Positions 1-64,000 of a stretch of DNA of 64,000 bases are shown here, in pieces; position 1 is the stretch's first letter; every line of letters starts with the position of its first letter. The position numbers and the translations under genes were made by a program. The notes below the pieces were generated by a model that worked only from the letters and a program-made list of their open reading frames with translations, was not told the origin of the DNA and ran no database searches. The stretch lies in NCBI GenBank assembly GCA_902569735.1, contig CACFVE010000004.1, forward strand, positions 1 to 64,000. The letters run 5' to 3'. The DNA comes from an uncultured Pelagibacteraceae bacterium (lineage in GTDB: Bacteria > Pseudomonadota > Alphaproteobacteria > Pelagibacterales > Pelagibacteraceae).

Positions 1-72
1 TTTAGTTTTGCAGCTTCCCAAGCCAACATTTCAGAAGCTCTTGAAAATATTAAAAAAATGTTGGCTAAATAA
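1..72 (+). CDS. 3' end of a CDS, probably class I aminotransferase (truncated by window start)
   Basis: In-frame ...FSFAASQANISEALENIKKMLAK* from base 1 to TAA at 70-72; resembles the C-terminus of aspartate-type aminotransferases. Confidence 0.5.
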   Translation, partial: FSFAASQANISEALENIKKMLAK

Positions 73-108
73 GCTGTATTTTCTCTAAATATCAATTAAT
101 ATCACGAT

Positions 109-1482
109 ATGAATGAACAAGTTCAATTAGAACTAAAAAAAATTTTTAATGGCAGATTTTCTACATCTGTATCTACTAGAAGCAATTATGCCAGAGGTGA
201 GGATACTTATGATCCCGTGTTATCTCAGGCTGTAGTTTTTCCTGAAACAAATTCTGAAGTCTCTAAGATTTTAAAGCTTTGCAACGATCACAAAGTACCT
301 GTTGTACCATTTGGAACAGGAACTTCTTTAGAAGGAAATGTAGTAGGGAATGATAAAGGTATTACAATTTCTTTAGAAAAAATGAATAAAGTTTTAAGTG
401 TAAATGTTGAAGACTTTGATTGTAGAGTGCAGGCATGCGTTACTAAAGAACAATTAAATGATTATTTAAGGGAAGATGGAGTTTTCTTTCCTATTGACCC
501 TGGAGCTAACGCAGCTATAGGGGGTATGGCTTCAACATCAGCCTCAGGAACAATGGCTGTAAAATATGGGACTATGAAGACTGTTATTACCGGTCTAACA
601 GTAGTTCTTCCTAACGGAGATATTATCAATACAGGAAGCAGAACAAAAAAAACCTCTGCAGGATATAACTTAACAAATCTATTTATTGGTTCTGAGGGTA
701 CACTTGGAATTATAACTGAAATACAGTTGAGGCTATCTCCAATTCCAGAGAGTATTATGAGTGCAGTTTGTCATTTTCAAACTTTGGAAGACGCGGTCCA
801 GACTGCTCAACAAATAATTCAGTACGGTGTACCGATTGCTAGAATTGAAATGTTAAATAAAGATCAAATGGATATTAGTATTAATTATTCAAAATTAAAG
901 GATCTTAAAGTCCTACCAACTTTATTTTTTGAATTTCATGGATCAGAGTCATCTAACAAAGAGAATATTAAAGTTGTAGAAGAAATTTCTAATGATAATA
1001 ACGGAAGCTCATTTAAATGGGCTAAAGATTTAGCAGAAAGAAATAAACTGTGGCAAGCTCGTTGGGATGTTTATTATTCTGTGAAAGCATTGATTAAAAA
1101 TGGACGAGTTTATTCTACAGATGTCTGCCTTCCTATTTCAAAAATAACTGAGTGTGTAAATTTTGCAGAAGAAGAGACAAAAAAATTTGGACTAAGAGCG
1201 CCAATGGTTGGACACTTAGGGGATGGGAATTTTCATGTAATTTTACCTTATGATCCTCAAAAAAAAGAATCTTACAAAAAAATAAGAGAATTTAGTGATT
1301 TACTTATTAAAAAAACTTTAGAGCTTAATGGAACGATTACTGGAGAACATGGCATAGGGCTACATAAAAAAGATTATCTCTTAAAAGAGCATGGAGACAA
1401 CATTCCTGTGATGAAATCTATAAAAAGAACTCTAGATCCTAATAATATCATGAATCCTGGTAAGATTTTTGATTTAAACTAA
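109..1482 (+). CDS. glcD: FAD-binding oxidase, glycolate oxidase GlcD / D-lactate dehydrogenase family
   Basis: 457 aa ORF; PFGTGTSLEGNV FAD-binding region, GEHGIGLHKK and LDPNNIMNPGKI C-terminal motifs. Confidence 0.85.
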   Translation: MNEQVQLELKKIFNGRFSTSVSTRSNYARGEDTYDPVLSQAVVFPETNSEVSKILKLCNDHKVPVVPFGTGTSLEGNVVGNDKGITISLEKMNKVLSVNVEDFDCRVQACVTKEQLNDYLREDGVFFPIDPGANAAIGGMASTSASGTMAVKYGTMKTVITGLTVVLPNGDIINTGSRTKKTSAGYNLTNLFIGSEGTLGIITEIQLRLSPIPESIMSAVCHFQTLEDAVQTAQQIIQYGVPIARIEMLNKDQMDISINYSKLKDLKVLPTLFFEFHGSESSNKENIKVVEEISNDNNGSSFKWAKDLAERNKLWQARWDVYYSVKALIKNGRVYSTDVCLPISKITECVNFAEEETKKFGLRAPMVGHLGDGNFHVILPYDPQKKESYKKIREFSDLLIKKTLELNGTITGEHGIGLHKKDYLLKEHGDNIPVMKSIKRTLDPNNIMNPGKIFDLN

Positions 1483-1490
1483 TTATTCTA

Positions 1491-2444
1491 ATGAAAAAAA
1501 TTCTTATTACTAGAAGACTTCTTAGATCTAGTGAAGACAAGGCTTCAAAAGTATTTGACGCAAAATTTAATACTAACGATGAATTATACTCTCAAGAAAA
1601 GTTAATAAAACTTAGCGCAGGTTGTGATGGAATTTTATCAGCGCTAACTGATAAATTAGACGCAGAAACAATAAACAAATTGCCTGATAGTATTAAAATA
1701 CTTTCAAACTTTGCTGTAGGATTTGGAAATATTGACTTAGAGGCAGCAAAAAAAAGAAATATCATAGTGACTAATACCCCAGAAGTTTTAACAGATGCGA
1801 CAGCTGAAATTGGAATTTTGTTAATTTTAGGAGCATGTAGAAGAGCACCGGAGGGTATCGAAGCCGCTAAAGGTTCTAATTGGAAATGGTCTGCTGATTA
1901 CTTGATAGGAAAACAATTAACAGGAACTAGATTAGGAATTTTAGGAATGGGTAGAATAGGAAGAAAAATTGCAAGAATTGCTAAATCTTTGGGCATGATA
2001 ATACATTATCATAATCGATCAAAACTTAGTGATGAAAAAGAGGATGGAGCAATTTATCACAAAGATCTTAAAAGTTTTTTAAGTGTTTCAGATGTATTAT
2101 CAGTTTGTTGCCCTGCTACAAAAGAAACAGCTGATTTAATTAATAAAGAAACTATAGAATATTTACCACAAGGAGCGGTGGTAACTAATGTTGCTAGAGG
2201 GGATATTGTAAATGATGACGCATTAATAGAAGCTTTAAATAGACGAAAAGTTTATGCAGTTGGATTAGATGTATACAAAGGGGAACCAAATTTAAATCCT
2301 GGTTATTTAAAACATAAAAGTGCTTTTATTCTTCCCCACCTAGGAAGTGCCTCAAAACACACTCGTACAGCAATGGCTGATTTAGCAATAGACAACATGG
2401 ATGAATTTTTTAAAAGTGGAACCTGCAAAAACAAAGTAAATTAA
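1491..2444 (+). CDS. D-2-hydroxyacid dehydrogenase (glyoxylate/hydroxypyruvate reductase-like)
   Basis: 317 aa; Rossmann GILGMGRIGRKIA, NVARGDIVND, HLGSAS motif. Confidence 0.85.
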   Translation: MKKILITRRLLRSSEDKASKVFDAKFNTNDELYSQEKLIKLSAGCDGILSALTDKLDAETINKLPDSIKILSNFAVGFGNIDLEAAKKRNIIVTNTPEVLTDATAEIGILLILGACRRAPEGIEAAKGSNWKWSADYLIGKQLTGTRLGILGMGRIGRKIARIAKSLGMIIHYHNRSKLSDEKEDGAIYHKDLKSFLSVSDVLSVCCPATKETADLINKETIEYLPQGAVVTNVARGDIVNDDALIEALNRRKVYAVGLDVYKGEPNLNPGYLKHKSAFILPHLGSASKHTRTAMADLAIDNMDEFFKSGTCKNKVN

Positions 2445-2560
2445 GTACAAATAACCTTATTCTAGTAAAAGTTGTAAGCGTCAAAATATTACAATTAAGG
2501 TGGGACTCTCAAAAATTTATATGTTTAAATATTTTAATTATTAATAATTAAGGGGGACAT

Positions 2561-3712
2561 ATGTCAAAAAAAACGATCAAAGGGGTTAAAACTCCTTCAA
2601 GACGTAAGTTCTTTAAAGCAGCAGCAGCTACGGGTGCTGCAGCGGCAGCAACAGTTGCAATGCCAAACATTGCATTCGGTGCTCCGAAAACTTTAAAGAT
2701 GCAAGCAGCTTGGCCTTCAGGAGCAAATATATTCTTCGAAATGGCTGGCGACTATGCAAAAATGGTTAGCGACATGTCAGGCGGTGAGTTGAAGATTGAT
2801 CTTCAGCCTGTTGGTTCAGTTGTAAAAACTGGAGAAATAGGTCAAGCAGTAAGTTCAGGAGTACTAGATATGGGACACTGGGTAACTGCGTACTGGTATG
2901 GTAAAAATGCTGCCGCTTCATTATTTGGTACAGGTCCATCATACGGAATGTCATCTCAAGAAGTAATGGGATGGATGGAGTACGGTGGAGGTAGAAAACT
3001 TTATAACGAAACTCTTGCAAAAGTTGGTTTCGACTATATTGGCTTCTTCCATATGCCAATGCCTGCTCAGCCTTTTGGTTGGTTCAAGAAGAACGTAACT
3101 AAAGTGTCTGATGTTAAAGGAATGAAGTACAGAACAGTTGGTTTAGCGACTAACGTATTAACAGCTATGGGAATGGTAGTTAGACAATTACCAGGCGGTG
3201 AAATTCAACCTGCAATGAAAACAGGATTAATTGAAGCTGCCGAGTTTAACAACCCAACTTCAGACTCTCAGTTTGGTATGCAAGACGTTTCTAAGCATTA
3301 TCACTTAGGAAGCTTCCACCAATCTCAGGAGATGTTTGAAATTCCAGTAAACAAAAAGACATTTAATGGTTTATCGCCTGCACACCAAGCGATACTAAAA
3401 AATGCTGCTTATGCTGCGAATACGGACAACTACTTCAAAGCGTTAGTGAGATACTCAGCTGATTTATCTAAGTTGATGAATCAACATAAAGTAAATGTGT
3501 ATCAAACATCTGATGAAATCTTAGCTCAACAATTAAAAGGTTGGGATAAAGTAATAGGTGATTTCAATAAGAAAGATCCTTTCTTTAAGAAAATTGTAGA
3601 TTCTCAGAAGAAATACGCTAAGAGAGTTATGAAATACTTACTGATGAACCAGCCTAATTACAAGCTGGCTTATGAAAATGAGTTCGGAAGTATTGCAAAA
3701 GTTAAAATATAA
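2561..3712 (+). CDS. TRAP transporter solute-binding protein (DctP/TakP-like) with Tat-type signal peptide
   Basis: 383 aa; SRRKFFKAAAATGAAAAATVAMP twin-Arg signal; followed by DctQ and DctM subunits; SD AGGGGG before ATG. Confidence 0.88.
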   Translation: MSKKTIKGVKTPSRRKFFKAAAATGAAAAATVAMPNIAFGAPKTLKMQAAWPSGANIFFEMAGDYAKMVSDMSGGELKIDLQPVGSVVKTGEIGQAVSSGVLDMGHWVTAYWYGKNAAASLFGTGPSYGMSSQEVMGWMEYGGGRKLYNETLAKVGFDYIGFFHMPMPAQPFGWFKKNVTKVSDVKGMKYRTVGLATNVLTAMGMVVRQLPGGEIQPAMKTGLIEAAEFNNPTSDSQFGMQDVSKHYHLGSFHQSQEMFEIPVNKKTFNGLSPAHQAILKNAAYAANTDNYFKALVRYSADLSKLMNQHKVNVYQTSDEILAQQLKGWDKVIGDFNKKDPFFKKIVDSQKKYAKRVMKYLLMNQPNYKLAYENEFGSIAKVKI

Positions 3713-3731
3713 TTAACTTTTTTATAATTTT

Positions 3732-3760
3732 AAAAGGGGGCTTTTTGGCCCCCTTTTTTT
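3732..3760 (+). terminator. Intrinsic terminator after TRAP solute-binding gene
   Basis: AAAAGGGGGC-TTTTTG-GCCCCCTTTTTTT: 6 GC pairs plus A/T extension and T-tract. Confidence 0.9.
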
Positions 3761-3796
3761 ATGGAAAAGAATAAAATTTTAGAATAGTTTATTTTT

Positions 3797-4381
3797 ATGA
3801 GAGGATTTATCAGCTTTGCAGATCATTTAAGCACTTCAGTGGGAAAAGCTTTTTCCTGGTGTATCGTAATATTAATGGGCGGAACATGCTATGAAGTTGT
3901 AATGGCATATGCTTTTAATGCACCGACTTTGTGGAATTTTGATTTCAGTTTACAAATGTATGGGGCAATATTTATGATGGCGGGAGCTTATACTTTATCT
4001 ACAGAAGCTCATGTAAGAGGAGATGTAATTTACAGGTTATTTAAACCTAGAACTCAAGGATACATAGATTTAATTTTATACTTCATATTTTTCTTTCCCG
4101 GTGTATTAGCCCTAGCATTTTATGGATACGAGTATGCTGCTCTTGCTTGGAAGATTAAAGAAACAAGCTGGAATAGTCCGGCGCAAATTCAAATTTATAT
4201 GGCAAAAGCTTTAATTCCTTCTGCTGGAGTTCTTTTAATCATTCAAGGTGTCAGTGAAGTCTTTAGATCAATTATTTGTATTCAAACTGGTCATTGGCCA
4301 GCAAGAATGGTTGTTGCTGAAGAAACAGAAAAAATGTTAATGAGAACTTCTCAAGACGAGGATCAAAAAGATGTTATTTAG
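3797..4381 (+). CDS. TRAP transporter small permease (DctQ family)
   Basis: 194 aa multi-TM protein immediately before DctM; ...EAHVRGDVIYR motif typical of DctQ. Confidence 0.87.
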   Translation: MRGFISFADHLSTSVGKAFSWCIVILMGGTCYEVVMAYAFNAPTLWNFDFSLQMYGAIFMMAGAYTLSTEAHVRGDVIYRLFKPRTQGYIDLILYFIFFFPGVLALAFYGYEYAALAWKIKETSWNSPAQIQIYMAKALIPSAGVLLIIQGVSEVFRSIICIQTGHWPARMVVAEETEKMLMRTSQDEDQKDVI

Positions 4382-5732
4382 TTTAACCAATCCAGAAGTT
4401 GCAATAATGATGATGGCAATATTTTTATTTGCTGTTCTTCTTGGATTTCCTATAGCCTTTACTTTAATGGCGATGGGAGTTGGTTTCGGATATTACGCTT
4501 ACTTTGACCCAACTCGAATGGAACATCTTTTGGATAATAGAATTTTTCAATTATTCGTTCAAAATACTTATACTGTAATGGATAACACAGTTTTAACAGC
4601 AGTCCCCTTGTTTTTATTCATGGGATATCTTGTAGAGAGAGCTGGAATTGTTTCTAGATTGTTTTTTGCAATTAGACTGGCGTCTCATAGATTGCCAGCT
4701 TCGATGGCAGTGGCAGCTTTAATTACTTGTGCACTTTTTTCAACTGCGACAGGCATCATTGGCGCAGTAGTTACCTTAATGGGTTTATTAGCTTGGCCTG
4801 CTATGATTAAAGCAGGATATGATAAAAAATTTGCTTCAGGAGTGATTTGTTCAGGAGGATGCCTTGGGATATTAATTCCTCCGAGTATTATGCTAATTGT
4901 TTATTCAGTTATTGCTCAACTATCACCTTTAAGACTATTTGCTGCTGCAATACTTCCTGGTTTATTACTCGCAGGATTATATATAGGTTACGCAATTACC
5001 AGAGCATATTTTAATCCTTCTATAGCACCCAAACCTCCTGCTGAGGAGATACCTCCGAGGTCAGAAATTTTAAAGGAAGTCTTAGTCTCTTTTCTTCCTT
5101 TATTCTCTCTTATAATTTTAGTCCTTGGCACAATTTTAGGAGGTTTAGCAACCCCAGCTGAAGCTGCAGGTGTAGGGGCTTTTGGCGCGATAGTTCTATC
5201 CTTTTTTTATAAAACTTTAAAATGGAAAAATTTTAAAGAGTCGGTTTTTCTTACAGCAAAAACAACAGCAATGATAATGTGGTTATTTATAGGTTCTTGG
5301 ACTTTTTCATCTGTTTTTTCTTATCTAGGAGGTCATGAAGTATTTGAACATTTCTTTAAATCAATGGAGCTTGCTCCGTGGCAGTTCTTAGTAATTACTC
5401 AGATTATAATTTTCTTACTTGGATGGCCTTTAGAATGGACTGAAATATTAATTATTTTTGTTCCAATATTTTTACCACTAGTTGAATTTTTTGGAGTAAA
5501 TCCATATTTCTTTGCAATGTTAATTGCTTTAAATTTACAAACTTCTTTTTTAACACCACCCATGGCCATGTCGGCATACTATTTAAAAGGCGTTCAAACA
5601 AAAAATGTTGAACTTTTAGATATCTTTAGAGGCATAATGCCTTTCCTAGCAATAGTGATATTTGCAATGGTATTAATGTATTTATTCCCCGGTATCGCAT
5701 TGTGGTTACCTGATGCTTTATTTGCAAATTGA
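4371..5732 (+). CDS. TRAP transporter large permease (DctM family)
   Basis: 453 aa; multi-TM, GCLGILIPPSIMLIVYS motif; overlaps dctQ by 11 nt. Confidence 0.92.
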   Translation: MLFSLTNPEVAIMMMAIFLFAVLLGFPIAFTLMAMGVGFGYYAYFDPTRMEHLLDNRIFQLFVQNTYTVMDNTVLTAVPLFLFMGYLVERAGIVSRLFFAIRLASHRLPASMAVAALITCALFSTATGIIGAVVTLMGLLAWPAMIKAGYDKKFASGVICSGGCLGILIPPSIMLIVYSVIAQLSPLRLFAAAILPGLLLAGLYIGYAITRAYFNPSIAPKPPAEEIPPRSEILKEVLVSFLPLFSLIILVLGTILGGLATPAEAAGVGAFGAIVLSFFYKTLKWKNFKESVFLTAKTTAMIMWLFIGSWTFSSVFSYLGGHEVFEHFFKSMELAPWQFLVITQIIIFLLGWPLEWTEILIIFVPIFLPLVEFFGVNPYFFAMLIALNLQTSFLTPPMAMSAYYLKGVQTKNVELLDIFRGIMPFLAIVIFAMVLMYLFPGIALWLPDALFAN

Positions 5733-5741
5733 TAATTTAAG

Positions 5742-7073
5742 ATGATAGATACAGCCTCTTTAAATGCCAATGAATTGGTCTCCAAATTAAAGTCTGGCGA
5801 TATCTCTTCAGTAGATTTGTGCAAAGCTTATATCAAAAGAATAGAGAAATTTGATAAAGAAGTTCAAGCTTGGGCTTTTTTAGATAAAAAGATTCTTTTA
5901 GAAAAAGCTGAGGAAGCAGATGAATATAGAAAATCTGGAAAACCTTTAGGAGCTTTACATGGTCTTCCTGTGGCGATTAAAGATATAATTGGAACATATG
6001 ATATGCCAACAGAGTGCGGAACTGTATTTAGAAAAAAAATGTCTAGTTCACAAGACTCTGAAATAGTTAATTTATTAAAGAATGCTGGTGCAATTATCAT
6101 GGGCAAAACAGTTACTTGTGAATTAGCATACATTCACCCAAGTAAAACAAAAAATCCCCACGATTACTCCAGGACACCAGGAGGTTCATCAAGCGGATCT
6201 GCAGCAGTCATTGCTTCTCATATGGCACACTTATCTATTGGTTCTCAAACAGGTGGATCAATAATCAGACCTGCTTCTTATTGCGGAGTTGTGGGATATA
6301 AGCCTTCTTACGGATTAATCTCAAGAAATGGAGTTTTAAAAACCTCGGATAAACTAGATACAATTGGAGTATTTGGAAAAACTGTAAAAGATGTGGCCTT
6401 GCTTGCAAAATCTTTAATTAAAAAAGATTTATATGATCCCGCTACAGTTCATTTTGCAGCCGACGATATGATTAAAGTTTGTGAAGAAGGCCCGATCTTT
6501 GAACCAAGGTTTATTTTTTACAAAACTGACTATTGGAAAAATATTAATAAAGAGTCCCAAAAAGCATTCGAATTTTTAATTAAAAAATTAAAAAAAAATA
6601 TTGAAGTCTTTGATACACCTTCATATTTTAAAGAAATTCCAAAATACCATCAAATTATTCATGAAACAGATTTAGCTAATAATTTTCAAGTTTATTATAA
6701 AAAAGATAAAGATAAACTTTCTAAAGAAATGAGAGATGCGATTGAAAGAGGAATGAAATATTCTGCTAAAGAGTATACTGATGCTATCGATTTCATGAAA
6801 CAAAGCTACGAGTCATATAAGGAGGTTTTTGAGGATTATCATGGCGTAATTACACCTTCTTCAAGTGGAGTGGCTGACAAAGGCCTTAAATCCACGGGGA
6901 GTGCTGACTTTCAAAAAAATTGGACTTATCTAGGTTTGCCAACTATTTCATTGCCTTTACTAACTGGAGAAAATAACTTACCATTGGGTGTTCAGCTAGT
7001 TGGAAATAAACTTGATGATTTAAGATTTTTAGGAACAGCTAATTGGCTAGAAAAAAATTGTAAAGATGAATAA
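5742..7073 (+). CDS. Amidase signature family protein
   Basis: 443 aa; GLPVAIKDI and GGSSSGSAAVIAS ... GSQTGGSIIRPAS amidase signature. Confidence 0.9.
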   Translation: MIDTASLNANELVSKLKSGDISSVDLCKAYIKRIEKFDKEVQAWAFLDKKILLEKAEEADEYRKSGKPLGALHGLPVAIKDIIGTYDMPTECGTVFRKKMSSSQDSEIVNLLKNAGAIIMGKTVTCELAYIHPSKTKNPHDYSRTPGGSSSGSAAVIASHMAHLSIGSQTGGSIIRPASYCGVVGYKPSYGLISRNGVLKTSDKLDTIGVFGKTVKDVALLAKSLIKKDLYDPATVHFAADDMIKVCEEGPIFEPRFIFYKTDYWKNINKESQKAFEFLIKKLKKNIEVFDTPSYFKEIPKYHQIIHETDLANNFQVYYKKDKDKLSKEMRDAIERGMKYSAKEYTDAIDFMKQSYESYKEVFEDYHGVITPSSSGVADKGLKSTGSADFQKNWTYLGLPTISLPLLTGENNLPLGVQLVGNKLDDLRFLGTANWLEKNCKDE

Positions 7074-7245
7074 ATTAACTTCAATAATAGGTTGCGTATT
7101 TGCTATAGCTTTTTTAATCGGGTTAGCAACGACTTTAACAAGATCAATGATGATTGGTTTTAAAGACGTATTGCCAGTTTACATATTGATGGGCTTAGTA
7201 ATAGTAATGATGTTATATGAAGCCTTTGGTGACAAAAAGAAATAA
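7066..7245 (+). CDS. Small (59 aa) predicted membrane protein, not in the supplied ORF track
   Basis: ATG overlaps the amidase stop; MNKLTSIIGCVFAIAFLIGLATTLTRSMMIGFKDVLPVYILMGLVIVMMLYEAFGDKKK*; two hydrophobic segments. Confidence 0.6.
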   Translation: MNKLTSIIGCVFAIAFLIGLATTLTRSMMIGFKDVLPVYILMGLVIVMMLYEAFGDKKK

Positions 7246-8122
7246 TTTTTACCCCTATCTCCTCCTATTTATACAGCCAATTTTTATGGCTTCAAATATC
7301 ATTGTTGCAAGAGGTGGAGTGGAATATGTTCCCCCAGTTTCACTCGCATTTTGGAGATGGCTTACGGTTTTTGTGATATTGATGCCATTCTTTTTTGAAG
7401 AGATCTTTAAAAAGAAGAAACAATTCAAATTTGAAGCCCCAAAGCTTTTTTTCTTAGGTTTAACAGGTTGTGGAATTTGTGGTGCATTCCCATTTATCGC
7501 AGGAATGTCAACTACAATGGCTAATATGGGAATAATCTACACTTCTTCACCAATATTTATTATTATTTTATCAGTTCTTTTTTTTAAAGATAAAATTAAT
7601 TTTTCAAGAGTAATGGGCTTAATTTTATGCCTTCTAGGGGTATTAATTATAATTTGTAAAGGTGATTTATCGTATTTAATTAATTTTAAATTTACTTCAG
7701 GAGATTTATGGATGTTAGGAGCTGCAATTGGGTGGGCAATTTACTCAATTTTTTTAATTAATTGGAAAAGCAGTTTTAGTCTTATGGCCAGGTTTACTTT
7801 GATAGCTTTTTTTGGAGCTATTTCCTTATTTCCTTTTTATATAATTGAAGAGTCCTTTTTCTTTAACACCGAATTCAACAATAATTTTTTATTTTGGGTT
7901 TTGTTTGCAGCTATATCTCCAGGAATAATTGCATTTACACTATATACTAAAGTACAAAAATATGTTGGGGCATCCCTAGCAGGTTTTACGCTTTACATAT
8001 TTTCAATATATTCTGCTATTTATGGAATAGTATTATTTGATGAGAGTCTATTAACATTTCATTATTACGGGGCAGCTCTAGTTTTTATTGGAGTTTATTT
8101 AGCAAGAAAGATTGTTAGATGA
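7217..8122 (+). CDS. EamA/DMT superfamily transporter
   Basis: 301 aa, ~10 TM, duplicated EamA-like halves (GWAIYSIFL, FIGVYLARK). Confidence 0.85.
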   Translation: MKPLVTKRNNFYPYLLLFIQPIFMASNIIVARGGVEYVPPVSLAFWRWLTVFVILMPFFFEEIFKKKKQFKFEAPKLFFLGLTGCGICGAFPFIAGMSTTMANMGIIYTSSPIFIIILSVLFFKDKINFSRVMGLILCLLGVLIIICKGDLSYLINFKFTSGDLWMLGAAIGWAIYSIFLINWKSSFSLMARFTLIAFFGAISLFPFYIIEESFFFNTEFNNNFLFWVLFAAISPGIIAFTLYTKVQKYVGASLAGFTLYIFSIYSAIYGIVLFDESLLTFHYYGAALVFIGVYLARKIVR

Positions 8123-8919
8123 AGTATATATATTTGATTTTTTCTTCAATAATAATAGCTTATCTAGTATTATTAGTTTTTATTTATTTTTATCAAAGAA
8201 ATTTACTTTATCACCCTTCAGAAAATAATTACCAAAATGATAAAATACAATTTAGCTATGATGAGATTTTTATTAAAGTTGATGATAAAATCAAACTTAA
8301 ATCTTGGATAATAAATAAGAATTTAAAAAAATTTAAAACACTAGTTTTTTTTCATGGTAATGCAGGCGAACTATCCAACAGGATATATAAACTTAACGAG
8401 CTAAATAAATTAGATATTAATATTTTATTAATTTCTTGGAGGGGATTTAGTGGAAATGAAGGATCTCCAACAGAAGATAATTTATATAAAGATGCTGAAG
8501 CAGCAATACAATGGCTCAACAGAAAAGGAGTAAAAAATAATAGAATTATTTTATATGGAGAGTCCTTAGGAACAGGAGTAGCTGTAGAAATAGGCAAGAA
8601 AAATAATTTTAATAGTATTATTTTAGAATCACCTTTTACTTCAATGGAAAATGCTGCAAAAATTTATTACCCTTATTTACCAGTAAAATTACTTTTAAAA
8701 GATAAATATGACTCTTTAAGCAAAATTACAACAATTAAAACTCCAATTCTAATAATGCACGGCAAGAAAGATGATATAGTTCCTTTTTCAATGGGAAAAG
8801 AATTATTTGAAAAAGCTAATAATCCAAAACATTCTTATTTTACTTCTGATGATGATCACATGATGGAGTTTAATGATCAAATAATAACAATTATAAAAAA
8901 TTTTATAAATAAATATTAA
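8119..8919 (+). CDS. Alpha/beta hydrolase (Bem46/YfhR-like)
   Basis: 266 aa; N-terminal TM, FFHGNAGE, GESLGTGVA nucleophile elbow, MHGKKDDIVP. Confidence 0.85.
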   Translation: MKYIYLIFSSIIIAYLVLLVFIYFYQRNLLYHPSENNYQNDKIQFSYDEIFIKVDDKIKLKSWIINKNLKKFKTLVFFHGNAGELSNRIYKLNELNKLDINILLISWRGFSGNEGSPTEDNLYKDAEAAIQWLNRKGVKNNRIILYGESLGTGVAVEIGKKNNFNSIILESPFTSMENAAKIYYPYLPVKLLLKDKYDSLSKITTIKTPILIMHGKKDDIVPFSMGKELFEKANNPKHSYFTSDDDHMMEFNDQIITIIKNFINKY

Positions 8920-9836
8920 GAGTCTAATCCTAGTAATGCTTTAGCAAAAAACTCTGCTTTAAATGGATGTAAATCTGTATCTTTTTCGCCCATTCCAACT
9001 GCTACAATAGGTAAATTAAATTTTTTACAAATGGCTAATATGATTCCACCTTTAGCAGTGCTATCAAGCTTTGTTATTACCAATCCAGAGATGTTATGAA
9101 TTTTACTAAATTCTTCAACTTGATTTAGAGCATTTTGACCTGTTGTAGCATCTAAAACTAAAATTACTTCATTAGGAAATTTTTCATCTATTTTTTTAAG
9201 AACATTAATAATCTTTTTATATTCGTCCATTAAATTTTTTTTATTTTGTAATCTTCCAGCTGTATCTATTAGGGCTATGTCTATTTGGTTATTTTTTGCA
9301 AATTCTGCAGTTTTAAAAGCCACTGATGCCGGATCGCTATTAATTTCAGATTTAATAATGTCAACTTTCACTTTAGCGGCCCAGACTTGTAATTGATCGA
9401 TTGCAGCTGCTCTAAAAGTATCAGCGGCACCAAAAACAACCGATCTATTATTATCTTTAAAATATTTTCCTAATTTTCCGATCGTAGTTGTTTTACCTAC
9501 ACCATTTACACCTGATACGACTATTACAGCTGAATTAGCGTTACCCATAAGACTTAAATCTTTTTCGTATTTAAGCAAATCAATAGCCATCTTATCTGCC
9601 ATAAGTTTTAAGATTTCTTTGTGATCATCTAATTTTTTATCAACTTTAAAGTTTTCAAAATCTTTTCTTAAATCTTTTGCTACATCTACTCCTGCATCTG
9701 CACTTATAAGTAAATCTTCAAAATCAGACAAGACATCACTATCCAATTTTTTTTTAGAAAATATATTTTTAAATCCATTTGATAAATCCGAAGAGCTTTT
9801 TCCTAGTCCTATTTTAAATTTATCAAATAAGCTCAT
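8916..9836 (-). CDS. ftsY: Signal recognition particle receptor FtsY
   Basis: 306 aa; GVNGVGKTTTIGKLG, DTFRAAAIDQL, DTAGRLQNKKNLM, TKLDSTAKGG. Confidence 0.95.
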   Translation of the reverse strand: MSLFDKFKIGLGKSSSDLSNGFKNIFSKKKLDSDVLSDFEDLLISADAGVDVAKDLRKDFENFKVDKKLDDHKEILKLMADKMAIDLLKYEKDLSLMGNANSAVIVVSGVNGVGKTTTIGKLGKYFKDNNRSVVFGAADTFRAAAIDQLQVWAAKVKVDIIKSEINSDPASVAFKTAEFAKNNQIDIALIDTAGRLQNKKNLMDEYKKIINVLKKIDEKFPNEVILVLDATTGQNALNQVEEFSKIHNISGLVITKLDSTAKGGIILAICKKFNLPIVAVGMGEKDTDLHPFKAEFFAKALLGLDS

Positions 9837-10654
9837 TAAATTTTAAAAGTTATCTCTTTTATCTTTGATACAGGACCTGTCATAAAAATATTTTTACTTT
9901 CATCGTATTTAATTTTTAATATTCCTTCTTTAAAATTTATATTTACATTGTTATCGGTTAGTTTATTAACGAATGCTGCTACAGCTGTCGCACAAGCAGC
10001 TGTTCCACATGCCTTAGTTAAACCTGCACCACGCTCCCAAACATTTACTGTTATATTATTTTTATTATCTACTTGAGCAAACGTAACATTAGTTTTTTCT
10101 GGAAACAGTTCATGATTTTCAATTTTAGGTCCAAAGATATTTAAATTGTGTTCAAAGCAATCTTTAACAAAAAAAATTATATGTGGATTTCCTACGTTAA
10201 CGCAAAAACCATCAGTGAAAGTTTTACCATCAATGTTTAATGTTATATCAGCAGGATTTATCGTTTTTGATAATGGAATTTCATCGAAACCGAATAAAGG
10301 TTTTCCAATTTCAAGCTCAACATCAAAATCACCAATTATTTTTGCTTTAAGCAATCTGTTGTTTGTTTTTAATTTAATTTCTTTAGTATTTAAATCTTTA
10401 CCTAAAAGATAAGCCACACACCTAGAACCATTTCCACATGCACTTACTTCGCTTCCATCTGAATTAAAAATTGTAATTGGGAAAGTATTATTGTTTTCTT
10501 TCTCAATATAAATAATTTGGTCAAAACCTAAGTTATCTTTATTACTTATTTTAATTATTTGTTCTTTGGATAAAGTAATTTCCTTTTTTCTTCTATCAAT
10601 AATGATAAAATCATTACCTAAACCATCCATTCTAAATCCATTTATCTCAGGCAT
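9836..10654 (-). CDS. dapF: Diaminopimelate epimerase (start moved from 10732 to the internal ATG at 10654)
   Basis: FRMDGLGNDFIIID, SACGNGSRCVA, ACGTAACATA motifs; the extra 26 aa upstream overlap the ffh regulatory region. Confidence 0.93.
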   Translation of the reverse strand: MPEINGFRMDGLGNDFIIIDRRKKEITLSKEQIIKISNKDNLGFDQIIYIEKENNNTFPITIFNSDGSEVSACGNGSRCVAYLLGKDLNTKEIKLKTNNRLLKAKIIGDFDVELEIGKPLFGFDEIPLSKTINPADITLNIDGKTFTDGFCVNVGNPHIIFFVKDCFEHNLNIFGPKIENHELFPEKTNVTFAQVDNKNNITVNVWERGAGLTKACGTAACATAVAAFVNKLTDNNVNINFKEGILKIKYDESKNIFMTGPVSKIKEITFKI

Positions 10655-10678
10655 AATAAGGATTAGTATAATTATTCG

Positions 10679-10707
10679 TTGACTTTTAAAACCCCAAATT
10701 GTACTTT
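10679..10707 (+). promoter_or_regulatory. Candidate promoter of ffh leader: TTGACT-17-TACTTT
   Basis: -35 TTGACT at 10679-10684, 17-nt spacer, weak -10 TACTTT at 10702-10707, immediately upstream of the structured leader. Confidence 0.4.
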
Positions 10708-10709
10708 GC

Positions 10710-10805
10710 CACCACTTTCCGCAAAATAACAAGTTTTTGCGGTGCTCTTAATTTTAAGAGTGTCGACACTAGTCAGCGAAGGTTCGCCCACTAGTGCGAT
10801 TGGTG
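10710..10805 (+). ncRNA. Structured leader upstream of ffh (consistent with the Pelagibacter ffh leader RNA motif)
   Basis: Three consecutive hairpins (10719-10742, 10745-10760, 10767-10796) enclosed by a possible CACCA/TGGTG stem (10710-10714/10801-10805); locally GC-rich. Confidence 0.7.
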
Positions 10806-10819
10806 TTGCTTGAAATGAA

Positions 10820-12172
10820 ATGTTTGAAAATTTAACAAATAAATTAGAAAATATTTTTTCTAAACTTAAAAAGGCTCCTTCGTTAACAGAAGATCAAGTT
10901 GATTCTGGTTTAAAAGAAATTAGACAAGCTTTACTCGAAGCTGATGTTGCTCTTTCAGTTGCTAAGGAATTTATAGCCAGTATTAAACCAAAAGCTATTG
11001 GTCAAGAGATAATAAGGTCGACTTCTCCTGGTCAAATGATTGTTAAGATTGTTTATGATGAATTAGTTAATATCTTAGGTACAAAAAGTGAAGAACTAAA
11101 CCTCAAAGCCGTCCCACCTATTTCAATTCTCTTAGTAGGATTACAAGGATCGGGAAAAACTACTTCAGCCGCCAAACTTGCAAAATTTATTGAGAAACAT
11201 TTTAAAAAAAAAGTAATGTTAGTTAGCTTAGACGTTTATAGGCCTGCTGCTCAAGAACAATTAAAAATGCTTGCAGAAAAAAATAGTATAGAGAATTTGC
11301 CAATAGTAGAAAAGCAGCAGCCAATTGATATTACAAAAAGGGCTTTGAATGCTGCAAATTTAAATGGATCAGATGTTATAATTTTTGATACCGCTGGCAG
11401 AACTCAAATAGATCTTCCAATGATGTCAGAAATTAAACAAGTAAAAGAAATAACTAAACCAGTTGAAACGATTTTAGTTGCTGACTCTCTCACAGGTCAA
11501 ATCGCTGTTAATGTTGCAAAAGAATTTGATGCTGCCGTGGATCTTTCGAGCATAATACTTACGAGGGTAGATGGAGATGGACGAGGAGGAGCAGCTCTAA
11601 GCATGAAGCAAGTAACTGGTAAACCTATTAAATATATTGGAATAGGAGAAAAGATAAGTGATTTTGAATTATTTTATCCGGACCGAATAGCTAATAGAAT
11701 TTTAGGAATGGGAGACGTTGTTTCTCTTGTCGAAAAAGCATCTCAAGATTTAGATGAAGAAAAAATTAAAAAAACAGAAGATGAAATTAAAAAAGGCATT
11801 TTTACAATGGACACGTACCTATCTCAATTAAGACAAATGAAAAAAATGGGAGGAATGGAAGGAGTTATGTCTTTACTACCTGGGGCAAGTAAAATCAAAA
11901 CACAAATGGATAATGCTTCTATTGATGAAAAAATGTTAATCGAGAATGAAGCAGTAATTTTATCTATGACAAGAAAAGAAAAAGAAAATCCAAAAATAAT
12001 TAGTGGTTCTAGGAGAAAAAGAATTTCTAAAGGCTCGGGTGTAGATGTTACTAAAATAAATAAATTACTTAAACAATTTAAAATGATGTCAGACATGATG
12101 AAAAAAATGTCTCAAGGAAAAAAAATTCCATCTGGAGCGATTCCTGATGAAATCATGAAACAACTAAAATGA
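10820..12172 (+). CDS. ffh: Signal recognition particle protein Ffh
   Basis: 450 aa; GLQGSGKTTSAAKLA, DVYRPAAQEQL, DTAGRTQ, methionine-rich M domain. Confidence 0.96.
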   Translation: MFENLTNKLENIFSKLKKAPSLTEDQVDSGLKEIRQALLEADVALSVAKEFIASIKPKAIGQEIIRSTSPGQMIVKIVYDELVNILGTKSEELNLKAVPPISILLVGLQGSGKTTSAAKLAKFIEKHFKKKVMLVSLDVYRPAAQEQLKMLAEKNSIENLPIVEKQQPIDITKRALNAANLNGSDVIIFDTAGRTQIDLPMMSEIKQVKEITKPVETILVADSLTGQIAVNVAKEFDAAVDLSSIILTRVDGDGRGGAALSMKQVTGKPIKYIGIGEKISDFELFYPDRIANRILGMGDVVSLVEKASQDLDEEKIKKTEDEIKKGIFTMDTYLSQLRQMKKMGGMEGVMSLLPGASKIKTQMDNASIDEKMLIENEAVILSMTRKEKENPKIISGSRRKRISKGSGVDVTKINKLLKQFKMMSDMMKKMSQGKKIPSGAIPDEIMKQLK

Positions 12173-12182
12173 AAGGTATAAA

Positions 12183-12680
12183 ATGTTAAGAATAAGATTA
12201 TCAATGGGTGGTGTAAAAAAAAGACCTGTTTATAAAATAGTAGTAGCAGACGGCAGATATCCTAGAGATGGTAAATTTATTGAAAAATTGGGATCTTATA
12301 ATCCTCTGTTACCAAAAGATAAAAAAGAAAGAATAAAAGTTGAATTCGAGAGAGTTAAGTATTGGATCAGTAAAGGTGCACAGCCTACTTTGAGAGTTTC
12401 TAGAATTTTAGGTGAGATGCAATTAATGCCGATGCCTAAGCCAGGTAATAATCCTCATAAAGCTGTTCCTAAAAAAGATAGAAAAAAAGAGGATAAAAAG
12501 GAAGAACCAAAAGCAGAAGCTAAAAAGGAAGAACCAAAAGCAGAAGCTAAAAAGGAAGAACCAAAAGCAGAAGCTAAAAAGGAAGAACCAAAAGCAGAAG
12601 CTAAAAAGGAAGAACCAAAAGCAGAAGCTAAAAAGGAAGAACCAAAAGCAGAAGCTAAAAAGGAAGAACCAAAAGATTAG
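12183..12680 (+). CDS. rpsP: 30S ribosomal protein S16 with repetitive Lys/Glu/Ala C-terminal tail
   Basis: N-term MLRIRLSMGGVKKRPVYKIVVAD...; followed by (KKEEPKAEA)n. Confidence 0.95.
   Translation: MLRIRLSMGGVKKRPVYKIVVADGRYPRDGKFIEKLGSYNPLLPKDKKERIKVEFERVKYWISKGAQPTLRVSRILGEMQLMPMPKPGNNPHKAVPKKDRKKEDKKEEPKAEAKKEEPKAEAKKEEPKAEAKKEEPKAEAKKEEPKAEAKKEEPKAEAKKEEPKD
12495..12674 (+). repeat. 27-bp perfect tandem repeat (AAAAAGGAAGAACCAAAAGCAGAAGCT), 6 full copies plus an 18-nt partial copy
   Basis: Direct reading of the sequence; copies appear identical at the nucleotide level; in frame within rpsP. Confidence 0.95.
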
Positions 12681-12697
12681 CTCAGGGACTTGTAATT

Positions 12698-13399
12698 ATG
12701 TTTGAAGTAAGAATTTTTACTTTGTATCCAGATTTATATCCTGGGCCGTTCAACTTTGGTATTTATAAAAAAGCTAAAGAAAAAAAGATTTGGGATTTAA
12801 AAGTTATAAATATAAGAGATTATGCTATTGATAAACATAGTTCTGTAGACGACACACCTTTTGGAGGTGGAAGTGGAATGCTATTACGACCAGATGTAGT
12901 AGCCTCAGCATTAGACGCTAATCTAAAAAAAGATGAAACTACAATTTATTTATCTCCTAAAGGAAAAAAGTTTGATCAAAAAGTTGCTAAAGGATTTAGT
13001 AAGCAAAAAAAACTAAATCTATTGTGTGGTCATTTTGAAGGAATCGATCAAAGACTTTTAGAAACAAGAAATATAGAGGAATATAGCATTGGAGATTTTA
13101 TATTGTCTGGAGGAGAGACAGCTTCATTTGTTTTTATTGACTCAGTTATTCGATTATTACCAGGTGTTTTAGGAAATGATAATTCAACAAAAGAAGAAAG
13201 TTTTGAAGACTATCTATTGGAATACCCTCAATATACAAAACCTCAAAATTGGGAAGGAAAAAGTACTCCAGATGTACTATTATCTGGTGATCATGCCAAA
13301 ATTAAAGACTGGCGTTTATCACAATCTGAGGCTATAACACGTCGCCAGAGACCTGATCTTTGGAAAAAATATTTAAATAAAAAAAATGAAAAACATTGA
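12698..13399 (+). CDS. trmD: tRNA (guanine-N1)-methyltransferase
   Basis: 233 aa; [39 protein letters not shown]. Confidence 0.96.
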
Positions 13400-13892
13400 A
13401 GATATAAATAAAGAGGCAATTAAAAAAATTATTGCTAATAAAAAAATAACTAATTTTTTTTCAGGAGATACAATAAAAGTTGGTGTAAAAATTGTAGAAG
13501 GAAAAAGAGAGAGAATTCAATATTTTGAAGGTGTTTGTATTGCAAAAAAAAATAGAGATATAAATTCCTCTTTTACGGTTAGGAAAATATCATTCGGTGA
13601 AGGCGTAGAGAGAACTTTCGCACTATATAGTCCAAATGTAGATTCTATTAAAGTAATTAGATCAGGAAAAGTTAGAAGAGCAAAGCTTTACTATTTAAGA
13701 GACAGAAAAGGTAAATCAGCAAGAATAGCTGAAAAAATTAAAAAGAAAATTGGGATTGATATCTCAACTCAGCCTACAGAGCCAGTACAAAAAATAGTTG
13801 CTGATGTTAAAGAAAGTAAGCAATCAGAAGAAAAAAAAGATACTCCTGTAGTTCAGAAAAAAACTGAGACAAAAACTAGCGAAAAAAAATAA
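13386..13892 (+). CDS. rplS: 50S ribosomal protein L19 with charged C-terminal extension
   Basis: [55 protein letters not shown]. Confidence 0.95.
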
Positions 13893-13900
13893 TATTATTT

Positions 13901-15304
13901 TTGATGCCAAAGAGTCTATATGATAAAATATGGGAAGACCATCTTGTTCACGAACAACATGACGGAACTTCTTTAATTTATGTCGATAGACATTTAGTTC
14001 ATGAAGTTACTAGCCCCCAAGCTTTTGAAGGTTTAAGACTTCAAAAACGAAAAGTAAGAAGACCAGAATACACTTTGGCTGTTCCAGACCATAATGTTCC
14101 AACAACAGATAGGTCTAAAGGAATAGATGACAAAGAATCTAGAATCCAAGTGGATACTTTAAGAAATAATTGCAAAGAATTTGGCATAAAACTTTTTGAT
14201 GTAAATGACAAAAGACAAGGAATTGTACATATCATCGGACCAGAACAAGGTTTTACTCAACCAGGCACAGTTATAGTCTGTGGAGACAGTCATACAGCTA
14301 CACATGGAGCATTTGGAGCTTTAGCCTTTGGAATAGGAACATCAGAAGTAGAGCATGTGTTGGCAACTCAGACACTCATTCAAAAGAAATCAAAAAATTT
14401 AAGAATAAATGTAAACGGTGCATTACCTAAAGGTGTTACTGCTAAAGATGTTATTCTAAAAATTATTGGAACAATTGGGACTGCTGGTGGCACTGGTTAT
14501 GTAATTGAATTTTCTGGGGATGTAATAAAAAACTTAAGTATGGAAGAAAGAATGACAGTTTGTAATATGACTATAGAAGCTGGAGCCAGAGCTGGACTAA
14601 TTGCTCCAGATGAGAAAACTTTTGAATATTTGAAAGATAAGGCCATGTCTCCTAAGGGTGAAAATTGGAATAAAGCAATAGATTTTTGGAAATCTTTGTT
14701 TTCTGATAAAGGTTGTAAGTTTGATAAAGAAATTAATATTGATGGAAAAGAAATCGAACCATTAGTTACGTGGGGTACTTCCCCTCAAGATATTTCACCA
14801 GTTACTGGAGTAGTCCCTGATCCTGATAAAGAAACAAATGAAGATAGAAAAATGGCAATGAAAAGATCATTGGAATATATGGGTTTGAAAGCCAATACTA
14901 AAATATCAGATATAAAAATAGACAAAATATTTATCGGAAGCTGTACTAACGGTAGAATAGAAGATTTAAGATTAGCTGCAGAACTTTTAAAGGGAAAAAA
15001 AATTGCTAGCACCGTCAGCGCGATGGTAGTGCCAGGATCTGGACTTGTTAAAGCTCAAGCAGAACAAGAGGGGCTAGATAAGATATTTATAAAAGCAGGA
15101 TTTGAATGGAGAGAACCTGGATGTTCAATGTGTCTAGGCATGAATCCGGATCAGTTGAAACCCAAAGAAAGATGTGCATCAACATCAAATAGAAATTTTG
15201 AAGGAAGACAAGGTAGAGGCGGCAGAACCCACTTGGTTAGTCCTGGTATGGCAATTGCGGCAGCTATTAAAGGACATCTTTCAGATGTAAGAGAAATAAA
15301 ATAA
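13901..15304 (+). CDS. leuC: 3-isopropylmalate dehydratase large subunit
   Basis: 467 aa; [45 protein letters not shown]. Confidence 0.96.
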
Positions 15305-15912
15305 TGAAGAAGTTTAATAAAATAAAAAGTATTCCTTCATATTTAGCGTTACAAAATATTGACACTGATATGATTATTCCAAAACAATTTCTAAAAACAA
15401 TTAAAAGAACTGGTTTAGGAAAAAGTTTGTTTTATGAAATGCGTTATGATGAAAATGGACAAATAATTAAGGATTTTATATTAAATAAAAAACCCTACAA
15501 TGAATCAAAAATTTTGTTAGCCGGTAAAAATTTTGGTTGTGGTTCTTCAAGAGAGCATGCACCTTGGGCGCTGTCTGATTTTGGAATAAAATGTATTATC
15601 AGTTCTAGTTTTGCTGATATATTTTATAATAATTGTTTTAAAAATGGGATTTTACCAATAAAGATAGGCGAAGAAACTGTTTTAGAGCTATCTGATTATT
15701 CAAAAAGAAAAGAAGAGATTGAAATTAATTTAGAGAAACAAAAAATTTATTACGGAAATAAAGTCTCTGAATTTGATATAGATGAATTCAAAAAAAAATG
15801 TTTGATCAACGGTTTGGATGATATTGACTTATCAATGGAAAAAATAACACATATAAATAATTATGAGAAAAAAATTAATGCAATTAAACCTTGGATTTTA
15901 AATAATGAGTAA
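15304..15912 (+). CDS. leuD: 3-isopropylmalate dehydratase small subunit
   Basis: 202 aa; [27 protein letters not shown]. Confidence 0.96.
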
Positions 15913-17011
15913 AAATAGTAAAAGAAAAATTTTATTATTACCAGGTGATGGTATTGGACCAGAAGTTGTAAGAGAAGTAAAAAAGATATTAGACTGGTTT
16001 AACAAAATTAAATCTTTGGACTTTAGTTTTGAAGAAGAGTTAATAGGTGGGGCTTCAATTGATGCTCATAAAATTCCTATAACTGACGAAGTTTTTTTTA
16101 AATCTTTGGAGTCAGACGCGGTAATCTTGGGAGCTTGTGGAGGTCCAAAGTGGGATAATTTGGAATTTTCTAAAAAACCTGAAAGAGCTCTTTTAAAACT
16201 AAGAAAAGAACTAAAATTATTTGCAAATCTAAGACCTGCAATTTGTTTTAAGCAACTGGTAGACTCATCAACTTTAAAACCTGAAATAGTATCTGGCTTA
16301 GACATTATGATCGTTAGAGAATTAACAGGGGGAATATATTTTGGTGAACCAAGGGGAATAGAGCCAATAGAAAATAATCAAAGAAGAGGTATAAATACAC
16401 ACTCTTATACGACAGGTGAGATTCAAAGAATTGCAAGAGTTGCTTTCGATTTGGCAAAAAAAAGAAAAAATAAAGTAACCTCTTGTGAAAAATCTAATGT
16501 GATGGAAGCAGGAGTATTATGGAGGGAAGAGGTACAAACTTTAAAAGATAAAGAGTTTAAAAAAATAGAACTAGAGCATATGTTGGCAGATAATTGCGCT
16601 ATGCAACTTTTGAGAAATCCAAAACAATTTGATGTAATACTAGCTGACAATTTATTTGGAGATATGCTATCAGATGAAGCAGCAATGTTAACAGGTTCTT
16701 TGGGTTTACTACCCTCTGCTTCTCTTGGTTCGAAAGACAAAAATGGAAAAATTAGATCTCTTTACGAGCCTGTTCATGGTTCTGCACCAGACATTGCTGG
16801 TAAAAATATTGCTAATCCTATTGCAACTGTATTAAGTTTATCTATGGCATTTAGATATTCTTTAAATCTCGATAAAGAAGCTGATTTATTGGATGCTTCT
16901 GTTCAAAAAGTCTTGGATGATGGTTTGAGGACAAAAGATATTATGTCAGATGGTAAAAAAGAAGTCAGCACAACTGATATGGGTGATGCAATTATATCAA
17001 AATTGAAATAA
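15905..17011 (+). CDS. leuB: 3-isopropylmalate dehydrogenase
   Basis: 368 aa; [44 protein letters not shown]. Confidence 0.96.
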
Positions 17012-17025
17012 AATAATTTAATAAT

Positions 17026-18018
17026 ATGAATTTCGCAATAATCGGTGCTACTGGCAACGTAGGCAGAAAAACAATAGAAGTACTAGAAAAATCAAAAATA
17101 AAAATTGATAATCTTTTTTTAGTAGCATCAGAAAAAAGTGCTGGGAAAAAATTAATTTTTAAAAAAAAAGAAATAATTGTCGAACAATTAGAAAAATATG
17201 ATTTTTCGAAAGCAGAGATTACTATTTTTGCAGCTGGAAGTGAAATTGCAAAAAAATGGGCACCTAAAGCTTCTAAAAAAACTATTATTATAGATAATTC
17301 AAAATATTTTAGAATGGACGAGGATGTTCCGTTGGTAGTTGCCGAAGTTAATCCTGATGATTTAAAGAATCATAAAAATATAATATCAAACCCTAATTGT
17401 TCGACAATTCAATTAATGCTTCCTTTAAAACCTCTTCACGATAAGTATAAAATAAAAAGAGTAGTAGTTTCAACTTATCAAGCAGTTTCTGGAGCAGGAA
17501 AAGCATCAGTCGATGAGTTATTAAGCCAGACAAAGGATTATTTAGATGATAAAAAAATTGAACCTAAAAATTTTACAAAACAAATAGCGTTTAATTTAAT
17601 ACCACATATAGATACTTTTGTTGAGGATGGATATACAAAAGAAGAATGGAAAATGGAAAATGAAACAAAAAAAATATTAAATGAAACAATTGGTTTAACC
17701 GCAACTTGTGTAAGAGTTCCTGTAAAAACTTCTCATTCAGAGTCTGTAAATGTTGAGTTTGAAAATGATTATGATTTGGAAACAGTTAGAAAAATTTTAC
17801 AAAATGCTCCAGGATGTAAAGTTATTGATGAGCAAAAAGACGGAGGATATATCACACCTCTAGAGGCAGAAGGAGATTATTTAACCTTTATCTCCAGAAT
17901 TAGAAAAGATCATTCTAATAAAAAAGCTTTAAACATGTGGGTAGTTTCAGATAATTTATTAAAAGGAGCTGCTTTAAACACTGTTCAGATAGCCGAACGT
18001 TTAATGAAGAAAAATTAA
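17026..18018 (+). CDS. asd: Aspartate-semialdehyde dehydrogenase
   Basis: 330 aa; GATGNVGRKTIEVL, ISNPNCSTIQL, VVSTYQAVSGAGK. Confidence 0.95.
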   Translation: MNFAIIGATGNVGRKTIEVLEKSKIKIDNLFLVASEKSAGKKLIFKKKEIIVEQLEKYDFSKAEITIFAAGSEIAKKWAPKASKKTIIIDNSKYFRMDEDVPLVVAEVNPDDLKNHKNIISNPNCSTIQLMLPLKPLHDKYKIKRVVVSTYQAVSGAGKASVDELLSQTKDYLDDKKIEPKNFTKQIAFNLIPHIDTFVEDGYTKEEWKMENETKKILNETIGLTATCVRVPVKTSHSESVNVEFENDYDLETVRKILQNAPGCKVIDEQKDGGYITPLEAEGDYLTFISRIRKDHSNKKALNMWVVSDNLLKGAALNTVQIAERLMKKN

Positions 18019-18041
18019 AGAGTTTAGTTTATAAATAGGTT

Positions 18042-18428
18042 ATGCAAAATAACAATAATCCTTTAAGTCCTCATCTAGGAATTTATAAGTGGCAAATCTC
18101 ATCTCTTCTTTCTATTACTCATAGGATAGTTGGAGTGATTAATTTTTTGGCAATTACATTAATTTGTTTTTGGACTTTATCTTTGCTTTTAGGTGAAAAT
18201 AGTTATGAAGTAACAAAAATATTTTTAAAATCTTTCTTTGGAAAATTTATAATAATTTCTTTGTGCTGGACCTTTAGTTTTCATATTTTAAATGAAATTA
18301 GGCACCTAATTTGGGATATGGGTTATGGTTTTGATTTAAAAATTGCAAAAATTACAGGAGTTCTTGCTTTTTTTGGATCTTTCATTTTAACAATTCTATT
18401 TTATCTAATAGGAAAAAATTTTCTTTAA
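18042..18428 (+). CDS. sdhC: Succinate dehydrogenase cytochrome b556 subunit
   Basis: 128 aa; PLSPHLGIYKWQISSLLSITHRIVGV. Confidence 0.93.
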   Translation: MQNNNNPLSPHLGIYKWQISSLLSITHRIVGVINFLAITLICFWTLSLLLGENSYEVTKIFLKSFFGKFIIISLCWTFSFHILNEIRHLIWDMGYGFDLKIAKITGVLAFFGSFILTILFYLIGKNFL

Positions 18429-18429
18429 T

Positions 18430-18756
18430 ATGCATACTTCAACAAAAAAATGGTTATTTCTTAAATATAGTTCTTTAACGTTAATTCCGTTAATGATCTG
18501 GTTTATAATTAATTTGGTATCAATTTTTGATTTAGATTATATAGAAGTTGTCATTTTTTTTACAAAACAACCATCAAAAATTTTATTTTCTTTTTTTATT
18601 GTCTTTTCTTACTTTTTTTCAGCTTTAACTATAAGTGAAATCTTTGAAGACTATATTCAAGATGAAAAGATAAAAAATGTCGCAAACAAAATACTAAATT
18701 TTTTTGCTATAATAGTACCAATAATAACAATTATAGGAATATTTAATTTATCATAA
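18430..18756 (+). CDS. sdhD: Succinate dehydrogenase membrane anchor subunit
   Basis: 108 aa, 3 TM, between sdhC and sdhA. Confidence 0.85.
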
Positions 18757-20531
18757 TGAGCGCTTATAAAATTATAGACCACGAATATGACGTTGTAGTT
18801 CTTGGGGCCGGTGGATCCGGATTGAGAGCTGCAGTAGGTCTGTCAGAAGCAGGATTAAAAACAGCATGTATTTCAAAAGTTTTTCCAACTAGAAGTCATA
18901 CCTCAGCTGCTCAAGGAGGAATCTCTGCTGCGCTAGGAAACATGGGAGAAGACGATTGGAGATGGCACATGTATGATACTGTTAAAGGCTCTGATTGGTT
19001 AGGCGATCAAGATGCTATTGAATACCTTTGTAAAGAAGCTCCAAATGCGGTTAAAGAATTGGATAAATATGGAGTTCCTTTTAGTAGAACTAAGGATGGA
19101 AAAATATACCAAAGACCTTTTGGAGGTATGACTAAAAATTATGGTAATGGAACTGTTCAAAGAACTTGTGCGGCAGCCGATAGAACTGGACATGCCATTC
19201 TTCACACTTTGTACGGTCAAGCGTTAAAACATAATACAGAATTTTTTATTGAATATTTTGCATTGGATTTAATTATGAAAAACGGTGAATGCAAAGGATT
19301 GATAGCATGGAATTTAAATGATGGCACGATACATAGGTTCAAATCTCATATAACAATAATAGCTACAGGCGGTTATGGTAAAATTTATTATTCCGCTACT
19401 TCGGCCCACACTTGTACTGGAGACGGCAATGGAATGGTTTTAAGAGCTGGTTTACCATTACAAGATATGGAATTTGTTCAGTTCCACCCTACCGGAATAT
19501 ATGGTGTTGGATGCTTAATATCAGAAGGAGTAAGAGGTGAAGGTGGTTTTCTTTTAAATTCTAAAGGTGAAAGATTTATGGAGAAATATGCTCCTAATGC
19601 CAAAGATCTTGCTTCAAGAGATGTAGTGAGCAGATCTATTGCTATAGAAATAAATGAAGGAAGAGGAGTAGGAAAAGAAAAAGATCACGTACATCTTCAC
19701 TTGGATCATCTAGATCCCAAAGTAATCGATGATAGGCTTCCAGGTATAGCAGAGTCAGCAAAAACTTTTTCAGGAGTTGATGTAACTAAAGACCCTATAC
19801 CAGTAGTGCCGACTGTTCATTATAATATGGGTGGAATACCTACTAATTACAAAGCAGAAGTTTTAACATTAAACGGATCTGAGAAGACAGTGCCTGGACT
19901 TATGGCAATAGGTGAAGCCGCTTGTGTTTCCGTCCATGGTGCAAATAGATTAGGATCAAATTCATTAATAGATTTAGTAGTTTTTGGAAAAGCTGCTGCT
20001 AAAAGAGCTGCTGAGTTGATTAAACCTAATACAGCTCATGACATTTCACCTCAAAGTGAAATGGATAAATGTTTAGATAGATTTGACAAAATTAGAAACT
20101 CTAAGGGCGAGACAAATACTGCAAAACTTAGATTATCCATGCAAAAAACTATGCAAAGTAAATGCGCCGTATTTAGAACTGAAAAAACTTTAAAAGAGGG
20201 TGTTAATGAAATTAGAAAACCTTTTGAAGGAATGGAAGATATATCTGTCAAAGATAAATCTCTATTATTTAATACAGATCTGGTAGAGTCATTAGAATTT
20301 GATAATTTGATAAGACAAGCAATGACAACTATGGACTCTGCATATCACAGAAAAGAGAGTAGAGGAGCTCATGCAAGAGAAGATTTTTCTAAAAGAAATG
20401 ATAAACAATTTATGAAACATACTTTGGCATGGCAAAATGGAAAAGAAGTTAAAGTTAAATATAGAGATGTACATGCAAGAACTTTAACAAATGATGTACA
20501 GTATTTTCCTCCAAAAGAACGGGTTTATTAA
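18756..20531 (+). CDS. sdhA: Succinate dehydrogenase flavoprotein subunit
   Basis: 591 aa; [55 protein letters not shown]. Confidence 0.97.
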
Positions 20532-21307
20532 TGGCTGAGTTTTCCCTTCCAGATAACTCTAAAATTGTTAAAGGTAATTATTATAAAGATACAACAGGTT
20601 CAAAAAATCTAAAAAAAGTAAATGTTTATCGATGGAGTCCTGATGATGGAAAAAATCCAAGAATAGATACATTTGAAGTAGACATGGATAACTGCGGGCC
20701 TAAAGTATTAGATATCCTCTTTAAAATTAAGAACGAAATAGACTCATCATTAACTTTTAGAAGATCTTGTGCCCACGGTGTGTGTGGTTCTTGCGCTATG
20801 AATGTAGATGGAATTAATACTTTATCATGTATCAAATCACATAATGATATAAAAGGAGAATTAAATATTTATCCTTTACCTCACTTAAAAGTAATTAAAG
20901 ATTTAATTGGGGATTTAAGTAATCTGTATAAACAATATGAGTCTATTCAACCATGGTTGAAGACTTCAAAAACTGATACAGAAAAAAATGAAATTATCCA
21001 ATCTCAGAAAGATAGGTCAAAACTTGATGGATATTATGAATGCATTTTATGTGCTTGTTGTTCAACATCTTGCCCAAGTTACTGGTGGAATGGTGATAAA
21101 TATTTGGGCCCTGCAGTTTTATTGCAAGCCTATAGGTGGATTAATGATAGCAGGGATGAAGATAAAAAAGAAAGACTAAAAAAAGTTGCCGATGAACTCA
21201 AACTGTATAGATGTCATACTATTATGAATTGTACTAACTCTTGTCCAAAAGGTCTAAATCCAGCAAAAGCTATTGGGTCAATAAAAAAAATGCTTGCAAC
21301 AAGCTAA
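20531..21307 (+). CDS. sdhB: Succinate dehydrogenase iron-sulfur subunit
   Basis: 258 aa; [46 protein letters not shown]. Confidence 0.97.
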
Positions 21308-21331
21308 AAGCTTATTTAATCAATTAGCACT

Positions 21332-24481
<3,150 letters not shown>

Positions 24482-24523
24482 TTAATATTTTGTTATTCTA
24501 AAGTAAATTGTTTATAAAATTTA

Positions 24524-26098
24524 ATGACCATCTTTTCTAATAAAACTTTATTTAATACACATTTTTTTTACTTAATTCTAATTTTTTTATTCTCTTTTTT
24601 TATAAACTTTTATTATGCAAAATTTGGATCCTTTCCCATAGATACTTTTTTACACTATGATTCTGCTTTTAAAATTCTAAATAATGAGTTTCCTGTAAGG
24701 GATTATTGGATAGTTTCTGGTTTTATAGTCGATTTTTTCCAATCTTTTTTTTTTAAAATATTGGGAGTTAATTGGTTTGCTTACACATTTCATTCTTCAA
24801 TATTTAATTTTGTAATATCTGCACTTTCTTATCATTTTTTTATAAGTTTTAATGTAAGTAAAACTAAATCATTAATATATACTTTAAGCTTCGCCACCTT
24901 AGCCTACACTATCTCAGGAACACCGTTTGTAGACCATCATGCTACATTTTTTTTATTAATTGCAACCTATCTAATCATTCAAGTATTAAATTTTCCAAAA
25001 AAAAATTATTTGTGGGTGCTTGTAGTAATGTTATTCTTTTTTGGTTTTTTATCAAAGCAAGCTCCTACAATTTATATAATTTTATCTCAAGGGATAATTC
25101 TTCTTTATTTTTTTATAAAGACAAAAAAAATTGATAGCATTAAATTAATATTTTTTAGCTTAATATTTTTTACTATTCTTTTTCTTTTGTTTTTAATTTA
25201 TCTTAAGATTGATTTTAAACTTTTTTTTACACAATATTTAGATTATCCAAGAACGATTGGATTTGATCGATATGATAAATTTAGTAAGTCTTTTGAAATT
25301 TTTTTTAACCAATATAAGTTTTTATTTTTACCAATTATTCTTATTTTAATAATAAAATTTAAAAAAGCTAAAAATAAAAAATTATATTTTTCTTTAAAAG
25401 AAGTGATTATTTTTTTGATAATGATTGCTTTTAGCATGAGTCTTTTATTTCATCAAATTATGACTAGAAATCAAATATTTATATACTTTTTAATACCTAT
25501 CTTTTTAGTGTTATTAGAGTCAGAAATAAAAAGTTTAAATATTAAAAAAAAAGAATATTTTTCTGTTATTTTAATTATATTTACTATCTTTATAACTTTA
25601 AAATATCATTATAGATTTAATGAAACGAGAAAATTTCATGAATTGGAAAAAATTGATCTGGGAAACTCAGTACCAGCATATAGAATTTCTGAAAGTCTTA
25701 GAGGACTTCAATGGATAACTCCATCATTTCAAGGTGATCCATCTAAAGAGATATCAATACTTAAAAAAACTAAAAATAAAATAGAAAAAATTGATCATGA
25801 AATTATGTTTATTACTCATTATTTGTTTTTAGATAGTATTATTAAAAAAAAATTAAATTCTCCGAGCAGAACATTTACATTAGATGGAGCAAGCATTCCA
25901 ATTCGAGGACATAGATTGTATCCTAATTATAAAAGATTTTTGACTCAAAAGATTAAGAGCAACAATATTAAAGAAATTTATTTTTTAAAACATGAAACCA
26001 TTTCAAAAAGATTGGTCACTGATTATATAGATGAGGATTGTTATAGTTTTACTGAAGATGATTTATTCTTTATATTTAAAATTAACTGTTTAAAGTGA
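24524..26098 (+). CDS. Multi-TM membrane protein, possible GT-C fold glycosyltransferase
   Basis: 524 aa, many TM helices plus C-terminal soluble domain; neighbours are GT2 and methyltransferase. Confidence 0.5.
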   Translation: MTIFSNKTLFNTHFFYLILIFLFSFFINFYYAKFGSFPIDTFLHYDSAFKILNNEFPVRDYWIVSGFIVDFFQSFFFKILGVNWFAYTFHSSIFNFVISALSYHFFISFNVSKTKSLIYTLSFATLAYTISGTPFVDHHATFFLLIATYLIIQVLNFPKKNYLWVLVVMLFFFGFLSKQAPTIYIILSQGIILLYFFIKTKKIDSIKLIFFSLIFFTILFLLFLIYLKIDFKLFFTQYLDYPRTIGFDRYDKFSKSFEIFFNQYKFLFLPIILILIIKFKKAKNKKLYFSLKEVIIFLIMIAFSMSLLFHQIMTRNQIFIYFLIPIFLVLLESEIKSLNIKKKEYFSVILIIFTIFITLKYHYRFNETRKFHELEKIDLGNSVPAYRISESLRGLQWITPSFQGDPSKEISILKKTKNKIEKIDHEIMFITHYLFLDSIIKKKLNSPSRTFTLDGASIPIRGHRLYPNYKRFLTQKIKSNNIKEIYFLKHETISKRLVTDYIDEDCYSFTEDDLFFIFKINCLK

Positions 26099-26950
26099 TT
26101 TAATATTATCTATTAAATTATCCAAATTGAATAAATCTTTTATATAATGTTTTTTTCTTATAAATAATAAGAGAATATTAAATATTAATATAAGAAAAAT
26201 AATAAGATAATCTAAATTAAAGTTTCTAGTAGCCCAAAATATAATGGATGAATAAATTAAGGAAATTATAAATATCCTTGGAAGAAAAACTGCGTTAACT
26301 CTTAATGAATGTTCCACTAGAGCAAACATATTTAATTTTGATTTATCGAAATATCTTTTTTCTCTTTTTGCATATAATCTTTTTATTCTACAATTTTTTA
26401 GAACCGAGCTAGAGTGGGCGTACCAAGAACTATTGTTCGATAAAAGTTTTACTAAATTTTTTGAACTGAAGGTAGTGAAATTACCAAAGGAGATCCATTT
26501 AAAAGTAAACAGAAATGAAATTATTAAATGTATTCTATACAACAGAACTACTAGGATAGACTCTCTTCTCTTTTTTCTATTAGAAGTAATTACAAAGTTT
26601 TCATATTTTACTGCTTTATTTAACATTTTTTTTATTTCATATGGATTGTCTTCTCCATCTCCATCCATAACAGTTATAAAAAAGTTATCTTTTGTTTTTT
26701 TTAAATAATTTAGTCCAACTGCTATAGATTTCTGGCTACCAAGATTTTTGTTCAGATTTATAATCTCAATTTTTTTTATTGATGAAAAATTTTTATTACT
26801 TAAATTACATTTTTCAGTAGACAGATCGTTTATCACTAATATTTGTGTTGTAAAAGAAGGATCATCTTTTAAACACTTGTCTATTTCTATCAATAATTTA
26901 TTTAAGGATTTCCAATCGTTGTATACTGGTATTAAAATTACGTGTTTCAA
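26090..26950 (-). CDS. Glycosyltransferase family 2 (dolichyl-phosphate-mannose-synthase-like) with C-terminal TMs
   Basis: 286 aa; ILIPVYNDWKSLNKLL, LVINDLSTE, NKNLGSQKSIAVGLNYL, VMDGDGEDNPYEI. Confidence 0.87.
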   Translation of the reverse strand: MKHVILIPVYNDWKSLNKLLIEIDKCLKDDPSFTTQILVINDLSTEKCNLSNKNFSSIKKIEIINLNKNLGSQKSIAVGLNYLKKTKDNFFITVMDGDGEDNPYEIKKMLNKAVKYENFVITSNRKKRRESILVVLLYRIHLIISFLFTFKWISFGNFTTFSSKNLVKLLSNNSSWYAHSSSVLKNCRIKRLYAKREKRYFDKSKLNMFALVEHSLRVNAVFLPRIFIISLIYSSIIFWATRNFNLDYLIIFLILIFNILLLFIRKKHYIKDLFNLDNLIDNIKSL

Positions 26951-26962
26951 AATTTAAATTAA

Positions 26963-27226
26963 TTATTTATTTTTTTCTAGGTCGTTTCTTACTTTATCTA
27001 TAAACTGATTAATAATTAAAGCATCTTCTGGCTTAATGTAGTTTTCTTTATTAATTGCGTTCTGCATTTCTTCTCTAATTTTGATCTTCAATTCTTCTAA
27101 TTTATCTTTTGATAAAGTATATTCTAACTCAATCTTTATTTTTTTTACAACATATCCAAATGAGAAGTGAAATGCTGCCAAGAAAAGAAAAAAAACTAAA
27201 ATAGATTTATAAAAAAAAGATTTCAT
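26963..27226 (-). CDS. Hypothetical protein with N-terminal membrane anchor
   Basis: 87 aa ORF tightly packed between two glycan-type genes; N-terminal hydrophobic helix. Confidence 0.6.
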   Translation of the reverse strand: MKSFFYKSILVFFLFLAAFHFSFGYVVKKIKIELEYTLSKDKLEELKIKIREEMQNAINKENYIKPEDALIINQFIDKVRNDLEKNK

Positions 27227-27231
27227 AATTT

Positions 27232-28881
27232 TTAACTATTTAATTTGTATACTTCATATATCTTAGTTTTATTTATTTTAAGTTCATAAATCTTACTAAA
27301 ATTTTTTGGAACTTCATATTTTTTATTTAATTTAGAATTTACTTCTGAGATATTATTTTTATATATATAGTCCGCAGAATGATACTCCTGACCAACAATT
27401 TCAAATTTTTTTCTTAAAACAGGGGGGACTCCCTCCAAACCTCGTTGTAAAGGCGTATGAGAAGCAACAGCTACTTTAATTACTTCTCTTTTATCAATCT
27501 TAGATATTTTTAGAAAAAAATGTTTAGATGATATTCCATGATAATCGCCTTCAAACGAATTTTTTAATCTTTCACTTAAAAGACTGTTGAAATAAACACT
27601 TTGAAATGGGTGATAGGAAATTAAAGAATAAATGTTGTAAGAAACAGCTAAAAAAATTACAAAGCCAATACAATTTTTTGTAAGCAAATTTTTTCTAAAA
27701 TATTTTAAAGATATATATAAAAAATATATTCCAAAATATATGACAAAAATATTTAAAAAGTAAACTAATCGCCATCCATTATAAAGCGTTGCATTGAAGA
27801 ATATAAAAATAAAAAAAAATGAAATTAGTAGTAAAAAAAAGATAAAATCTTTTTCCTCCTTTTTGCTTCTCCACAAATCATTATAAATAAGTTTATCTTT
27901 AATATTTACAAATCTTTTAAAAAATCTAATTGAATAAAATAAAAAACCAAATAAAAAAAATATAATTTGAAAAATTGGTGAAGAGATAATTATCCAATTA
28001 ATAATATATGTATTAGGTAAAAATTCATTAGGAATGTATTGATTGAAATATAATATTTTCAATTTTATCAAATAATCTAAAGATGAAAATAATTCTATAA
28101 ATTTCTGTAATGGGTTTTCCCAAAGGTAAGGCCAAAAAATATAAGTAAAAATTGTTAAGGAAAAAATGTAAAGAATTAATTTTTTATAATTTTCTAAAAA
28201 TATATTTGAATAAAAATTTTTAATTAATAAAATAAATATAAAAAAAAATGGAATAAAAATTGCAAATATTCTTAGATTAATTGCTAGAGCATTAAATAGA
28301 GAAAAATATATTAGATTTCTAATACTTAATTTATTTATTGCTTCTAAGAAGAAATATAAACTAATAGTAAAAAAAGATAAAAATAAGACATCTTTATAAA
28401 GAAAACTATCACCAAGTATTCTTGGAGAGCTTACATATAAAAATAAGCCTAAAAAATTAATATAAAAATTATCAAATCTTTTATCTAAAATTTTAAAAAA
28501 AAAGTAAGAACTAATTAGAAATATTAAGAAACTCAAAAAATGTTTTACATAATAAATATTACTTATATCTTTTAAATTAAATAAAATTTCTATAAAAGCT
28601 GTCGGCAAATCTAGAACGATACCCCATTTATTATAATGAGACACTGGAGATAAAGTATAATCACTAATATTATTAATTTTGATTTCTGTAATTCTTTGTA
28701 GATCAACCAGTCCAAACTGCTCAGCAACGTAATTTAACCAATAGTGCCCATTTAACCTATGAAATTTTTCCTCAATATGAATCCCAAAATCGTGAAGATT
28801 GGTAATACCTAAGATTAAAGCTGTTAAATAAAAAATACTGAGTAAAATAGAATTTTTTTGTTTATAAAAATCTAGTTTCAT
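27232..28881 (-). CDS. Multi-TM membrane protein, possible GT39-like glycosyltransferase
   Basis: 549 aa; N-terminal NLHDFGIHIEEKFHRLNGHYW acidic loop followed by >10 TM segments. Confidence 0.55.
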   Translation of the reverse strand: MKLDFYKQKNSILLSIFYLTALILGITNLHDFGIHIEEKFHRLNGHYWLNYVAEQFGLVDLQRITEIKINNISDYTLSPVSHYNKWGIVLDLPTAFIEILFNLKDISNIYYVKHFLSFLIFLISSYFFFKILDKRFDNFYINFLGLFLYVSSPRILGDSFLYKDVLFLSFFTISLYFFLEAINKLSIRNLIYFSLFNALAINLRIFAIFIPFFFIFILLIKNFYSNIFLENYKKLILYIFSLTIFTYIFWPYLWENPLQKFIELFSSLDYLIKLKILYFNQYIPNEFLPNTYIINWIIISSPIFQIIFFLFGFLFYSIRFFKRFVNIKDKLIYNDLWRSKKEEKDFIFFLLLISFFFIFIFFNATLYNGWRLVYFLNIFVIYFGIYFLYISLKYFRKNLLTKNCIGFVIFLAVSYNIYSLISYHPFQSVYFNSLLSERLKNSFEGDYHGISSKHFFLKISKIDKREVIKVAVASHTPLQRGLEGVPPVLRKKFEIVGQEYHSADYIYKNNISEVNSKLNKKYEVPKNFSKIYELKINKTKIYEVYKLNS

Positions 28882-28956
28882 CTAATAATAATTATTTATT
28901 ACTTTATTTATTATTCGACTTTATCTTATATATTTAAAAAATATAATAATTTATTT

Positions 28957-30117
28957 ATGAATATTCACGAATACCAAGCGAAAGATTTATTGAGAGAATA
29001 TGGAGTACCTGTTTCTAATGGAGTAATTATTTTCTCATTAGATGAAATTAACGAAAAGATAAAACAATTAAATTCAAAAAAACTAGTTGTTAAAGCCCAA
29101 ATTCATGCTGGCGGAAGAGGAAAGGCAGGCGGAGTTAAAGTCGTAAAAAATTCAGATGAGGCAAAAAAAGAGTTAACAAAAATGTTTGGGAAAATCTTAA
29201 TAACTCATCAAACTGGACCTAAAGGGAAAAAAGTAAATAAAGTTTATGTAGAAGAGGCTTCAGAAATACAAAGAGAATTATATTTATCTTGTTTGGTAGA
29301 TAGAGCAAGTTCCAAAATTGCTTTTATAAGTAGTTCAGAGGGTGGAATGGATATTGAAAAAGTTGCTAATGAAAATCCAAATAAGATTTCTACTACAAAA
29401 GTTGATCTGAAAGATCAATTAGATCAAGTGGAGGTCGAAAAAATACTAAGACCTTTTAATTTTAATGATAAACAAAAAATTGAAGCAGAAAAAATTTTAC
29501 AATCTATTTTTAAACTTTTAAGAGAAAAAGATGCAAATCTTATAGAAATAAATCCATTAGTTGTTAGCAAGGATGATCAAATCATTTGTTTAGATGCTAA
29601 GATTAATTTTGATGACAATGCAATTTTTAGAAGAGAGGAGATAAATAAATTAAGAGATTTAAGTGAGGAAGAACCTGCAGAAATCGAAGCTAGTAAATAT
29701 GATTTATCGTACATTAAATTGGATGGTTCAATTGGATGTATGGTTAATGGAGCAGGACTTGCTATGGCAACAATGGACATCATTAAAATATATGGAGAGG
29801 AGCCAGCTAATTTTTTAGATGTAGGAGGGGGAGCGTCAAAAGAAAAAGTATCTGCAGCATTTAAATTAATTTTGTCTGATAAAAATGTAAAAGGAATTTT
29901 AATAAATATTTTTGGAGGAATAATGCGATGTGATATTCTTGCACAAGGAGTAATTCAAGCTGTGAAAGAAACAAATTTGTCAGTTCCTCTTGTTGTTAGA
30001 TTGGCAGGGACTAATTTTAAAGAAGGAAAAGAGATGTTGGATAAATCTAATTTGGAAATATTATCAGCGGCTGATTTAAATGATGCTGCAAAAAAAATAG
30101 TAGAGGCCATTAAATAA
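28957..30117 (+). CDS. sucC: Succinyl-CoA synthetase beta subunit
   Basis: 386 aa; MNIHEYQAKDLLREYGVPV, VKAQIHAGGRGKAGGVKV, NIFGGIMRCD. Confidence 0.97.
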   Translation: MNIHEYQAKDLLREYGVPVSNGVIIFSLDEINEKIKQLNSKKLVVKAQIHAGGRGKAGGVKVVKNSDEAKKELTKMFGKILITHQTGPKGKKVNKVYVEEASEIQRELYLSCLVDRASSKIAFISSSEGGMDIEKVANENPNKISTTKVDLKDQLDQVEVEKILRPFNFNDKQKIEAEKILQSIFKLLREKDANLIEINPLVVSKDDQIICLDAKINFDDNAIFRREEINKLRDLSEEEPAEIEASKYDLSYIKLDGSIGCMVNGAGLAMATMDIIKIYGEEPANFLDVGGGASKEKVSAAFKLILSDKNVKGILINIFGGIMRCDILAQGVIQAVKETNLSVPLVVRLAGTNFKEGKEMLDKSNLEILSAADLNDAAKKIVEAIK

Positions 30118-30993
30118 ATGTCTGTGTTAGTTAACAAAAAGACAAAAGTGATTTGTCAAGGTTTTACCGGTACCCATGGAACATTTCACTCTGAACAAGC
30201 TTTAAAGTATGGAACTCAATTAGTTGGAGGTGTGACACCAAAAAAAGGTGGTCAAAAACACCTTAACCTTCCAGTGTTTAATACTGTTCAAGAGGCTAAA
30301 GATACTACAGATGCGAATGCGAGTATGATTTATGTTCCTCCTAAATTTGCAGCAGCAGCGATACTAGAAGCTATAAATGCAAAAATTGAATTGATAGTTT
30401 GTATTACAGAAGGAATTCCTATTTTGGATATGATAAAGGTAAAAAAGGAACTCAACAAAAGTAAATCAAGATTAATTGGACCAAACTGTCCTGGAATTAT
30501 TACTCCAGCTGAATGTAAAATAGGTATCATGCCAGGAAATATTCATAAAAAAGGAAATGTGGGAATTGTATCTAGATCTGGAACATTAACATACGAAGCT
30601 GTTGCTCAAACGTCTATCAATGGCTTAGGGCAGTCTACATGTATTGGAATTGGAGGAGATCCAATTAGTGGCACTAGTTTTACAGATTGTCTTGAACTTT
30701 TTTTAAAAGATGATGAAACAAAGTCTATTGTAATGATCGGTGAAATAGGTGGTTCAGCAGAAGAGGAAGCTGCTGAATTTTTAAAAAAAGAGAAAGTAAA
30801 AAAACCTATGGTGGGTTTTATAGCAGGTCTTACAGCCCCTCCTGGAAGAAGAATGGGGCATGCAGGAGCCATAATATCAGGCGGCAAAGGTGGAGCAGAA
30901 GAAAAGATAGAAATAATGAAATCAGCAGGAATTACCATATCAAAATCACCTGCAGATATCGGTAAGACACTTTTTCAGAAACTAAATGGTTAA
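30118..30993 (+). CDS. sucD: Succinyl-CoA synthetase alpha subunit
   Basis: 291 aa; [49 protein letters not shown]. Confidence 0.97.
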
Positions 30994-31026
30994 ATTTTGA
31001 TAATTTATGTTAAAATAAATTATTAA

Positions 31027-33912
31027 ATGTCATCTTCTAAAAACAACAACACTTACAAGAAAACCTCTTTTTTGGTTGGTAATAATTCTGAATTTATTAA
31101 TGAATTTTATGCTGACTATCTTTCTGATCCAAAATCAATACCTAAAAGTTGGAGACAATTTTTTCAGGGATTAAGCGAAGAACAAAAATTAATTTATGAA
31201 GATTTACGAGGACCTAGTTGGTCACCAGAAAGGAAAAATAAAAAAATAAATCTTCATAAACAAAATTTAGAAAGCAGAAATGAAACACCTGAAGATGACC
31301 TAGGAGAAACTGATGAGTCGGTAAAAGCTATTGCTTTAATCAGAGCGTATAGAACAAGAGGGCATCTGATTGCTAATTTAGATCCACTAGGAATGATGGA
31401 AAGAAAATACCTAGAAGACTTAAATCCAGGTGATCATGGTTTTATAAAAGAGAATTACAATAAAAAAATTTATGTAGGAGACTACATGCAAGGTGGCTAT
31501 TCCACTATTAAAGAAATTTTATCTTTCTTTAGAAAGATATATTGCTCAACGATTGGAGTTGAGTACATGCATATCTCTGATCCAATTGAAAAGAAATGGT
31601 TTAGAGAAAGGATGGAAAAAGAAGAAAATCAATTAAGATTTACTGTTAATGGGAAAAAAGCGATTCTAAACAAACTTATACAAGCCGAAGGTTTTGAAAA
31701 ATTTTTAGCAGTAAAATTTGTTGGCACAAAAAGGTTTGGACTCGATGGAGGTGAGGCTTTAATACCTGCATTGGAACAGATTATAAAACGAGGTGGTCAT
31801 CTAGGCTTCAAAGAAGTTAAAATCGGCCAACCTCACAGAGGAAGACTAAATATTTTAGCTAATGTTTTGCAAAAATCTTACAAAAGAATGTTTAATGAGT
31901 TCGCTGGAGAGTATGCTTCTTACAGTTCTGACTCCACAGGAGATGTAAAATATCATTTAGGTGCTTCATCAAACCGAGAGTTTGATGGTAATTTGGTTCA
32001 TGTTTCTTTAACTGACAACCCTTCACATTTAGAAGCTGTCAATCCAGTAGTATTAGGACAAACAAGAGCTAAACAATTTTTTCATAATGATGAAAAAAGA
32101 AATAAAGTTGTTCCTGTTTTAATTCATGGTGATGCGTCATTTGCTGGTCAAGGTGTTGTCGCTGAATGTTTTGCTATGTCTGGAGTACCAGGCCATAATA
32201 CTGGTGGAACAATACATATTATTGTTAATAATCAAATAGGATTTACCACAAGCCCAAAATTTGCTCGCTCTTCTCCCTATCCTTCAGATCTAGCAAAAAT
32301 GGTTGATGCTCCAATCTTGCATGTAAATGGTGATGATCCAGAAGCTGTTACTCATTGTGCAAAAATTGCAACTGATTATAGACAAAAGTTTAATAGAGAT
32401 GTTGTCATAGATATGATTTGTTATAGAAGGTTTGGCCACAATGAAGGAGATGAACCTTCTTTTACTCAGCCCACAATGTATAGAAAAATAAAAAAACATC
32501 CTACGACACTTAATATCTACGCAAAAAAGTTGATCGATGAAGGAGTTATTACCTCTGCTGAATTTAATAACATGAAGATAAAATTTAAAGATCTTCTTCA
32601 AGAACAATTTACAACTGCCAAAGAATATAAACCCAAATTAGAATGGTACGAGGGAGTGTGGTCAAGATTTAAACCTGAAAGAGGCAAAGATAAAAGAGGT
32701 GTTACTGGAGTACCATTAGAAAAAATTAAAAAAATTGGTGAAAAAATAACTTTAATACCAGAAAGTTTTAATGCGCATCCAACTTTAAAAAAGATTTTTG
32801 AAAACAAAAGAAAAATGTTTAAAACTGGAAAAGGATTTGATTGGTCAACAGCAGAACACCTTGCTTTTGCAACTCTATTGGATGAAGGTTTCCCAGTTAG
32901 ACTTTCTGGACAAGACTCTGCTAGAGGGACTTTTAGTCAGCGGCATTCAGTGCTGAAAGATCAACTAAATGGAACAAAATATATACCTTTAAATAATATT
33001 TCAAAAAATCAAAAACGATTTGAAGTGATAGACAGTCTGCTATCTGAAATGGCGGTTCTTGGATTCGAATATGGCTATGCTCTTTCGGAACCAAGTACTC
33101 TTGTAATATGGGAAGCACAATTTGGAGATTTTGCTAATGGAGCTCAAGTTATTATAGATCAATTTATTACTTCTGCAGAGAGAAAATGGGCGAGGGCCAA
33201 TGGTTTGGTCATGTTATTACCTCATGGATATGAAGGACAAGGACCAGAGCATTCTTCTGCTAGATTGGAGAGGTTTTTACAATTATGTGCTCAGGAAAAT
33301 ATTCAAGTTGTAAACTGCACAACCCCTGCGAACTATTTCCATGCTTTACGAAGACAGATTCATAGAGATTTTAGAAAACCTTTGATAATCATGACACCAA
33401 AATCTTTATTAAGAAACAAGATGTGTACTTCAAATATTGAGGACTTTACAAAAAAGAATACCTTTCACAGAGTTTTAAATGATCATGCCGACTCTAAGAA
33501 AAATGAATTGATTAATCTAACAGAAGATAAAAAAATAAAAAAAGTAGTTATTTGTTCAGGAAAAATTTATTTTGATCTTCTTCAAGCAAGAGAAAAAAAT
33601 AAAAATAAGAGTGTATTTATTATAAGAATAGAACAACTATATCCATTTCCTGTAAAAACCCTTGCAAACGAATTAAAACGATTTAGAAAAAAAGCTGAAT
33701 TCTTTTGGTGTCAGGAAGAGCCTCAAAATATGGGCGCTTGGAATACAGTAAAAAATTATATTGAAAGAAGTTTGGATTATATAAAAGCAGAGAATAAAGA
33801 TGTAAAATACGTTGGCAGAAAACCTGCCGCATCCCCAGCTAGTGGATATCTTAAAAAACATCTTGCAGAGCAAAATGAAATATTAGAAAAGGTGATAGGA
33901 AAATTTAATTAA
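31027..33912 (+). CDS. sucA: 2-oxoglutarate dehydrogenase E1 component
   Basis: 961 aa; [26 protein letters not shown]-like [44 protein letters not shown]. Confidence 0.97.
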
Positions 33913-35216
33913 TGTCTGAAAAAATAGTAGTACCAACTTTAGGTGAGTCAGTAACTGAAGCAACAGTTTCAAAATGGCTAAAGAATCAAGGTGAAAAAGT
34001 AATGGTTGACGAACCAGTTGTAGAATTAGAAACTGATAAAGTAAATGTAGAAGTTCCTTCTCCATCGAGTGGTATTCTAGAAAATATTTCAGTTAAAGAA
34101 GGTGAAACAGTGAATGTAGGTTCCTTACTTGGCATGATCAATGGATCAGCTAAAGAAGTTAATAAAAGCACTATACAGACAAAAAATTATTCTCCTCCAA
34201 AGAAAAAAACTAAAATTTCAAAAGAACCTAAAGAAGAAGCTCTTAAACTCTTTAAAGAGGAAGAGTCTCAACCACTAAAACTTCAAGAAGAAGCCCTAGT
34301 ATTAGATAATTTTCACGAAGAAAAAAAAGTAACAGAAAAACAAAAAGTTACAATTCAGAAACCTGCTGTATCTCCAGCTGCAAGAAAAATGGCAATAGAA
34401 GCTAAAGTAGATTTAAATGAGATTAAAGGCTCTGGGAAACATGGAATTATTTTAAAGGAAGATCTAATGAGTTTGATGGGATCCAAACCATCTCCTTCAG
34501 AGAGAAAAATTAAGCACGGTCCTGAAGAAAGAATTAAAATGACAAGATTGAGATTAACTATTGCCAAAAGATTAAAAGAAGCTCAAGAAAATGCTGCAAT
34601 GCTAACTACTTTTAATGAAGTTGATATGAGCGAAGTTATTTCTATGAGAAATGAATATAAAGAAGAATTTCAAAGTAAGTATCAAGTAAAACTTGGCTTT
34701 ATGTCATTTTTTGTTAAAGCTTGTGTTATAGGATTAAAAAATTTTCCAGCTGTAAACGCTGAGATACAAGGGGACGAAATAGTTTATAAAAATTATTATA
34801 ATATTAGTATAGCTGTTGGAACTGATAGAGGTTTAGTAGTGCCTGTTCTAAGGGAAACAGATGAAATGTCATTTGCAGATATTGAAAAAAATATTGGAGA
34901 ATTAGGAGAAAAGGCACGTAATGGAAAAATTACTATAGATGATCTACAGGGAGGAACTTTTACTATCACTAACGGAGGGATATATGGTTCTATGTTGTCA
35001 ACTCCAATACTAAATCCTCCGCAGTCAGCTGTTTTAGGAATGCATAATATAATTCAAAGACCAGTTGTTGTTAACGGAAATGTAGAAGTAAGATCCGTTA
35101 TGTATTTAGCTTTATCTTATGATCACAGAATAATAGATGGGAAAGAGGCAGTTTCTTTTTTAAAGATCGTTAAAGAGTCTTTAGAACAACCAAAAAGACT
35201 CTTTTTAAATATATAA
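33912..35216 (+). CDS. sucB: Dihydrolipoamide succinyltransferase (E2)
   Basis: 434 aa; [24 protein letters not shown], lipoyl [27 protein letters not shown]. Confidence 0.96.
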
Positions 35217-35218
35217 TC

Positions 35219-36619
35219 ATGGATAATTTTGATTTAGTAGTAATCGGCGGAGGTCCTGGAGGTTATGTTTGTGCAATACGGGCTGCACAACTTGGTTTAA
35301 AAACAGCTTGCATTGAGTCCAGAGGAGCTTTAGGAGGAACTTGCCTTAATGTTGGTTGTATTCCTTCAAAAAGTTTACTTAATTTGTCTGAAAATTTCCA
35401 CAAAGCTAAAAAAGACTTTAACCAGCAAGGAATTGAGATTGAGGGTATTAAACTTAATATTGAAAAGATGATGTCGAATAAGAATAAATCAGTTCAAGTG
35501 CTTACCAAAGGCGTAGAATTTTTATTTAAAAAGAACAAAGTCACTTATTTAAAAGGAAAAGGTGTACTTTTTTCTAAAAACGATATCATTGTTTATGATA
35601 ACAACACAAAAAAAAACTATAAAACAAAAAATATTGTGATTGCCACTGGCTCGGAGGTAGCTTCTTTACCAGGAATAAAAATAGATGAGAAAAATATAAT
35701 TTCTTCAACTGGAGCCTTGTCATTAAAAAAAGTACCAAAAAAATTAGCAGTGGTTGGTGGAGGTTATATAGGTTTAGAAATGGGTTCGGTATGGTCTAGA
35801 TTAGGCTCAGAGGTCACAGTGATCGAATATCTTGATTTTATAACTCCTGGAATGGACAGAGAAATTTCAGACGAATTCAAAAAGATTTTAACTAAACAGG
35901 GCATTAAATTTAAGATGGGATCAAAAGTTAATTCAATAAAAAATAATGGTACAAAAGCATTAATTAATTATACAGATATTAAAAATTCAAAAGATGAAAC
36001 CTTAGAAGTCGACAAGGTTTTAGTTTCAGTTGGGCGAAAACCATACACAGAAGGACTTAATCTAACAAAAGTAGGGGTTAAAAAAGATAACAAAGGGAGA
36101 ATTGAAGTAAATTCAAAATTACAAACAACAGTCCAAAATATTTATGCTATTGGGGATGTTGTAAAAGGTCCGATGTTAGCCCATAAAGCTGAAGAGGAAG
36201 GTATAGCTGTAGCTGAAATTTTGGCTGGCCAAGCAGGACATGTTAACTATGATGTTATACCAGGAGTAATCTACACTTCACCAGAAGTTGCTACTGTAGG
36301 AAAAACTGAGGAACAACTTAAAGAGGAAAACAAAAACTATAAAGTTGGAAAATTTCCATTTTTGGCTAATTCTAGAGCAAAAGTAAATAATGAAACTGAG
36401 GGTTTTGTTAAGATTTTAGCTGATAGTAAATCTGATAAAGTTCTAGGTGTGCATATTATCGGCCCGCATTGTGGAGATATGATTGCTGAGATGGCATTAG
36501 CTATGGAATTTGGGGCAAGCGCAGAAGATATTGCAAGAACTTGTCATGCTCATCCAACTCACACAGAAGCAATTAAAGAAGCAGCATTAGCTGTTGATAA
36601 AAGACCAATTCATTTTTAA
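35219..36619 (+). CDS. lpd: Dihydrolipoamide dehydrogenase (E3)
   Basis: 466 aa; GGTCLNVGCIPSK redox motif, GGGYIGLEMGSVWSRLG, CHAHPTHTEAIKEAAL. Confidence 0.96.
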   Translation: MDNFDLVVIGGGPGGYVCAIRAAQLGLKTACIESRGALGGTCLNVGCIPSKSLLNLSENFHKAKKDFNQQGIEIEGIKLNIEKMMSNKNKSVQVLTKGVEFLFKKNKVTYLKGKGVLFSKNDIIVYDNNTKKNYKTKNIVIATGSEVASLPGIKIDEKNIISSTGALSLKKVPKKLAVVGGGYIGLEMGSVWSRLGSEVTVIEYLDFITPGMDREISDEFKKILTKQGIKFKMGSKVNSIKNNGTKALINYTDIKNSKDETLEVDKVLVSVGRKPYTEGLNLTKVGVKKDNKGRIEVNSKLQTTVQNIYAIGDVVKGPMLAHKAEEEGIAVAEILAGQAGHVNYDVIPGVIYTSPEVATVGKTEEQLKEENKNYKVGKFPFLANSRAKVNNETEGFVKILADSKSDKVLGVHIIGPHCGDMIAEMALAMEFGASAEDIARTCHAHPTHTEAIKEAALAVDKRPIHF

Positions 36620-36647
36620 TTAAGAATAATTCTAATAATATTATTGC

Positions 36648-38591
36648 ATGAAAGCACAAGTGTTGTTGCCTAAAGTTTTTAATTTTCCTTTTACCTATAA
36701 TTCTAAGACTAAAGGTAAAATTGGAAATCTAGTAGAAGTTCCATTTGGATCAAAAAAAGAAATAGGTGTAATTTGGAAAAATAATTATTTTGAACCCAAA
36801 AATATAAAAATAAAAGATATTAGTAAAAAAACGGAGTATTCTCTTAATAAAAAGTTAGTAGATTTTATAGAATGGTTTTCATCTTACAATATGGTTCCAA
36901 TCGGTCTTGTTTTAAAGATGGTGATTGGAAATATAGATAAATTTATAAGAATAAAAGATAATTCTATTGTAGTAAAAAAAACTGAAATAAAGAATTTTAA
37001 GTTGAATAAAGAACAGTTATCGGCACTTAAATTTCTAGAAAAAACAAATAATAAATTTGATGTATCTGTTTTGCAAGGAACGACCGGGTCAGGAAAAACT
37101 TTAGTATATTTTGAACGAATTAAAAAAATTATAGAAAAAAATAATCAAGCTCTAGTTTTATTGCCTGAAATATTTTTAACAAATGATTTTAAATCTAGAT
37201 TTGAAAATTTTTTTGGTTTTGAGCCAGCAATTTGGCATTCTAAAATAACACCTAAACAAAGAAGATTAATTTGGAAAGGAGTCATAAAGAATGAGATAAA
37301 AATACTAGTTGGTGCTAGATCAGCACTACTTTTACCTTTTAAAAAACTTGGAATTATAATTGTAGATGAAGAACATGATACATCTTACAAACAAGATGAA
37401 GGTGTAATTTATAATGCAAGAGATATGGCAATTTCGAGAGCGAACTTTGAAGGAATTCCTGTACATCTTGTTACTTCTGTTCCATCAATTGAAACATATA
37501 ACAATATTCAAAATAAAAAATATAGACATATAAAAATTTTTAAAAGATATGATAATTATCCTTTACCTAAGGCAAAAATAATTAATTTAAATCTAAATAA
37601 AAAAAAAAATAAGTTTATTGCCACTGAGACAATTGATTTGGTTAAAAAATATTTAGATAGAGGAGATCAAGCACTTTTTTTTATTAACAGAAGAGGTTTT
37701 GCTCCATATTTAATTTGTAAAAAATGTGGTTTTAAACATATTTGTTCTAACTGTTCATTATATTTAACATTTCATAAGATAAAAGATAAAGCGATATGCC
37801 ATCATTGTTCTTTTGAAAAAAAAATAAAAACCAAATGTAGATCAAAAGGCAACTGTGAATTTATTATGTATGGCCCTGGAGTTGAAAAAATATTTGAAGA
37901 AGTCAAAGTAATATTTCCTGATAAAAAAATTAATATATTTTCAAGTGATTATTTAAAAACAAAACATGAAACTGAAGATTTATTTAAAAATATAAATGAT
38001 AAAACAATAGACATTTTAGTTGGAACCCAAATGATTTCAAAAGGTTTCAATTTTCCAAAGTTAAATTGCATAGTGGTCATTGATGCTGATTTTTCAGGTA
38101 GAGGTTATGATTTAAGAACAACCGAGAAAAATATCCAACTTTATCATCAATTAAGTGGGAGAGCTGGAAGGTTTAGTTCTGAGTCTTTAATAATTTATCA
38201 AACATTAGTTCCTTCTGATGTAACTCTAAATGAATTGATTAAGAATAAATCAGAGGAACTTCTTAAGAATGAACTTTTATTAAGAGAAAAAAATAAATTA
38301 CCTCCATTTAAAAGATTAATTGCAATCATTATATCCTCAAAAGACCAAAACTTGAGCTTGCGGGGAGCTAGAGAGATTAAAATTAAATTAAATCAAATAA
38401 AAGATATCGAGGTTTTAGGGCCAGTGGACTCACCATTGTTGAAAATTAAAAAAAATTTTCGATCGAGGTTATTAATAAAGTTTGATAATCAAATTTTTAT
38501 GCAAAAAAAAATAACAAAAGTACTAAATGGGCTTAAAATCTCACAAAAAATTAAACTTAGGGTTGATGTAGATCCGATCAACTTTGCTTAA
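36648..38591 (+). CDS. priA: Primosomal protein N' (replication restart helicase)
   Basis: 647 aa; LQGTTGSGKTLVYF, VDEEHDTSYKQ, zinc-binding CKKCGFKHICSNCSLYLTFH, GTQMISKGFNFPKL. Confidence 0.94.
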   Translation: MKAQVLLPKVFNFPFTYNSKTKGKIGNLVEVPFGSKKEIGVIWKNNYFEPKNIKIKDISKKTEYSLNKKLVDFIEWFSSYNMVPIGLVLKMVIGNIDKFIRIKDNSIVVKKTEIKNFKLNKEQLSALKFLEKTNNKFDVSVLQGTTGSGKTLVYFERIKKIIEKNNQALVLLPEIFLTNDFKSRFENFFGFEPAIWHSKITPKQRRLIWKGVIKNEIKILVGARSALLLPFKKLGIIIVDEEHDTSYKQDEGVIYNARDMAISRANFEGIPVHLVTSVPSIETYNNIQNKKYRHIKIFKRYDNYPLPKAKIINLNLNKKKNKFIATETIDLVKKYLDRGDQALFFINRRGFAPYLICKKCGFKHICSNCSLYLTFHKIKDKAICHHCSFEKKIKTKCRSKGNCEFIMYGPGVEKIFEEVKVIFPDKKINIFSSDYLKTKHETEDLFKNINDKTIDILVGTQMISKGFNFPKLNCIVVIDADFSGRGYDLRTTEKNIQLYHQLSGRAGRFSSESLIIYQTLVPSDVTLNELIKNKSEELLKNELLLREKNKLPPFKRLIAIIISSKDQNLSLRGAREIKIKLNQIKDIEVLGPVDSPLLKIKKNFRSRLLIKFDNQIFMQKKITKVLNGLKISQKIKLRVDVDPINFA

Positions 38592-38603
38592 GTTCAAAAT
38601 TGG

Positions 38604-38619
38604 TAACTTGATCAAGTTA
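38604..38619. promoter_or_regulatory. 16-bp perfect palindrome TAACTTGATCAAGTTA upstream of atpH, abutting a TATACT -10-like element
   Basis: Self-complementary; TATACT at 38618-38623 overlaps its right end. Confidence 0.45.
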
Positions 38620-38672
38620 TACTCTTATGGTACGACCACTCCATTATTTCACGATAAATTCTGACAATTAAA

Positions 38673-39230
38673 ATGAGTACAAATAAATCTTTCTCTTCCG
38701 AAACATCTGAAAGGTATTCTCGTGCTTTATTTGCAGTAGCTAATGAGAGTAATGAACTAGATAAAACTGAGAATGACATAAGAAATTTTCAATCTCTTTT
38801 TAATTCTAGCTCTGAAATAAAAAATTTTATACAAAATCCTACTCAAAACAAAAATACTCAAAAAAGTGTTATTCTTCTAATAACAGAAAAATTGGGTTTT
38901 TCTAAAAATTTAAAAAATTTCTTTTTACTCTTAATTGAAAAAAGAAGAATATTTTTTGTAAAAAAAATTTTTGAAAGTTTTTTAAAATTGTGCTCTAAAA
39001 AAAGAGGGGAATTAAAAGCTTCATTAATTTCATCGAAAGAATTATCTCGAACCGAATTAGATGAAATAAGTAAAGATTTGTCAAAATCAATGGGATCAAC
39101 CATAAAATTTGACTATAAAGTGGATAAAGAACTAATCGGCGGCTTAAAGCTTCAACTAGGTAGTTTTATGATTGATACTTCCATTAAAAATAAATTAAAA
39201 AAATATAAACAAGCAATGTTAGAAAACTAA
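38673..39230 (+). CDS. atpH: ATP synthase F1 delta subunit
   Basis: 185 aa; [15 protein letters not shown]-terminal [21 protein letters not shown]. Confidence 0.94.
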
Positions 39231-39231
39231 T

Positions 39232-40761
39232 ATGACAATTAATCCTTCAGAAGTTACAAAACTATTAAAAGATCAAATTAAGAATTTTGGTGAAAAAGCA
39301 GAAGTTTCAGAAATTGGAAAAGTGCTATCAGTTGGAGACGGTATCGCGCGTGTTTTTGGTTTAGATAATGTTCAAGCAGGTGAAATGGTTGAATTTGAGG
39401 ATGGATCTAAAGGAATGGCTCTAAATTTGGAAAGTGATAATGTTGGAGTGGTTATTTTTGGGGATGATAGAAAAATTAAAGAAGGAGATACAATTAAAAG
39501 AACAAATGCAATTGTAGATGTACCTGTAGGCAAAGAACTTTTAGGAAGAGTAGTTGATGGACTAGGCAATCCTATAGATGGGAAAGGAGTGCTTTCTGCT
39601 AAAAATAGAAAACGTGTTGAAGTTAAAGCACCGGGTATTATTCCAAGACAATCAGTTAGTGAGCCAATGCAAACAGGTTTAAAGTCTATAGACTCTCTTA
39701 TACCGATTGGAAGGGGACAACGAGAATTAATTATTGGAGACAGACAAACTGGAAAAACTGCTGTAGCAATTGATGCAATTATAAATCAAAAAACAATCAA
39801 TGAGTCTTCAGATGAAAAGAAAAAATTATATTGTGTATATGTAGCAATTGGTCAAAAACGTTCTACAGTAGCTCAAATAACAAAGACATTAGAAGAAGCT
39901 GGCGCTCTAAAATACACAACTATAGTAGCGGCAACTGCATCTGACTCCGCTCCATTACAATTCTTAGCACCTTATACTGGATGCACAATAGGAGAATATT
40001 TTAGAGATAACGGTATGCATGCTTTAATTGTTTATGATGATTTATCAAAACAAGCAGTTGCCTACAGACAAATGTCTTTATTATTAAGAAGACCACCTGG
40101 AAGAGAAGCATATCCTGGGGATGTATTTTATTTACATAGTAGACTGTTAGAACGTGCATCAAAACTAAATGAGAAAAGTGGAGGAGGATCTTTAACAGCT
40201 TTACCTATTATTGAGACACAGGCGGGAGATGTTTCAGCATACATTCCAACTAATGTTATCTCTATAACGGACGGACAAATATTTTTAGAGACTGAGCTAT
40301 TCAACCAGGGAATTCGACCAGCAGTAAACGTAGGACTTTCCGTATCACGAGTAGGTTCAGCTGCACAAACTAAGGCGATGAAAAAAGTAGCAGGTTCTAT
40401 CAAGTTAGAATTAGCTCAGTATAGAGAAATGGCTGCGTTTGCGCAGTTTGGTTCAGATTTAGATGCCTCTACGCAAAAATTATTAAATCGAGGATCGAAA
40501 TTAACGGAACTATTAAAACAAGATCAATATTCACCAATGACTGTAGCAGAGCAGGTAATTTCAGTATTTACAGGAGTAAAAGGTTTTCTTGATGATATTG
40601 AATTAAATAAAATAAAAAACTTTGAAAAAGACATTATTGAGAAAATAAAATCAGAAAAACCTGAAATAATCGATTCTATAGAGTCATCAGGAAAACTTGA
40701 AGAAAATACAGAAAAAGATCTTTCCTTAATAATTGAGGAATATAAAAAAGGAAATAAATAA
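39232..40761 (+). CDS. atpA: ATP synthase F1 alpha subunit
   Basis: 509 aa; [28 protein letters not shown]. Confidence 0.97.
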
Positions 40762-41639
40762 TGCCAAGTTTAGACGATCTTAAGAAGAGAATTAAAAGCG
40801 TTAAATCTACACAGAAGATTACAAAAGCAATGAAAATGGTAGCTGCGGCTAAATTGAAAAAAGCACAAGAAAATGCTGAAAAAGGAAGACCTTACAGTCA
40901 AAAAATGCAAAATATAATTCTTAATTTAACTAAATCAATCAACGATCCAGAAAATGCTCCCAAGCTCCTTGTAGGCACAGGAAAAGATAAAATCAATTTA
41001 TGTGTGGTATTAACAGCAGATAGAGGATTGTGTGGTGGTTTTAACTCTAATATTTGTAAACTTGCAAAGACAAAGTTTGAAAAGATTTTGAGTGAAGGAA
41101 AAGAACTTAAAATAATTACAGTAGGAACTAAAGGTTTGGATCAGATTAAAAGAGAATATGGAAAATATGTAATTAAAAAATTTAGTTTTAAAAATAAGAA
41201 ACAAATTACATTTAGCGAAGCTGAAACGGTAGGAAATGAAATCATAAATTTATTTAAACAAAATCAATTTGATAAATGTATTTTGTTTTATAATAATTTT
41301 AAAAATGTAATTACACAGATCCCACAAGCTCAACAAATTATCCCAGCAGAAAATAACTCATCAAAAGAAAAAGAAGAAAGTCTGACTTCGTATGAGTTTG
41401 AACCTGAGGAAGATGAAATTTTAGAAGATTTATTACCTAAAAATATTTCAACACAAGTTTTCAAAGCTTTCTTAGAAAATGCTGCTAGCGAACAAGGTTC
41501 TAGAATGACTGCAATGGATAATGCCACAAGAAATGCAGGAGAATTAGTTGATAAACTTACAATTAATTATAACAGAAGCAGACAAGCTTCAATTACAAAA
41601 GAATTAATAGAAATTATATCAGGAGCAGAAAGCTTATAA
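40761..41639 (+). CDS. atpG: ATP synthase F1 gamma subunit
   Basis: 292 aa; RIKSVKSTQKITKAMKMVAAAKL, C-term NRSRQASITKELIEIISGAESL. Confidence 0.96.
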   Translation: MPSLDDLKKRIKSVKSTQKITKAMKMVAAAKLKKAQENAEKGRPYSQKMQNIILNLTKSINDPENAPKLLVGTGKDKINLCVVLTADRGLCGGFNSNICKLAKTKFEKILSEGKELKIITVGTKGLDQIKREYGKYVIKKFSFKNKKQITFSEAETVGNEIINLFKQNQFDKCILFYNNFKNVITQIPQAQQIIPAENNSSKEKEESLTSYEFEPEEDEILEDLLPKNISTQVFKAFLENAASEQGSRMTAMDNATRNAGELVDKLTINYNRSRQASITKELIEIISGAESL

Positions 41640-43061
<1,422 letters not shown>

Positions 43062-43063
43062 CC

Positions 43064-43456
43064 ATGTCAGAGAATTTTACTGTAGAAATTATTAGTCCAG
43101 ATAAATCAATTTTAAAAGCAGAGGCAAATGAAGTGACGATCCCATCCTATGAGGGTCAAATGGGAATATTGAAAGATCACATACCATTAATTACATTTTT
43201 GAGACCTGGTTTAATAATAATTAAAGAGAATAGTGGAGAAAAAAAATTTTTTATTGAAGAAGGAACAGTAGAATTTTCAAATAACAACTTGTTAATATTA
43301 ACTTCAACTGTAAAAAGTTTGGATAGTTTAGATAAAAATTCTATAGATATAATTATAAAAACATCAGAAGAAAAAATAAGCAAGGATGAAATTAGTGATA
43401 AAGAAAAATATTTATTGTCATACAAGATTGATACGCTTAAAACTATTAATCAATAA
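43064..43456 (+). CDS. atpC: ATP synthase F1 epsilon subunit
   Basis: 130 aa; position after atpD; VEIISPDKSILKAEANEVTIPSYEGQMGIL. Confidence 0.94.
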   Translation: MSENFTVEIISPDKSILKAEANEVTIPSYEGQMGILKDHIPLITFLRPGLIIIKENSGEKKFFIEEGTVEFSNNNLLILTSTVKSLDSLDKNSIDIIIKTSEEKISKDEISDKEKYLLSYKIDTLKTINQ

Positions 43457-43916
43457 ATTTTTTTAATTCTACAAGTAACTTTTCATAAACATTTTTTTTA
43501 AAATTAACAATTACATTTGGGAGTTCATTCATATCTATCCACTTCCATTCTATGAACTCTGGATGTTTTGTTTTTAAGCTAATTTCATCTTCCCTTCCTG
43601 TAAATCTGGCTATGAACCATTTTTGTTTTTGTCCCCTGAATTTTCCTTTCCAAACAATACCTAAAAGATTTTTGGGTAATTCATATTCAAACCATTCATC
43701 TAACTCTTTTAAAATTTTGATACTTTTAATACTTGTTTCTTCATTCAATTCTCTTTTCATTGCGTTTAGAAAATTTTCATTCTCATTGACACCACCCTGA
43801 GGCATTTGCCATTTGTTGATAGGATTATCTTTGCGTTTTCCAACAAAAATTTTATTTTCGTTATTTAAAACTATTACACCTACACCAATTCTTAAGGGAA
43901 GTTTTTTTTCTGTCAT
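43446..43916 (-). CDS. rppH: RNA pyrophosphohydrolase (Nudix)
   Basis: 156 aa; RIGVGVIVLNNENKIFVGKR, GGVNENENFLNAMKRELNEETS Nudix box. Confidence 0.9.
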   Translation of the reverse strand: MTEKKLPLRIGVGVIVLNNENKIFVGKRKDNPINKWQMPQGGVNENENFLNAMKRELNEETSIKSIKILKELDEWFEYELPKNLLGIVWKGKFRGQKQKWFIARFTGREDEISLKTKHPEFIEWKWIDMNELPNVIVNFKKNVYEKLLVELKKFID

Positions 43917-43917
43917 T

Positions 43918-45054
43918 TTAAGAATTAAATAATTTTAAAGCGTAATTTAATTGATTATCATTCTCTGTATTTATCTTAAAATTATCTTCTTTCTCTTTTA
44001 CAATTATATCTGGAGAAACTCCGACCTCAGATATAGAACTTCCTGATGGTAAATAATATTTGGAAATTGTAAGTCTTATTCCTCCTCCGTTTCGTAAAGG
44101 AATAATTGATTGCACAGAACCTTTACCATAAGAATTTTCTCCTAAAATAATCGCTCTTTTATGGTCTTTTAGCGCTCCTGCAAATATTTCTGAGGCTGAG
44201 GCAGATCCGTTATTAATTAAAACTATTATAGGTTTACCTTTAATTTCATCACCTTTTCTTGCAAAAAATTTTCTTGTTTCCGAAGCTTTACGTCCTTTTG
44301 TCGAAACTATTTCACCGTCATCTAAAAAAAAATCTGTAATATTGATAGCTTGAGTTAACAATCCTCCAGGATTATTTCTTAAATCTAATATGTAACCTTG
44401 GATTTTTAAATTTTTTTCAAACTTTTTTACTATTTCTAGGAATTGTTTATCAGTATTTTCATTAAATGATCTAAGCCTTATGTATCCTAAATCTTTATTC
44501 TTTCCTAATATTTCGGAATTGACTGATTTAACTTCAATTACTTTTCGAGTAATATTAAATTCTAATGGTTTTTTTATGTTTTTTCTTCTAATTGTTAATT
44601 TAATGGAAGTTCCTACGGGACCCCTCATTAATTTAACAGCTTCCATTAAAGATTTTCCCTGAACTTGATCATCACCTATTTTTACTATGTAGTCTCCAGC
44701 TTTTATTCCTGCTTTTGCTGCCGGCGTATCATCTATTGGAGATATAACCTTTACTAAACCAGACTCCATGCCTATTTCTATTCCTAATCCTCCAAATTCT
44801 CCTCGAGTATCCGTTTGCATTTCTTCAAATAACTCAGGACTCATATAAGCCGAGTATGGATCGAGCGATTGAAGAACACCATTAATAGCTGAGTCCATAA
44901 CTTCAGATTGATTAATATCATCTACGTAGTCTTTCTTAATTTTTTCTAAGACTTCTCCGAAAAGATCGATTTTTTTATAAAGTTCATTGCTTGAGTAAGA
45001 ATAAGTAAAATTTAAATTAAAAAACAATATAATTAAAAAAATAATTTTTTTCAT
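43918..45054 (-). CDS. ctpA: Carboxyl-terminal processing protease (S41), start moved to 45054
   Basis: MKKIIFLIILFFNLNF signal peptide after trimming; PDZ GLGIEIG..., GSASASEIFAGALKDH, GKGSVQ. Confidence 0.92.
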   Translation of the reverse strand: MKKIIFLIILFFNLNFTYSYSSNELYKKIDLFGEVLEKIKKDYVDDINQSEVMDSAINGVLQSLDPYSAYMSPELFEEMQTDTRGEFGGLGIEIGMESGLVKVISPIDDTPAAKAGIKAGDYIVKIGDDQVQGKSLMEAVKLMRGPVGTSIKLTIRRKNIKKPLEFNITRKVIEVKSVNSEILGKNKDLGYIRLRSFNENTDKQFLEIVKKFEKNLKIQGYILDLRNNPGGLLTQAINITDFFLDDGEIVSTKGRKASETRKFFARKGDEIKGKPIIVLINNGSASASEIFAGALKDHKRAIILGENSYGKGSVQSIIPLRNGGGIRLTISKYYLPSGSSISEVGVSPDIIVKEKEDNFKINTENDNQLNYALKLFNS

Positions 45055-45398
45055 ACTATTGCCTTTTCTTTGGGTATCTCTTCTGACCACATTTTTTCTA
45101 AGTCATAGAATTTTCTTTTTTCAGGATGAAAAATATGGATTATGATGTCATTAGTATCAACTAATTTCCAATCATTGCTCTCTCTTCCTTCGATACGGCA
45201 CTCAATTAATCCTATTTTTTTTAGTTCTACTTCAAGAATTTCTGAAAGAGCTTGTAAATGTCTGGAAGAAGTACCTGAAGCAATAATCATATAATCCGCT
45301 ATATAAGATTTATTTTTCAAATTAATAGAGGTAATATTTGTGGCTTTATTATTATCTAAAATTTTTTCAATATTTTTTTTTATATCTACTATTTTCAT
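45051..45398 (-). CDS. rsfS: Ribosome silencing factor RsfS
   Basis: 115 aa; DYMIIASGTSSRHLQALSE, DWKLVDTNDIIIHIFHPEKRKFYDLEKMW. Confidence 0.93.
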   Translation of the reverse strand: MKIVDIKKNIEKILDNNKATNITSINLKNKSYIADYMIIASGTSSRHLQALSEILEVELKKIGLIECRIEGRESNDWKLVDTNDIIIHIFHPEKRKFYDLEKMWSEEIPKEKAIV

Positions 45399-45940
45399 TA
45401 AAAATTTTTTAAATAATTTTTTTTGATATTAGATGAAGAAATATTGATTAATTTATTGTTAATATAGACTATGTTTTTTTTATTAATATATTTCACAATT
45501 TTAGATTCCTTACTTTTTTTATCATATCCTTTCCTAGAAAAAACAATTAATTTTGTTAATTTAACTATCTTTTTCCAATTTGTCCACTTATGAAAATCTA
45601 ATAAGTTATCCGAACCTAAAATTAAACATAAATTTTTTTGTTTTTTTGTCTTTCTAAAGTAATTTATTACATTAATAGTGCGAGGAGATTTAATTTTATT
45701 ATCTAAATACAAAACTTTAATATTTTTATATTTTTTTACAGCTTTTTTACATTTTGACATTCTATGTTTTAACGAAAAAAAAGGTTTTTTTTTGAAAGGA
45801 TTTTTTTTTGTAACAATCCAATAAATTTTTGTAAGTTTTATTTGTTTCAAACTAATTTTAGAAATTTCAACGTGTCCTTTATGTGGTGGATCAAAACTTC
45901 CACCAAAAATACCAATCGAGTTTCTGATAGGTTCTATCAT
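45398..45940 (-). CDS. nadD: Nicotinate-nucleotide adenylyltransferase
   Basis: 180 aa; IGIFGGSFDPPHKGHVEIS, ILGSDNLLDFHKW, ISSSNIK. Confidence 0.93.
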   Translation of the reverse strand: MIEPIRNSIGIFGGSFDPPHKGHVEISKISLKQIKLTKIYWIVTKKNPFKKKPFFSLKHRMSKCKKAVKKYKNIKVLYLDNKIKSPRTINVINYFRKTKKQKNLCLILGSDNLLDFHKWTNWKKIVKLTKLIVFSRKGYDKKSKESKIVKYINKKNIVYINNKLINISSSNIKKNYLKNF

Positions 45941-45943
45941 TAA

Positions 45944-47185
45944 TTATGGCCTAACAATTCCTTTTCCAGATACAATATATTTGTAGGAGGTTAGTTGATT
46001 AATTCCAACAGGGCCTCTCGGAGGAAGTTTATTAGTAGAGATTCCAATTTCTCCTCCGAAACCAAACTCTCCTCCATCTGCAAATTGAGTTGAAACGTTA
46101 TGCATTGCTATAGAGCTATTCACTCCATCTAAGAATATTTTTGCATTTTTTGAGTTATTTGTAATAATGCTATCAGTATGCATAGTTCCATATTTTAAAA
46201 TATGATTAACAGCATCTTTAACGTTTTTAACAGTTTTTATAGATATTATTTTATCTAAATATTCAGTTTTCCAATCAATTTCTTTTGCGTTTTTAAGTTT
46301 ATTTCTAAAAAGTTTATTAATTTTTTTATCTACACGGACTTCACATCCAGAAGAAATCAATGAGTCTATTATTTTTTTTCCGTGAGTATTCAATGCTTTT
46401 TCATGAATTAATAAAGTTTCTAAGGCACCACAAATACTTGTTCTTCTCATTTTTGCGTTAATAATAATTTTTTTTGCCATTGATATATTTGATTTTTGAT
46501 CTACATAAATGTGACACAACCCTTCGAGATGACCGATGACATGAATGTTTGAAAATTTTTGTACTTTTGATACCAACCCTTTGCCTCCTCTTGGAACAAT
46601 TACATCAATATAATTACTCATTTTTGATAGAAGCAAATCAACAATTCTTCTTTCTTTTTTCTCTATAAATTGAACGCAGTTTTTATTTATATTATTTTTA
46701 CTTAAAGAATCACGAAACAGATCAGCAAGCAACTTATTGGAATTGTAAGCTTCTGATCCTCCTCTTAAAATAGAACAATTTCCAGATTTTAAACATAAAG
46801 CTGCTACATCAGCAGTAACATTTGGCCTACTTTCATAAATTACACCTACAACTCCTATAGGAGTAGAAATTTTTTTAATTTTAAGTTTATTTGGTCTTTG
46901 CCATTTTTCTAATATTCGACCAACTGGATTTTTAAATTTAGCTATTTGATTAATCGAGTTTCTAATTCCGTCGATTCTTTTATCATTTAAAATTAATCTA
47001 TCTACTAAATACTCTCTTTTTACATTTTTAACATCTTTAAGATTTTCTTGAATTATTTTTTTTTTGTTTTTTAAAATAGCTGAAATATAATCCTTTAAAA
47101 CTAATTTGATTTTACTATGATTTACAGTTTTTAGTTCCTCAAAAGCTTTTCTGGCATTTAATCCAATATTATTTAAATATTTCAT
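45944..47185 (-). CDS. proA: Gamma-glutamyl phosphate reductase
   Basis: 413 aa; PIGVVGVIYESRPNVTADVAALCLKSGN, VIGHLEGLCHIYVD, FGFGGEIGISTNKLPPRGPVG. Confidence 0.95.
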   Translation of the reverse strand: MKYLNNIGLNARKAFEELKTVNHSKIKLVLKDYISAILKNKKKIIQENLKDVKNVKREYLVDRLILNDKRIDGIRNSINQIAKFKNPVGRILEKWQRPNKLKIKKISTPIGVVGVIYESRPNVTADVAALCLKSGNCSILRGGSEAYNSNKLLADLFRDSLSKNNINKNCVQFIEKKERRIVDLLLSKMSNYIDVIVPRGGKGLVSKVQKFSNIHVIGHLEGLCHIYVDQKSNISMAKKIIINAKMRRTSICGALETLLIHEKALNTHGKKIIDSLISSGCEVRVDKKINKLFRNKLKNAKEIDWKTEYLDKIISIKTVKNVKDAVNHILKYGTMHTDSIITNNSKNAKIFLDGVNSSIAMHNVSTQFADGGEFGFGGEIGISTNKLPPRGPVGINQLTSYKYIVSGKGIVRP

Positions 47186-47186
47186 T

Positions 47187-48272
47187 TTATAATTTTACCA
47201 TATCATCTTTGTGAACTATTTCAGATTTACTTAGATATCCTAAAATATTTTCTATTTCTTTGCTTTGTTTTCCTTTTATTTTATTTATCTCAGATGATGC
47301 AAATGAAGACAAACCTCTGGCAAGGTTATTATTGTTTTCGTCTACTACAAGTATATTTTCTCCTTTTTCAAAATCACCTTCTACTTTTACAATACCAGCT
47401 GCAAGTAAACTTTTACCTTTATTTAAAGCTCGGGCCGCCCCTTGATCAATATATATTTTACCAGAAGAGCTCAAAGAACTAATGATCCATTTTTTTCTAG
47501 CATCCAAACTAGAAATTTTTGGAATGAAGTGTGTGTAAATTTTATTTTTAATCATATTGCTAATCGGATTATCTTTTTTACCATTTGCAATAAACATATT
47601 ACATCCTGCATTTATACAGATTTTAGCAGCATCTAATTTTGTACTAATACCGCCAGAGCCATAAAGATTTTTTTTATTATCAATCAATGCATTAATATTT
47701 GAGTCAATGGAAGAAACAGTTTTGATGATTTTTTTAGATTTGTCATAAAGCCCATCAACGTCAGATAGAATAATAAGAGTATCAGCTCCAACGATTTGAG
47801 CAACTCGTGCTGCCAATCTATCATTATCTCCATACTTAATTTCTGCTGTTGCTGTGGTATCATTTTCATTAACGATTGGAATTGCTTTCAGTTTAAATAA
47901 GTTATCAAAAGTTCTTCTAACATTTAATGCCCTTCTGCGTTGTTCAGTGTCATCTGGACTTATTAGTATTTGACCTGTTTTAATTTTATATTTGTCAAAT
48001 AATTTTTGAAATTCCCCTGCTAAATGTATTTGACCAACAGCAGCAATGGCTTGACTCATTTCTAATTTAATTTTTTTCTTTTTAATTTTAAGATAATTTT
48101 GACCTAATGCAATTGCTCCTGAAGACACAATTACCAAATCATTTTTTCCTCTAAATTTTTTTAAATCTTTAATTAAGCTTGTTACCCATTTTTTTTTAAA
48201 TTTACCTTTATTATCAACAACAGTGGATGAACCAAGTTTTATTACTATTTTTTTTGAGTTATCAATTAACAT
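47187..48272 (-). CDS. proB: Glutamate 5-kinase (with C-terminal PUA domain)
   Basis: 361 aa; VIKLGSSTVVD, IVSSGAIALGQ, NENDTTATAEIKYGDND. Confidence 0.94.
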   Translation of the reverse strand: MLIDNSKKIVIKLGSSTVVDNKGKFKKKWVTSLIKDLKKFRGKNDLVIVSSGAIALGQNYLKIKKKKIKLEMSQAIAAVGQIHLAGEFQKLFDKYKIKTGQILISPDDTEQRRRALNVRRTFDNLFKLKAIPIVNENDTTATAEIKYGDNDRLAARVAQIVGADTLIILSDVDGLYDKSKKIIKTVSSIDSNINALIDNKKNLYGSGGISTKLDAAKICINAGCNMFIANGKKDNPISNMIKNKIYTHFIPKISSLDARKKWIISSLSSSGKIYIDQGAARALNKGKSLLAAGIVKVEGDFEKGENILVVDENNNNLARGLSSFASSEINKIKGKQSKEIENILGYLSKSEIVHKDDMVKL

Positions 48273-49245
48273 TTTTTATCAATAGTTTTTTTACTTTTTG
48301 AATGTCTTTATTTGAAAAAACTGAAATTACTTCACACTTTGATTTGATTTTATTTTTAAATTCTTTTAATTTTTTATTAATATCATCTTTTTTTAACAAA
48401 TCAGATTTATTCAAGAAAATTATTTCCTTTTTTTTATCTAGACTTTTATCATATGAAGAAAGTTCGAGTTTAATCTTTTTATAACTATTAATTAAATTTT
48501 TTTCAGATAAGTCTATTAAGTGTAACAAAACTTTACATCTTTCTATGTGTCGCAAGAATTTATCACCTAACCCTACACCTTTATGTGCACCTTCAACTAG
48601 TCCAGGTATATCTGCTAAAGTTATTTCTTTTCCATCGTAATATGAAACTCCTAGATTTGGGTTAATAGTAGTAAATGGATAATTAGCAATTTTCGGCTTT
48701 GCTCTAGTTAAGGCTGCAAGCAAACTAGATTTTCCTGCGTTAGGCCGTCCTATAATACCTATATCAGCAATTATTTTCAGTTGTAACCAGATCCAAAATT
48801 CTTCTCCAATTTTACCATTTGTTTTTTTTCTAGGAGCTCTATTTGTTGAGCTTTTAAATCTAACATTGCCCAAGCCTCCTTTACCTCCAGAGGCTACTAA
48901 ATATTTTTCTTTGTTTTTTGTAAAATCATAAATCAGAGTATTATTATCCTCTTCATAAATTTGTGTACCGGTTGGAACTCTTAAAATTAAATCTTTACCA
49001 TTGCCTCCAGTTTTATTTTTTTTACTTCCAGGTTTCCCATGCTGAGCTTTAAAATGTTGAGCATATCTAAAATCTATTAAAGTATTTAAATTACGATCGG
49101 ACTCAATAACAATTGATCCTCCATCTCCGCCATCCCCACCATCAGGACCACCGTATTCAATAAATTTTTCTCTTCGGAAGCTAGCTGAACCAGAGCCACC
49201 GTTACCTGCTTTTATATATATTTTTGCTTGATCTAAAAATTTCAT
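48262..49245 (-). CDS. obgE: GTPase Obg
   Basis: 327 aa; glycine-rich Obg fold GGDGGDGGSIVIESD, GRPNAGKSSLLAALTRAKPKIANYPFTT, DIPGLVEGAHKGVGLG. Confidence 0.96.
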   Translation of the reverse strand: MKFLDQAKIYIKAGNGGSGSASFRREKFIEYGGPDGGDGGDGGSIVIESDRNLNTLIDFRYAQHFKAQHGKPGSKKNKTGGNGKDLILRVPTGTQIYEEDNNTLIYDFTKNKEKYLVASGGKGGLGNVRFKSSTNRAPRKKTNGKIGEEFWIWLQLKIIADIGIIGRPNAGKSSLLAALTRAKPKIANYPFTTINPNLGVSYYDGKEITLADIPGLVEGAHKGVGLGDKFLRHIERCKVLLHLIDLSEKNLINSYKKIKLELSSYDKSLDKKKEIIFLNKSDLLKKDDINKKLKEFKNKIKSKCEVISVFSNKDIQKVKKLLIKNVN

Positions 49246-49283
49246 TATGGATATATAATAAATAACTAAAGTTATTTTTAGAT

Positions 49284-49538
49284 TTAATTGGGAATTACAG
49301 AAACAAAAGTTCTGTTTAATTTAGATTTTTTAAATTTTACTTTTCCCTTTACAAGAGAAAAAATTGAGTGGTCTTTTCCCATACTTACGTTATCACCAGG
49401 ATGGATTTTTGTACCCCTTTGTCTTACAATTATATTTCCTGGAATAACTGACTGATCCCCATATCTTTTAACTCCTAGACGTCTACCTTTACTATCTCGT
49501 CCATTTTTCGATGATCCACCAGCTTTTTTTGTTGCCAT
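49284..49538 (-). CDS. rpmA: 50S ribosomal protein L27
   Basis: 84 aa; [29 protein letters not shown]. Confidence 0.97.
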
Positions 49539-49547
49539 AAATAATCT

Positions 49548-49964
49548 CTATTTTTTTAAAATCTTTTTAGTTACAGTTTTTTTCTGGTTATTTTTTTTTA
49601 CTTTAGTTTGAGGTTTAGAAGCTTCAGCATTGGCTATAAGCTTACCATCTTTTGATAAAATTTTTGTTATTTGTATTTTAGAATGTCTTTGTCTATGTCC
49701 ATTCTTTTTTCTAGAATGTTTTCTTCTTCTTTTGTGAAAAACTAATACAGTTCTATCTTTAACGTTATCTAGAAGTTTAGCTTCAACTATAGCTCCTTTA
49801 ATATTAGGATTACCTACTTCTGTATTTTTATCATCATTTAGAAGCAAAACATTTTCAAACTTTACGGTATTTCCTATTTTAGCGTCTAGTTTTTCAACTT
49901 CTAAAATTTTACTAGCAGAAACTTTATATTGTTTTCCACCTGTTTCTATAATTGCAAATGACAT
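49548..49964 (-). CDS. rplU: 50S ribosomal protein L21 with basic C-terminal extension
   Basis: 138 aa; MSFAIIETGGKQYKVS, HKRRRKHSRKKNGHRQRHSKIQI. Confidence 0.95.
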   Translation of the reverse strand: MSFAIIETGGKQYKVSASKILEVEKLDAKIGNTVKFENVLLLNDDKNTEVGNPNIKGAIVEAKLLDNVKDRTVLVFHKRRRKHSRKKNGHRQRHSKIQITKILSKDGKLIANAEASKPQTKVKKNNQKKTVTKKILKK

Positions 49965-49990
49965 AAATTATCTTTCTTTAAATTTAGGGC

Positions 49991-50018
49991 AATATAGCCT
50001 GCAGGATTGTCAAGTCAA
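49991..50018 (-). promoter_or_regulatory. Candidate sigma70-type promoter for rplU-rpmA-obgE-... operon
   Basis: On minus strand TTGACT (50018-50013), 16-nt spacer, TATATT (49996-49991), 27 nt upstream of the rplU start codon. Confidence 0.55.
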
Positions 50019-50029
50019 GATGAATGAGA

Positions 50030-50797
50030 TTAAAAACTATCTTTTAAATCGCGTAATTTAGAGAAAATTTCTTGCTCTGATGCGTTATTTAAATTTACGG
50101 CATCTTTAATTGACGGCTCATTGCATCGTAGAAATATATTAGTTTTTTTTTCTTCTCCAATAGAGATTGGAACAGTAGGGGAGTTAGAATTTATTTTTAA
50201 ATTAATCCAATTAATCTTTTTTTTTAAAAATTCATTATTTTGGTCATATTCTAGACAAAACTCTAGATTTTTTTTTGTATATTCATGTCCACAATATATT
50301 TTAGTATCTATTGGTAAATTTTTTAATTTATTTAAAGATCTAAACATTTGTTCATTTGTTCCTTCAAAAACTTTACCACAACCTAAAGAGAAGAGAGTGT
50401 CTCCGGTAAAAACTATTTTTTCATCTTTGAGATAAAATGCTATGTGACCTTTTGTGTGACCTGGAATAAAAATGACTTCAAAAGAAATATTTCCCATTTT
50501 AAAATTTTGTTTTTCTTTTAATGCTATATCAATGCCAGGTATACGATCTTTATCTAAATCGAATCCTAAAACTTTAGATTTATATTTTTCTTTAAGTTTT
50601 TCGTTACCACCAACATGATCCAAATGATGATGCGTATTTAAAATATAATCTAATTTATTGTGTTTTTCATTTATTATTTTATCACAAGTAGTAAAATCAG
50701 ATGGATCAATTATTGCAACTGTATCACTGCTTCTATCATAAAGAAGATAACTGTAGTTATCATTCAAACAAGGAATAATTTCTACGTTTAATTTCAT
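50030..50797 (-). CDS. gloB: Hydroxyacylglutathione hydrolase (glyoxalase II)
   Basis: 255 aa; NTHHHLDHVGG metallo-beta-lactamase motif, FTGDTLFSLGCGKVFEG, CGHEYT. Confidence 0.93.
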   Translation of the reverse strand: MKLNVEIIPCLNDNYSYLLYDRSSDTVAIIDPSDFTTCDKIINEKHNKLDYILNTHHHLDHVGGNEKLKEKYKSKVLGFDLDKDRIPGIDIALKEKQNFKMGNISFEVIFIPGHTKGHIAFYLKDEKIVFTGDTLFSLGCGKVFEGTNEQMFRSLNKLKNLPIDTKIYCGHEYTKKNLEFCLEYDQNNEFLKKKINWINLKINSNSPTVPISIGEEKKTNIFLRCNEPSIKDAVNLNNASEQEIFSKLRDLKDSF

Positions 50798-51387
50798 CCT
50801 ATTAAAAATATCCCTAGCTTAGAAAAAAAATTTTTTATCTCGAGGTTATTTTTCTTAATTTCTGAGGTGTTATCTTTATTAACCCCTACAGCTTTTTTAA
50901 TCTTAATATTTTTTTCTAAACAAAAATGAAAAAAATCCTTTATTGTGCACATATGAAGATTAGGAGTATTATACCAAGAGTTTGGTAAAGTTTTTGTAAC
51001 TGGCATTTTTCCAAAAAATAATAAGCTAGTTCTCACCTTCCAATATCCAAAATTAGGTATTGATATAATCACTGATTTTCCAATTTTTAACAAATCTTTT
51101 AAAACTTTTTCGGGATTATAAAATGCCTGGAGTGTCTGACTTAATATTACAAAATCAAAGGATTGATTTGGAAATTGATGAAGTTCTGTTTCTGCATTTC
51201 CCTCAATGACTGGGAGACCTTTATAAATACATTTTGTAACATTTTCTTTTTTAAGTTCTAAACCTCGAGCTTCTATATTTTTCTCTTTAATTAAATGACT
51301 CATTAAAGAACCATCACCACAACCAACATCTAGAACTGTTACATTCTTTGGTAATAAATCTGCAATTACTTTAAATTCTTTTTTCAT
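50794..51387 (-). CDS. metW: Methionine biosynthesis protein MetW
   Basis: 197 aa; VLDVGCGDGSLMSHL, FDFVILSQTLQAFYNPEKVL; downstream of metX. Confidence 0.92.
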   Translation of the reverse strand: MKKEFKVIADLLPKNVTVLDVGCGDGSLMSHLIKEKNIEARGLELKKENVTKCIYKGLPVIEGNAETELHQFPNQSFDFVILSQTLQAFYNPEKVLKDLLKIGKSVIISIPNFGYWKVRTSLLFFGKMPVTKTLPNSWYNTPNLHMCTIKDFFHFCLEKNIKIKKAVGVNKDNTSEIKKNNLEIKNFFSKLGIFLIG

Positions 51388-52510
51388 TTTTAAATTTTAT
51401 GTGCATTGAGTCTATGAATCCTTTTAAAGTTTTAAGAAACTCGGGTTCATTTACTAAAAAAGAGTCGTGACCTTTGTCAGTTTTAATCTCAGAGAAAGAG
51501 ACGTCCGCCCCTGAAGCATTAAGAGCAATTACTATATCTTTGTTTTCTTTTGTTGTGTACAGCCAATCTGAAGAGAAAGAAATAACTAAAAATTTTATTT
51601 TTTGATTTTTAAAAGCCTCAATAAGACCACCTTTAAAATGTTTTGATAAATCAAAATAATCCATTGCCCTAGTAATATACAAGACAGAATTTGCATCAAA
51701 TCTTTCTACGAAAGCACTACCCTGATGTCTTAAATAACTTTCAACTTGAAAATCTGCATTAAAACTAAATTCATAATCTGCTTTCTCTTGAAGTTTTCTT
51801 CCAAATTTTTCTTGCATTCCTTTCTCAGACAAATAACTAATATGACCTACCATTCTTGCTACAGCTAATCCATTTTTAGGTTGCACATTTTTTGATAAAT
51901 ATTTTCCTTTGTCCCATACAGGATCCGCCATGATAGCTTGTCGAGCAAGTTCGTTAAGAGCTATATTTTGTGCACTATGACTTGTACTGCAAGCAATAGG
52001 AATTGCTGAAAATGTTTTATTTGGGAATATTGTACAGAACTCAAGTAGTTGCATTCCACCCATAGATCCTCCTGTAGCACAAAGAAGTTTTTTGATACCT
52101 AGATGATCAAGAAGAGTTTCTTGTGCTTTAACCATATCTCTTATGGTTATAACTGGAAAATTTAATCCATACGGTTCATTTGTTTTTTTATCTATCTCTT
52201 TAGGACCCCATGAACCCATGCATCCTCCAATAACGTTTGCACATATTACAAAATACTTATTTGTATCAATTGCTTTATCTGGACCTACGGCTGTAATCCA
52301 CCATCCTTCTTTTTTTGTTACAGGATTTATTTCGCTAACAAACTGATCTCCAGTAAGTGCATGGAAAACTAATATAGCATTATCTTTTGACTCGTTTAGT
52401 TTTCCGTAAGTTTCATATGCTAAAGGAAAATCTTTAATAGTTTGCCCACAATCTAATTTAAGTGGCTTAGAGACATTAATGGTCTTAATATTTTTAATTT
52501 TATAGTTCAT
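51371..52510 (-). CDS. metX: Homoserine O-acetyltransferase
   Basis: 379 aa; NAILVFHALTGDQFV, GGSMGGMQLLEF, DKGHDSFLVNEPEF. Confidence 0.95.
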   Translation of the reverse strand: MNYKIKNIKTINVSKPLKLDCGQTIKDFPLAYETYGKLNESKDNAILVFHALTGDQFVSEINPVTKKEGWWITAVGPDKAIDTNKYFVICANVIGGCMGSWGPKEIDKKTNEPYGLNFPVITIRDMVKAQETLLDHLGIKKLLCATGGSMGGMQLLEFCTIFPNKTFSAIPIACSTSHSAQNIALNELARQAIMADPVWDKGKYLSKNVQPKNGLAVARMVGHISYLSEKGMQEKFGRKLQEKADYEFSFNADFQVESYLRHQGSAFVERFDANSVLYITRAMDYFDLSKHFKGGLIEAFKNQKIKFLVISFSSDWLYTTKENKDIVIALNASGADVSFSEIKTDKGHDSFLVNEPEFLKTLKGFIDSMHIKFKNEKRI

Positions 52511-52512
52511 TC

Positions 52513-52538
52513 AAAAAAAAAGCCCAGCTAAACTGGGC
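52513..52538 (-). terminator. Intrinsic terminator between SAM-II aptamer and metX start
   Basis: Minus strand GCCCAG-TTTAG-CTGGGC followed by TTTTTTTTT; ends 2 nt before the metX start codon. Confidence 0.88.
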
Positions 52539-52541
52539 GAA

Positions 52542-52594
52542 CCCCTTTTTAGCTAAATTTATTATGCGCTTGCAATATGGTTAAATCAGCGCTT
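52542..52594 (-). promoter_or_regulatory. SAM-II riboswitch aptamer upstream of metX
   Basis: Minus strand AAGCGCTGATTTAACCATATTGCAAGCGCATAATAAATTTAGCTAAAAAGGGG matches the recalled SAM-II consensus (GCGCU GAUUUAACC..AUUGCA AGCGC..AAAUxxAGCUAAAAAGG); upstream of metX as expected. Confidence 0.95.
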
Positions 52595-52621
52595 CTAATG
52601 TTTACTAAATCATCTTAAACT

Positions 52622-52627
52622 TGTCAA
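52622..52627 (-). promoter_or_regulatory. Candidate -35 (TTGACA) of the metX promoter
   Basis: Minus strand TTGACA; a 17-nt spacer gives a weak -10 TAAACA (52604-52599) and predicts TSS near the first aptamer base. Confidence 0.4.
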
Positions 52628-52690
52628 TTTTATATGAGATGAAAGTTTTATAGAAATAATCGAACATTTTATATAATACATTAAAATAAC

Positions 52691-53773
52691 ATGAGATTAC
52701 CAAAACCGAAAAAAATTACAGCCCAAAAGTACGTATCTGGCCTTAGCTTATTTAAAGGAAAAAAGGTTAAAATTAAACTATCTGCCAATGAGTCAGCTCT
52801 TGGTCCGAGTCCAAAAGCTATAAGGGAATATAACAAGGTATCTAAAAATTTTAAAAGATATCCTGATTCTAATGGCACCGCATTGAAAAATATTTTAGCT
52901 AATAAATTTAAAATAGACAAAAATAGAATAATACTTGGTTCTGGTTCAGATCAGATATTTGAACTTGTTTGCAACGCTTTTATTAAAAAAAATGATGAAG
53001 TGATTGTCTCTAAATATAGTTTTATAATATACAGAATTTACAGCAAGATTAATGGAGCAAAAATTATTTATGCAAAAGAGAAAAATTTTACAATTTCTGT
53101 TCAAGAAATACTTTCTAAAGTAACTAGAAGAACTAAATTAGTTTTTTTAGCTAATCCTAATAATCCTACCGGCACATACATAAGGAAAAAAGAACTAGTC
53201 TATTTAAGAAAAAAACTTAGAAGCGATATTCTTCTTATTGTTGATGATGCATATTTTGAATATTTAAAAGAAAAAGATTATTTACCTGGTTTAAAGTTAT
53301 TTTCTAGACATAAAAATGTTTTAGTTACCAGAACATTTTCCAAAGTTTATGGATTAGCAGGATTAAGAGTGGGATGGGGATATGCTTCTAAAGAGATTAT
53401 TAATACTTTAAATAAAATTAAACCTCCTTTTAATGTAAGTAGACCGGCTTTGTTCGCCGCTTCTGCCGCTATAAAAGATAGTGTTTGGCTTAAAAAAGAA
53501 GTTAATCATATTTCTAAATGGAATAAGATATTATTCAAAAAATTTAAAGAAATGAAAATTGCAACAAACGAGAGTAAAACAAATTTTTTATTGTTAAATT
53601 TTGATAGAGTGAATATAAGTTCAAAGAGAGTATTTCAAAAATTAGGTAATGCAGGTATTTTGGTTAGAGCGATGAATGTTTATGGAATAAAAAATTCTTT
53701 AAGGATTACTATTGGAAAGAGTAAAGAAAATAAAAAGTTAATTTCTAAACTTAGGAAAATTTTAAATGTTTAA
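52691..53773 (+). CDS. hisC: Histidinol-phosphate aminotransferase family
   Basis: 360 aa; KLSANESALGPSPKAI, FLANPNNPTGTYI, TFSKVYGLAGLRVGWG. Confidence 0.92.
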   Translation: MRLPKPKKITAQKYVSGLSLFKGKKVKIKLSANESALGPSPKAIREYNKVSKNFKRYPDSNGTALKNILANKFKIDKNRIILGSGSDQIFELVCNAFIKKNDEVIVSKYSFIIYRIYSKINGAKIIYAKEKNFTISVQEILSKVTRRTKLVFLANPNNPTGTYIRKKELVYLRKKLRSDILLIVDDAYFEYLKEKDYLPGLKLFSRHKNVLVTRTFSKVYGLAGLRVGWGYASKEIINTLNKIKPPFNVSRPALFAASAAIKDSVWLKKEVNHISKWNKILFKKFKEMKIATNESKTNFLLLNFDRVNISSKRVFQKLGNAGILVRAMNVYGIKNSLRITIGKSKENKKLISKLRKILNV

Positions 53774-54662
53774 TAAGATAACAATTATCGGTTGTGGCTT
53801 AATTGGTTCCTCTTTATTAAGGGCAATTGATAAAAAAAAATTAGCAAAAGAGATTAGCATTTATGATAAATCAAAAGAGAATTCAATATTTATAAAAAAT
53901 AATTTTTCAGCTAGAGTTTTTAATGACATTTCTGAATCTGTTAAAGAGTCAGATTTAGTAATCATTTCATCTCCTCTTAGTAGCTATAAAGAAATTCTAC
54001 TCTCTATAAAATCAAATTTAAAAAAAGATGTTATTTTAACTGACACTGGTTCAGCAAAAAAAGAAATTAATAAGATAATCAGGAATCTAAACTTAGAACA
54101 TGTACACTGGATATCTTCACATCCTATAGCTGGGACTGAATTTAGTGGACCAGAGTCAGGTTTTAGTGAGTTGTTTGAAAATAGATGGTGCATTTTATCA
54201 ACTGAAAGCCAAAATAATACAAAGCAAATAAATACATTAAAAATTTTTTGGGAGACGATTGGTAGCAAAGTAAAGCTTATGACATTTGAAGATCATGATT
54301 ACGTTCTCTCAATAACAAGTCATTTACCTCATGCTGTTGCTTATAGTATTGTAAGAACAGTTATCAATGATGATGACAAATTTAAAAATGAAATTATTCA
54401 ATATAGTGCTAGTGGTTTAAGAGATTTTACTCGTATAGCTGCTTCAGATCCAATAATGTGGAGAGATATATTTATTGATAATAGTGAAAATATATTAAAA
54501 GTTTTAAATAGTTTTTCCGAAAATCTTGAGGAGATAAAAAAAGCTATTCAAAGCAAGAGTGGTGAAAAATTAAACAATATTTTTTCTTCTACAAGAAAAT
54601 TAAGAAAAGAGATAATAAAAGCTGGCCAAGAAACAGACAAACCAAACTTTGGTAGAAAATAA
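53766..54662 (+). CDS. tyrA: Prephenate/arogenate dehydrogenase
   Basis: 298 aa; IIGCGLIGSSLLRAI, HPIAGTEFSGPESGFSELFENRWCIL, SHLPHAVAYSI. Confidence 0.92.
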   Translation: MFNKITIIGCGLIGSSLLRAIDKKKLAKEISIYDKSKENSIFIKNNFSARVFNDISESVKESDLVIISSPLSSYKEILLSIKSNLKKDVILTDTGSAKKEINKIIRNLNLEHVHWISSHPIAGTEFSGPESGFSELFENRWCILSTESQNNTKQINTLKIFWETIGSKVKLMTFEDHDYVLSITSHLPHAVAYSIVRTVINDDDKFKNEIIQYSASGLRDFTRIAASDPIMWRDIFIDNSENILKVLNSFSENLEEIKKAIQSKSGEKLNNIFSSTRKLRKEIIKAGQETDKPNFGRK

Positions 54663-54664
54663 AA

Positions 54665-55372
54665 TTAATTTAAATTATCAATAGTAGAATAAATTTTTGT
54701 CTCTAAATCATTTATAAAAACATTTTTATCTTTTCCAGGCTCAATAGGCTCCAAGAAAGATATCTTAATGTCGTGATTATGTTTTAAAAAACTATTTTTT
54801 GGCCAAACCTTACCGGTATTTAATGCAACGGGGACGCAAGGTAAATTTAATGCTTCATATATTCTTCCAGCACCCTTTTTAAAAGGTAATCTTTCACCAA
54901 ATTTTACTCTTGTCCCTTGAGGGAAAATTAATAGAGGTCTTTTACTAATTTTTATATTATTTTTGATTTTATCAAAAAAATTTAAATTATCTTTTGTAGT
55001 AGTGTCTCTGACGATATCAATTGAACCAATTTTTTTTAAATACCAACCAAACAAAGGAATTTTTAAAAGTTCCTTTTTAAGGATAAATATAGGATATTGT
55101 AAAGGAGCTTGGAGTATAAATGTTTCAAGTAAAGATTGATGTGCACTTGCAACAAAAAACCTTTCATTTTTTTTTAAATTTTCTGTTCCAGAAAAAGTAA
55201 CTTTAACTCCTAGTACAAATCTTAATAAAAATATAATTATATGCGCTAATATCTTTCCACAAATTAAAGTAGCTTTACTTGGTAAAATTAATGTTGGTAA
55301 AGCTATAATAAAAACTAATATCAAGGCTAGATAAAATAATATGGTAAATAAGATTGATCTTATAAATTGCAT
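54665..55372 (-). CDS. plsC: 1-acyl-sn-glycerol-3-phosphate acyltransferase
   Basis: 235 aa; HQSLLETF (HX4D-like variant), FPQGTRVKFGE. Confidence 0.88.
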   Translation of the reverse strand: MQFIRSILFTILFYLALILVFIIALPTLILPSKATLICGKILAHIIIFLLRFVLGVKVTFSGTENLKKNERFFVASAHQSLLETFILQAPLQYPIFILKKELLKIPLFGWYLKKIGSIDIVRDTTTKDNLNFFDKIKNNIKISKRPLLIFPQGTRVKFGERLPFKKGAGRIYEALNLPCVPVALNTGKVWPKNSFLKHNHDIKISFLEPIEPGKDKNVFINDLETKIYSTIDNLN

Positions 55373-56601
55373 TATTGTTTAAGCAAACTCTTAATATCCT
55401 GTTTTTTTCTTATTATTCTTGTTTTAGATTTATTTATAATTATCTCAGCTATAAAAGGTTTAGTATTATAGTTTGAAGATAAAGAAGAACCGTAAGCTCC
55501 AACATCTGAGATAGCAACGAAATCTGATTGATTAAGTCTTTGGTACTTGTTGTATTTTATGAATTTGCAAGTAGTCTCACATATTGGACCAACAAATTCT
55601 AAAGGCCCTTTATTTTTTTTACTATTCTTAATTACTGGAATAATATTATGAACAGCGTCATAAAGAGCAGTTCTCATAAAATCATTCATACCAGCATTTA
55701 AAATTGCAAATGTTTTATTAGAACCTTTTTTTAAATATTGAACTTTAGTTACCAAAATAGCCGTATTACCCAAAATTGCTCGTCCCGGTTCAAAAATAAT
55801 ATTACAGTCATATTTTTTTCTAAATTTTTCAACTAAATCTGAATAGTTTTTAAGATTTATTTTTCTATCGCTTTTTTTATATGTAATACCAAAACCACCA
55901 CCAAGATCTACGAACTTGAAGTAAATTTTTGTTTTTTCAATTATCTCCTCTAAAACTTTTAAGGTCTTCTTAAAAGGATTTTCACTTAATATTTGACTTC
56001 CGATATGCACGCTTATTGCATTGAGTTTTAAATTTTTCAATTTTTTTATATTAAGACAAAATGAGATTAAATTTGTTTTTGAAAGTCCAAATTTATCTTC
56101 TGCTTTGCCTGTAGAAATTTTTTTATGTGTTGCAGCATTGATATCAGGATTTAGTCTGATGCCAATCGCAATCTTTTTTTTTAAACCACCTGCGATTTTA
56201 TTAATTAATACAGCTTCATTTTCTGATTCAACATTTATTAATAAAATATTTTTTCTTATTGCTAATTTAATTTCATCCTCTGATTTACCCACACCAGAGA
56301 AAACAATTTTATTTGGTTTTATACCAGATTTAATAGCCTTAAGTAATTCACCTCCTGAAACTACGTCTGCACCTGATCCCATTTTTTTTAAAACTTTTAA
56401 AATTTGAATATTTGAATTCGCTTTTACTGAAAAACAAATTAATGGGTTAGATTTTTTGAAATTATTTGAAAAAGACTTGTAATTTTCCACAATATTACCT
56501 TCAGAATAAAGATAAAAAGGAGTACTCAATTTTGAAGTTAAACTTCTTACAGAGACACCCTCCACAAATAGATTATTATTTTTATATCTTATATAAGACA
56601 T
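55372..56601 (-). CDS. lysA: Diaminopimelate decarboxylase
   Basis: 409 aa; TPFYLYSEGNIVENY, CFSVKANSN PLP lysine, FVDLGGGFGITY, GPICETTCKF. Confidence 0.94.
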   Translation of the reverse strand: MSYIRYKNNNLFVEGVSVRSLTSKLSTPFYLYSEGNIVENYKSFSNNFKKSNPLICFSVKANSNIQILKVLKKMGSGADVVSGGELLKAIKSGIKPNKIVFSGVGKSEDEIKLAIRKNILLINVESENEAVLINKIAGGLKKKIAIGIRLNPDINAATHKKISTGKAEDKFGLSKTNLISFCLNIKKLKNLKLNAISVHIGSQILSENPFKKTLKVLEEIIEKTKIYFKFVDLGGGFGITYKKSDRKINLKNYSDLVEKFRKKYDCNIIFEPGRAILGNTAILVTKVQYLKKGSNKTFAILNAGMNDFMRTALYDAVHNIIPVIKNSKKNKGPLEFVGPICETTCKFIKYNKYQRLNQSDFVAISDVGAYGSSLSSNYNTKPFIAEIIINKSKTRIIRKKQDIKSLLKQ

Positions 56602-56604
56602 ATA

Positions 56605-56715
56605 TTAAATTATTTTTGTAAAACTATTAATCGACCCTTGGTATTGTGGCTCTGATTTTTTACCGCATGATCCCAATACAAACATTAAAACTATAAGAGT
56701 AATAATTAATCTCAT
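56605..56715 (-). CDS. 36-aa lipoprotein, LptM/YifL-like, not in supplied ORF track
   Basis: MRLIITLIVLMFVLGSCGKKSEPQYQGSINSFTKII*; lipobox LGSC; ATGA overlap with argH stop; lies between argH and lysA. Confidence 0.75.
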   Translation of the reverse strand: MRLIITLIVLMFVLGSCGKKSEPQYQGSINSFTKII

Positions 56716-58100
56716 TTAAGTTCCTTTTTGTATTTTCTTATCATATTTTTTATATTTCTTTCAGATGTTCCTCCATAAGAATTTTTTGAATTCATGGAGT
56801 TTTTTACATTTAAAATTTTTAAAACATTATTATTTAAGTGTTTATAAAACTTTCTAATTTCATTCAAAGTTAACTCGTCTAAATTTTTTTTATTTTTTTC
56901 TGCATAATTAACAATTTTTGATGATATTTTGTAAGCATCTCTAAAAGATAGCTTTTTATCTTTTACCAAGTAATCTGCAAAATCTGTTGCTGTGGTATAT
57001 CCAGTTTTTGCCATATTCAACATTCTAGTTTTATTCGGATTAACATTTTTAATTAATTCATTGCTCATTATTAAAGTATCTTTCAAAGTATCAAATCCTT
57101 CGAACACTAACGTTTTATCATCTTGTAAATCTTTAAAATATGAAATTGGGAGTCCTTTCATTATTGTCAAAATAGAATTTAATTTTCCATAATTTATTCC
57201 AGTTCTCCCTCTAATAAGTTCTGCAGGGTCAGGGTTCTTTTTTTGTGGCATGATAGAAGAACCAGTTAGCATTTTATCATTAAAGCTAATTAGCTGATAA
57301 GCATCTGAATTTAATATTATGAAGTCTTCAGCTAATCTTGATAAATGCATTGCACATACAGCACAAGCGTAAAGGAAGTCTATTGCAAAATCTCTATCAG
57401 AAACTGTATCAATTGAATTGTCTGTTGGTTTTTTAAAACCCAATTTCTTCGAAGTAAAATTTCTATCTATATTATAAGAAGTTCCTGACAAAGCTGCAGC
57501 TCCAAGAGGTGACTCATCAATCAATTCTAAATTATTTTGAAATCTTTTTTTGTCTCTTTTTATCATTTCATAATAAGCCAAAAGATAATGAGCAAAAGAA
57601 ACTGGTTGTGCATTTTTAAGATGGGTAAAACCTGGCATTACAGTACTCACGTTTTTATCTGCTTTACTTAAAATATTTTTCATTAAAGAGTTTAATTCTT
57701 TAATCAAAATTACCGATGAATCTTTCACCCAAAGCTTAAAATCAGTAACTACTTGATCATTTCTTGATCTAGCAGTGTGCATATAACCAGCTGAGTTACC
57801 GATTATTTCGTATAATTTTTTTTCAATATTTAAATGGATATCTTCAAATTTTTCTTTAAAAACAAACTTACCTTTTTTAATCTGTCCTCTAATTTTTTCT
57901 AATCCTTTAAGTATTTTTTTACCCTCTTTAGCAGGTATAATTTTTTTCTTAATTAACATTTGAGTATGAATTTTTGAGGCAAAAATATCTTGTTCGTAAA
58001 GTCTTTTATCTACGTTTATTGAAGCTCCAATTCTTTGAAAAGATTTAGAGGTAGAACTTTTAAATCTGCTTGACCAAACTGTCTTATTTTTATTTGTCAT
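56712..58100 (-). CDS. argH: Argininosuccinate lyase
   Basis: 462 aa; GSSIMPQKKNPDPAELIRGRTG signature, HTARSRNDQV. Confidence 0.96.
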   Translation of the reverse strand: MTNKNKTVWSSRFKSSTSKSFQRIGASINVDKRLYEQDIFASKIHTQMLIKKKIIPAKEGKKILKGLEKIRGQIKKGKFVFKEKFEDIHLNIEKKLYEIIGNSAGYMHTARSRNDQVVTDFKLWVKDSSVILIKELNSLMKNILSKADKNVSTVMPGFTHLKNAQPVSFAHYLLAYYEMIKRDKKRFQNNLELIDESPLGAAALSGTSYNIDRNFTSKKLGFKKPTDNSIDTVSDRDFAIDFLYACAVCAMHLSRLAEDFIILNSDAYQLISFNDKMLTGSSIMPQKKNPDPAELIRGRTGINYGKLNSILTIMKGLPISYFKDLQDDKTLVFEGFDTLKDTLIMSNELIKNVNPNKTRMLNMAKTGYTTATDFADYLVKDKKLSFRDAYKISSKIVNYAEKNKKNLDELTLNEIRKFYKHLNNNVLKILNVKNSMNSKNSYGGTSERNIKNMIRKYKKELK

Positions 58101-58129
58101 AAACTATGTTATTTTCAATTTAAATTAAT

Positions 58130-58657
58130 ATGAAAATTAGTAAATCTTTTAAAATCTATATTCACATAATATTTGTATTCTTAATCAGCAATACTGTTTT
58201 TGCTAACGATGATTTTTCAAAAAATGTAGTTATTTACGAAAAACCAAAGGTAATTAAAGAACTTAAATTTAAAGATTTAAATCTTCAAGACGTCGATCTA
58301 ACGAATAAAAAAGGCAATATCATGATTCTTAACTTTTGGGCCACATGGTGTATGCCTTGCAGAAGGGAGATGCCATCTCTAGAAAAACTTACCCATTTAC
58401 ACCCAGAAATTAAAGTTTATGCAATAAATATGGAAAAACCAAATAGACTTAAAGCACAAGATTTTTTCAAATTTATTGGTGTTTTAAGTTTAGATATATA
58501 TTTTGATCCAAAATTAGATCTAGTTAAACAATTCAAAATGCGGGGATTGCCAACAAGCATCTTGATCGACAAAAATGGAAATGAATTTGGAAGAATAGTT
58601 GGAGAAATTGATTTCACTGATAAAAATTTTATCAAGATTTTAAAAAAATATATTTAG
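58130..58657 (+). CDS. TlpA-like periplasmic thioredoxin-family protein
   Basis: 175 aa; signal peptide, NFWATWCMPCRREMPSLE. Confidence 0.9.
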   Translation: MKISKSFKIYIHIIFVFLISNTVFANDDFSKNVVIYEKPKVIKELKFKDLNLQDVDLTNKKGNIMILNFWATWCMPCRREMPSLEKLTHLHPEIKVYAINMEKPNRLKAQDFFKFIGVLSLDIYFDPKLDLVKQFKMRGLPTSILIDKNGNEFGRIVGEIDFTDKNFIKILKKYI

Positions 58658-58668
58658 TTTTAAAAATT

Positions 58669-59322
58669 ATGAAATATTCCTTAAATACAGTTATTTTAGA
58701 ACCATTATCAAAAACAAAACCTAAAAATGCAGTAATACTTTGTCATGGCTATGGTGGAGATGGAAAAGATATTTCTATTCTAGCAGGTTATTGGAAATCT
58801 TATTTGCCTGATACAATATTCATTTGTCCAGACGCTCCAGAAAAGTGTGATGCAAGTCCATCGGGATTTCAATGGTTTGATTTAATAGATCAAAATCCTG
58901 AACAAATTTTATCTAAATCTTTGGTTGCTGAAAATAAATTAAATAAACTTATTGATGAAGTTAAAGATAAAAATAGTTTATCAGCTAATCAAATTGTGAT
59001 TGGTGGATTTAGTCAAGGATGTATGATTAGTTTGCAAACAGGTATTAAACGAAAAGATAAAATTAATTCGATCATAGGATATTCTGGTAAAATTATTGAT
59101 CTAGATCATTTAGGTAAAAATATTGTTTCAAGACCAAACATTATTTTGATGCATGGAGATATGGATCAAGTTGTTACAATTGATGGATTACTAGAGGCTA
59201 AAGATTTTTTTATCAAAAATAATTATAAAATTGAAACAAAAATTTTTAAAAATTGTGAACATAGAATACCCACTGAAGGATCTAGTTTAGGCTTACAATT
59301 TATCAAAAAACATTTGTATTAG
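58669..59322 (+). CDS. Phospholipase/carboxylesterase (alpha/beta hydrolase)
   Basis: 217 aa; ILCHGYGGDGKD, IGGFSQGCMISL, MHGDMDQVV. Confidence 0.9.
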   Translation: MKYSLNTVILEPLSKTKPKNAVILCHGYGGDGKDISILAGYWKSYLPDTIFICPDAPEKCDASPSGFQWFDLIDQNPEQILSKSLVAENKLNKLIDEVKDKNSLSANQIVIGGFSQGCMISLQTGIKRKDKINSIIGYSGKIIDLDHLGKNIVSRPNIILMHGDMDQVVTIDGLLEAKDFFIKNNYKIETKIFKNCEHRIPTEGSSLGLQFIKKHLY

Positions 59323-59388
59323 TTTAATTTCCTTGGTGTAACATAATTATAACTTGATATAATTTTCTGTTTCAGTTAGCTTTCAATA

Positions 59389-59958
59389 ATGATTATTTCT
59401 TCATTGGATAAAGTCCCGCTAGAAAAATGTCCAGCTTTAGTTCTTAATGCTGATTTTAGACCTTTAAGCTATTATCCTCTTTCACTATGGTGTTGGCAGG
59501 ATGCAGTTAAGTCAGTTTTCTTAGACAGAGTAAGTATTGTTTCAAACTACAGAAGAAAAATTAGAAGTCCTTCATTTGAGATGAGTTTGCCAAGCGTAAT
59601 TGCATTAAAAAATTTTGTTCAACCTTCAGAAAATCCTAATTTCACTAGGTTCAATGTTTTTTTAAGAGATAAATTTACATGTCAGTATTGCGGAGATAAA
59701 AAAGATTTAACATTTGACCATCTACTGCCTAAGTCTAAAGGTGGGCTCACTGATTGGAATAATGTTGTTACAGCTTGTTCAAATTGTAATGTAAAAAAAG
59801 GTGGTAAGCTTTATGAACATTGTGATTTAAAGCTTACAAATAAACCTTACGCACCTACAGTAGAAGATTTACATAAAAATGGAAGAAATTTTCCTCCAAA
59901 CTTTCTGCATGAAAGTTGGATGGATTATTTATATTGGGATATTGAATTAGAACCTTAA
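59389..59958 (+). CDS. HNH endonuclease family protein
   Basis: 189 aa; DKFTCQYCGDKKDLTFDHLLPKSKGGLTDWNNVVTACSNCNVKKG. Confidence 0.92.
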   Translation: MIISSLDKVPLEKCPALVLNADFRPLSYYPLSLWCWQDAVKSVFLDRVSIVSNYRRKIRSPSFEMSLPSVIALKNFVQPSENPNFTRFNVFLRDKFTCQYCGDKKDLTFDHLLPKSKGGLTDWNNVVTACSNCNVKKGGKLYEHCDLKLTNKPYAPTVEDLHKNGRNFPPNFLHESWMDYLYWDIELEP

Positions 59959-60492
59959 TTAAATTTTTTCAGATATTGTTATAGCAATACGTGATGAAGT
60001 TTTAATTACCTTATCTAGTAAACCAAACAAACCTTTTTTTGTTGCACCGTTATCGTAAGCAATATCCTTATGGTGTAACTCATCTTCTCTGAATTTAATT
60101 ATTTTTTCTTTTAATTTTTTTTCGTCTTTTCCAAGTTTAAATGTTTGATCTTTATAATGACCATCGATAACTTCTTCTACTGAGGCTGTACAGAGCATAG
60201 CAGCTTTTTCACCAAGCATAGCGGTTCCAAATCCTAAAGTAACACCCATTATATCCCATAAGGGAAGAAGTTTTGTAGGTTCTATATTTCTTTTTTTAAT
60301 TTCATTATCAAAATATTCATAGTGTTCTCTCTCATGTTCTTTCATCTCCTCAATTTTTCTTTTAAGGGAAGCATTTTGTTTAAATGTTTTTAAAGCAAGT
60401 AATTGACCCTCATAAATCTTAATAGCACCACGTTCTCCAGCATGATCTACTCTAATAATTTCTTCTAAAGTTTTCTTATTTGTTTTGTCCAT
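59959..60492 (-). CDS. coq7: Demethoxyubiquinone hydroxylase (Coq7)
   Basis: 177 aa; IIRVDHAGERGAIKIYEGQL, EMKEHEREHYEYF, REDELHHKD. Confidence 0.94.
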   Translation of the reverse strand: MDKTNKKTLEEIIRVDHAGERGAIKIYEGQLLALKTFKQNASLKRKIEEMKEHEREHYEYFDNEIKKRNIEPTKLLPLWDIMGVTLGFGTAMLGEKAAMLCTASVEEVIDGHYKDQTFKLGKDEKKLKEKIIKFREDELHHKDIAYDNGATKKGLFGLLDKVIKTSSRIAITISEKI

Positions 60493-60958
60493 AATTTCTA
60501 ACTACTTTAAACATAATACCACTTAGTAAAACTGATATAATTGTATTTATTGTAGCAAGCGAAAGACCTATAAATCTGAAAGTAACGTCTTTACAACTGA
60601 CTGGAGTGTTTTCTAATTGCTTTAGGAGTTGTTTTGTAGTCAGACCATCCTGAGAGTCGCTTAAATTACATACAAATGACTCACTAAAAAATCCTTGTTC
60701 TATACCTACGTGGTAAAATGAAATTATTGCTCCAAATATAAAAAATAAAAAGAGAATTATAGCTATAATTTTTTTAAATCTATTCAAAATAAATAATAGA
60801 GAAATGAGTATTACTGAAGCTATATAAGGAATTCTTTCAATTAAACATAAATTACAAGGTTTATGTCCTAAAATATATTGGATAAAATAAGCTATAGATA
60901 AAGATAGAATACTAAAAGCTAAAACACCGTTTAATATAAGTCTATTATTTTCAAACAT
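60476..60958 (-). CDS. dsbB: Disulfide bond formation protein B family (start moved to 60958)
   Basis: 4-TM protein; GHKPCNLCLIERIPY motif. Confidence 0.85.
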   Translation of the reverse strand: MFENNRLILNGVLAFSILSLSIAYFIQYILGHKPCNLCLIERIPYIASVILISLLFILNRFKKIIAIILFLFFIFGAIISFYHVGIEQGFFSESFVCNLSDSQDGLTTKQLLKQLENTPVSCKDVTFRFIGLSLATINTIISVLLSGIMFKVVRNYGQNK

Positions 60959-61554
60959 TAAGTAAAGATTATGTAAAAGACAATTGCTAAAATTATAATA
61001 AATATTCCTGCTAACGTAAACCATAGTGCGCCTTTTTTTTCTATAAAGTCACCAAATTTTTGACCAAAGAGGTTTGTAAAATATGCAACTAAAAAGAAAC
61101 GCAATCCTCTAGTAAAAAGGCAAATTAAAAAGAAAACTGGAAGATTATAATTCATTACCCCGCTTGTTATAGTGAAAACCTTAAAAGGCAAAGGAGTAAA
61201 CCCTGCTAAAAACATTATTCCAAGCCAAGCTAAAAAACCCTCTTTAGTTGACATCACATTTTGCATTTCAAATACTTTTTCCTCATAACCATAAAATTCA
61301 ATAATAACCATAGAGGCATCTAAAAATAAAACTCCTAACATATAGCCAAACAATCCTCCTAATACAGAGCCTACAGTTGCAATGATGAATATTTTTAAAT
61401 AATCTTCTCTTTTAGCAACTACCATCGGCACAATCATCAAGTCAGGTGGAACGGGAAAGAAGAAACTTTCGATAAAAGAGACAAAACCTAAGAGAGGTTT
61501 AGAAAATTTATGTCTAGCAAGCTCAACACATCTGTCGTATAATTTTTTTAACAT
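60958..61554 (-). CDS. YqaA/DedA (SNARE-associated) family membrane protein (start moved to 61554)
   Basis: FIESFFFPVPPDLMIVPMVVAKRE, GFTPLPFKVFTITSGVM; MLKKLYDRCVELA start removes implausible N-terminus. Confidence 0.85.
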   Translation of the reverse strand: MLKKLYDRCVELARHKFSKPLLGFVSFIESFFFPVPPDLMIVPMVVAKREDYLKIFIIATVGSVLGGLFGYMLGVLFLDASMVIIEFYGYEEKVFEMQNVMSTKEGFLAWLGIMFLAGFTPLPFKVFTITSGVMNYNLPVFFLICLFTRGLRFFLVAYFTNLFGQKFGDFIEKKGALWFTLAGIFIIILAIVFYIIFT

Positions 61555-61629
61555 GAATTTAAAATGCACAATAGTTAAGTATCTAGCAAGTTTAATATTA
61601 TCCCCAATGAATAAGAAAAGCCTAAATTT

Positions 61630-62649
61630 ATGAATGAACCAATCGATATAAAAACAAAAAAGATTGTATCCCCACAATATGAAAATAAGTTTGAAAAATC
61701 GCTTGTTTTGGAAAATCTTGAACTAAATATACTCTCCCACTGGGATACATGGGGTAAATTTCAACAAGCTTGGACTAGTCGGGCTTATAGAGTTTTCAAA
61801 GATTTAGATAAGTACGTAGTTTTAATATATTTAATAAGAAATAATTGGCAGACTTTATCAGACAAATTTCAAGTTTTATCGATGGATGAATTTTATGACT
61901 CTGAAAGTATTATAATTGATAAAATTAACTTAATTCAAATATCCAATGATCTAAATATTCCCAAAGAAACAATTAGAAGAAAAGTTAATGAACTACAAAG
62001 TTCTGATATTTTAAAAAGAGAGGGTAAATCTATTATATTTAATAAGAAAGGAATAGAAACCCAAAAACCAAATGATACGATCGAACTACTGTCAAATTTT
62101 ATAGACAAAAAATCAAAAATGTTACAGGGACAAGCATGGTTTGGAAGTCCATTATCAAAAGACTACATTAAAAGTTTTATAAAGAAATATTTTACTTTAG
62201 TTTGGTTAAGATTTTTTAGGATGCAAATACCTTTTTTAACAAGACATAGAAATGTTTTTGGGGATCTAGAAACCTGGATAGTCTGGGGGAATATAGGTCT
62301 CAGTCATCAATATCAATTAGCAAAAGCAGCTGAAAAAAATCTAATAAGTTCACCAATTACACTTAAAAGTTATTATTCTAATGTTGCAGATGTGAAAATT
62401 GATAGGGGGGTAAATGCTTCATCTATAGCTGATATTTCATCAATACCCAGGGCAACAGTAATTAGAAAATTAAATTGGCTGGTTTCGCAAAAAGCTATTA
62501 AAAAAAATAAAAGTTTAGAATATCAAATGAAAAAAGGTGGTAAGTTAAATAATCAAATTTCAGAGAATTTTTTGTTAAATCAGCACAGCGTTGCTGAATT
62601 TTTAACTGATATTTATGATTTAATGAAAAATTCAAAATTTAAACTATAA
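61630..62649 (+). CDS. Hypothetical protein with two HTH-like segments, possible transcriptional regulator
   Basis: 339 aa; LIQISNDLNIPKETIRRKVNELQSSDILKREG and ASSIADISSIPRATVIRKLNWLVSQKAIKK look like winged HTH segments. Confidence 0.7.
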   Translation: MNEPIDIKTKKIVSPQYENKFEKSLVLENLELNILSHWDTWGKFQQAWTSRAYRVFKDLDKYVVLIYLIRNNWQTLSDKFQVLSMDEFYDSESIIIDKINLIQISNDLNIPKETIRRKVNELQSSDILKREGKSIIFNKKGIETQKPNDTIELLSNFIDKKSKMLQGQAWFGSPLSKDYIKSFIKKYFTLVWLRFFRMQIPFLTRHRNVFGDLETWIVWGNIGLSHQYQLAKAAEKNLISSPITLKSYYSNVADVKIDRGVNASSIADISSIPRATVIRKLNWLVSQKAIKKNKSLEYQMKKGGKLNNQISENFLLNQHSVAEFLTDIYDLMKNSKFKL

Positions 62650-62663
62650 AATCTAGTAAAATA

Positions 62664-63509
62664 ATGGAAATAGCAAAATCTATAGCTCCAATTGCTTTAG
62701 CAATAATCATGTTTGGTTTAGGTCTAGGCTTAACAGTTGAGGATTTTAAAAGAGTTTTAAATTATCCTAGAGATTTTTTTGTCGGCTTTTTATGTCAAGT
62801 TATTTTACTTCCAATAATTGCTTTTATACTAATTCATATAATTACACTTCCTCCTGAAATTGCGCTAGGTGTTATGATCGTTGCTTCAGCCCCAGGTGGT
62901 GTCACCTCAAATGTATTAACTAAGTTCGCAGGTGGCGATGTGGCTTTATCAGTAAGTTTAACAGCAATTGTTAGTTTGTTATGTATTTTTACCGTTCCAT
63001 TAATCGTTTTCAATTCTGCAGAGTTAATTGGAATAGCGATACAAAAGGAAATATCAATGATTTCAATAGCTATTAAAATGTTTTTTGTAGTTACAATCCC
63101 AGTATTATTAGGAATGATAGTTAGAAGTTTAATGACAGATTTTATAATTTCTAAAACTTTGATAATTCAAAGACTATCTATCATTTTATTCTTGATTGTA
63201 TTTATATCTATTTGGGTAGAAGAATGGGATAGAATAGTAAGTTTTATAGTTAGGGCAGGTTTAATAGCTTTTATTTTGAATATAACTATGATTTTGGTTG
63301 GTTATTATGTTGCAAAATATCTTACATCAGGAGTTTCTCAAAGAAAATGTATTTCACTTGAATGTGGTTTACAAAATGGAACTTTAGCCGTGGTTGTAGC
63401 CACCCAATTGTTTGATGATATTATATTTATGGTCCCTACAGCAGCATATGCACTTATAATGTTTGTAACATCGATAATTTTTGTTCTAATAGTTAGAAAA
63501 ATCAATTAA
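62664..63509 (+). CDS. Bile acid:sodium symporter (BASS) family transporter
   Basis: 281 aa; MIVASAPGGVTSNVLTKFAGGDVALSVSLTA, SLECGLQNGTLAVVVA. Confidence 0.92.
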   Translation: MEIAKSIAPIALAIIMFGLGLGLTVEDFKRVLNYPRDFFVGFLCQVILLPIIAFILIHIITLPPEIALGVMIVASAPGGVTSNVLTKFAGGDVALSVSLTAIVSLLCIFTVPLIVFNSAELIGIAIQKEISMISIAIKMFFVVTIPVLLGMIVRSLMTDFIISKTLIIQRLSIILFLIVFISIWVEEWDRIVSFIVRAGLIAFILNITMILVGYYVAKYLTSGVSQRKCISLECGLQNGTLAVVVATQLFDDIIFMVPTAAYALIMFVTSIIFVLIVRKIN

Positions 63510-63527
63510 ATTAAATATTGAATAAAA

Positions 63528-63614
63528 GGGCGAATGGTGGAACTGGTAGACGCGCCGGACTCAAAATCCGGTGGTAGCAATACCTTGAGAGTTCGAGTCT
63601 CTCTTCGCCCACCA
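63528..63614 (+). tRNA. tRNA-Leu (anticodon CAA), encoded CCA
   Basis: Acceptor GGGCGAA/TTCGCCC, anticodon stem-loop CCGGA-CTCAAAA-TCCGG, long variable arm, GAGAGTTCGAGTCTCTC T-arm, ACCA 3' end. Confidence 0.96.
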
Positions 63615-63618
63615 AGTT

Positions 63619-64000
63619 ATGGATATAAGTAAATTAAACAGTTTAGTTGAACTTTATTTTAAAAAAACACTAGAAGTTGACGGAAAAAGACCGTTTTTAA
63701 AATGGTTAAAACCAGACAAGCGAACTTACAATTGGGAAGATATTACTCAAAGAATTTATAAACTTACTACTAAAATTAAAACTTTAATTAATGAGGGTGA
63801 CAGGTGCTTAATTTTATCTGAAAACAGACCTTATTGGTTAATGACTGATATTTCTATTATGAATGCTGGAGGCATTTCTGTTCCAATTTTTACAACTTAC
63901 TCTGCAAACGATTATGAATATATTTTAAATGATTGTAAACCTTCATTGATATTTGTTTCAAATCAAGATCAATTTAATAAGATAAAAAAATTCATTAATG
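63619..64000 (+). CDS. AMP-dependent synthetase/ligase (long-chain acyl-CoA synthetase-like), truncated by window end
   Basis: MDISKLNSLVELYFKKTLEVDGKRPFLKW...YNWEDITQRI...DRCLILSENRPYWLMTDISIMNAGGISVPIFTTYSANDYEYIL. Confidence 0.85.
   Translation, partial: MDISKLNSLVELYFKKTLEVDGKRPFLKWLKPDKRTYNWEDITQRIYKLTTKIKTLINEGDRCLILSENRPYWLMTDISIMNAGGISVPIFTTYSANDYEYILNDCKPSLIFVSNQDQFNKIKKFIN

Follow-up and report, generated by a model that had tools for sequence, protein, structure and literature searches.

A SAM-II riboswitch very probably controls metX, together with metW, by transcription attenuation in a SAR11 bacterium. The sequence parts of the switch, their conservation, and their predicted stability and order of folding were established here from a stretch of 64,000 nucleotides (the window), whose source lineage is SAR11. 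Read along the minus strand, the aptamer is followed by GGGG, UUC, the hairpin GCCCAG-UUUAG-CUGGGC, U9, GA, and AUG (window positions 52594 to 52513, then the metX start). A preliminary description of this DNA had placed a SAM-II aptamer and this terminator with its U9 tract ahead of metX, and all of these coordinates were found to be correct to the base. The features of the locus, all on the minus strand, are as follows.

52622 to 52627, minus strand: -35 hexamer TTGACA, perfect consensus
52599 to 52604, minus strand: probable -10 hexamer TAAACA after a 17-nt spacer, from its position and its conservation as TAAACA, TAAATA, or TATACA
52542 to 52594, minus strand: SAM-II aptamer, with P1 at 52592-52588/52570-52566, P2a at 52580-52579/52545-52544, and 3′ strand AGCUAAAAAGGGG
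52548 to 52554, minus strand: AGCUAAA, aptamer 3′ strand and antiterminator 5′ strand (antiterminator positions 2 to 6 pair in 99 to 100% of 116 leaders)
52542 to 52545, minus strand: GGGG, 3′ strand of P2a with SAM bound and antiterminator partner of CCC at 52537-52535 (GGG/CCC paired in 82 to 99% of 116 leaders)
52522 to 52538, minus strand: intrinsic terminator hairpin GCCCAG-UUUAG-CUGGGC, the sole terminator detected in the region
52526 to 52532, minus strand: UUUAGCU, terminator loop and beginning of the 3′ arm, and antiterminator 3′ strand, from loop conservation
52513 to 52521, minus strand: U9 tract (T9 downstream of the hairpin)
51371 to 52510, minus strand: metX, homoserine O-acyltransferase, the regulated gene (NCBIfam NF001209 MetX, 505.7 bits; cutoff, 331)
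50794 to 51387, minus strand: metW, overlapping the metX 3′ end (NCBIfam TIGR02081 metW, 233.1 bits; cutoff, 189.5; open reading frame [ORF] coordinates)

A SAM-II aptamer precedes metX

The P1 stem, L1 GAUUU, UUGC, the GCUAAA core, and the P2a pairing are all present in the window copy, and the closing pair of P1 covaries between U-A and C-G among related leaders. The aptamer shares 46 of 52 letters with a 52-nt laboratory SAM-II RNA (sequence printed in PMC8494917). The six differences fall at positions 1, 2, 17, 30, 32, and 39 of the 52-mer, leaving unchanged U11 and U21, which contact the SAM sulfonium in the structure 2QWY (PMC8525861). With U11, U21, and the GCUAAA strand shared with the 2QWY RNA, the window copy would be expected to bind SAM.

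The aptamer was not among the hits of an Rfam scan at the gathering threshold. With the threshold lifted, the covariance search proposed in the preliminary description returned SAM-II (RF00521, SAM_alpha) as the best family in the region, with a sub-threshold score of 20.8 bits against a cutoff of 36 (E value of 0.012 for the region). The match spans window positions 52528 to 52602 on the minus strand, and the aptamer is the highest RF00521 match in the whole genome assembly. At the gathering cutoff, automatic annotation therefore overlooks SAM-II in this SAR11 genome. Elsewhere in the window, the Rfam scan reported an ffh sRNA motif (RF01793) at positions 10752 to 10804 of the plus strand, at 44.2 bits and above its cutoff.

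The genes downstream of the aptamer belong to the methionine/SAM pathway, MetX and then MetW by NCBIfam, and metW is probably cotranscribed with metX; the divergent gene upstream of the leader is hisC. TTGACA lies 29 to 33 nt ahead of P1 in 116 of 116 distinct leaders, a position that points to a transcription start near P1, and a promoter just upstream of P1 was described for the SAM-II class by Corbino et al. (PMC1273637). The -10 hexamer is a weak match to TATAAT and was missed by a consensus promoter scan.

The terminator is conserved among SAR11 metX leaders

In a family-level search of 147 genomes, the leader turned up in many members of the genus and of its sister genera. A GTDB pattern scan yielded 76 named contigs, all from Pelagibacteraceae/Pelagibacterales, and the terminator was present in every one of the 75 that were cleanly readable (one contig holds an N). 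Comparisons were made with 116 distinct SAR11 metX leaders that share the terminator layout; GCUAAA was part of the search pattern and hence was required in the leaders collected. On the evidence of these alignments, the layout is not due to chance, the same arrangement being kept across 116 distinct related leaders.

The intrinsic terminator lies between the aptamer and the ORF, its arms being GCCCAG (52538-52533) and CTGGGC (52527-52522) and its loop TTTAG (52532-52528). One terminator was counted in the region, compared with 0.2 ± 0.5 in shuffled sequence. Stem pairing survives base changes across the 116 leaders, the basal pair being G-C, G-U, or A-U and the fifth pair A-U or G-U. The terminator pattern matched 115 leaders, whose U tracts are 9 T's long in 101 cases, 8 in 13, and 7 in 1. 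Loop positions 1 and 2 vary (TT, TC, TA, or CT), and the 3′ end of the loop is UAG in 115 of 116 leaders. Nothing within the terminator itself requires this UAG; UAGCU complements AGCUA, which is invariant in the aptamer strand.

The aptamer 3′ strand is predicted to pair with the terminator in an alternative fold

An antiterminator exclusive with the terminator, in which AGCUAAA (52554-52548) pairs with UUUAGCU (52532-52526), had been read from the window earlier; we found it to be present and conserved, with the aptamer 3′ strand able to pair with the terminator in all 116 leaders. It is drawn from aptamer nucleotides and is exclusive with the bound fold. Eleven of 13 fixed-register positions pair in 88 of the 116 leaders, and the others have 9, 10, or 12 pairs, with 9 as the minimum. 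The GGG/CCC extension proposed for this helix also pairs, but it belongs to the inner hairpin of the antiterminator, where a 2-by-2 internal loop separates it from the 7-bp AGCUAAA/UUUAGCU helix. Median duplex energy across the 116 leaders was -13.7 kcal/mol, versus -4.1 kcal/mol for shuffled terminators, and each leader's duplex outdid at least 95% of its own shuffles. Sliding the register by 1 to 3 positions lowered paired cells from 0.78 to between 0.13 and 0.53. Counting against the antiterminator reading, each of the loop variants TC, TA, and CT costs one AGCUAAA/UUUAGCU pair.

The predicted median minimum free energy (MFE) was -14.2 kcal/mol for the aptamer tail plus terminator and -10.8 kcal/mol for the terminator alone (Vienna, which models neither the pseudoknot nor SAM). 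L030 and L068 are among the leaders whose predicted tail-plus-terminator MFE structure is the terminator rather than the antiterminator. In growing-chain folds of the window leader, GGG/CCC appeared once the chain reached 62 nt, the AGCUAAA helix followed at 68 to 70 nt, and both preceded a complete CUGGGC. This earlier appearance, together with the greater predicted stability, would favor the antiterminator when SAM is not bound.

Covariation of the antiterminator appears between paralogues and across the class

Covariation was examined in both stems. The terminator keeps its pairing through base changes, whereas the antiterminator core showed no covariation within SAR11, where exchanging the 3′ letters among sequences kept the paired fraction at 0.783. 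The 5′ strand of the antiterminator is the SAM-binding strand and cannot vary, and both strands are nearly invariant, so the test within SAR11 is uninformative. Support for the pairing comes instead from the terminator loop, which is conserved, from the control with shuffled targets, and from joint changes on both sides between paralogues and in the class at large. A lack of AGCTAAA/TTTAGCT covariation across homologues, which the preliminary description had taken as grounds for abandoning the pairing, is thus literally the case within SAR11, but both sides change together between paralogues (bhmT) and across Alphaproteobacteria.

Six of seven bhmT SAM-II leaders, including L097, combine the tail GCUAAAGCG with the terminator loop CGCUUUAG(C/U); L091 is imperfect. 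A further 55 SAM-II elements from Alphaproteobacteria have strong terminators; in these, the tail (most often GGUCGG) is matched by the 5′ arm of the terminator (CCGACC and variants). The elements' own duplexes scored -13.2, compared with -9.0 for shuffled ones, and a run of at least 5 Watson-Crick pairs occurred in 74%, versus 28% after shuffling. The cross-locus median of -12.5 is near the own median, since most tails share GGUCGG. Both antiterminator sides have changed together in L212 (GACCGGG/CCCGGUC) and L217 (GGCCGG/CCGGCC). Judged from these alignments, the SAR11 antiterminator is a short form of the class-wide one, supplemented by loop pairing. In two distant alphaproteobacterial SAM-II leaders, L193 and L204, the terminator loops GGCUAU(AU) complement AUAGC on the 5′ side of GCUAAA, which amounts to the SAR11 loop strategy in another register.

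Proposed mechanism and alternative readings

According to the attenuation model, the transcript would begin near P1. At low SAM, the aptamer 3′ strand (AGCUAAA through GGG) would be free, and newly transcribed GCCC and UUUAGCU would pair with it, GGG/CCC first and AGCUAAA/UUUAGCU next; the terminator would then be unable to close, and polymerase would continue into metX. With SAM bound, AGCUAAAAAGG would be kept in the P2 pseudoknot, GCCCAG/CUGGGC would close, and transcription would stop in the U9 tract to give a product of roughly 80 nt. We infer from the parts described above that termination depends on SAM.

The metX ATG begins at 52510, 2 nt past the U tract, and the read-through message has no Shine-Dalgarno (SD) sequence near the metX AUG. 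This had been noted before; the observation holds, and SD-like motifs precede only 5 of the 58 ORFs of at least 150 amino acids in the window (ORF starts were taken roughly, as the first ATG), so a missing SD is ordinary for this genome. P2a does not hold an SD at the correct spacing before the start, as direct occlusion would require: 31 nt separate the end of GGGG from the metX ATG downstream, and in the window GGGG is not followed by an AUG. A tail AUG in frame with metX across the terminator and U9 occurs in L020, L148, L163, L175, and L176 and in 47 leaders of the genus, the same layout as AUG1/AUG2 of Sinorhizobium meliloti metA. We considered whether translation truly begins at this AUG as a conserved upstream start and rejected the idea as a general rule, as 18 of 65 close leaders are without it and 7 of those 18 have a stop there.

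Dual control like that of S. meliloti metA is an unlikely alternative to attenuation. It would make the terminator largely SAM independent and have the SAM-bound pseudoknot hide the G-rich tail, acting as a distant SD across the hairpin, so that translation is also switched. The order of parts is that of S. meliloti metA, where a start codon lying 74 nt further on, past a terminator, requires the SD in the aptamer (PMC9373788), and in 47 of 65 close leaders the G-rich tail is immediately followed by an AUG that shares the metX frame. The window copy, however, has no such AUG, and it is missing from 18 of the 65 leaders, 7 of which carry an in-frame UAG in its place. SD-like motifs, as the window ORFs indicate, are scarce in this genome, and GGG is paired rather than free in the SAM-free antiterminator fold. 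An aptamer-driven antiterminator is also evident here, unlike in S. meliloti metA.

The description of the near-identical laboratory RNA as translational (PMC6061858, PMC10907184, PMC12434664) speaks for a purely translational switch working by direct occlusion, with the hairpin as a fortuitous terminator-like element. We regard this as very improbable, given that 116 distinct leaders retain the terminator and a U7 to U9 tract, their base changes leaving the pairing intact, that the start codon comes only after the U tract, and that SD-like motifs occur near the start in only 2 of 116 leaders. Still less probable is a constitutive terminator that serves to produce a small RNA containing SAM-II, with merely incidental complementarity in the antiterminator: S. 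meliloti does make the riboswitch-containing sRNAs RZ and RA (PMC9373788), but in metX, bhmT, and other leaders from Alphaproteobacteria, terminator loops or arms that complement the aptamer strand are found again and again, with differing sequences.

Natural context of the model SAM-II RNA

PDB entry 2QWY is the 5′ UTR of metX, taken from a Sargasso Sea sequence (PMC8525861). The laboratory 52-mer, SAM-II-WT-RS (52 nt; PMC8494917), is printed there without the 2QWY label, and its link to 2QWY rests on sequence identity and on the matching residue numbers U11, U21, A19, A41, and A49 (PMC8525861). Among 169 genomes of this genus, 2 contain the 52-mer without a single change. In both, the sequence runs on as GATGCCCAGTTTAGCTGGGC-T9-GG-ATG, with the same terminator immediately after. 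Both also have an AUG in the metX frame behind the G-rich tail, and its presence may be the reason that a ribosome binding site was proposed for the model RNA.

It is likely that the best-studied SAM-II RNA (Sargasso Sea metX, 2QWY), cited as translational, is in its natural SAR11 setting an attenuator cut just before its terminator and that its 3′ "Shine-Dalgarno" strand is the antiterminator strand. If so, apo-state studies on the 52-mer were carried out without the natural competitor strand. SAM-II folding, nuclear magnetic resonance (NMR), fluorescence resonance energy transfer (FRET), and simulation work leans heavily on this RNA, usually presented as a translation switch; conclusions on SD exposure in the apo state would need rereading if this reading is confirmed. 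Extending the model RNA by about 30 nt would give a construct on which the natural switch could be tested.

Comparison with known systems

The preliminary description had contrasted the window leader with SAM-II riboswitches as often discussed, that of occluders of ribosome binding. That contrast runs the wrong way round, as surveys call most SAM-II riboswitches transcriptional (PMC1273637, PMC2258182, PMC6061858). SAM-II elements with intrinsic terminators are known in Alphaproteobacteria (Corbino 2005, PMC1273637; Barrick and Breaker 2007, PMC2258182), and the window leader shares with them P1 and the pseudoknot, a promoter just 5′ of P1, a terminator between P2 and the ORF, and a methionine gene downstream. 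The SAR11 copy differs in being A+T rich and compact, with the class-wide GGUCGG/CCGACC pairing cut to GGG/CCC plus AGCUAAA/UUUAGCU in the terminator loop. A Gluconobacter SAM-II has also been suggested to form terminator and antiterminator folds (PMC5756330).

Two possible other platforms were seen beside metX SAM-II aptamers. In a sister genus of the same family (g4), the aptamer is kept and the terminator hairpin is absent, with U8-CUCACAAUUC instead. All 33 distinct g4 leaders have a U tract (8 U's in 26 of them) and then CUC[A/U/C]CAAUUC, complementary to the aptamer-internal GAAUUGCGAG; variation in this element is confined to the mismatched position, and the sequence beyond diverges (examples are L278 [G063:C1:790546-790613], L267-L296, and L093-L098). 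This looks like a different expression platform; the complementary element is transcribed after the U tract. In L086 (G023:C20:28632-28694), from another genus, the metX SAM-II leader reads GGG-AAACUAUAC-GAUAA-GUAUAGUUU, with the ATG a few nucleotides past the hairpin and no real U tract, and is possibly another platform type.

The bhmT leader with tandem SAM-II and SAM-V aptamers (PMC9481103, PMC11508383) likewise places a terminator with a U tract after SAM-II, and the loop of that terminator complements the aptamer strand. It differs in its terminator (ACCACCG-CUUUAGC-CGGUGGU) and in the second aptamer, SAM-V, reported downstream, whereas the metX leader is single. S. meliloti metA (PMC9373788) shares the aptamer, the G-rich tail, and a terminator ahead of the start codon used, but a SAM-II-driven antiterminator was not predictable there and is evident in the window leader. 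The metX SAM-II of "Candidatus Pelagibacter ubique" HTCC1062 is known (PMC2704228) and is the same in gene and aptamer class, and an effect of SAM-II on metX transcription has already been stated (PMC5069961). The Sargasso Sea 2QWY metX RNA, from which the window copy differs at the six positions listed above, is called translational in the literature (PMC8525861, PMC6061858, PMC10907184). SAM-II elements with terminators, that of Pelagibacter metX among them, are thus already known, and the window element adds one more attenuator in an abundant marine lineage; what a specialist may not anticipate is the setting in which the model RNA occurs naturally.
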